DNA from: a bacterium
GTDB lineage: Bacteria; Patescibacteriota; Minisyncoccia; Moranbacterales; GWC2-37-73
Direction: 5' to 3'
Length of the DNA stretch: 34,573 nucleotides
Assembly: GCA_003251635.1 (NCBI GenBank)
Contig: QKEW01000015.1
Coordinates: forward strand, 1-34,573
Positions 1-34,573 of this stretch are shown here, one piece after another. A model generated the notes under the pieces. That model did no database searches and had not been told where the DNA came from. It worked only from the letters and a program-made list of their open reading frames with translations. Both the position numbers and the translations under genes were made by a program. Every line of letters begins with the position of its first letter. The first letter of the stretch is position 1.

Positions 1-201
1 AAAAGGGCAGCTAGTAAAATGATTAAAAAAAGTATTATTAAAAAGAGTTTTTTTCTTGTCATTTTTGTGTTATTTAAGAGCAATTTAACTCCTAAATTAT
101 AGCAAAAAAATGAGAAAAAAGGAAATGGCTTTTGGGTGAATAAAGGGGGCTATTTTTTTGTACTAATCCGAAAGAGTAATAATTAAATTATTTGAGGGTT
201 T
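1..201. other. AT-rich upstream region, no gene recognised
   Basis: I see no convincing gene here. A 27-codon ATG ORF starting at base 19 (lysine-rich, hydrophobic middle) has no clear ribosome binding site and is not called. The last bases (GAGGGTTT just before 202) provide the ribosome binding site of the DUF1360 gene. No clear promoter hexamers could be assigned. Confidence 0.5.
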
Positions 202-702
202 ATGTCTGAAAAAAATGGTTCAAAAAGAAATTATAGCGGGCATTTTCTTTCTGTTTTAGCCTTTTCCCTGCTAACGGCCGGTTTGGCTTCTTGGCTATTT
301 TTTAGCCAAAATCTAAATCTGACAATTTCTTGGTTGGATTTTTTGGTGTTGTCTTTGGCTGTTTTTCGTCTAACTCATCTTTTGGTCTTTGATCTGGTTT
401 TTGATTTTATCCGGCACTACTACAAAAAAAGAGGTGGCCTTTTTGCCACCACAACTAATGAACTGCTTTATTGTCCTTGGTGTGTCAGTATCTGGCTGGG
501 AGTTTTGGTGGTCTTTTTCTATCTATGGATTCCCCAAACTTTCTACATTTTTCTAGCCCTAGCTTTTTCAGCCGTAGCCTCCCTACTCGAAACGATTTCC
601 AGCCGTTTGATCAATTCCAATCATCAAAACAAAGAGGATACCCATTCAAACAACCTCAATTCACCAAACAATCCAGAATCTGACACGGATCAATCCAATT
701 AG
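202..702 (+). CDS. DUF1360 family membrane protein
   Basis: The protein has 166 residues, with hydrophobic segments at about 15-35, 43-66 and 97-128. The family signature is readable: an FRLTHLLVFD segment at about 55-64, then an LLYCPWCVSIWLG motif with paired cysteines at 91 and 94. DUF1360 proteins are small membrane proteins of unknown function; the CPWC pair might bind metal or be redox active, but this is not shown. The tail (about 135-166) is hydrophilic and rich in Asn, Ser and Asp. The ATG follows GAGGGTTT, a good ribosome binding site. The 3' end overlaps the convergent M23 peptidase gene by 47 bases, so the two reading frames share their last codons on opposite strands. The family call is fairly secure; the function is unknown. 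Confidence 0.75.
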   Translation: MSEKNGSKRNYSGHFLSVLAFSLLTAGLASWLFFSQNLNLTISWLDFLVLSLAVFRLTHLLVFDLVFDFIRHYYKKRGGLFATTTNELLYCPWCVSIWLGVLVVFFYLWIPQTFYIFLALAFSAVASLLETISSRLINSNHQNKEDTHSNNLNSPNNPESDTDQSN

Positions 703-1402
703 CTAGAAGATTTTCACTAGCCACATAGCCAGTCAAGCTAACAGTGCTTCCCCGGTGAATTCCCAAGTGTAAGTGCTTCCTTTCGCCGTCAGTCTGGGAA
801 CTATAGCCTTGCCCCAAATTTCCCAAAAATTCACCAACTAAAAGCTGTTGCCCAACATTTTTCAAAATGCTGCTCAAATCCAAATGTCCATAAACCACCG
901 TCACTGGGTTGCCTTGCCAGTCACACTCTTGCACCAAAACTCCGCCATATCCACTGGCAGGTCTTTTCAAAACAATCTGACCATTGCAAACAGCCTGAAT
1001 CGGCACATTCACGTCAGCCTCTTGCTCAAAAGTTTCCAGATCAATAGCTGTGTGATAGCCTTGAAATCTTTCCGGCTGAACCGGTGAATTATCGGGAGAC
1101 ACAAAAATGCCAAACGGTTTTTTGGTTAAGCGCTCCGACATTTTGTCCATCGGATTATCCCAGCCAACATCATCAATCACGACCGAATTCGTCTGGCTTG
1201 AGTTGTTTGAATTTTCGAATTTGTTCACACCCACAGAATTTACTGCTGTTTCTACTGAAAGATCAGCATCTGAATTTATCATGGTTGATGAATAATTTGA
1301 AAACAAAAAAACACTAGCCAACCAAAAAATCAGTCCTGCCAGCAAAATCAATGCGACAATAAACCAAGCTGGTAATTTTGAATTTGAAATCTTAAGCTTC
1401 AT
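656..1402 (-). CDS. M23 family metallopeptidase (LytM-type), membrane-anchored
   Basis: A 248-residue protein with one N-terminal membrane anchor (about residues 11-35), an Asn/Ser-rich linker and a C-terminal LytM/peptidase M23 domain (about 110-240). Zinc ligands fit the family: H117 and D121 in GYHTAIDLE, and H212 within the HLHLG motif at 210-214, with a further conserved His in VVYGHLDLS (about 173). Such enzymes cut peptide cross-links in peptidoglycan outside the membrane, or bind it if degenerate; here the key residues are present, so activity is plausible. The start codon overlaps the end of the msrB fragment (ATGAAGCTTAA), so it could be translated by coupling. It probably belongs to the same minus-strand unit as the DUF2207 gene. 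Confidence 0.85.
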   Translation of the reverse strand: MKLKISNSKLPAWFIVALILLAGLIFWLASVFLFSNYSSTMINSDADLSVETAVNSVGVNKFENSNNSSQTNSVVIDDVGWDNPMDKMSERLTKKPFGIFVSPDNSPVQPERFQGYHTAIDLETFEQEADVNVPIQAVCNGQIVLKRPASGYGGVLVQECDWQGNPVTVVYGHLDLSSILKNVGQQLLVGEFLGNLGQGYSSQTDGERKHLHLGIHRGSTVSLTGYVASENLLANWIDPCQILDCLVN

Positions 1403-1529
1403 TGGACTTATCTATAAAATTTCTCAAAATTTTTCCGAAATTTGAAAACTTTTGGTGCATCACCCGAAACTGTTCAGGCGTCAGAATTTCTTTCCACTGC
1501 TTCTCGGTTTTGACAATTTTCCCTATCAT
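1392..1529 (-). pseudogene. N-terminal remnant of msrB (peptide methionine sulfoxide reductase B)
   Basis: A 45-codon ORF lies in the gap between the DUF2207 and M23 genes. Its first half reads KTEKQWKEILTPEQFRVM, which matches the typical start of MsrB proteins (K-T-E/D-x-x-W-K-x-x-L-T-P-E-Q-Y/F-x-V). The match stops after about 25 residues. Everything that makes MsrB work is missing: the two CxxC zinc motifs, the GWPSF stretch and the catalytic Cys. The remaining 20 residues are unrelated, and the ORF ends inside the M23 start. An in-frame stop lies just upstream of the ATG. The simplest reading is a deletion remnant; a repurposed small ORF coupled to M23 translation is possible. Confidence 0.6.
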
Positions 1530-1596
1530 AAATTTAACTTATGATTACGCCTTTAATACAACTCTTCGAACCGAATATTGCCAAACACCTAAATTC

Positions 1597-3318
1597 TTAC
1601 CAACCACCTCCGCCGCCTCCGCCTCCGCCGCCGCCAGCTCCACCGCTGCCGCCACTACCTGAAGAAGTTGAAGTGTTAGATGCAATAGCTCTAGATAAAC
1701 TATCCATATGATCAGATAGGGCGCCCAGTGAAGAAAAATCAGCTCCAGAAAACCAAACCAAGGGATGCGCTCGAAAATAATCCTCTCCGAAAATTTCCGC
1801 AAATCTCTGAATCCAAATTCGCGTCAGCCCAAAAATAATGGCGTAAGGCAGAAATTTTTCAAAGATATTTTCTCTTTCATAAAATTCGGCCCGATCTTTA
1901 TCAACCGTTTTGATAAACAATCGAAAGCCCTTGATTTGCCAATTCAGCTCAGCTCCACTATTTGTGCGCTTGGGCATAATAAAAGAAAAAATCAAAATTA
2001 TCACCGCAGTTAAGATTAAACTGATACCCAAACTAAGATTTTTCTCTATCAAATAAAAAGAAGGAAGGATCAGCGCAACCCCAATTAAGGTAAAATATTT
2101 TTTAAATTTTAAACCCATTCTGGTCAACATCTTTTTTTCAATCAAACTTTTTTGAACTTCTTTTTTTAACGGCTGTAAAACTTTGTAGAATTCTTTTTTC
2201 AGAGAAGATAATTTTACCACCGAGCCTTTTTCAAAAATTTTATTCAAAATCAAACTTTGCGAACGACTCAAATTTCCATTTTCAATAGCCTTTGAATTGC
2301 GCTCCAGTTGATAGGTCTTCAAATCCAAAAACAAAATTTTCTCCTCCACTTCTCGGATGGTCAAAAAACCTCCAACTGCCAGATTGATAATCTCTCCGAC
2401 CACCAATTTATTTTCCATTTCACCATTTCGCTCCAAGATTCCCATCTCCAATGGCAACAAATTTCCAGGCGGATCATATTGCGCGATAACAGTTTTTTTG
2501 ATTTTCGGATCCTTTCCAAAATTAAACCAAAAGTAAAAAGCTACTCCCAAAACAACAATCGGAATCAGATAGTACCAATAGAGACTGAAAAATTCAAACC
2601 AACTCATTTGATAGGGTTCAATAATGTTCTTGGGAAAAGTAACTGAAGCAGTGATACCTTGCCTTTTAGCTAAAGTTTGGGTCGAGAAAAATTCCAAGAC
2701 ATTCGGCTGGCTCCAGGCAAAGGTCGCCGAGTTGCATTGCTGATCCCCCAGAGAACCGGCGTAACAAAAAACTTGAGAATTTTCCGAATTGATTCCTGGC
2801 GGAAAAATCAACTTGACCTGAAAATTATCAATTTCCAAATCCCAAAAATTTCCGCTCAAGTTCCAATAAAGCTCGTCAAAATTTTCCTGGCTAAAACGAA
2901 CAGCATTTTTTACTTTGTAGTGTATCTCATAGTTATTAACGCCCTGAACTGTTTGATTTGGATCACCGATTTTCCAAGTTACTGTTTTGTCATTCCAATT
3001 TCGACTTTGGGTGTATTGCAAGGGCCTGCCTAAAAAATCTTGGATCGAAATCAACTCGACTGGACTTTTGATTTTTCCTCCGTCAATCAAATTGACTTGT
3101 TCCGGCAAAACACGAAAAATTCCATGTTTGTTCGGCGCCATTCCGCAATCAGCTGTGATTCTTTCAATAACATCCAAAGACGAATCAGTCCCGATTGTGA
3201 TTTGGGAATCAAAATTTTGAATATACCAATCACTGACATTTTCTCGCGCCAAAACACCTTGAAAACTAAATAAAAATCCAAACAAACTAATCAAAATTAC
3301 CCAAAATTTTATTTTCAT
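1597..3318 (-). CDS. DUF2207 domain membrane protein with glycine-rich tail
   Basis: A 573-residue protein with an N-terminal signal peptide (about 1-24), a large extracytoplasmic beta-rich domain (about 28-240, beginning with the typical WYIQNFDSQITIGTDSSLDV stretch), a membrane segment near 245-268, a cytoplasmic region, a membrane pair at about 408-450, and a C-terminal tail of Ser/Gly ending in eleven glycines and Trp. This layout, including the G-run plus W ending, is typical of DUF2207 (YciQ-like) proteins, whose role is unknown. No ribosome binding site is visible. A TATAAT sequence at 3348-3353 (minus strand) could be a -10 element giving a short A-rich leader. It is followed by the msrB remnant and M23 on the same strand. 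Confidence 0.85.
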   Translation of the reverse strand: MKIKFWVILISLFGFLFSFQGVLARENVSDWYIQNFDSQITIGTDSSLDVIERITADCGMAPNKHGIFRVLPEQVNLIDGGKIKSPVELISIQDFLGRPLQYTQSRNWNDKTVTWKIGDPNQTVQGVNNYEIHYKVKNAVRFSQENFDELYWNLSGNFWDLEIDNFQVKLIFPPGINSENSQVFCYAGSLGDQQCNSATFAWSQPNVLEFFSTQTLAKRQGITASVTFPKNIIEPYQMSWFEFFSLYWYYLIPIVVLGVAFYFWFNFGKDPKIKKTVIAQYDPPGNLLPLEMGILERNGEMENKLVVGEIINLAVGGFLTIREVEEKILFLDLKTYQLERNSKAIENGNLSRSQSLILNKIFEKGSVVKLSSLKKEFYKVLQPLKKEVQKSLIEKKMLTRMGLKFKKYFTLIGVALILPSFYLIEKNLSLGISLILTAVIILIFSFIMPKRTNSGAELNWQIKGFRLFIKTVDKDRAEFYERENIFEKFLPYAIIFGLTRIWIQRFAEIFGEDYFRAHPLVWFSGADFSSLGALSDHMDSLSRAIASNTSTSSGSGGSGGAGGGGGGGGGGGW

Positions 3319-3397
3319 TTTTTCGTTTTTTAAAAATTTCTATTTTTATTATAACTTTTTTAGCTATAAATCGGAAATTTTTATCTATTAAAACAAA

Positions 3398-3423
3398 AAA
3401 CGCGACCTGCAAAAATCGCGTTT
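3398..3423 (-). terminator. Intrinsic terminator after the RND operon
   Basis: An 8-bp perfect stem AAACGCGA/TCGCGTTT with a 10-base loop, followed on the minus strand by a T-run. It sits between the end of the RND gene (3448) and the DUF2207 start, so it closes the RND/fusion-protein operon. Confidence 0.85.
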
Positions 3424-3447
3424 CTTTAAAAAGTTATTTTAGGACTT

Positions 3448-6400
3448 TTATTCTTCCACCAAGCTCTCATCCTTAACCAACATCACAAATAACGTTGGGA
3501 TGACAAACAAGGTTAGAAAAGATGAAAGCATCAGACCGAAAATAATCACCGAACCCATCGCCAACCAAGTTTCATTGGAAAGTGTCACCGGCGTGATTCC
3601 GACAATCGTACAAATCGAGGTAATGAAAATGGCTTCCAAACGAGACTTGCCTCCATCCACCACGCTTTCAAAAAATCCGATTCCGCTTTTAATATTAAGA
3701 TTGATTTTATCCACCAAAATGATAGCGTTTTTCACCACAATTCCAAAAAGTGCCACCACTCCGATCAACCCTGGAAAGCTCAAGCTTACTCCGAAAAGTG
3801 CCAAGCCGAAAAACACTCCGATCAAGGCCAATGGGATCGTTACCAAAACAATGAAAGTTTGACGGAAAGAATTGAACTGGATAACCAAGGTCGAGACAAT
3901 CAAAACCAACGCGATGATCATAGCGCGAATGATTGACTGCACCGACTCAACATTTTGTTCATTTTCTCCTCCGTAACTTATTTCATAACCGGCAGGCATT
4001 TTGTAATCAGTAATTTTTTGTTGAAATTGTTTCAAAACTTCGCCGGCATTGGTTTGAGCATTGACGTCAGCTGAAAGCAAAATGACCCTTTTCTGATCAA
4101 TTCGAGTAATTTTTTCAACTGACGGTTGCAAATTGATCTTTGCCACGTCTTTGAGAAAAATTGTTTGACCGGCGTCATTTTTAATTTGCAAGTTTTGCAA
4201 AGACTCCAAATTCGGCAAACTATTTTCGCCAAAGCGCGCCACCACCTGAGTCTCGTCTCCTCCGGAAATTATCTTGGTAACTTCAGTTCCGGAAATAGCC
4301 ATGCGCAGCGTTTGGCTAATATTGGCCGCGCTGATGTTGAAAAGTTTCATCCGATCATAATCCAAATCAAAAACATAGTCAGCCGGTGAATCTTTGAGCG
4401 AGGTGTCCACATTAACAGTTCCGGAAATAGAACTCAAGAATGGTTTTAGATCGTTGGCAATTTGATCCAATACTTCTAAATCATCTCCGGAAATTTGAGC
4501 TTCAAAAGCACTACCGGATGGCGGCCCACCAGCACTAATCACCACAGTAATGGTCGCATCCGTTATATCCGCCAGATCCTGACGCATAACCTGGGCCAAG
4601 TCATAGGATTTGATTTGACGCTCACTTTCATCTTTCAGTTTGATGGTAATTTGAGATTGATTGGAAGAACTGGCATTACTGCCCGATCCAATGACTGTGG
4701 AAATATTCAAAATTTCCGGATATTTCAAAAGTTTCTCCTCAACCTCAGATGTGATTTGAGAAGTTTCTTCAAGTTTCAAGCCCACTGGAGCTTCTACGTT
4801 AACAAAAATTATTTCCGAATCACTAACTGGAAAAAATTCACTCTTGACCACTCCCAGGATCGGAAAAGAAATTGCCATCGCCAAAAGTAAAACCACAGCA
4901 AAAATTGTCAGGCGTCGACTTTTTCGAGTAGTTAAAATTCGACGCAAATATTTTTCATAGACCGGCACAATCCGATCAAAATGTATGATTCCATGAATCA
5001 ACTTGGAAAAGAAATCTTTGTCTTCGTGAAAACCTTGGTTTTTCAATTTCAGCTTAATCAAATCATCATTTCTGGATTCTCGCTGAGCCAATTTTTTGTT
5101 TTCAAGCAAATCTTGTTTGCCTTTTAGCAAATACCAATCAATCAAGCCATAAAAAACCAACACACCGATTGATAAAATTATGCCAGCCGTCCAAAAACTG
5201 GAACCCGCCAAAGAAAAACCGCCCAAAGCCACCAAAGCGACCGCCGCCAAAATCCAAAAAAACATAGCGCGCGTCAACCGCACCCTTTCCAAAACCGCTG
5301 CCAAAGGATGATTAACAAACAAAGCCACGAATAAAGAAGCGATCAGGGTCACTGAAACTGTGATTGGAATTGAACGAATGTAGGAACCGATAATTCCACT
5401 GGCAAAAAGTAGCGGCAAAAAGGCCCACACGGTCGTCAGGGTTGTTGTTAACAAAACTACCTTAAAATCATTGAGCACCAATAAAACCGCTTCTTCCGGT
5501 GTGAATTTTCCGGTATTGAGATATTGCTTAGTCGCACTAACCACCACAATCGCATCATCCACCAAAAGACCCAGCGCTAAAATCAGCGAAATCATCGAAA
5601 GAAAATTCAAACTGATTCCAAAATAAAGCATGACTCCAAAAGTTATAAAAAATACTAATGGAATTGCCAAAGAAGCTACCAATGCCTCTTTTAGACCAAT
5701 AATCAAAAACAAAATTCCAAAAACCAAAATTATGGTCAAAATAAAATCGTGCACCAACTGATCAAAATTTTTCCTAATTTCCTTGGCAGTATCAATGGTG
5801 ATGTCATATTCAATTCCCGCCGGAGCCGCTGCGATCATTTCGTCCAATTTAGTTTTGGCCTGATCAGCTGTTTCAATGATTGATCCCCCGGTTTTTTTGA
5901 CAATATCAATACTGACGCTTTCTTGCGGATTTTCGCCGTTTTTGGAAAAACGCGAAATAGCTGTTTTTTCAATGGCCTTAGCACTAACTTCAGCCACATC
6001 TTTCAAATAAACAATTGCTCCATTTTCACCAGAAAGAATCGGGATATTTTGAATTTCACTAACTTCAAAAAAGCGAGAATCGGTCTTGACGGCATAGTTG
6101 TAACGCTCACCGGAAAAATTACCGGGAGGAATCTGAAGATTAATTGATGAAATTGTCTGATTAACAGCCAACGGTGTCAATCCAAAAAAAGCTAGCTTAT
6201 TATTGTCATAGGCTATTTCATATTCATATTGGTCTCCACCGGAAAGATTGACCTCGCGAACTCCGGAAATTTTTTCCAATTCCTCTTGAACGTCCTTGGC
6301 AAAATCTCTCAGCACGAATCCGTCATAGGGACCCGCAATGGAAACTGAAAAAATCGGAGTGTCATCAACAGAAATTTCCGTTATCATCGGCTCATTGGAA

Positions 6401-6834
6401 TCTTGAGGTAAATCGTTTTTGACATTATCAACCGCGTCTTTCAATTTGCGCAAACTATCATCCAGATTGGCTTTAGCGTCAAATTGAACCGTGATGGAAG
6501 AAAGTGAATTGGCAGAAGAGGAAGTAACCTTGTCCAAATCCTTCAAGCCGGAAATTTCCGTTTCCAATTTCTTGGTTATCAAATCCTCCACATCAACCGG
6601 AGAAGCCCCGGGAAAAACCGTGGTAACAATTGCGATTGGAATTTTCACTTCCGGATCCGATTCGACCGGCAAGGCTCGGTAAGCATAGATTCCCAAAGCC
6701 GTTAGCAAAACGATAATCAATAAAACTACTCGAAAATTTTGCACGAAAAAATTCAAGAAACTTTTTTTCAGTTCCGGTCGAAATTCCAAGCTTTCTAAAT
6801 ATTTATAATCTGAAGATTTTTTATTCTCTTTCAT
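3448..6834 (-). CDS. RND family efflux transporter permease (AcrB/HAE1-like)
   Basis: At 1128 residues it has full RND length. It has an N-terminal transmembrane helix (about 34-54), a large extracytoplasmic loop, a helix bundle from about 362, a second helix near 650 opening the second half, another large loop and a final bundle to the C-terminus. The proton-relay residues of HAE-type pumps are present: D426-D427 in LALGLLVDDAIVVV and K1035 in GIVVKNAIILVDK. The central cytoplasmic linker (about 570-640) is long and charged. The family uses proton influx to drive export of drugs, lipids or other hydrophobic compounds. It lies 33 bases downstream of its membrane fusion protein. No TolC-like channel is nearby, which fits a single-membrane cell. 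The substrate cannot be inferred. Confidence 0.93.
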   Translation of the reverse strand: MKENKKSSDYKYLESLEFRPELKKSFLNFFVQNFRVVLLIIVLLTALGIYAYRALPVESDPEVKIPIAIVTTVFPGASPVDVEDLITKKLETEISGLKDLDKVTSSSANSLSSITVQFDAKANLDDSLRKLKDAVDNVKNDLPQDSNEPMITEISVDDTPIFSVSIAGPYDGFVLRDFAKDVQEELEKISGVREVNLSGGDQYEYEIAYDNNKLAFFGLTPLAVNQTISSINLQIPPGNFSGERYNYAVKTDSRFFEVSEIQNIPILSGENGAIVYLKDVAEVSAKAIEKTAISRFSKNGENPQESVSIDIVKKTGGSIIETADQAKTKLDEMIAAAPAGIEYDITIDTAKEIRKNFDQLVHDFILTIILVFGILFLIIGLKEALVASLAIPLVFFITFGVMLYFGISLNFLSMISLILALGLLVDDAIVVVSATKQYLNTGKFTPEEAVLLVLNDFKVVLLTTTLTTVWAFLPLLFASGIIGSYIRSIPITVSVTLIASLFVALFVNHPLAAVLERVRLTRAMFFWILAAVALVALGGFSLAGSSFWTAGIILSIGVLVFYGLIDWYLLKGKQDLLENKKLAQRESRNDDLIKLKLKNQGFHEDKDFFSKLIHGIIHFDRIVPVYEKYLRRILTTRKSRRLTIFAVVLLLAMAISFPILGVVKSEFFPVSDSEIIFVNVEAPVGLKLEETSQITSEVEEKLLKYPEILNISTVIGSGSNASSSNQSQITIKLKDESERQIKSYDLAQVMRQDLADITDATITVVISAGGPPSGSAFEAQISGDDLEVLDQIANDLKPFLSSISGTVNVDTSLKDSPADYVFDLDYDRMKLFNISAANISQTLRMAISGTEVTKIISGGDETQVVARFGENSLPNLESLQNLQIKNDAGQTIFLKDVAKINLQPSVEKITRIDQKRVILLSADVNAQTNAGEVLKQFQQKITDYKMPAGYEISYGGENEQNVESVQSIIRAMIIALVLIVSTLVIQFNSFRQTFIVLVTIPLALIGVFFGLALFGVSLSFPGLIGVVALFGIVVKNAIILVDKINLNIKSGIGFFESVVDGGKSRLEAIFITSICTIVGITPVTLSNETWLAMGSVIIFGLMLSSFLTLFVIPTLFVMLVKDESLVEE

Positions 6835-6867
6835 ATTTTTGCAGATAAGTAAAAACGGTTATTGCTC

Positions 6868-7953
6868 TTATTTCAATTCGACAGTTTGACCGTCGCCAAC
6901 CAAACGATTTCCTTCAATAACCACCAGGTCTTCCATTGAAAAATCCGCTTTGATCCGCGCGTTTTCACCAAAAATTTCTTCAACCTCAACGGTTTTTTTG
7001 AAAACCCTGGAATCACTAACTAAAAAAATATAATTTTCGTTTTGCGCAAAAGTAATGGCGCTAAGCGGAACTATGATCGAATCATTCGAATCTGCTCGAT
7101 AAATAACAGGAATGAAGACATTTGTGACTGTTTCGATTAGGAAATCCTGATTACCAACTGGTAGCGCTTCCACTAAAAACTTTCGAGTAGTCTCATCGGC
7201 TTGAGAAGCTACACTGACAATCTTAGCTGAAAATTTTTCTGATTCATCTCCAACTTCAATCAAATTACCAACTTTCACGCCATCAAGCTCGTCCAAGCTC
7301 ACATAAAAATTAATCTTGATTTGATTGCTTTGAGAGATGGTAGCCAAAGTTTGGCCAGCACTAACCGCGTCTCCCAAGGATACGTTTTTGGAAATCACAA
7401 AACCGCTGATCGGAGCTTTGATCAGATGATTGTTTCGAGCCGCTTCCAAAGCAATTTGGGCATTTTCTTTTTGCAGTTTGGCAATATCTTTGGCAGTTTT
7501 ATTAGCTTTGGAGTCGTCCTTTTCATAGGCGCGCTTGGCTGCATCATAATTTTCATCCGCTTGCTCCAAAGCATTTTCCAATTGCTTAAGCTGGCTGCTG
7601 GCAAAATCATTATTCACACCAAAAGATCCCCCTTGATCGTCAACTTTGACCAAGAGTTGATTTTGTCCAACCCACCGGCCCAAATCAAAATTAACCGCCG
7701 TAGCAATTCCCCCAGTCAAACTAACAACCTTGATTTGTTGGTCACCAACAATCAAGGCTGGATATTGCAAGGTGGTTTTTAATTCTTTCAAATCAGTAAC
7801 TTTTTGCGCCTCAACCGAAATTTTCTTGTCAGGCGGAGCTGTTTCTTGGGTAGTTTTCTGATTAACCTTTCTCAAAACCAAACCAAAACAAACCAAGACC
7901 AAGATAAGTCCAATTACAATCTTTTTCCAATTTTTTCCGTTTTTTTCCGACAT
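6868..7953 (-). CDS. RND-associated membrane fusion protein (HlyD/AcrA family)
   Basis: A 361-residue protein with an N-terminal anchor helix (about 10-27), a first half-lipoyl/beta segment, an alpha-helical hairpin (about 120-175, rich in Ala, Lys and Gln), a second lipoyl half with the common IKAPISGFVISKNVSLGD motif, then a beta-barrel domain and a membrane-proximal domain. These proteins link an inner-membrane pump to later parts of an export path. It is the first gene of a two-gene operon with the RND permease and lies just below a strong promoter. The helical hairpin is short compared with proteins that dock TolC, consistent with the absence of an outer-membrane partner. Confidence 0.88.
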   Translation of the reverse strand: MSEKNGKNWKKIVIGLILVLVCFGLVLRKVNQKTTQETAPPDKKISVEAQKVTDLKELKTTLQYPALIVGDQQIKVVSLTGGIATAVNFDLGRWVGQNQLLVKVDDQGGSFGVNNDFASSQLKQLENALEQADENYDAAKRAYEKDDSKANKTAKDIAKLQKENAQIALEAARNNHLIKAPISGFVISKNVSLGDAVSAGQTLATISQSNQIKINFYVSLDELDGVKVGNLIEVGDESEKFSAKIVSVASQADETTRKFLVEALPVGNQDFLIETVTNVFIPVIYRADSNDSIIVPLSAITFAQNENYIFLVSDSRVFKKTVEVEEIFGENARIKADFSMEDLVVIEGNRLVGDGQTVELK

Positions 7954-7998
7954 ATTATTTTCAATTACAGTTTAAGCTCACAAATTAACATTCTTTCC

Positions 7999-8027
7999 AT
8001 TCTAGCATAAAATGGTCATTTTGTCAA
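7999..8027 (-). promoter_or_regulatory. Sigma-70-type promoter for the RND operon
   Basis: On the minus strand TTGACA (8027-8022) is followed after exactly 17 bases by TAGAAT (8004-7999), with TGC just before the -10 (extended -10). The fusion-protein ATG lies 45 bases below the -10. Confidence 0.85.
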
Positions 8028-8052
8028 TAAAAAATCACGAGAAAACAAAAAA

Positions 8053-8083
8053 CCCACCGAGGCAGGTTTTCCGTCTCAGTGGG
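8053..8083 (-). terminator. Intrinsic terminator after the small membrane protein gene
   Basis: A 9-bp stem CCCACTGAG/CTCGGTGGG (one G-T pair) with a 13-base loop and a run of T on the minus strand. It separates the small membrane protein gene from the RND operon promoter. Confidence 0.85.
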
Positions 8084-8084
8084 C

Positions 8085-8300
8085 TCATTCAGTTTTTTCT
8101 TCTTGTTGCTGTAACACTTTTTCTAAAAAATAAAACATCACAGCTAACAGAAAAGATGTCACTCCTGCAAAAATTAAAAAAAACCTGAAAATGTAAGTTG
8201 GGATTGGCTCAATCAACAAGACTAATCCGAGTGCCAAAAATGGCGCCATCGTTCCCAATAAAAATCCGCACCGTCTCTTCGCTTTGGTCATCATAACCAT
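8085..8300 (-). CDS. Small two-helix membrane protein, unknown function
   Basis: About 71 residues with a basic start (MVMMTKAKRR), two hydrophobic segments (about 13-30 and 36-56) and a Gln/Glu-rich tail (QQQEEKTE). I chose the ATG at 8300 because AAAGGAT lies 5 bases upstream of it; an ATG 6 bases further in is also possible, and a longer form from 8345 would place the ribosome binding site inside the gene. It is followed immediately by a strong terminator, so it is probably a single-gene unit. I do not recognise a family. Confidence 0.6.
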   Translation of the reverse strand: MVMMTKAKRRCGFLLGTMAPFLALGLVLLIEPIPTYIFRFFLIFAGVTSFLLAVMFYFLEKVLQQQEEKTE

Positions 8301-8461
8301 GATTATCCTTTCTGCAGAAAAGTTTGGACAAATACTTCTTCGCACAATTAATCAAGAAACGATTGTATATTTTTATATAGATAGCATAAATAGTCAAATA
8401 AATAAAACATATAGGGATTCAAAAAAATTATATTATCAAAATTCTATTTTGAAGTAAAATA

Positions 8462-8470
8462 TGCTAAAAT
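8462..8470 (+). promoter_or_regulatory. Extended -10 promoter for the hydrogenase gene
   Basis: TGC followed by TAAAAT (8465-8470). No good -35 is visible at 17 bases, as expected for extended -10 promoters. Transcription would start about 30 bases upstream of the hydrogenase ATG. Confidence 0.5.
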
Positions 8471-8507
8471 TAAAAAGGTTTCGGATAAATTTTTAAGAAA
8501 AATCAAC

Positions 8508-10235
8508 ATGGATGAAATAAAAATAAAAATTGACGGCCAAGAAATTTCAGCTAGAGCTGGGCAAACGGTTTTGCAGGCCGCTCAAGAAAACGGGATTGAT
8601 ATTCCCTCGCTCTGTTTTCACGCCGATCTGGAAACTAAAAATCATTGCAATCTTTGCTTGGTTCAAATTCAAGGCGAAGAAAATTTGCGCCGAGCTTGCG
8701 GGACGCCTGTCCACGAAGGCATGGAGATTTTGACTGAGTCACCCGAAATCCAAAGCGAACGCCAGAAAAATCTGGACAAAATTTTAGACAAACATCTAAT
8801 GGAATGTGATGATTGTGTTTGGCTGGGCAACTGTCGTCTCTTGGAATTGGTGAAAAGATTTAAAGCTAAACCAATTTTAGAAAAAAAAGAATCCGATCAA
8901 GTTTTACAAGTCGGGACTGTAGTTTTTGACCAAACCAAATGCATTGGTTGCGCCAATTGCACCGCGGTTTGTCCAACCAAATTTTTAGATCTCAATGAAC
9001 ACGACAAAGTTTGTCCTTCCACCGACGACACCAAGGATTGCATTAATTGCGGCCAATGTATTGTTCACTGTCCGGTTGGCGCCATCGAAGGAATCGGCGA
9101 GTTCGAAGAATTGGAAAAACTTTTTCAAGACAGCGAAAAAACTGTAGTGGTTCAATTTGCGCCTTCCATCCGCACCAGCATCGGCGAAGAATTTGGCTTG
9201 GAGCACGGTTCGATTGCCACCGGTAAGCTCATCACGGCACTAAAAAAAGTCGGCTTCAATTTTGTTTTTGACACCGCTGCCGGTGCCGACTTCACCACCA
9301 TGGAAGAATCCGAAGAAATCATTGAAAAAATGACCACTGGCGAAAAATTGCCAGCCATGTCATCTTGCTGTCCGGCCTGGGTCAAATTTTTAGAATTCTA
9401 CTATCCAGAATTCGTGCCCAACCTTTGCACTTCCCGTTCCCCACAAATCATGCTGGGCGGCATCGTCAAAAAATATTGGTCAGCCAAAAATAACTTGAAA
9501 CCCGAAAATATTTTCATGGTTTCCATTATGCCCTGTGTGGCTAAAAAATTCGAAATCAAAAGAGAAGAGCTCAAAATTGACGACCAATATCCGGTTGACA
9601 TGGTTTTAACCACTCGCGAATTGGCTCGACTTTTTCGCAAGAAAAAAATTGACCTCAAAGAAATTGAGGAAGCTCAGCCGGATAATCCCCTAGGAGATTC
9701 TTCTGGGGCTGGCGTAATCTATGGCGCCAGTGGCGGGGTTTTCGAGTCGGCCCTTAGAACCGCTTATTTCAAATTAAAAAATGAGGATTTACCGGACGAA
9801 GCTGCTAAAGAAATTCGCGGATCAGCCAACATCAAGGAAAAACATTTTCAAATCGACGATAAAACCTTGAAAGTTTGTGTAGTCAATGGACTCAAAAACG
9901 CTCGAGAGGTTTTGGAGCGAGTGAAAGAAAATCCAGGTCTCTATGACGCGATCGAGGTCATGGCTTGTCCTGGCGGTTGCGTTGGTGGCGGTGGACAACC
10001 AGTTCCAACTAGTCGCGAAATCATCGCCAAGCGAGCCGCCGGACTCTATAACATCGATGAGAAGAAAGAAATACGTCGCGCCCATGAAAATATGGCAGTC
10101 AAGCAAGTTTATCAGGAATTTTTCTCTAAAATTGAAAATCGCCGCAACATTTTACACACTCATTTTCACCCAAGAAAAAAATCAATAATTCAAACACTAA
10201 AAAATTCAAAAGAAAACTATGACTGCCAACAATAA
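8508..10235 (+). CDS. [FeFe]-hydrogenase, single-subunit type with four accessory clusters
   Basis: A 575-residue protein whose cluster ligands are all readable. N-terminal [2Fe-2S] ferredoxin domain: C36, C47, C50, C64. His-Cys3 [4Fe-4S] site: H96, C100, C103, C109. Two ferredoxin-type [4Fe-4S] clusters: C145/148/151/155 and C178/181/184/188. H-cluster motifs: L1 SSCCPAW (C287 is the usual proton-relay Cys, C288 a ligand), L2 MPCVAKKFE (C343) and L3 EVMACPGGCVGGGGQP (C487, C491). The C-terminal small-subunit-like segment (…LLHTHxH-type) is also present. The enzyme interconverts protons and H2 with ferredoxin or NAD(P)H-linked partners; this layout matches group A, CpI-like enzymes. It needs HydE, HydF and HydG for maturation, and none is in this window. 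The stop overlaps the next gene by 17 bases. Confidence 0.95.
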   Translation: MDEIKIKIDGQEISARAGQTVLQAAQENGIDIPSLCFHADLETKNHCNLCLVQIQGEENLRRACGTPVHEGMEILTESPEIQSERQKNLDKILDKHLMECDDCVWLGNCRLLELVKRFKAKPILEKKESDQVLQVGTVVFDQTKCIGCANCTAVCPTKFLDLNEHDKVCPSTDDTKDCINCGQCIVHCPVGAIEGIGEFEELEKLFQDSEKTVVVQFAPSIRTSIGEEFGLEHGSIATGKLITALKKVGFNFVFDTAAGADFTTMEESEEIIEKMTTGEKLPAMSSCCPAWVKFLEFYYPEFVPNLCTSRSPQIMLGGIVKKYWSAKNNLKPENIFMVSIMPCVAKKFEIKREELKIDDQYPVDMVLTTRELARLFRKKKIDLKEIEEAQPDNPLGDSSGAGVIYGASGGVFESALRTAYFKLKNEDLPDEAAKEIRGSANIKEKHFQIDDKTLKVCVVNGLKNAREVLERVKENPGLYDAIEVMACPGGCVGGGGQPVPTSREIIAKRAAGLYNIDEKKEIRRAHENMAVKQVYQEFFSKIENRRNILHTHFHPRKKSIIQTLKNSKENYDCQQ

Positions 10236-10749
10236 AAATCAAAACATCTCGGAGACAGTTTTAACGGGAGCTCGAGCCAAAAGCTTGGCCTGGTCTCTGG
10301 CTCTAATTTCCGTCGCCTGTCTTGCTCCATTTTTTCACTATCAACCAATTACCGGTCCAATTATCAATGCTACTTTGTTTTTGGCCGCTCTCTTTCTGAG
10401 TTTACCAGCCGCTTTTTCAATTGCAATAATTCCAAGCCTTATTGCTATTTCAGTTGGAACTCTACCGGCTATTGCCGCACCTCTATTGCCAGCCATAATG
10501 GTCAGCAACATGGTATTGATCGCGATTTTTGCTTGGCTTAAAAGAAAAAATTATTTCTTGGCTATGATCAGTGCCAGCTTAGTTAAATTCGCTTTTTTGA
10601 CTGCCTTAGGATTTTCTATTGCTAACTTGATTGGATCAACGCCAATCCTCAAAGTTGCTACCAATATGCTCAGCTGGGCCCAACTCTTCACCGCCCTCAC
10701 CGGCGGACTCTTGGCTTGGGGGGTTTGGAAGAGGGTTTTGGGAAAATAA
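10219..10749 (+). CDS. ECF S-component-like membrane protein coupled to the hydrogenase
   Basis: A 176-residue, highly hydrophobic protein with five or six membrane segments (about 25-42, 48-65, 68-84, 88-108, 115-140, 150-170) and a short hydrophilic N-terminus. The pattern of short helices with an inner LPAIMVSNMVLIAIFAWL stretch and a following KRK turn resembles substrate-binding (S) components of ECF vitamin/metal transporters, but no substrate motif can be assigned. It starts inside the 3' end of the hydrogenase gene (17-base overlap), so its translation is probably coupled to it. Possible roles are uptake of a cofactor or metal needed by the hydrogenase, or membrane docking of the enzyme; both are inference. 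It converges on the next gene with a 23-base gap. Confidence 0.65.
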   Translation: MTANNKNQNISETVLTGARAKSLAWSLALISVACLAPFFHYQPITGPIINATLFLAALFLSLPAAFSIAIIPSLIAISVGTLPAIAAPLLPAIMVSNMVLIAIFAWLKRKNYFLAMISASLVKFAFLTALGFSIANLIGSTPILKVATNMLSWAQLFTALTGGLLAWGVWKRVLGK

Positions 10750-10772
10750 TCTGCTGCCAAAATTTAAATTAA

Positions 10773-11795
10773 TTACTTCAAATATTTCCCATACTTATCC
10801 ACTGGGTAATAACACCAGGGGTTAGGATATTCATCCGGATCCAAGCAGCACTCCATGTCCAAGTGCTTGCCTTTATCTTTTTTGCTTTTGGAAGGTTTGT
10901 CATTTTTCTTGGCGCACACCATTCGACCTTGCGAATCAATCCTGTAAGAAACCGGCTTGGGAGCGGTTATTTTTGGCTTGACTGGAACTTTCGGTCTGAC
11001 TATCTCTGTCAAATTAAAGGTTGCAGCCGTTGCCAAAAATTGAGGTGAGTTCTGCTCAATTAATTTTCGATCGTCCGAACTATCTTCCTGATTTAAAAAT
11101 ACCGGCACCAAATTATACACGTATTCATCCCTGTTCAAACTAAAGAAGAAAGTTGTTTCATAACAATCATCCGTCGGGGAAACATAAACTTGATGCATTT
11201 CCCAATCTTCACTTTCAATCAAATATTTTTCTAGTTGCTGACAACTTGATTCACTTCTTACTTGTCCTAAGTCCTTATAAACAAATTCATCAGTAGCAGA
11301 AAAATCCTTGGCCTTGGTAATGCTATAGACCAAAACATCAAACCCAACAAAACTATCCCCGCCAACTTCAGAGGCCGGCTGCCGAAATTGCCACCGATAC
11401 TGCCAAGTGGAACCACTAGGTGCGGCTTGGCTGGCTGGTGTTGACCAAGTAGCTGGGTATTTCAAGGAAAAACCATACCAATTATTTTTATAGGTTAACC
11501 AATCAGTCGTATCAATTTCTTTCCAGCTATCATTCTCGACTTCTGGTTCGTTTGTGTTTAAAAAATTTTCAATCTCACCCTCATTTAAAATTGGAAGGAT
11601 AAATTCCGACGGCAGCTCCTCAAAAGATTTTTTTTCGTTCTTTGATTTATCAATATTAGCCAACCAAACCAAAAACAAGACAGCTATCAAAATAAAAATC
11701 AGATCGCGCTCCAAATTGGCACGCCCAAACAAGCCCTTTGCGACAAATCGAAAAGACCTTCTGTGCCAATTTGATTTTTTTGCTGTTTTTTTCAT
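10773..11795 (-). CDS. Membrane-anchored hypothetical protein, PsbP-like core with Cys-rich tail
   Basis: A 340-residue protein with a basic cytoplasmic start, one membrane segment (about 29-47), an acidic linker, and an extracytoplasmic domain starting with YKNNWYGFSLKYPATW (about 105-120). This 'YGFSLxYPxxW' start is typical of PsbP-like/lipoprotein domains seen in many bacteria. A proline/lysine linker (about 265-285) leads to a short tail with MVCAKK and ECCLDPDEYPNPWCYYP, four cysteines that could form disulfides or bind metal. No close family is recognised. It is alone on its strand between the convergent S-component gene and the MacB-type operon terminator. Confidence 0.6.
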   Translation of the reverse strand: MKKTAKKSNWHRRSFRFVAKGLFGRANLERDLIFILIAVLFLVWLANIDKSKNEKKSFEELPSEFILPILNEGEIENFLNTNEPEVENDSWKEIDTTDWLTYKNNWYGFSLKYPATWSTPASQAAPSGSTWQYRWQFRQPASEVGGDSFVGFDVLVYSITKAKDFSATDEFVYKDLGQVRSESSCQQLEKYLIESEDWEMHQVYVSPTDDCYETTFFFSLNRDEYVYNLVPVFLNQEDSSDDRKLIEQNSPQFLATAATFNLTEIVRPKVPVKPKITAPKPVSYRIDSQGRMVCAKKNDKPSKSKKDKGKHLDMECCLDPDEYPNPWCYYPVDKYGKYLK

Positions 11796-11922
11796 GGCAG
11801 ATTAAATTTAGACCTGTTTAATCAATACAACAAAAGCCGCTCTAAAATCCCATAATCCTAACACGAATTGGCCTAATTTTTCAAGAAAAAAATATTTTTA
11901 GATTTGCGACCCAAACAAAAAT

Positions 11923-11946
11923 AAAAACGCGCCAAAGCGCGTTTTT
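11923..11946 (-). terminator. Intrinsic terminator after the MacB-type operon
   Basis: A 9-bp perfect stem AAAACGCGC/GCGCGTTTT with a 4-base loop and flanking A/T runs. It follows the permease gene on the minus strand. Confidence 0.88.
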
Positions 11947-11976
11947 TAAAAATAAGAAAAATTTACCTAAACAATC

Positions 11977-13206
11977 CTATTCATAGCGCAAGGCCTGAAT
12001 CGGATTAAGTTTGGAGGCGCGTCTGGCTGGATAATAACCAAAGACGATTCCAATCAGAGCGGAAACTCCAAAAGAAAGCAAAATGGAAAAATTGGAAACC
12101 ATGGTCGTAGTGCCAAAAAAATTCTCCACCACCCAAGAGACCACCACCCCTAAAACAATTCCAACTATTCCACCAATAAAGGTCAGCGTTGCTGATTCAA
12201 ACAGAAACTGAGCACTGATGTCCGCTCCCTTGGCTCCAATAGCTTTTCTCAGTCCAATTTCTCGCGTTCTTTCGGTTACTGTTGTCAGCATCATATTCAT
12301 AATTCCAATGCCACCCACTACCAAAGAAATTCCAGCCACCGCTCCAAGCAAAATAGTTAGAGTATCCGTCACCGATGACGCCGTTTCCACGATATCCCCT
12401 TGGTTCATGATGCTAAAATCAGCGCTACTGGCATTGGCAATTCCATGCTCGGCCAACAACAAGTTTTCAATTTCAGTCTCAGCTGATTCCATCTCGTCTT
12501 GATCAGCAATCTTAATATTAATCATGGAAAGATACTTATCGCCTTGAAAATATTGTTGATAAGTTGAAAGCGGAATATAAACCACATCATCACTACTATT
12601 AAATCCGGTTCCTCCCTTAGAAACCGTAGTACCAATCACCGTGAAATCAATTCCGTTAATCCTAACCTTGTTTCCAACTACCTCACCAGCATCAGTTCCT
12701 TCTCCATACAAAGCTTCAATAACATCCGGACCCAACACCGCCACTTTTGCCAAACGATCCTGCTGCTGCTCGGTTATGAAAGATCCTTGTTCCACTTCAA
12801 CATTGCGAACCTCTGAGTATTCCTGGGTTACTCCATTGATGGAAGTACGGGTGTTATTGCCATTACCAATCACTTGATAATTACCCGAGGAAAGAGGTGC
12901 CACTGAAGCTACACTATCCAAACCTTCAATAGCTTCAACATCCGACATGACCAATGACTCATCACTACCGGCCGCACCACGCACAAAAGATCCGGGACTT
13001 CTTTGCGCGCCACCTCGCACCATTAAAAGATTGGAACCGATTGATTGAATATTTTCCTCAATTTGTTGTTTAGCTCCATTACCAATCGCCACCATTACGA
13101 TAACCGAAGCAATTCCAATCACAATTCCCAAAATCGTTAGGCCGGTACGGACCTTATTGGAAACAATAGCAGAATAAGTTTCAAAAATAGTATCTTGCAA
13201 AAGCAT
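11977..13206 (-). CDS. MacB-type ABC transporter permease (FtsX family)
   Basis: At 409 residues it has the usual length for a MacB permease lacking a fused ATPase. It has an N-terminal helix (about 20-42, in the GLTILGIVIGIASVIVMVAI stretch), a large extracytoplasmic MacB_PCD domain (about 45-275), and an FtsX domain with three helices (about 280-305, 330-355, 370-390) ending in PARRASKLNPIQALRYE, a typical MacB ending. Together with the upstream ATPase and fusion protein it forms a tripartite-like exporter for peptides, lipoproteins or drugs. The substrate is unknown. It is 20 bases below the ATPase gene. Confidence 0.92.
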   Translation of the reverse strand: MLLQDTIFETYSAIVSNKVRTGLTILGIVIGIASVIVMVAIGNGAKQQIEENIQSIGSNLLMVRGGAQRSPGSFVRGAAGSDESLVMSDVEAIEGLDSVASVAPLSSGNYQVIGNGNNTRTSINGVTQEYSEVRNVEVEQGSFITEQQQDRLAKVAVLGPDVIEALYGEGTDAGEVVGNKVRINGIDFTVIGTTVSKGGTGFNSSDDVVYIPLSTYQQYFQGDKYLSMINIKIADQDEMESAETEIENLLLAEHGIANASSADFSIMNQGDIVETASSVTDTLTILLGAVAGISLVVGGIGIMNMMLTTVTERTREIGLRKAIGAKGADISAQFLFESATLTFIGGIVGIVLGVVVSWVVENFFGTTTMVSNFSILLSFGVSALIGIVFGYYPARRASKLNPIQALRYE

Positions 13207-13226
13207 TTTGGTTTTCTCAATAATTA

Positions 13227-13910
13227 TTAACTATTTTTCTTATCACTGATAATTTTCCCGTCTCGAATAAAAATAGTTCTTTGCGCCCAAGCAGCCACTT
13301 CTTCTTCATGAGTAATCAAAACAATCGTATGTTTTTTTTCTTCGTTAAGTTTGCGGAAAGTTTGCAAGACAAACTCTCCAGTCTTGGTGTCCAGATTTCC
13401 AGTCGGCTCATCAGCTAAAATTAGACTTGGCTCATTGACTAGCGCTCTAGCAATTGCCACTCTTTGCATTTGTCCACCAGAAATCTGATTGGAAAGATGG
13501 TGCCAACGATTTTTTGGCAAACCAACCGCTTCCAGAGATTTTCCAGCGCGAACTTCCCTTTCATGGCGCGGAACCTTTTCATAGATAAGCGGCAACATCA
13601 CGTTGCGCAACACCGAAGTTCTTGGTAAAAGATTGAAGGACTGAAAGACAAAACCAATTTTTTTCATTCGAATCGTCGCCAAAGCATCATCGCTCAATTT
13701 GGAAACATCCTTACCATCCAAAAAATATTTCCCGCTAGTCGGAGTATCCAAAGCCCCCAACATGTGCATCAAGGTCGATTTTCCACTCCCCGATGGTCCC
13801 ATGATGGCCACGAACTCTCCATCAGCGATTGAAAATGACACGTCGTCCAGAGCTCTAGTTTCATTATCACCGGTTCTATAAATTTTTACCAAATTCTTAC
13901 ATTCGATCAT
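13227..13910 (-). CDS. MacB/LolD-type ABC transporter ATP-binding protein
   Basis: A 227-residue ATPase with Walker A GPSGSGKST (38-46), Q-loop VFQSFNLLP (about 88-96), signature ISGGQ (143-147; Ile replaces the usual Leu), Walker B LILADE (163-168), D-loop GNLD and the switch His201. It powers the FtsX-family permease encoded downstream. AAAGGAT just upstream of the ATG is a good ribosome binding site. It is the middle gene of the operon; the gap to the fusion protein gene is 19 bases and to the permease gene 16 bases. Confidence 0.95.
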   Translation of the reverse strand: MIECKNLVKIYRTGDNETRALDDVSFSIADGEFVAIMGPSGSGKSTLMHMLGALDTPTSGKYFLDGKDVSKLSDDALATIRMKKIGFVFQSFNLLPRTSVLRNVMLPLIYEKVPRHEREVRAGKSLEAVGLPKNRWHHLSNQISGGQMQRVAIARALVNEPSLILADEPTGNLDTKTGEFVLQTFRKLNEEKKHTIVLITHEEEVAAWAQRTIFIRDGKIISDKKNS

Positions 13911-13929
13911 ATATATCCTTTAAGTTGAT

Positions 13930-15144
13930 TTAATGAAGACCGCCACCTCCCCCAGGACCACTGCCCATGGTTGGCAAAATACTGCTAGATGAAGAAGAAG
14001 ATGAGTTTTTTTGGCTGCCACTACCACTGCCAGTGCCACTACCAGTGCCAGTAGAACTAACTACGATCACATCACCCTCATTTAAGCCACTAACAATCTC
14101 CACGCTGGTATCATTGGAAATTCCCAGCTCAACCTTTTTTCTTTGCATTTGAAATTGATCCATGGTTGTCTGAGTGGAAGAACCGCCCTGAACAGAACCG
14201 CTCGTATCTTGCACTAAAATATAATTTTCACCGTTGACTGTCTTGATGGCGCTGCTTGGAACAACTACCACGTCTTCCTTGTGTTGAATCATGATTTCAG
14301 CATCAACACTCATGCCAGGCTTAAGATATTCGCTAGTTGATTCAAAAGCAATCTCAACTTGATAGCTAACCACACCTGATTCAACCGTTCCGATTGTTTC
14401 AACTTTAGAAACCTTACCTTGCATAGTTACATCAGAAAGCGCGTCAAAAGTTAACTCAACGTCATTGCCTTCCTTAACCATGGCTGCATCAACTTCATTC
14501 AAAGTTATGTTGGCTACCATTTCCTGGGTAATCACCGAAGCCAAAACATCGCTTTGGGAAATTGAATCGCCAGCCTCCACACTCAAATCAGTCACCACTC
14601 CGTCAAATGGGGCTTTAATATAGTAATCCTGTAATTTCTCTTTAGCGTCTGCCAAAGAATTAGCTCTCTGTTGAAGTGAAATTTCTTGCAACTGACGAAC
14701 CCATTTATCCTCAATAGTTTCAGTTGTGTACTGATTTTCCGTCTGCTTCATCTGAATCTGGGCCGAACGCAAATTGATCTCGGCGTCGCGGATTGATTTT
14801 TCCGCATCTTCCGAATCCAATAAAGCGATTATTTGATCTTTCTTAACTTCTTGATCATTTTTAACATAAACTGCCATGACTTCGATCGCATCGCCAGCCA
14901 CTACCGGTTTGAGATCGACCTGACTTTTAGGATTGACTTGTCCACTGCCAGTTACTGAAACAGCGATGTCGCCTTTTTCTACGGTTTGCGTCTTGTAAGT
15001 CGTAGCAGTCTCATCACTTGTGGAATTTTTCGAATTCCAATAATAGACTCCTCCGACAATCAAACCAACCACAATTAAACTTACGATTTTATGTTTCCAG
15101 ATAAATCCGAAAATCTTTCTGAAAAATCCTGTTTTTTCTTCCAT
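13930..15144 (-). CDS. MacA-like membrane fusion protein with Ser/Gly-rich tail
   Basis: A 404-residue protein with one N-terminal helix (about 17-33), a biotinyl-lipoyl-like region around the KKDQIIALLDSEDAEKS motif (about 99-115), a short helical segment, a second lipoyl half (DYYIKAPFDGVVTDLSVEAG, about 188-207), and beta-barrel domains to about 365. The last 40 residues are low complexity (GTGSGTGSGSG, then a run of eight Ser, then GGGGG). It is the adaptor of the MacB-type exporter. A strong AGGAGG sequence lies in the leader but more than 40 bases from the ATG, and no good ribosome binding site is next to the ATG. Confidence 0.88.
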   Translation of the reverse strand: MEEKTGFFRKIFGFIWKHKIVSLIVVGLIVGGVYYWNSKNSTSDETATTYKTQTVEKGDIAVSVTGSGQVNPKSQVDLKPVVAGDAIEVMAVYVKNDQEVKKDQIIALLDSEDAEKSIRDAEINLRSAQIQMKQTENQYTTETIEDKWVRQLQEISLQQRANSLADAKEKLQDYYIKAPFDGVVTDLSVEAGDSISQSDVLASVITQEMVANITLNEVDAAMVKEGNDVELTFDALSDVTMQGKVSKVETIGTVESGVVSYQVEIAFESTSEYLKPGMSVDAEIMIQHKEDVVVVPSSAIKTVNGENYILVQDTSGSVQGGSSTQTTMDQFQMQRKKVELGISNDTSVEIVSGLNEGDVIVVSSTGTGSGTGSGSGSQKNSSSSSSSSILPTMGSGPGGGGGLH

Positions 15145-15217
15145 GATTATGATAATAAAATTTACACTTTGCCAAACGCCTCCTTTTTATGCTTATTTCA
15201 AGCGTTGCTTTATTTTT

Positions 15218-15226
15218 ATTTTAGCA
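15218..15226 (-). promoter_or_regulatory. Extended -10 promoter for the MacB-type operon
   Basis: On the minus strand TGC precedes TAAAAT (15223-15218). It would give a leader of about 65 bases that contains an AGGAGG sequence far from the fusion-protein start. Confidence 0.5.
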
Positions 15227-15266
15227 CAAGCAAAATAATAAATATATTTTGTTTGAATTTGAAATC

Positions 15267-15713
15267 TTACTGTTGAATCGGCTGTTGCGGTCCATTGCCA
15301 TTTTGCATTTGCACACGACAAGACAACGTCTCATTATCATCAGTTTGCGGTCCATTTTGACAAGTTCCAGTTAAAGTCCTTTCTTCACCTAGATTAGTGT
15401 CAGTGAAAGAAAATTCACAACTGTCACCTTCGGCCTTATCAGCACAAGCTGCGATTGCCTCCTCAGAGCTTCCCATTCCACCTTCCGGCCCCATTCCATT
15501 TCTTTCTTGAGAATTGTTCTGATTGCTGTTTTGATTGCGAGAACCCACGCCACTGCCTGTTCCCTGTCGATTTTGCTCTTGATTTTGTTCTTGATTAGAA
15601 TTTCGAGTTTCAAGATCAAGCACGTCGCCGTTATTGGCCGCTTGACTACAACCGGACAAAAACAACGTGGCTGCTACAAAAGAGCCTAGAACCGCGATTT
15701 TTTTCTTCATCAT
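15267..15713 (-). CDS. Lipoprotein with Gln/Asn-rich linker and four-Cys domain
   Basis: A 148-residue protein. A basic start, hydrophobic core and lipobox LSGC (Cys22) mark it as a lipoprotein anchored outside the membrane. Residues 35-80 are low complexity (NQEQNQEQN, then NQNSNQNNSQ). The C-terminal domain has four cysteines in the order ACADKAEGDSC … GTC … LSC, a spacing seen in a small disulfide domain of uncharacterised secreted proteins. It lies upstream of, and on the same strand as, the MacB-type operon, but the operon's own promoter sits in the gap between them. The relation to the exporter is guesswork. Confidence 0.7.
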   Translation of the reverse strand: MMKKKIAVLGSFVAATLFLSGCSQAANNGDVLDLETRNSNQEQNQEQNRQGTGSGVGSRNQNSNQNNSQERNGMGPEGGMGSSEEAIAACADKAEGDSCEFSFTDTNLGEERTLTGTCQNGPQTDDNETLSCRVQMQNGNGPQQPIQQ

Positions 15714-15773
15714 TTTTTATTTTAAATTAATTACTTTTTTAGTACGACGACCTCAAAATTTGTTTGCAAAACT

Positions 15774-15795
15774 AAAACACCCCATAGGGTGTTTT
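15774..15795. terminator. Terminator-like hairpin between tRNA region and lipoprotein gene
   Basis: A 9-bp stem AAAACACCC/GGGTGTTTT with loop CATA. T-rich sequence follows on the plus strand and is weaker on the minus strand. It may isolate the lipoprotein gene from transcription through the tRNA region. Confidence 0.6.
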
Positions 15796-15802
15796 TAGTT
15801 TA

Positions 15803-15945
15803 TTGTTGTCGGGGCGTCTGCCTTCGCTAAAGCTCCAACAAGACAAGCAGGGATTCGTCCTCACTCCGACTCGGACCCTGGGCGCTACACACAGAAAGCT
15901 CGCACTTGCTCGCTTTCTACTCGCGCCCTTCGAATCCCCATACAT
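15803..15945. repeat. GC-rich nested palindromic element next to tRNA-Pro
   Basis: This stretch is far more GC-rich than its surroundings and has nested inverted repeats. The outer arms are GGGATTCG (15850-15857) and CGAATCCC (15931-15938). Inside are GTCC/GGAC (15857-15860/15873-15876), GGGCGC/GCGCCC (15880-15885/15923-15928) and GAAAGC/GCTTTC (15894-15899/15912-15917). Its left edge copies parts of the neighbouring tRNA gene: TTGTTGTCGGGGCG (15803-15816) matches 13 of 14 bases at the tRNA 3' end (15991-16004), and GCAGGGATTCG (15847-15857) matches the T-arm of the tRNA. ORFs across it look spurious. It may be a tRNA-derived repeat, a REP/MITE-like element or a structured RNA. Confidence 0.55.
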
Positions 15946-15954
15946 CCTAATAAA

Positions 15955-15992
15955 AATCAAAACAAGCACCCGAATGGATGCTTGTTTTGATT
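15955..15992 (-). terminator. Intrinsic terminator of tRNA-Pro
   Basis: A near-perfect 14-bp stem with arms AATCAAAACAAGCA and TGCTTGTTTTGATT around a 10-base loop, then a T-run on the minus strand. It lies 4 bases after the tRNA 3' end. Confidence 0.85.
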
Positions 15993-15996
15993 GCTG

Positions 15997-16069
15997 TCGG
16001 GGCGCAGGGATTCGAACCCTGTCTAAATGGTCCCAAACCACTCGTGCTAGCCGTTGACACCACGCCCCG
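15997..16069 (-). tRNA. tRNA-Pro (anticodon TGG)
   Basis: The cloverleaf is complete. The 7-bp acceptor CGGGGCG/CGCCCCG matches perfectly. The anticodon stem AGTGG/CCATT (one G-T pair) encloses the loop TTTGGGA with anticodon TGG. The T-arm is AGGGTTCGAATCCCT, and the discriminator base is A. The 3' CCA is not encoded (the gene is followed by CAG), so CCA must be added by nucleotidyltransferase. TGG reads CCA and, with wobble, other proline codons. Confidence 0.96.
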
Positions 16070-16148
16070 TTAGAATTTTCACTTTACAATAATCAACTAA
16101 ATTATTGATAGTGCTCCAAAAATTATTACTGCCTCATAACTTACTTCA

Positions 16149-16182
16149 GAAATTTCTAACGGGGCAGGCCCCGAAAGAATTT
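16149..16182. repeat. Hairpin with inverted copy of the tRNA-Pro 5' end
   Basis: CGGGG/CCCCG (16160-16164/16169-16173) forms a strong hairpin extended by weaker flanking pairs. The left side, GAAATTTCTAACGGGGC (16149-16165), is an inverted near-copy of the tRNA-Pro 5' end plus its leader, GCCCCGTTAGAATTTTC (16064-16080). The right side, GCCCCGAAAGAATTTC, resembles it again. The remaining 16070-16312 sequence holds only this and the HU terminator. Confidence 0.5.
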
Positions 16183-16246
16183 CTCTTCTCCAACTAAACC
16201 CAATCCTACTACCTTTTAAAAAATAAATCAAGAGTTAGTTGACAAC

Positions 16247-16267
16247 AAAATCCCGCACTAAGCGGGA
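16247..16267 (-). terminator. Intrinsic terminator after the HU gene
   Basis: A 6-bp GC stem TCCCGC/GCGGGA with a 5-base loop and a TTTT run on the minus strand, 46 bases after the HU stop. Confidence 0.75.
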
Positions 16268-16312
16268 CTTTATTGATATTTTTCCAATGAATTCACCCAT
16301 TCATCAAAAAAA

Positions 16313-16594
16313 CTATTTTACAGCTTCTTTCAAAGCCTTTCCAGCTGTAAATTTCGGCACTCTCATTGCTGGGATTTGGATTTTTTCCTTAGTTTGAGGA
16401 TTAATTCCTTCGCGAGCCGCTCTATCAGAAATTCGGAAAGTTCCAAAACCAGTCATAGTTACTTTGTTTCCCTGTCGAATCTCTTCGGTAATCACTTCTT
16501 CAAAAGCCTCCAAAACCGCCATGATATCCTTCTTGGAAAGATCGGTTTTGTTGGAAATTGAATCAACTAATGCATCTTTGTTTACGTTAGCCAT
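16313..16594 (-). CDS. HU family DNA-binding protein
   Basis: A 93-residue protein, the normal HU length. The N-terminal helices read VNKDALVDSISNKTDLSKKD, the core motif is GFGTFRISDRAAREGINPQT (about 49-68; family consensus GFGxFxxxxRxxRxGxNPxT), and the beta-arm with IPAMRVPKFTAGKALK follows. HU binds DNA as a dimer, bends it and compacts the nucleoid. GGAGGTG 6 bases before the ATG is a very strong ribosome binding site. It has its own promoter in the gap after RNase Y and a terminator after it, so it is likely well expressed on its own. Confidence 0.96.
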   Translation of the reverse strand: MANVNKDALVDSISNKTDLSKKDIMAVLEAFEEVITEEIRQGNKVTMTGFGTFRISDRAAREGINPQTKEKIQIPAMRVPKFTAGKALKEAVK

Positions 16595-16645
16595 AAGACA
16601 CCTCCAATCCAGTTTTATTTTTAATATTTACCTCCTACTTTGTCT

Positions 16646-16674
16646 ATTTTACTTTTTTCAGAGAAATAAAGCAA
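16646..16674 (-). promoter_or_regulatory. Promoter for the HU gene
   Basis: On the minus strand TTGCTT (16674-16669) and TAAAAT (16651-16646) are separated by 17 bases. The HU leader of about 45 bases then carries an extra AGGAGGT (16636-16630) ahead of the real ribosome binding site. Confidence 0.6.
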
Positions 16675-16693
16675 ATTTTTATTCAATTACCTC

Positions 16694-18220
16694 CTAGCGA
16701 GCAAATTCCACGCTGCGAGTTTCGCGCAGAACATTAACCTTGATCTCGCCCGGATATTTCAACTCACCCTCAATTTTATCGGCAATTTCACGCGCCAATT
16801 TGATAGCTCCCAAGTCATCCACTTCTTCTGGCTTAACAAAAACTCGGATTTCCCGACCAGCTTGAATCGCATAAGCCTTTTCAATTCCCTCAAAAGAAGT
16901 TGCCACACTTTCCAACTCCTCCAAACGTTTCAGATAATTTTCCAAAGAATCCTTGCGGGCTCCTGGTCGACTGGCCGAAATAGCATCGGCCGCCGCTATA
17001 ATGAAAGCCTCTTGGGTTTCAAATGGATAATCTTCATGATGCGATTTGACCGCGTCAATAACACTCTTGGGCATGGAAAATTTGTTAAGAATCTTAATTC
17101 CGATTTCCACGTGAGTTCCTTGAATGTCGTGGTCAACCGCTTTGCCAATGTCATGAAAAAGTCCGGCTTTCTTAGCTACACTCACATCTGCCCCCAATTC
17201 AGCCGCCAGCGCACCGGAAAGATGAGCCACCTCCAAAGAATGCAACAAAGCATTTTGTCCAAAACTGGTACGATATCGGAGTCTTCCCAAAACATGGATA
17301 AGTTTCGGATCAACTCCTGCTACTCCAACGTCATAGGCAGCCGCCTCCCCAGCTTCACGAATCTTATTATTGATTTCCTTTTTAGCAAATTCGACCGCCT
17401 CCTCAATTTTGGTTGGATGAATTCGTCCATCTCCCAAAAGTTTTTCCAAAGCAATTCGAGCAGTTTCTCGGCGCACTGGATCAAAACCAGAAATTACAAC
17501 CGCCTCCGGCGTATCATCCACAATAATCTCCACTCCGGTCATTTTTTCCAGAGATTTTATGTTGCGACCCTCGCGACCAATAATTCGACCCTTAACTTCA
17601 TCCGACGGAATCGAAACTGTAGTTGTCATGACTTCCGATGCATGTGATCCGGCATATTTTTGAATAACTCCGGTCATGATATTTTTAGCCTTTTTCTCCA
17701 ACTCAACCATGCCAGTCTTTTCCAATTTAGCAATTTTGTCCGCAATCAAATCCCGAGTTTCCTCTTCAGTTAACTGCAACAAAATTTTCTTAGCTTGAAC
17801 CTTGGAAAGTCCAGCGATCTTTTCCAATCTTTCCAATTCTTTTTTTCGAGCCAACTCGGTCTCCTTTTTAATTCGACGAATTTCCTCAATTTTTCTCTCC
17901 AAATTGTTTTTTCCGACCTCCAATTCATCCAATTTCTTGTCCAAAACTTCTTCTCTTTTTTCCAAACGCTGCTCCAAACGCATGATCTGATCTTCCCGAG
18001 CTTTCTCTTTTTGCTTAGCTTCCTCCAAAATCTCCACAGCCTTGTTCTTAGCATCCAAGATAGTCTCCTGAGATTTTTTTTCAGCCTCTTCGATTATCTT
18101 TTCAACCCGACCTTCGGCCGTATTCAGCTGCTTTTTAGCAATCGATTGCCTAACGAAATAACCACCGAGAGCTCCTGCTGAAATCGAGAGCAAAGCGGTT
18201 ACGATTAAACCTATTCCCAT
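16694..18220 (-). CDS. rny: Ribonuclease Y
   Basis: At 508 residues it has the usual length. It has an N-terminal membrane helix (about 1-23), a long charged coiled coil (about 30-190), a KH RNA-binding domain around GRIIGREGRNIKSLEKMTGV (about 212-231), and an HD phosphohydrolase domain with LLHSLEVAHL and the catalytic HD in GLFHDIGKAVDHD. RNase Y is a membrane-bound endoribonuclease that starts mRNA decay in many Gram-positive and CPR-type bacteria. Its stop codon overlaps an AGGAGGT sequence (16695-16689). The gene is divergent from gpmI across a 253-base gap. Confidence 0.96.
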   Translation of the reverse strand: MGIGLIVTALLSISAGALGGYFVRQSIAKKQLNTAEGRVEKIIEEAEKKSQETILDAKNKAVEILEEAKQKEKAREDQIMRLEQRLEKREEVLDKKLDELEVGKNNLERKIEEIRRIKKETELARKKELERLEKIAGLSKVQAKKILLQLTEEETRDLIADKIAKLEKTGMVELEKKAKNIMTGVIQKYAGSHASEVMTTTVSIPSDEVKGRIIGREGRNIKSLEKMTGVEIIVDDTPEAVVISGFDPVRRETARIALEKLLGDGRIHPTKIEEAVEFAKKEINNKIREAGEAAAYDVGVAGVDPKLIHVLGRLRYRTSFGQNALLHSLEVAHLSGALAAELGADVSVAKKAGLFHDIGKAVDHDIQGTHVEIGIKILNKFSMPKSVIDAVKSHHEDYPFETQEAFIIAAADAISASRPGARKDSLENYLKRLEELESVATSFEGIEKAYAIQAGREIRVFVKPEEVDDLGAIKLAREIADKIEGELKYPGEIKVNVLRETRSVEFAR

Positions 18221-18436
18221 ATTTTTTCAATTTTCAAGCGAACAAAATCGGCCCGACTAAAATAAAGACGGCTTTATGGAACCAAGATTTAGCATTTTTT
18301 CCAAAGTATTTTTTGATTGCATCTTATTTTTTGTCTATTTTAAACCAAATCAAGTCTTGTCCGATTAAAAATCCTTCTGTTACTTATAACGCTCCCATCA
18401 TACAGGTTTTAATGGTTTTTGTCAAAAGCTCAAAAG

Positions 18437-18445
18437 TGTTATAAA
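18437..18445 (+). promoter_or_regulatory. Extended -10 promoter for gpmI
   Basis: TGT precedes TATAAA (18440-18445); a TTGTCA lies only 15 bases upstream. Just below it, AGCTAA/TTAGCT (18453-18458/18462-18467) forms a small hairpin between AGGAG and the ATG. Confidence 0.5.
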
Positions 18446-18473
18446 ATAGGAGAGCTAACTCTTAGCTAAACTT

Positions 18474-20039
18474 ATGTACAAGCCAGTTGTTTTGGCAATT
18501 TTAGATGGTTGGGGAATCAGCAGTAATCCACGCGGTAATGTACTGGAAGAAACCCCCTTGCCAACCATAGAAAAATTGGAAAAATTTTATCCGATGACAA
18601 CCTTACAAGCCAGCGGTATTTCCGTCGGTCTTTTTTGGGGCGAACCTGGCAACAGCGAAGTTGGTCACATGGCTCTAGGCTCAGGACGTATTATTTATCA
18701 AAATTTACCTCGAATCACCCTAGCTACTCAAGATGGAACTTTTTTTTCCAATGAAGCCCTGCTTTCAGCTATCAAAAATGCAAAAGATAACAAAAGCTCC
18801 CTTCACCTGATGGGCTTGATTGGCGATGGTAGTGTTCATTCATATGTTGAGCACCTCTTTTCCCTCTTGGAAATGGTGAAACAAAATGGTCTAAAAAAAG
18901 TTTTTATCCATGCCTTTACCGATGGTCGAGATTCTCCGGAAACCTCCGGGGCTCAAACGATTGCCAAACTACAAAGCAAGATGAAATCAATAGGGGTTGG
19001 AAAAATTGCCAGTCTTTGCGGACGTAACTGGGCCATGGATCGAAACAACAATTGGGATCGAATTGAAAAAGCCTATCGACTCCTGACAGAAGGAAAAGGC
19101 GACAAATTCGATGATCCAATCAAAGCCCTAAAAGCTTCCTATGAAAAAGATATAACCGATGAGTATCTGGAACCTTGCGTTATCGAAGAAAAGGGTCAAC
19201 CTGTCGCCACTATCAAAAATAAAGACTCGATCATATTCTTTAACTTTCGCGAAGATCGAGCCCGTCAAATAACCAAAGCTTTTGTTCTGCCCAGTTTTGA
19301 CAAATTTAAGAAAGAGCCACTGGAAACCGACTTTGTAACCATGGTTGAGTATGAAAAAGATTTACCGGTAAAAATTGCCTTTCCACCAGAATTACCCGTT
19401 GGAGGTTTGGGTGAGGTTCTGAGTAAAAATCATCTCAAACAATTAAGGATTGCCGAAACAGAAAAATACGCTCACGTTACCTATTTTTTCAATTTAGGCA
19501 AAGAAGAACCTTGGCCTGGAGAAGATCGCCTTTTGGTTCCATCTCCATCAGTTTCCAAATTCGATGAAAAACCTGAAATGAGCGCTGCCAAAATCAACAA
19601 AAAATTAATTGAGGCCATCAAGACAAAAAAATATGATTTCACCTTGGTCAATTTTGCCAATCCGGATATGGTTGGACACACAGCCAATCATGATGCTTGC
19701 GTTGAAGCGGTCAAGACCGTTGACGAATGTCTTTCTGAATTGATTCCAGCTGTTTTGAAAGTTGGTGGCTGTCTTCTAATCACAGCCGACCATGGCAACA
19801 TCGAACAAATCGTCAATTTTACCACTGGGAGAAAAGATACTGAACACACTACCAATCCGGTGCCCCTCTGGTTTGTTACCGCTGAAAATCACCGCGAAAA
19901 AGATGCCTCTGAAATAGCTCGCCAAAAAAATGAAATCGGCGGACTTCTTAGCGATCTGGCCCCAACCATCCTTGATCTTATGGGAATAAAAAAGACAGAT
20001 AAAATGACCGGGGAAAGTCTTTTGGATGTCTTGCAATAA
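18474..20039 (+). CDS. gpmI: 2,3-bisphosphoglycerate-independent phosphoglycerate mutase
   Basis: A 521-residue protein of the alkaline-phosphatase superfamily. It interconverts 3- and 2-phosphoglycerate in glycolysis using two metal ions. Visible motifs are the N-terminal metal site LAILDGWG (D11), the phosphorylated serine in GNSEVGHMALGSGR (S61), the substrate-binding stretches FTDGRDSPETSG, RNWAMDRNNNWDR and FNFREDRARQ, and the C-terminal metal motifs NFANPDMVGHTANHDA and ITADHGNIEQ. The full length and all motifs point to an active enzyme. It is the only plus-strand gene in the housekeeping block and converges on clpP with a shared terminator. Confidence 0.97.
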   Translation: MYKPVVLAILDGWGISSNPRGNVLEETPLPTIEKLEKFYPMTTLQASGISVGLFWGEPGNSEVGHMALGSGRIIYQNLPRITLATQDGTFFSNEALLSAIKNAKDNKSSLHLMGLIGDGSVHSYVEHLFSLLEMVKQNGLKKVFIHAFTDGRDSPETSGAQTIAKLQSKMKSIGVGKIASLCGRNWAMDRNNNWDRIEKAYRLLTEGKGDKFDDPIKALKASYEKDITDEYLEPCVIEEKGQPVATIKNKDSIIFFNFREDRARQITKAFVLPSFDKFKKEPLETDFVTMVEYEKDLPVKIAFPPELPVGGLGEVLSKNHLKQLRIAETEKYAHVTYFFNLGKEEPWPGEDRLLVPSPSVSKFDEKPEMSAAKINKKLIEAIKTKKYDFTLVNFANPDMVGHTANHDACVEAVKTVDECLSELIPAVLKVGGCLLITADHGNIEQIVNFTTGRKDTEHTTNPVPLWFVTAENHREKDASEIARQKNEIGGLLSDLAPTILDLMGIKKTDKMTGESLLDVLQ

Positions 20040-20066
20040 AAAAACAAACTTCTGCTGAGTTCAAAC

Positions 20067-20092
20067 TAAAAATCCCCTTTCGGGGATTTTTA
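20067..20092. terminator. Bidirectional terminator between gpmI and clpP
   Basis: An 11-bp stem TAAAAATCCCC/GGGGATTTTTA with loop TTTC, with A- and T-runs within the arms so it can act on both strands. Confidence 0.9.
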
Positions 20093-20119
20093 AATATCAA
20101 ATCAATGAAACCAATGCGC

Positions 20120-20716
20120 CTATTTGATAATTTTATCGACGATTCCGTAATCAATTGCCTCTTCGGCTGACATAAAATAATCTCGATCCGTGTCCCTTTC
20201 CACCTTGGCTAATTTTTGATTGGTATTTTTGGCTAAAATTTGATTCAATCTGTTTTTAGTCTTCAAGATATGGCGAGCGTGAATATCAATATCGCTAGCT
20301 TGACCTTGAGCTCCGCCCAAAACCTGATGAATCATAACTTCAGCGTTAGGTAAAATCATGCGCTTGCCTTTTTTACCAGCCGAAAGCAGCAAAGCTGCTC
20401 CGGAAGCTGCCAACCCCAAACAAATGGTCTGCACATCCGGCTTAACATATTGCATAGTGTCATAAATAGCCAATGCACTGGAAACTACTCCGCCCGGAGA
20501 ATTAATATAAAGCTTGATGTCTTCCTTGGAATTTTGTTGTTCCAAAAAAAGCAGTTGAGCAATAATATTATTAGCCACGCCGTCCTCAATTGGACTTCCC
20601 AGAAAAATTATTCGATCTTTCAAAAGCCTCGAATAAATGTCATAAGCCCGCTCGCCAAAGTGAGTCTTTTCAATGACCGTTGGAATCAAATATTGATTGG
20701 AAATATTTTTTTCCAT
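20120..20716 (-). CDS. clpP: ATP-dependent Clp protease proteolytic subunit
   Basis: A 198-residue serine protease subunit. The catalytic triad is readable: S105 in [15 protein letters not shown]130 in [11 protein letters not shown] and D175 in [16 protein letters not shown]. The conserved [19 protein letters not shown] and the final [11 protein letters not shown] are present. ClpP forms a barrel that degrades proteins unfolded by ClpX or ClpC. It follows tig by 26 bases, the common tig-clpP order; clpX is not adjacent. It could also be written as part of a nusA-ppa-tig-clpP run on the minus strand. Confidence 0.97.
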
Positions 20717-20742
20717 ATGTGTGAAAATTAATTTTTAAAAAA

Positions 20743-22038
20743 TTAAACCAATTCTGCCAATTTTACAAAAACTTCTTCATTTTGTAGATTTCCCTTAACA
20801 AAATCATACACTTTGGCCAAATCAAGTTTCTTTTCAATATCTTTGACATTTTTGTATTGAGCCAAAGTTTTGTTCATCTCAGCCTCAATCAATTTTGAGT
20901 CAATCTTTATTTCCAACTCCTTAGCTACCTCTTCCAAGGCCAAGGCTGCCAAAATTCTCTTTTCAGCCTGCGGTCGCCAATCTTTTTCCAAATCTTCTTT
21001 GGTTTTCTTCAATTGATCCAAATAAGTTTCCAAATTGACTCCCATCGGTGAAAGTTGCATTTCAAATTCTCCCAACATCCTTTGCAACTCCTCTTCAACC
21101 AAAATTTCCGGCAATTCGGCCTTGGTTGATTCAATCAATTTTTCAACTTGCTGAGCCTTTTTCTTCTCTTTAACTTCCTTTTCTTTTTCCTTCTTGATTC
21201 CTTCTTCCAAACTCTCTTTGAGTTTGTCTAAATTTTCAAATTTACCCAAAGAAGCAGCAAAAGCATCGTTGATCTCAGGTTTTTTTCGTTCCTGAACCTC
21301 AATCAGTTTAACTTCGAACTGAGCCGGTTTTCCCGCCAAACTTTTCTCGTGATATTGGTCTGGGAACTTTAACTCGAAACTTTTTTCTTCTCCTGCCTTC
21401 ATTCCAATCAAATTTTCCTCAAAGCCTGGAATAAAAACTCCGCGACCCAAGATCAATGAATGATTCTTACTGGAACCACCCTCAATTGGCACGCCTTCTC
21501 TTTTTACTTGAAAATCCACCGTGACACTATCCTCTTTTTTAGCTTCCCTACTTACCACTACCAACTGCACCCGACTTTGAGCCAATTGCTCCAATTCTTT
21601 TTGGATTTCCTCTTGATCAACTTCGATTTTTTCTTTAGCGCCAGCTTTGTTTACTTTTTTTATCTTGTCCCGCCAATTCTTTACCTCAGCTTCGGGCATA
21701 ACTGCCGTTACAATCTTGTATTCAAAGTCATTTTCCGGAGCAACTTTCAAAATCTCAGCCTTAGGTTGACCAATAGCTTCAATTTTATCTTTTTTCAAAA
21801 CCTCAGGATAAGTTTTTGCTATGGTTAGCTGAGCTGCTTCGTCCAATACTACATTTGATCCAACTTTTTCTTCAATTAACTTTCGCGGCGCCTTGCCAGA
21901 ACGAAAACCCGGAATTTTGATTTCCTGGGAAATTTTCTTAACTGCTTCATCAATATTTTCCTTCCAACCATCCCAAGAAACACTGATGCTCAATTCTATT
22001 TTTGATTTAGGTAATTTTTTAATTTCCGATTTAATCAT
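20743..22038 (-). CDS. tig: Trigger factor (ribosome-associated chaperone)
   Basis: A 431-residue protein with three expected parts. The N-terminal ribosome-binding domain carries GFRSGKAPRKLIEE (G44-F45-R46; family signature GFRxGxxP). The FKBP-like PPIase domain spans about 160-245 (DSVTVDFQVKREGVPIEG … LGRGVFIPGFEENLIGMKAG). The C-terminal helical chaperone domain is Lys/Glu-rich. Trigger factor meets nascent chains at the ribosome exit. It lies between ppa and clpP. Confidence 0.95.
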   Translation of the reverse strand: MIKSEIKKLPKSKIELSISVSWDGWKENIDEAVKKISQEIKIPGFRSGKAPRKLIEEKVGSNVVLDEAAQLTIAKTYPEVLKKDKIEAIGQPKAEILKVAPENDFEYKIVTAVMPEAEVKNWRDKIKKVNKAGAKEKIEVDQEEIQKELEQLAQSRVQLVVVSREAKKEDSVTVDFQVKREGVPIEGGSSKNHSLILGRGVFIPGFEENLIGMKAGEEKSFELKFPDQYHEKSLAGKPAQFEVKLIEVQERKKPEINDAFAASLGKFENLDKLKESLEEGIKKEKEKEVKEKKKAQQVEKLIESTKAELPEILVEEELQRMLGEFEMQLSPMGVNLETYLDQLKKTKEDLEKDWRPQAEKRILAALALEEVAKELEIKIDSKLIEAEMNKTLAQYKNVKDIEKKLDLAKVYDFVKGNLQNEEVFVKLAELV

Positions 22039-22112
22039 ATTTTCTTTGTGACATACACAACCTGAAACAAAATTCCTTATTTCCTATTGCACATGACTTA
22101 TTAGCAAAATTC

Positions 22113-22658
22113 TTATTTAGCCATTTTCTTTTGATAAAGCTTCTGTCCCTTGGCAACTGCTGCCCAAGCCTTCTCTTTGTTGCCAAATCCTTTAATTTCA
22201 ACGCTCTTACCCTCGATAGTCTTATAGGTCTCAAAAAAATGCTTGATTTCTTTAAGTGTGTATTGATTCACATCCTTGAGATCTTTGACTTCATCCCAAC
22301 GCGGATCACTGGCTGGCACCGCAATCAACTTGTCATCGCCTTCTCCACCATCAATCATTTTCATAATTCCAACCGGTCGAGCTTCCACCAAAACGCCCAC
22401 TGCCAGTGGATAGGTTGTTAGAATAACCACGTCTAAAGCGTCATTGTCATCCCAAAGAGTTTGGGGCACAAATCCATAATCGAAAGGATAGTCCTGAGCA
22501 GTTTTCATGGCTCGATCCAACTTAATCAAACCGGTTTCCTTATCGATCTCATATTTATTTTTAGATCCTTTAGGAATTTCCACGATAACATTAACAACCT
22601 TGGGAGCTTCTTCCCCGACTGAAACTTCATGCCATAAATTCATATTGATTGATGACAA
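22113..22658 (-). CDS. ppa: Inorganic pyrophosphatase (family I)
   Basis: A 181-residue soluble pyrophosphatase, the normal bacterial length. Conserved active-site stretches are EIPKGSKNKYEIDKETGLI, YPFDYGFVPQTLWDDNDALD with metal-binding Asp residues, and MIDGGEGDDKLIAVPASDPRW. It hydrolyses PPi from polymer synthesis, pulling those reactions forward. It is 82 bases below nusA and 74 above tig on the same strand. Confidence 0.96.
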   Translation of the reverse strand: MSSINMNLWHEVSVGEEAPKVVNVIVEIPKGSKNKYEIDKETGLIKLDRAMKTAQDYPFDYGFVPQTLWDDNDALDVVILTTYPLAVGVLVEARPVGIMKMIDGGEGDDKLIAVPASDPRWDEVKDLKDVNQYTLKEIKHFFETYKTIEGKSVEIKGFGNKEKAWAAVAKGQKLYQKKMAK

Positions 22659-22740
22659 CTTGATTTTGCAATTAACAATTACGCTTAATTACAAGAAAAA
22701 GTTAAATAAATTTAATTTTTAAAAAATTATCTGCGCTTTT

Positions 22741-24021
22741 TTATTTATTATCTTCAGTTTCACTTTCTTCAACTGACTCACCAGATTCAGCCTTAGCCGT
22801 TTTGGGTTCATCCTCATCACTCAAAACATCAATTCTCCAACCGGTCAATTTGGCAGCCAAACGCACGTTCTGACCTTTTTTACCGATAGCCAATGATAAC
22901 TGCTCAGCTGGAACCTTAACTTGAGCCTTTTTCTCAGCCTCATTAATTTCCACCAATAAAACCTTAGCTGGACTAATAGCTGCGGCGATAAATTTTTCCG
23001 GATCACTGCTCCATTCAATAATATCAATCTTTTCACCACCTAATTCATCGATAATGGCCTGAACTCGAGTCCCTTTTTGTCCAACACAAGAACCGATCGG
23101 ATCAATTCCTTCTTCATTGGAAGAAACTGCGATCTTAGTTCGAGAACCAGCTTCGCGCGCCACTGATTTGATCTCGACAGTCTTGGCAAAGATTTCCGGA
23201 ACTTCCAATTCAAAAAGTTTCTTAACCATTTCACCACTGGTTCGACTCAAAGTTATACCCGGTCCTTTAGGATCAGATTCTACCTTATTCAAATAAACCT
23301 TTACTCTTTGGCCAATTCGATAAGACTCCCCTCGCACCTGCTCAGACGGAAACAAAACTCCAGTTGATTTTCCCAAATCAATATAGACATTATTTCCTTC
23401 AATCCGTTGAACCGTTCCGCTTATCACTTCGCCTTCTTTTTCTTTGTACTCGGCAAACATTGATTCTCTTTCAGCCTCACGAACCCTTTGAATGATAACC
23501 TGTTTAGCGGTTTGAGCTGCAACTCGGCCATAATCTTCCTTGGATTCCAATTCAATCTCAATCACATCACCAATTTTCGAATCTTTTTTGATTTTCTGGG
23601 CATCTTCCAAGGTAATATCCCGCTCCATATTATAACGAGGTAATTTTTCATCTCCATCAACATCCTCTTCACTCTCTGACATTTGCTCCTCTCTGGAAAC
23701 TTTTTTAGGATCTTCTTCAACTTCGGAATCTTCAGCTAATTCATCTTCACTGACAAATTCTCGCAATGTTTCATCCACCACGTCCTTCATTAGAAAAAAT
23801 TTGGTTTGACCTGAAACACTGTCAAACTCCGCACGAATCTTCTGACCACGTTTCCCGTAATCCTTTTTATAAGCTGCTGCCAAAGCCGCTTCGATAATTT
23901 CAATAACCTTATCCCGAGCTATTCCCTTTTCATCGGCAATTTGCATAATTGCGCTACCGAATTCACCCAAACGGCCGCTGAAAGATTGATTATCCTGATC
24001 TTGATTTTTGATTTTAGTCAT
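22741..24021 (-). CDS. nusA: Transcription termination/antitermination factor NusA
   Basis: A 426-residue protein. The N-terminal RNA-polymerase-binding domain (RDKVIEIIEAALAAAYKKDYG, about 36-56) is interrupted by a highly acidic insert (about 94-125, rich in Glu and Asp). It is followed by an S1 domain (GEVISGTVQRIEGNNVYIDLG) and two KH domains ending with IGKKGQNVRLAAKLTGWRIDV. The tail is acidic (GESVEESETEDNK). NusA modulates pausing, intrinsic termination and antitermination. The usual neighbours rimP and infB are absent here. It has a perfect promoter followed by a terminator hairpin in its leader. Confidence 0.96.
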   Translation of the reverse strand: MTKIKNQDQDNQSFSGRLGEFGSAIMQIADEKGIARDKVIEIIEAALAAAYKKDYGKRGQKIRAEFDSVSGQTKFFLMKDVVDETLREFVSEDELAEDSEVEEDPKKVSREEQMSESEEDVDGDEKLPRYNMERDITLEDAQKIKKDSKIGDVIEIELESKEDYGRVAAQTAKQVIIQRVREAERESMFAEYKEKEGEVISGTVQRIEGNNVYIDLGKSTGVLFPSEQVRGESYRIGQRVKVYLNKVESDPKGPGITLSRTSGEMVKKLFELEVPEIFAKTVEIKSVAREAGSRTKIAVSSNEEGIDPIGSCVGQKGTRVQAIIDELGGEKIDIIEWSSDPEKFIAAAISPAKVLLVEINEAEKKAQVKVPAEQLSLAIGKKGQNVRLAAKLTGWRIDVLSDEDEPKTAKAESGESVEESETEDNK

Positions 24022-24156
24022 ATTTCATTTAACCTCAAAATGATTTTGGTTCAAAAAATCATTTTGATTTTATCAATTAGTTTTATTAAATTAATTCACG
24101 CCACTTTTTAATACGCATCGAGAAATAGTTTCTTTCGATTTTAAAATTATCTAAAG

Positions 24157-24183
24157 AAAAAAGCCCGCTTCGCCAGCGAACTT
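24157..24183 (-). promoter_or_regulatory. Terminator hairpin in the nusA leader (attenuator candidate)
   Basis: On the minus strand an 8-bp stem AAGTTCGC/GCGGGCTT (with G-T pairs) and a 7-base loop is followed by TTTTTT. It begins only about 20 bases below the predicted nusA transcription start and 140 bases above the ATG. Read-through is therefore needed for nusA expression, which suggests attenuation, possibly by NusA itself. The inner TTCG/CGAA pairing offers an alternative fold. Confidence 0.6.
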
Positions 24184-24206
24184 CCCAAAAACCATTCTTC
24201 TATTCG

Positions 24207-24235
24207 ATTATAGTCCAAAAATCAGTTTTTGTCAA
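24207..24235 (-). promoter_or_regulatory. Perfect consensus sigma-70-type promoter for nusA
   Basis: TTGACA (24235-24230) and TATAAT (24212-24207) on the minus strand with exactly 17 bases between them. Confidence 0.92.
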
Positions 24236-24294
24236 CACAAAACACCCAAACTTGAATTTAAATAAAATAAAAATAAGACGACAAGCCATATAAA

Positions 24295-24330
24295 ACAACC
24301 CCCTGAAACCATCACGGCCAAGGGGATTGT
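24295..24330 (-). terminator. Terminator-like hairpin after the acidic repeat gene
   Basis: Arms ACAACCCCCT and AGGGGATTGT pair with one mismatch across a 16-base loop; a short T-run follows on the minus strand. It lies between the acidic repeat protein gene and the nusA promoter. Confidence 0.6.
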
Positions 24331-24360
24331 ATCGCACAAGATAAGCTCTATGCAAGAAAT

Positions 24361-25296
24361 CTATAAAGTCGCTTCAACAGTTTCTTCGGTTCCATCATCA
24401 ACAGTTCCATCATCAGTTGTTCCATCATCAGTTGTTCCATCATCAACAGTTCCATCGTCAACCGTACCGTCATCAACTGTCCCATCGTCAACAGTTCCAT
24501 CATCAGTTGTTCCGTCATCAACTGCACCATCATCAGTTGTTCCATCTTCAGAGTCAATAGAATCCTGAACTTCATCTATAAGATCTTCCTCGGAATCATC
24601 ATCAACTGGCTCACTTGGGTAACCATTCAAAAATCTAAACACCCAACCCAAAAGACTAAATCCACCTTCATTTTCAGTGATAACAGCTTTGATTCTTTCT
24701 CGTTCTTGAGTAAGTGTCAAAAGTTGTTCCTGAACTATTGCTTGATTAGTCTCATCCAAAGACCCCATAGTGCGAGTCAATTTTCGAATTTGATTTTCAT
24801 TTTTTGCGAGACTGCTGCGAAGTTGACCTAAATTCTTATAATCAGTTCCGATAAGAAACTTTTTGAATTTATTACCGCTTTCAACTTCTTCAATAGCATC
24901 GGAAACTTCATCTGCAGTTTCTTCGCTTTCATTAATAACTTCTTCAATTTCTTCAGCTACATCTTCATTTATCACTTCTTCTTGCTCAACGACATCTTCA
25001 AGGCTCTCGCCCATGCTGGCAACTTTTTCTTTGTGCAAGCTAGCATTGGTTTTTTGCGAAACAACATCTCCGGTAGTTTTTTTAGTGCTTTTTGTAACAG
25101 GCTTCTCAAAATTCTTAGCTTCCTGTTTAACATTAACCTTGTCATTTTTAGCGACTTTGTCAGTTTTTACTGATTTGTCAGAAGCTTTGTCGCTTTTTGC
25201 CAACGAAACACCGGTTGTTGACATGATTATTCCCACACTCGCTACGGCAAAGGCCAGGACCAAAACCGCAAACATGCTCTTCATTGATTTGTGCAT
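24361..25296 (-). CDS. Secreted or surface protein with coiled coil and acidic pentapeptide repeats
   Basis: A 311-residue protein with an N-terminal signal/anchor (about 8-33), a Lys/Asp/Ser-rich region (about 35-90), a Glu-rich segment (about 95-140), and a helical region with EIEEV-type and LTQERERIKAVI heptads (about 150-215). A short domain containing GGFSLLGWVFRFLNGYPSEP follows, and then about ten tandem five-residue repeats DGT(T/V)D (about 251-303). The acidic Asp-rich tail could bind Ca2+ or carry surface charge, but no Ca2+-binding loop is certain. I recognise no family. An extended -10 promoter lies upstream and a hairpin terminator downstream, so it is probably transcribed alone. 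Confidence 0.7.
   Translation of the reverse strand: MHKSMKSMFAVLVLAFAVASVGIIMSTTGVSLAKSDKASDKSVKTDKVAKNDKVNVKQEAKNFEKPVTKSTKKTTGDVVSQKTNASLHKEKVASMGESLEDVVEQEEVINEDVAEEIEEVINESEETADEVSDAIEEVESGNKFKKFLIGTDYKNLGQLRSSLAKNENQIRKLTRTMGSLDETNQAIVQEQLLTLTQERERIKAVITENEGGFSLLGWVFRFLNGYPSEPVDDDSEEDLIDEVQDSIDSEDGTTDDGAVDDGTTDDGTVDDGTVDDGTVDDGTVDDGTTDDGTTDDGTVDDGTEETVEATL
24388..24546 (-). repeat. 15-base tandem repeat encoding DGT(T/V)D
   Basis: About ten and a half copies of a 15-base unit within the gene, each encoding DGTVD or DGTTD (one DGAVD). Units differ mainly at the second variable codon (GTT or ACA/ACT type), so copy number can change by slippage without shifting the frame. Confidence 0.9.
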
Positions 25297-25342
25297 TTTT
25301 TTGTTTTTTTACTTTTTATTAAGTTTGTTGACTAACAATATT

Positions 25343-25351
25343 ATTATAGCA
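25343..25351 (-). promoter_or_regulatory. Extended -10 promoter for the acidic repeat gene
   Basis: On the minus strand TGC precedes a perfect TATAAT (25348-25343). The leader contains a TTGTT/AACAA mini-hairpin (25325-25338). Confidence 0.6.
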
Positions 25352-25482
25352 CAAAATATTTTTTTGTGTATAGTTTTTTTCTTGAAATTTTCCAAAAAAT
25401 TTCAATTCAAAAATAAAGGCTCAATAAAATAGACAAAAAACCGCAATCGACCTAAAATTTATATATAGATAAACACGAAAAT

Positions 25483-26799
25483 ATGAAAAGATTGAAAAAA
25501 ATTATTCCGCGAGGAAGCATTGTCCTATCCATCACTTCTTTCGCCTCATATATTCTTGGTCTGGCTAGAGATCATTTTTTCGCTCAGACATTCGGAGCTT
25601 CCCGAACTCTAGATGCCTATAATGCCGCCTTCCTTTTTCCCGATCTCCTATTCAACATCCTGATCGCCGGAGGCATATCCGCCGCTTTCATTCCAATCCT
25701 CACTGATCTTTTTCATTCTGATCAAAAAAAAGCCCGCGAATATATAAATACAATTTTAACTGCTGCTACCACTGTAATGACACTTACAGCTATTGTCGTA
25801 TTTATTTTTTCCGATTCAATAACTGTTTTAGTGGCCCCTGGGTTTGAAGCTCAAGACAGATTATTGGTTGCCAAGATTTTGCGCCTTTTAGCCTTTTCTC
25901 CAATTCTGTTTGCCGCCTCCAATGCCTTGGGGGCGATCTTGATCACCAGAGGGCGTTTCTTTTTCTATGGACTCTCTCCCATTCTCTACAACTTGGGTAT
26001 AATTTTGGGTACTGTTTTTTTGGTTCCGCATTGGGGAGTTATGGGAGTAGCCATCGGAACCTTGTTTGGAGCCGCCTTACATTTTCTTTCCCGACTTTGG
26101 GATGCTTGGCAGCAAGGCTTTCGATTTAAGCCCAAGTATGATTTCAAAAATCCCCAATTCAAGAAAACCCTCAAACTCATGCTTCCCAAAATGTTTGGCC
26201 ATCCCATTGAATTAGCTACTTTTTGGGGGTTTACCGCCATCGCCTCCACCCTAATCCCCGGTTCGGTAGCCGTGATCAACTTTGCTCGCAACTTTCAAAG
26301 CGTTCCGATCAGTTTAATTGGCATAACCATCGCCACCACCAGTTTCCCTCTTCTATCTGGCGCAGTTAGCCAAAAGAAAAAAGAAGACTTCTTCAAAACT
26401 CTTCAACGATCTTTTTTATTAATTTTTTCCCTCAGCACTTTTTCAGCAATATTCATTTTTTTGATCCGCCAACCTCTTATTAGTATATTTCTTGGGGGAG
26501 GATCGTTTGATTCAAATGACATTCACCGCACCGCTACGATTTTGGCGATTTTCTGTTTGAGCATTCCGACTGAATCATTGGTTCATCTGCTAGCCAGAGC
26601 CTTCTATGCCACCAAAAACACCTTGATTCCGGTGAGTGTCAGCATTTTAGGAATATTGATCGCCATTCCCGGCGGATTTTTCCTCAGCGCTTCCTACGGG
26701 CTATCCGCTCTTCCCTTCACTTTCTTTTTAGGAAGTGTCTTGGAGCTAATAATTCTTCTGGTCTTACTTCCGATTTATTTGAAAAAATCTCTCGACTGA
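25483..26799 (+). CDS. murJ: Lipid II flippase MurJ (MviN family)
   Basis: A 438-residue polytopic membrane protein with about 12 helices and the MurJ start SIVLSITSFASYILGLARDHFFAQTFGASRTLDAY, followed by AFLFPDLLFNILIAGGISAAFIPIL. MurJ flips lipid II across the membrane for peptidoglycan synthesis, which agrees with the nearby peptidoglycan peptidase genes. It is shorter than the common 500 or more residues, so one or two C-terminal helices may be missing, as in other small MurJ proteins. It ends in TGA, a useful check on the genetic code. It converges with the C39-like gene with only a 9-base gap and no terminator. Confidence 0.92.
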   Translation: MKRLKKIIPRGSIVLSITSFASYILGLARDHFFAQTFGASRTLDAYNAAFLFPDLLFNILIAGGISAAFIPILTDLFHSDQKKAREYINTILTAATTVMTLTAIVVFIFSDSITVLVAPGFEAQDRLLVAKILRLLAFSPILFAASNALGAILITRGRFFFYGLSPILYNLGIILGTVFLVPHWGVMGVAIGTLFGAALHFLSRLWDAWQQGFRFKPKYDFKNPQFKKTLKLMLPKMFGHPIELATFWGFTAIASTLIPGSVAVINFARNFQSVPISLIGITIATTSFPLLSGAVSQKKKEDFFKTLQRSFLLIFSLSTFSAIFIFLIRQPLISIFLGGGSFDSNDIHRTATILAIFCLSIPTESLVHLLARAFYATKNTLIPVSVSILGILIAIPGGFFLSASYGLSALPFTFFLGSVLELIILLVLLPIYLKKSLD

Positions 26800-26808
26800 T
26801 TTTTTCAC

Positions 26809-27600
26809 CTAGCCCACAACTATCATTAATTTATTTTCCTTGTCAGCACCCTCACCATTCCAATCGCCAATGGCTTTCATCAAGACATCCTGATCATAAA
26901 CATAGTCAGCTCCTCTTCTGGTTCCGGGATCATTGGTGATGAATTTTCCATCTTTTGTATAGCCTTTTACCACCAACATATGAAAGATTGGGCCTGGCGC
27001 GGTAAAAAAGGGATTGCCAATTTCCCGACCAGCCAACGGCAAAATCACCGCCCTGCCAGCTGCCAAGGCACTTTTGATTTCAGAAACAGTTGGGTCAGAA
27101 ACAACTTCGACCTTTTCCAACTGAAAATATTCACGCAAAATATCCGCTGTTTCTTCAATAGTCGTGTCTTTATAATAACCAAATCTTTTTTCTTCAAAAT
27201 CTTTAATTGCCAAAAGTTTACGATCAGCGTCATCCGGCCCACCAATACTTTCGTTTTTTATATAACTGGAAGCCATCAAAGTTGAAGCTTCTTCACAAAA
27301 CTCACTATAGGGATCTTCCCAGTTGGCGTGCGGCGCTTGGGAAGTAAAGGGGATGTTCAAATTGATTTGCGTTGGTAAAATTTCAGCCTGCTCGGTTTCT
27401 TCCTCTTTCACAGTTTCGTTTTCAGAAAAGTCATTGGGAGTTTCCAAAGATTCCGGCAATCTAGAAACTTGGTCATAGGCAACCGGAGCCGGCAACGAAA
27501 CTGGATTTTCAACCTTTTTGTCTCGAAACACAAAAACCGCCCCGACTAAAAAAATTATCGAAACTAAAAATAAAATTAAATATTTTTTCAACTTTTGCAT
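26809..27600 (-). CDS. C39-like cysteine peptidase, membrane-anchored
   Basis: A 263-residue protein with one N-terminal anchor (about 7-26), an acidic Glu/Thr-rich linker (about 50-72), and a peptidase_C39_2-type domain. The domain opens with LNIPFTSQAPHANWED and carries the catalytic Cys102 in SEFCEEAS; the His in PIFHMLVVKGYT and the Asp in FITNDPGTRRG follow later. Such domains cut peptides outside the membrane; targets are unknown. Close to the ATG there is a good AGGAG but with an out-of-frame ATG in between, so the exact start is less certain. Confidence 0.8.
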   Translation of the reverse strand: MQKLKKYLILFLVSIIFLVGAVFVFRDKKVENPVSLPAPVAYDQVSRLPESLETPNDFSENETVKEEETEQAEILPTQINLNIPFTSQAPHANWEDPYSEFCEEASTLMASSYIKNESIGGPDDADRKLLAIKDFEEKRFGYYKDTTIEETADILREYFQLEKVEVVSDPTVSEIKSALAAGRAVILPLAGREIGNPFFTAPGPIFHMLVVKGYTKDGKFITNDPGTRRGADYVYDQDVLMKAIGDWNGEGADKENKLMIVVG

Positions 27601-27700
27601 ACATTTTCATTTAGTGGCAATCTCCTGATCGCTGATTTAATACATCCCAAATACCATCAAATATTTCCAAATAAATAAAATAGTGGCTTATTTTATTTGG

Positions 27701-28201
27701 TCAAGGCAATCTTTCACTGCTCATTTTTTTCAAATACCTGTATTCGTGAAAAGTAAGAACCATGACAATCAAATCAAGAATTGTCAGAAATATCAAAAAA
27801 ATCGAACCGGTTATGCTATAACGATAGGCTTGGTAAACAATGAACAAACCAAAAACCACCAGCGCCAATGGGTAAGCCCAGAGCTTCTTTTTTAGCAGAT
27901 TAATAATCAGGAAAAATTTAACAACCCCATGACTAAGCAGATAATAAGCAGCAAAATACTGACTGCTTATGGTTAAATCCTGAGCTAAAACATAAAGATG
28001 GGTCGCGATAAAATCACTCGGATCTTCAACTATCTCCTTTTGAATAAGATAATAAATTATCTTTGTAATGAATTGTTGGGAAACAAACAAAAGAGCCAGA
28101 CCGCTGACAATTTCTATTACCGAGTGAATCCCCTTTAAAACAATGCTTATTTCAAAAGCCAGATAAATTTTCTTTTCTTGTGCTTTTATAAACTTTTCCA
28201 T
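27701..28201 (-). CDS. DUF2127-type membrane protein
   Basis: About 166 residues from the chosen ATG (MEKFIKAQEKKIYLAFEISI). The protein has about four membrane segments, with the family-like GIHSVIEIVSGLALLF opening, a loop ending SHGVVKFFLIINLLKK, and a basic tail. DUF2127 proteins have no known function. An ATG 78 bases upstream would add a stretch (ILCTDRMLRFFG) that looks unlike the family; I prefer the shorter form. No strong ribosome binding site is visible; a TAAAAT sequence lies very near the start, so the message may be nearly leaderless. Confidence 0.65.
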   Translation of the reverse strand: MEKFIKAQEKKIYLAFEISIVLKGIHSVIEIVSGLALLFVSQQFITKIIYYLIQKEIVEDPSDFIATHLYVLAQDLTISSQYFAAYYLLSHGVVKFFLIINLLKKKLWAYPLALVVFGLFIVYQAYRYSITGSIFLIFLTILDLIVMVLTFHEYRYLKKMSSERLP

Positions 28202-28393
28202 ATATGATAATTTTACACCAAAAAACCTCAACATTCTATCTGTGCACAAAATCCAAGATGAGACTAGTACAATTTTCAAAACGGTTTATAACTTATATAG
28301 CTAAACGACCCCGGATGACTTAAGAAATAGCCCAGACGCTACCGACTTAAACACCTCCATCCTTATTAGACAAGACTGTTAAAATTACGATTC

Positions 28394-28422
28394 TTTACTT
28401 TCTCCGCCTAATAACCTATACT
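28394..28422 (+). promoter_or_regulatory. Possible promoter for the ATP-grasp gene
   Basis: TTTACT (28394-28399) and TATACT (28417-28422) are 17 bases apart on the plus strand. This would give a leader of about 90 bases before the ATG at 28521. The rest of 28202-28520 shows no other feature. Confidence 0.4.
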
Positions 28423-28520
28423 GAAGGGACTGCCTTTGGCTTCTTGTGGTATTTTTTGCTCTATTTGCAGCGATAATCACTTCCTGTCTTAGAGAGTTAC
28501 CTAATCAATATCACAAAATT

Positions 28521-29399
28521 ATGGCCAAAAAAATCTTGAATTTGTTAGTATTGCCTTCCGTTGGCAATATGCAACAAGTAATCGATCGCTTTCCTTTTTC
28601 AATTGAACTGACGAAAGGTCAGTTCAAAGATATCGAAATAATTTTTCAAAATAAAAAAACAACCATTCTCTACAAAGGAATTGACATTCGAAAATTTTCT
28701 TTCGTTTGGCTTTGTTCTTCTTGGAGAACACGTGACCTGGCCTATGCCATAAAACTATACCTGGAGCATCATAAAATTCCCCACACGCCGGTTGAACAAG
28801 GAACTTCCAAACTGACTGACCACATGTCTTTTTCCCTAGATAACATTCCCATGCCAAACACACTTTTTTTAGCAACCAAAAGAGTGGATAAATTTCTCAA
28901 TCGAATCAAGGATATTTGCGGTTATCCTTTAATAATAAAGGATATCAAAGGTTCTCGCGGAACAGACACGATGAAAATAACCAATGAGACACAACTGTTG
29001 GCAAAGCTACAGGAATTACCCAAGCATAAAAAATACCTTTTTCAACAATACATTCCCAATGAATATGATTGGGGCATAATGGTTGCCAACGGAAAAGTTG
29101 TTTCCGGAGAAAAAAGTTACCCCTGCAAAGGAGAATTCCGAAACAACGCCTGCAACGGAGCAAACGAAGTTTTCATTGATCTGACAAAAATACCCAAGCA
29201 TATAAAAGATATGGCCATAAAATCAAGTTTGACACTTGGACTGTCTTGGTCCAGGGCGGATATTCTTATTGATAAAAGAACGGGAAATTATTCCGTTTTA
29301 GAGGTAAACCGCCTCCCTGGCATCACTTCAAAAAGCAGCGAGGTGGACGGAGCATTTATGTTCCTCTCATCCCAAATAAAATCACTAATAGCCAGGTAA
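28521..29399 (+). CDS. RimK-like ATP-grasp ligase
   Basis: About 292 residues. The central part carries the ATP-grasp features: TSKLTDHMSF and PMPNTLFLA (pre-ATP-grasp), the ATP-binding PLIIKDIKGSRGTDTMKI with its Lys, a YLFQQYIPNEYDWGIMVANG stretch, and the Mg2+-binding end SRADILIDKRTGNYSVLEVN (Glu and Asn of LEVN). These enzymes join a carboxylate to an amine using ATP, for example adding amino acids to a protein or peptide. The substrate is not known. I chose the ATG at 28521 because homologous proteins begin with a similar KKILNLLVLP; a GTG at 28446 would add a hydrophobic stretch. It converges with the RRM gene over a strong terminator. Confidence 0.82.
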   Translation: MAKKILNLLVLPSVGNMQQVIDRFPFSIELTKGQFKDIEIIFQNKKTTILYKGIDIRKFSFVWLCSSWRTRDLAYAIKLYLEHHKIPHTPVEQGTSKLTDHMSFSLDNIPMPNTLFLATKRVDKFLNRIKDICGYPLIIKDIKGSRGTDTMKITNETQLLAKLQELPKHKKYLFQQYIPNEYDWGIMVANGKVVSGEKSYPCKGEFRNNACNGANEVFIDLTKIPKHIKDMAIKSSLTLGLSWSRADILIDKRTGNYSVLEVNRLPGITSKSSEVDGAFMFLSSQIKSLIAR

Positions 29400-29410
29400 T
29401 TTTAATCAGG

Positions 29411-29447
29411 AAAAATAAAAATCCCCAGACTGGGGATTTTTATTTTT
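29411..29447. terminator. Strong bidirectional terminator between ATP-grasp and RRM genes
   Basis: A perfect 17-bp stem (arms begin AAAAATAAAAATCCCCA and mirror it) around a 3-base loop, with A/T tails on both sides. It lies between two convergent genes. Confidence 0.95.
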
Positions 29448-29460
29448 AGCGTCGAGCAAT

Positions 29461-29790
29461 TTAGTATTGCTTTCTTCTGTTGTCATCGCGTCTTCTATCA
29501 TTGCGTCTTCCACCAAAACCTCCCCCTTGAGGGGAACGTTTTTCTTGAGGACGAGCTTCATTAACCGAGATTTCACGGCCATCCAACTCCTTGCCATCAA
29601 ACATTTCAATGGCTTTTTTAGCTTCTTCTCCCAATGACATCTCCACAAATCCAAATCCTTTGGAGCGACCGCTTTCCCTATCCATGATAATGATTGCGGT
29701 TTCAACCGTTCCTGCTTGAGAAAACAATTCACGAAGAGAATCTTCGTTGGTGCTATAAGCTAGACCACCTACGTATAATTTTTTTTCCAT
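29461..29790 (-). CDS. RRM-domain RNA-binding protein (Rbp-like)
   Basis: A 109-residue protein with one RRM (about 3-78) and a basic Gly/Arg/Asp-rich tail (GGGFGGRRNDRRRDDNRRKQY). RNP2 (KLYVGGL) and RNP1 (KGFGFVEM) are both present. This layout resembles cyanobacterial Rbp proteins, several of which are cold-induced and bind single-stranded RNA or act as chaperones; that link is by analogy. The gene has a strong promoter (29908-29936) and a leader of about 110 bases with the inverted repeats described separately. AAGGA lies 8 bases before the ATG and is inside that repeat. Confidence 0.9.
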   Translation of the reverse strand: MEKKLYVGGLAYSTNEDSLRELFSQAGTVETAIIIMDRESGRSKGFGFVEMSLGEEAKKAIEMFDGKELDGREISVNEARPQEKRSPQGGGFGGRRNDRRRDDNRRKQY

Positions 29791-29792
29791 TC

Positions 29793-29877
29793 TTTTTTCC
29801 TTACATAATTTATCGAGTAAGTCGACCGATCTTATTCATGATCTCTCTTGAATACATAGGTCGTATGTAAGGAAAAA
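29793..29877 (-). promoter_or_regulatory. RRM leader with alternative hairpins covering the ribosome binding site
   Basis: A 14-base arm TTTTTCCTTACATA near the 5' end of the leader (29877-29864, minus strand) pairs perfectly with TATGTAAGGAAAAA (29807-29794), which contains the ribosome binding site AAGGA. Inside are CGACC/GGTCG (29863-29859/29827-29823) and TATTCA/TGAATA stems. A competing small hairpin TACATA/TATGTA with loop CGACC (29869-29853) uses part of the same 5' arm. Two folds are therefore possible: one hides the ribosome binding site, the other may free it. Confidence 0.7.
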
Positions 29878-29907
29878 GATGAAAACAAGAAGCTTACTTG
29901 CCGATTA

Positions 29908-29936
29908 ACAATACGCTGGAATCAAAAGTAAGTCAA
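29908..29936 (-). promoter_or_regulatory. Sigma-70-type promoter for the RRM gene
   Basis: On the minus strand TTGACT (29936-29931) and TATTGT (29913-29908) are separated by exactly 17 bases. Transcription would begin near 29901, leaving about 110 bases of leader. Confidence 0.8.
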
Positions 29937-30065
29937 TGATGCCACAGTGCCGACACGGTTTGAAAAAAATTTAGTGCAACAACATCGAAACAAAAAACGA
30001 CGTCAAAAAAACTTATTTTAAATATTCAAAACCATGCCAATTAACAATATTCCCCTCCCGAAATA

Positions 30066-31034
30066 TCATTGAACCAGATTGATTGGATTGCCCTTAATAC
30101 AGCTCTCCACGTTCTCCAACATGATCTGCTTGGCCCGGTCCTGCGCTTCTTTTGAGAAAGCGGCAATGTGACCGGTGTGCAAGACGTTAAGTTTCATAAG
30201 CTGCGCATGCCATTGATATGCCTGAGATTCCTTGTTATTGGCAATGAGATTTTTTTCATCTTCAAGCACATCCAGCGCCGCCCCTCCAACCAGGCCGCTT
30301 TGCAAAGCTGCTATCAGATCTGGCGTATTAACAACTCCGCCTCTGGCAGTGTTAATAATCTTCACTCCTTTTTTCATGAGCTGAAAAAGTTGTCTATCAA
30401 AGAGATGGTGTGTCTTTTGGGTATGTGAAATCAGGATGGTTATAAAATCGGCCGTTGCGACAAGTTCCTCCAAGGACAGATAAGAAACATTATTTTTGGC
30501 GGCAAATTGCTCATCTTCAACCAAATCATGAGCAACCACCTTCATACCCACAGAACCTGCCAAAAGCGCCAACTCTTTTCCGGTTTTACCCAAACCAACA
30601 ATGCCCAGGGTTTTCCCGAAAACATCGCTGCCCTCAAGATCACCTACAAAAAAATTATTTTCTTTTGACCTGCCGTAGGCAAGATGGATATTTCTAGTCA
30701 GCGCAAACAACAGCCCCATGGAAAACTCCGCCACCGCTCTTTCTCCATAGGCTGGGATATTGGATACTTGAACACAAAATTTTTGGCAGTCATCCAAGTT
30801 TATGTGATCATATCCGGTCGAAAGAGTTATTATATACTTAAGTCCCGGGAGTTGTTCAAATAAGGTAGCGTCTATTTTTGTCCAAGCCGAAACCAGCATT
30901 ATTTCACTGTTTTTTATTTTTTCAATATCTTCGGATTTTAATTCCGATATAATATGTATTTCATGCTCGTTCCCAAGTCTGTCTTTGAGAAAATTCGCCT
31001 TTTCAGATTTGGTTTCAATGATGGTTATTTTCAT
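30066..31034 (-). CDS. D-isomer specific 2-hydroxyacid dehydrogenase
   Basis: A 322-residue NAD-dependent enzyme, of the normal length. It has an N-terminal substrate domain with STGYDHINLD, the NAD-binding GIVGLGKTGKELA (GxGxxG, about 145-157), the catalytic Arg in NTARGGVVNTPDL (about 234-246), the Glu in DVLEDEKN and the catalytic His in LHTGHIAAFSKEA. It probably reduces a 2-oxo acid to a D-2-hydroxyacid, for example pyruvate to D-lactate, but the substrate cannot be fixed from the sequence. A lactate-forming role would regenerate NAD+ in a fermenting cell, alongside the hydrogenase. An extended -10 (TGCTATACT) lies upstream at 31081-31089. Confidence 0.88.
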   Translation of the reverse strand: MKITIIETKSEKANFLKDRLGNEHEIHIISELKSEDIEKIKNSEIMLVSAWTKIDATLFEQLPGLKYIITLSTGYDHINLDDCQKFCVQVSNIPAYGERAVAEFSMGLLFALTRNIHLAYGRSKENNFFVGDLEGSDVFGKTLGIVGLGKTGKELALLAGSVGMKVVAHDLVEDEQFAAKNNVSYLSLEELVATADFITILISHTQKTHHLFDRQLFQLMKKGVKIINTARGGVVNTPDLIAALQSGLVGGAALDVLEDEKNLIANNKESQAYQWHAQLMKLNVLHTGHIAAFSKEAQDRAKQIMLENVESCIKGNPINLVQ

Positions 31035-31080
31035 ATTGTTTGTTCTGGAATTTTAAACACCCTAAAAATTTACCCCTAAT

Positions 31081-31089
31081 AGTATAGCA
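31081..31089 (-). promoter_or_regulatory. Extended -10 promoter for the dehydrogenase
   Basis: On the minus strand TGC precedes TATACT (31086-31081). No good -35 is seen. The leader is about 40 bases. Confidence 0.5.
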
Positions 31090-31206
31090 CAGTGATTCAA
31101 ATTCAAGATAATAAAAAACAGCCCTTAAAATAAAAACTGCCTCAATAAATCTGAATCGTGAACAATGCTAAAGTTTTTTAAACCGTCTCTTCCTTGAAGA
31201 CTGGGG

Positions 31207-32238
31207 TTAGATTGGCAAAACCAGAAAAAAAGTGGTTCCTTTCCCCTCCTTTGATTTAAGCCAGACTCTGCCACCACAAAATTCAGTCAAAGATTTCACT
31301 ATCGAAAGTCCCAAACCTGTTCCTGCAATTTCAAGTTTGCGAATATTACTTGCTCTGAAGAAAATTTCAAATATTTTATTTTGCTCAGCTTTTGGAATTC
31401 CATAGCCCGTATCCGAAATTTCAAATTGAACTTCTTTTTTTAGCTCCTTGATAGTAATCGATATGTTTCCTCCTTCCGGAGTATACTTTATAGCGTTGGA
31501 TAACATATTTTCAAAAATTTGTCTCAGCAAAACAATATCCGATTCCATGTCGATAACCGGAGCACTTTTTCTAAAAGACAAATTCTGCTTTTTATTTTTT
31601 AGCTCCTCTTCTTTTTCTGAAATAATTTTATCCAGCAGCGCTACCACATCAGTTTTTTTGATGGATAATTTCACTTTGCCAAGTTCAATCCGATTCAAAC
31701 TGAGAAAATCATTAATCAAATCAATTGCTTTTTTTGTCAAAACATTTATCTGTTTTAGCAGTTCATTTTTTTTAGAAGTTTCTCCTTCTTTTGTTTTTTG
31801 CAACAATTCAGATGTCCATCTGATGCTCGTCAAAGGAGACAGGAGTTGATGGCTTAACAAATGAATCACGCTTTCTCTTATTTGAATTATCTTTTCGCTT
31901 TCTTGAAGATTACCAATCAATCGTTTTTCTCCGGTGCTGACAAGAGCAGAGAGATATGAAACGACAATAAGAAAAAATGCTCTCATTAAATCTTCCACAA
32001 AATTGCTTGACCCTGTAAAAAAATGAGAAATGACAAGAACCAATCCTAATCCCAAAGAAGTCACCAAACCCCAATAGCCCCACCAGATACTAACCAATAT
32101 TATCGGAATGTAAAAAAAGTGAGTGAAAACAACCTCTATACCAAGAAAAAAACGACAATACAAAGTCAAGGCTATGGAACAAATAAGCAACGTAGCAGAA
32201 ATTATTAGTCTTTTTCTTTTTATTTTTTGATAGTTCAT
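31207..32238 (-). CDS. Membrane-bound sensor histidine kinase (orphan)
   Basis: About 343 residues from the chosen start (MNYQKIKRKR). Four or so membrane helices span about 10-100. They are followed by a HisKA domain with the phospho-acceptor His130 in LLSHQLLSPLTSIRW, and an HATPase domain with the N-box ENMLSNAIKYTPEGG, G1 DTGYGIP and G2 GTGLGLSI. In most kinases the residue after the His is Glu or Asp; here it is Gln, a variant common in CPR kinases. The start is set by an extended -10 (TGGTATAAT at 32257-32249) 10 bases upstream, leaving almost no leader. An upstream in-frame start would extend it but would be outside the transcript. No response regulator is adjacent. Confidence 0.88.
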   Translation of the reverse strand: MNYQKIKRKRLIISATLLICSIALTLYCRFFLGIEVVFTHFFYIPIILVSIWWGYWGLVTSLGLGLVLVISHFFTGSSNFVEDLMRAFFLIVVSYLSALVSTGEKRLIGNLQESEKIIQIRESVIHLLSHQLLSPLTSIRWTSELLQKTKEGETSKKNELLKQINVLTKKAIDLINDFLSLNRIELGKVKLSIKKTDVVALLDKIISEKEEELKNKKQNLSFRKSAPVIDMESDIVLLRQIFENMLSNAIKYTPEGGNISITIKELKKEVQFEISDTGYGIPKAEQNKIFEIFFRASNIRKLEIAGTGLGLSIVKSLTEFCGGRVWLKSKEGKGTTFFLVLPI

Positions 32239-32248
32239 CTTGATTGCA

Positions 32249-32257
32249 ATTATACCA
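32249..32257 (-). promoter_or_regulatory. Extended -10 promoter for the histidine kinase
   Basis: On the minus strand TGG precedes a perfect TATAAT (32254-32249), only 10 bases before the kinase ATG, so the message may be leaderless or nearly so. Confidence 0.65.
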
Positions 32258-32378
32258 CACCCAGCTAACACCAAATTCTGGGTCAAAGACAGTCGTCGAT
32301 TGGATTTTAGCATTATCAAATCCAGTCGACTCACATAAAAATTCCGAAAACAATTCATTCTCAGAACCACTGAAGTAG

Positions 32379-33065
32379 CTAATCACTTCTCCTGACCGAA
32401 AATTTCTCAATCAAATCCGCGTCCTTCGATAGCGCAACAACAAAATGTTTTGAGGGATCGAATTGTGAGTCTTTGTTTATGATTCCAAATGCAATTTTAC
32501 GATAGTGCAGACCATCTTTTTCATAATAACAGTCATATTCTACATCAAATTGAGATGCTTGGTTTTTGGCACACGATGTGTTTGAATATTTTTCCGCATC
32601 AAGCTCATTGTTTTTGATAATTTCATGTTCCAATTGCTCAATGCTTTCGGCAATGCTACCGGCAGATGCATCAAGTGGAGCACTGACAGCAGTCAACACG
32701 ATGTCATCGTCATCCATTTCCGCCCTGGGATTATTCATCCACGGATAGGTGATGTCATCGCTGTTCGTCACAAATCCATCGTGCTGAATATTGGCATCAA
32801 CCCAATGCCAATCATCCGGATAAGCAAGAATGAATCGACCGGCATATTTTTTCAAATAAGATTCTCCTCTTTCTTCTTGTGTGTAAACTTGGTTTTGTTG
32901 CTGAGCTGCTTGCTGATTTTGCTGATCAATTGATTGTTGCTTTTGACTTTCTGTTGTTCGCTCGCTTCGCCCTTCTTGTCTCCTTGAGCCATTCATCTCA
33001 AAAAAAATAAGCATCCCTAAAAAGATGCTAAATATTACAATTACTAAAAATATTTTTTTGAACAT
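32379..33065 (-). CDS. Secreted or membrane-anchored hypothetical protein, PsbP-like
   Basis: A 228-residue protein with an N-terminal hydrophobic segment (about 5-23), a Gln-rich linker (QQSIDQQNQQAAQQQNQ, about 43-59), and a domain with KKYAGRFILAYPDDWHWVDA (about 71-90) that resembles the start of PsbP-like domains (YxGxFxLxYPxxW). Two cysteines (about 162 and 176) could form a disulfide. It has no motif that gives a function. It is upstream of the histidine kinase on the same strand but separated by the kinase's own promoter. Confidence 0.55.
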   Translation of the reverse strand: MFKKIFLVIVIFSIFLGMLIFFEMNGSRRQEGRSERTTESQKQQSIDQQNQQAAQQQNQVYTQEERGESYLKKYAGRFILAYPDDWHWVDANIQHDGFVTNSDDITYPWMNNPRAEMDDDDIVLTAVSAPLDASAGSIAESIEQLEHEIIKNNELDAEKYSNTSCAKNQASQFDVEYDCYYEKDGLHYRKIAFGIINKDSQFDPSKHFVVALSKDADLIEKFSVRRSD

Positions 33066-33350
33066 GATGAAATTTGAAAAACAAAAAATTATTACTTCCT
33101 ATTTTCAAGTTTAAAATAAAAAACAAAAAAATCAAAACTTACAATCAGATAAAAACTGACGATCAAATAAGACCAATCAAAAACCGCTCCTAGATTATGT
33201 GTGTTTTGCCAAAAATAGACCCAGGTCGAGGACAGTCCTCGAATCAATTGCGGCTCCGACCCCTGGAGGAAGCTCGCCTGTCCGCCTTTGGAGGGAACTT
33301 CTTTCATTGAAAAATGAGACCTGAATTAGATAATGTTAGAACCCCACAAA
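33066..33350. other. Intergenic region with GC-rich structured core
   Basis: No gene is called. The minus-strand ORF at 33092-33307 (71 codons) has no ribosome binding site and its first part runs through structured DNA, so it is doubtful. The GC-rich core (about 33220-33300) holds CGAGGA/TCCTCG (33227-33232/33236-33241), CCAGG/CCTGG (33221-33225/33262-33266) and CTCC/GGAG pairs. The core differs strongly from the AT-rich sequence around it. Confidence 0.4.
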
Positions 33351-33357
33351 AGAAAAA

Positions 33358-33384
33358 GGCCGTTTCCCGATTTCGGGGCGTGCC
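33358..33384 (-). terminator. Intrinsic terminator after the 44-residue peptide gene
   Basis: A stem with bulges, GGCACGCCCCG/CGGGAAACGGCC, around loop AAAT, then TTTTT on the minus strand. It is 22 bases below the peptide's stop, so the peptide gene is the last of its transcript. Confidence 0.65.
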
Positions 33385-33406
33385 TTCATTTCATCGAAGT
33401 GTAACC

Positions 33407-33541
33407 TTATTTGCCTTTGGGTGGATTTGCCGGTTTGGGTTTCTGCTGACCACCAGCAGTACCTGTATTTGCCCCACTCATGCCCATAACCTCTTTAGGG
33501 CTCTGAGGGCAACCCACCGAACCAGTATTGGCACCTGTCAT
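33407..33541 (-). CDS. 44-residue peptide with two internal repeats, candidate RiPP precursor
   Basis: A short ORF with a near-perfect ribosome binding site (GGGAGGTGAT, about 7 bases before the ATG). The peptide has two 11-residue repeats, MTGANTGSVGC (1-11) and MSGANTGTAGG (21-31), joined by PQSPKEVMG. It ends in a proline/lysine tail (QQKPKPANPPKGK). It begins 19 bases after the radical SAM fragment's stop on the same strand and is followed by a terminator. The small size, Gly-rich repeats, strong translation signal and radical SAM neighbour fit a modified-peptide precursor. It is not a member of any family I know, and modification is inferred only from context. Confidence 0.7.
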   Translation of the reverse strand: MTGANTGSVGCPQSPKEVMGMSGANTGTAGGQQKPKPANPPKGK

Positions 33542-33560
33542 GAAAATCACCTCCCTTCCT

Positions 33561-34457
33561 TCAAAAATTACGAATTTGATCGAAAACAGATTTTTCTTGC
33601 TCCAAGTACATCAGGCCGAATTCTCTTTTCCATTGCTCGACAGCTTTCGCATACAGCATTTGAAAATTTACTTCACCTCCTTCCTGCACGGTGTATTTTC
33701 TAATATCCTCGCCAGACACCGAAATTCCTCTCCGTAGCTCTTCAAGAGTAAACCCGATAGAATATGGAACATGATAAGAACCATCCGCATCAATAACCCA
33801 TGTTTCACTAGGAGCCACTGATTGCGGATAATAAATAACCCTTAATCCTTCGATATCGAAGCTTATTGATGCTAAATCAACATACGCACTGCTAAAAGCT
33901 TTGAGAAAATTGTCTTTACCAACAACCCTAGCGAGCTTCAGTAGATCATCAACGACATAAATGCGTAAATGAACTGACCTGGTCTTATTTGCCACCATAA
34001 GCTGTCTCCAACTTTCTGCGAATTCTTCTTCAGAAACAGATAAGCATGCAAGTTCTGCCCGCAATGGAGTTATTGTTGTCACGTGCCACTGGAAAATTTC
34101 CCTAGGAAGTATACGACTGGTTTCAAGCAAAGAATTAAAATTTATCTTAGTGAGCGTAAATAACGAATTTACCTTCCCTTCTGTAGTTAGAATTCTATGT
34201 GCATTTTGAATTCCACTATTTGCGATATCAAAGGAAGCCCCACTCGCTCTTTGCTTGTTATGCGTCTCTTTTGGCCCATCAATGGAAATATCCAACCAAT
34301 CGAACTTAAAGCCTGAACTTTCAATACAATCCATATATTGCACATACGAACCATTGTCAATTATTCCAATTTTACAATCTGGTCGTACTCCTCTGAGTTC
34401 TTGTAGCCACTCAAGATGCTTCGGCTTAAATTGTACTTCCCCCATTTCTTTAGACAC
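33561..34457 (-). pseudogene. Radical SAM protein truncated at its N-terminus by an insertion sequence
   Basis: A 298-codon ORF whose sequence begins inside a radical SAM fold. Residues 4-20 (EMGEVQFKPKHLEWLQE) align with the GGE-motif region of the family. CKIGIIDNG and FDWLDISIDGPKETHNKQR match the middle strands (TNG and SIDGxxExHxxxR). The N-terminal CxxxCxxC that holds the [4Fe-4S] cluster and SAM is absent; only three scattered cysteines remain (in PDCKI, MDCIES, ELACLS), so no C-terminal SPASM cluster is seen either. The GTG start overlaps the transposase stop. The intact gene probably began upstream and was cut by the insertion. It lies just before the 44-residue peptide gene. Confidence 0.75.
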
Positions 34458-34573
34458 TAACCTTGTTATCTAAATTGTATTGAATTTGGGCATTTAGAGC
34501 AAACTGCTGAGGTGGCATTTTCAGGGCAGTATGAATTCTAGTGTTGTTGTATTTCCAAACAGTTCGGTAAATT
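34450..34573 (-). mobile_element. 3' end of an insertion-sequence transposase (DDE/rve type, IS3- or IS481-like), partial
   Basis: The reading frame from the window edge encodes about 40 residues, ending at TAA 34452-34450. It includes VWKYNNTRIHTALKMPPQQF, the classic C-terminal 'YNxxRxHxALxxxxPxxF' of rve_3-type integrase cores in IS3 and IS481 elements. The catalytic DDE residues lie outside the window. The element's end probably lies close to 34440-34455, where the radical SAM homology begins abruptly. The IS family and its inverted repeat cannot be fixed without the rest. Confidence 0.75.

Follow-up and report, generated by a model that had tools for sequence, protein, structure and literature searches.

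The window analysed here, the whole stretch of 34,573 nucleotides, is an entire contig (C10) of a 907 kb genome that is assembled in 18 contigs and 99.9% complete. Near its end, on the minus strand, lies an open reading frame of 44 residues (MTGANTGSVGCPQSPKEVMGMSGANTGTAGGQQKPKPANPPKGK, 33407-33541), which an ORF list places at these coordinates and which has homologous micro-ORFs beside intact enzymes elsewhere. Its ATG follows the Shine-Dalgarno sequence (SD) GGAGGTGA (33547-33554), a contiguous match of 9 nt, and the frame starts 19 nt past the stop of a radical SAM reading frame at 33561. A motif scan locates two near-identical repeat units in the peptide, MTGANTGSVGC (33509-33541) and MSGANTGTAGG (33449-33481). 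The gene, its strong ribosome binding site and both repeats are thus as described in an earlier, sequence-only reading of this DNA. Just upstream of the second unit, in frame, the codons hold an SD-like AAAGAGG and an ATG (SD score 5), so that the unit may retain a former or working second start. The peptide ends in a basic Pro/Lys-rich tail (QQKPKPANPPKGK, 33410-33448), recognised by peptide comparison and similar to the tails of most family peptides. Below the gene the fold shows a hairpin and then a T-run (33356-33386). The terminator proposed here is probable and the structure is of the right kind, but folding in the window is weak (z -1.4), which makes the assignment plausible yet weak alone; the hairpins 3' of the peptide genes in three relatives (L022, L024, L025) are strong (z -8.4, -5.8 and -4.1).

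The reading frame ahead of the peptide gene (33561-34457, minus strand) had been taken for a radical SAM gene. Searched alone it gives a weak radical SAM match (Pfam E 0.083) and a best NCBIfam E of 1.4e-6, far under the cut-off. Alignment with four intact relatives (44-55% identity) identifies 33561-34431 as the C-terminal remnant of a radical SAM enzyme, of which about 92 N-terminal residues including CxxxCxxC are missing. Because the remnant lacks this part, its identity is weak from the window alone and rests on the intact relatives. The remnant is limited to 33561-34431 since the remaining bases up to the contig end (34432-34573, minus strand) belong to the end of an insertion sequence, consisting of a transposase C-terminus and the terminal TGTACTTCCCCC. 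The identical stretch of about 142 bp, ending in GTACA, recurs with different flanks at four other contig ends of the genome; the five ends sharing it are both ends of C1, one each of C3 and C13, and that of the window. A multicopy element fragments this assembly, and the contig break falls in the repeat. The enzyme gene of the window is cut by an insertion sequence, as had been suggested. A search of the rest of the assembly found no N-terminal half of the enzyme and no ortholog of the TrmB-like gene that accompanies related loci (closest TrmB, 31%), and the upstream half of the locus is therefore lost or outside the assembly. On contig C3, at about 5.2-6.6 kb, the same genome has another locus (L033) with TrmB, radical SAM and micropeptide genes, this one intact. 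This second system, with the peptide MASVAGSKGGVKKPPKKPKKEK, occupies 1444-2571 and 2573-2641 of L033; the SD of its peptide is encoded within the last enzyme codons, and its enzyme has four C-terminal Cys.

We searched 142 related genomes with the window remnant and found four close full-length enzymes (L011-L014, equal to L022-L025 with longer flanks), 44-55% identical to the remnant. All four contain CxxxCxxC, and in all four a micro-ORF with an SD lies 4-14 nt downstream of the enzyme gene. The micropeptides are MSGANTGSKGSRNGGANTGSVGS in L022, MSGANTGSKGSRGGANTGSVGS in L023 and MSGANTGSAGIQQDSKPVKLIKSVKKIKAGKPIKK in L024; L025, from a Candidatus Moraniibacteriota MAG, encodes MGGANTGSTGK and then, in a second gene, MDSGASTGSAGK. 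Starts in this group include MSGANTGSKG and MSGANTGSAG. The prediction that related genomes carry the intact pair is borne out by these GANTG micropeptides. The orthologous peptide genes of L022 and L023 differ by 11 synonymous changes, no replacement and one codon indel, a pattern from which selection evidently acts on the micropeptide at the protein level.

More distant enzymes, at 31-40% identity and some of them in another class of the phylum, are preceded by the peptide gene. Here the peptides start with MAGANTGSAG, MAGANAGS or MAGANSGS, the motif being identical or changed in one or two residues. They comprise MAGANTGSAGAQRSPKKLPKTRSKTKKK (L073), MAGANAGSTFRGKPQAPTKIKPPPKPRHPSK (L074), MAGANSGSVHKEETMPATNIGSTRREEAMPVSNIGSAKKDRSRPPAKPRRPKPRKRTNAPSS (L026) and, in L027, the two genes MNMNLGSKNRPKKKAKKGRKCK and MNLNLGSKNRPKKKKSKKKKR, for which the SD is not clear; L099 is the same genome as L027 and was counted as no independent case. 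Homologous micropeptides next to radical SAM genes, the support that the sequence-only reading had asked for, are thus found at this distance as well. At 21-30% enzyme identity we assign the micropeptides MINNSQKVKNNASNCGSKGGELENRKK (L041) and, with less certainty, MKIKKLKNSLQSNKAKWELANAGTSGDTMDSRKKNHK (L042). In an outer group of 12-20% identity, only the layout, a G-S-x-G core and a mostly basic or Pro/Arg-rich tail remain. To it belong MANQLDDVVEAGSKGMEPPRPR (L019), MPFGAGSKGEKAPRPRK (L017), MALGIEGSAGK... (L018, 1110-1265) and the peptide of L033; these resemblances are suggestive, and we regard the group as tentative kin of the core family. In L018 (from 1267) and L083 (from 1399) the N-terminus of the enzyme is itself peptide-like (MAVGFEGSAGS and MALGWSGSNGG), as though the substrate had been joined to its enzyme.

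Across the family, the peptides are 11-62 residues long and almost all open with the same short motif, with one to three motif units and one or two genes per locus, and the peptide gene lies before or after the enzyme gene depending on the lineage while the peptide core is kept. A six-frame scan of 302 kb with the seven-residue motif [TSAG]GA[NS][TSA]G[ST] gave 12 matches, all 12 inside family micro-ORFs. In 166 kb, 12 matches were seen against a mean of 0.15 in first-order Markov resamples; ten of them are distinct, since two loci are represented twice. The narrower [TS]GANTG[ST]xG occurred four times in the 166 kb against 0.0 in such resamples. A micro-ORF with an SD score of at least 5 and the wider motif accompanies 10 of 15 family enzymes, 1 of 112 control genes and none of 48 other radical SAM genes, counts that are descriptive because the wider motif was derived from the family itself. 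The control radical SAM loci (weak matches L015, L016, L020, L021, L051-L072 and others) represent other families. Pfam and NCBIfam scans of ten peptides returned no match, and the motif [TS]GANTG[ST] does mark a new peptide family, as had been proposed. The repeat, in contrast, does not define it, since some peptides hold one unit and one locus has two micro-ORFs. In L025 the two motif units are two separate genes, and in L026, less clearly in the window, an internal repeat ATG is preceded by an in-frame SD-like stretch (AAGGAGGAAACG-ATG, GGAGGGAAGAGGCA-ATG, AAAGAGGTTATGGGC-ATG). The simplest reading is that the repeats would be tandem micro-ORFs that became fused in some lineages, which would make the motif an N-terminal one.

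The motif begins at residue 2-3 of the peptide and the shortest peptides have 11-12 residues; comparing motif position and peptide lengths, we found neither a leader nor a clear recognition sequence. Neither Cys nor an aromatic residue, on which known cross-linking usually acts, is conserved in the motif. Most members have Ser, Thr, Ala, Gly or Pro at residue 2, and a small residue at this position permits removal of the initiator Met. A Rossmann reading of TGANTGxG, which resembles the TGxxxGxG loop of short-chain dehydrogenases, was rejected as the peptides are too small for such a fold.

Intact enzymes reach or come near the Pfam Radical_SAM cut-off. None reaches a curated NCBIfam cut-off: scores are about 19-44 bits versus 310-725 bits for the SPASM/twitch RiPP maturases, the best being 43.6 bits against a cut-off of 425 (TIGR04133). 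With profile A4, built from many family members, the family scores E below 1e-87 and other radical SAM proteins E above 1e-42; L082, which has a TrmB neighbour, falls in the gap between them. The three radical SAM cysteines are the only Cys conserved in the core family. The L042 enzyme has three Cys in total, and Cys195 of L022 is replaced by Ser in the window copy and has no counterpart in distant members. As conserved Cys are limited to CxxxCxxC, a single [4Fe-4S] cluster is predicted, with neither SPASM nor a cysteine hydrogen donor. A SPASM signature or Cys-rich C-terminal domain is absent from the core family, as opposed to L033 with its C-terminal Cys. An RRE gave no match in Pfam or NCBIfam, and a structure search matched the radical SAM barrel only. 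The structure model of an intact enzyme is a radical SAM barrel (pLDDT 88) which resembles DesII, anSME, viperin, SkfB and MoaA in the PDB at TM of about 0.5-0.6; judged by the model, these matches reflect the barrel and point to no specific relative. By profile, the closest PDB entry is the peptide epimerase YydG, with a weak match (E 7e-4) that is no more than a hint. The cysteine pattern led us to reject both a plain epimerase and a SPASM assignment.

A divergently oriented TrmB-like gene (PF01978, E 5e-15 in L011) flanks 14 of 16 family loci, and beside other radical SAM genes it occurs at none of 37 loci. It is absent at L027 and L073. Its structure model is too poor for use (pLDDT 58). 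In L023 the TrmB-like gene (5051-5814) is read in two overlapping frames, by frameshift or sequencing error, with enzyme and peptide intact. Six further TrmB-like genes are clustered on contig C16 of the window's genome (67.9-86.7 kb and 149-152 kb), and a profile search found no family radical SAM gene near these clusters. Among the family loci that were read by eye, we saw no transporter, protease or second enzyme common to them. Compared with the earlier reading, the loci add leaderless peptides, an enzyme carrying no SPASM or RRE signature in the searches made, and a TrmB-like gene which, by its position, is part of the locus.

The core family is present in 5 of 131 genomes of the order, and even samples drawn from the class and the phylum seldom contain it. 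Among 85k species genomes, in a scan that hinges on two short patterns, all relatives of at least 31% identity come from Patescibacteria or from uncultured bacteria coinciding with the loci above. Viral contigs and plasmids held no enzyme relatives. As the peptides are too short for gene callers, the family has likely been missed in annotation. In the literature searched we found no paper on such a radical SAM micropeptide system.

Sequence comparison firmly establishes the conserved pairing of the two genes, the motif with its start context, selection on the peptide at the protein level, the radical SAM motif of the relatives and the cut by an insertion sequence in the window. On these grounds we consider it fairly probable that the loci form a new family in which leaderless micropeptides are the substrates of radical SAM enzymes, and that the window holds a broken copy. 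Each locus would combine a single-cluster radical SAM enzyme with a divergent TrmB-like regulator and at least one leaderless micropeptide, the putative substrate of the adjoining enzyme. Given the small second residue, the peptide probably loses its initiator Met and then starts with a sequence such as [S/T/A/G]GANTGSxG. This N-terminal core would be what the enzyme binds, the basic Pro/Lys-rich tail possibly aiding recognition or localisation, and one residue within G-A-N-x-G-[S/T] may then receive a radical modification, its site and type being conjectural. Transcription of the locus may be controlled by TrmB. Several features count against a substrate role. Many radical SAM RiPP loci have a leader, an RRE, SPASM, a transporter or a protease, and the family loci have no leader, recognised RRE, SPASM signature or conserved transporter or protease; peptides of 11-12 residues offer little for recognition; and the motif is devoid of conserved Cys and aromatic residues. 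A bolder extension, which we hold to be speculative and rather unlikely, sees one enzyme, one peptide and one regulator as a minimal signalling circuit: the N-terminus of the leaderless micropeptide would be modified by chemistry outside the known classes, with one cluster, no Cys of the enzyme as donor and a G-A-N-x-G-S core, and the TrmB-like regulator would sense the product.

Alternatively, the micropeptide could stay unmodified and serve as a small subunit or activator of the radical SAM enzyme, or as a ligand of the TrmB-like regulator. The constant trio of regulator, enzyme and peptide, with neither exporter nor protease, would suit such a partner, and the motif at the enzyme N-termini of L018 and L083 would fit a structural element; that fusion fits a tethered substrate equally, however, and the variation in tail, unit number and gene number around a near-fixed core fits a substrate better, so that we judge an unmodified partner unlikely. 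The peptide might also be consumed, like PqqA and MftA, to yield a small cofactor or signal of which it is the precursor or scaffold. The very short conserved core, the lack of an exporter, the several copies per locus and the adjoining regulator speak for this; but the surroundings hold no conserved peptidase or second biosynthetic enzyme, and PqqA and MftA each come with a leader and an RRE partner, which leaves the idea quite improbable. That the conserved stretch is a non-coding RNA or DNA element (attenuator, operator), as its location near start codons and terminators might suggest, is disfavoured as hardly credible and was rejected, because synonymous sites vary while residues hold, start and SD are kept, the position shifts between upstream and downstream of the enzyme gene as no fixed RNA element would, and an Rfam search gave no match.

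The genomes of Patescibacteria are tiny, and few biosynthetic pathways are known from them. If the micropeptides are indeed substrates, an 11-residue leaderless peptide and its single-cluster enzyme would make a simple model of peptide recognition by radical SAM enzymes. The motif is a direct handle for finding and testing further members.

Among known systems, the epipeptides (YydF/YydG, EpeX/EpeE) likewise have a small peptide gene adjoining a radical SAM enzyme, and YydG is the weak match (E 7e-4) mentioned above. In YydG an enzyme Cys is the hydrogen donor and a second cluster takes part, and the peptide it acts on carries a leader (PMC5682303, PMC8326336). The present family differs in having no conserved Cys beyond CxxxCxxC, and thus not the catalytic Cys of peptide epimerases such as YydG and PoyD, and in having no leader. 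The proteusin epimerases (PoyD, PlpD, OspD) resemble the family, as predicted here, in having the radical SAM cluster alone, and leader-independent activity has been reported for PoyD (PMC8326336). The present motif is, like polytheonamide cores, rich in Asn, Thr, Ala and Gly. In proteusin epimerases one Cys is critical, and an RRE is present at the C-terminus (PMC8326336). The family has no such conserved Cys and no recognised RRE. SPASM/twitch maturases (sactipeptide, ranthipeptide, streptide, WgkB, DynA) share the radical SAM fold and motif and give weak NCBIfam matches, but the core family lacks their Cys-rich C-terminal domain and its peptide core lacks Cys and aromatic residues. In L075 (1-859), two tandem radical SAM genes adjoin the gene of a Patescibacterial protein built largely of His/Ser/Cys repeats (HSQHSQHSSCH...), perhaps a system of the His-Xaa-Ser kind. 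Repeat-peptide radical SAM systems, among them His-Xaa-Ser and Gly-rich repeat (GrrM), resemble the present family in placing short repeated motifs in a peptide beside a radical SAM gene; motif and enzyme family differ, however, and the present repeats have the look of tandem micro-ORFs, fused or separate, each with an SD and ATG of its own. Of the features general to radical SAM RiPP systems, the leader or recognition sequence was not found in the family peptides. The linkage of a short peptide gene to a radical SAM enzyme across lineages is present, as is CxxxCxxC in the intact relatives, lost in the window copy by the insertion-sequence cut.
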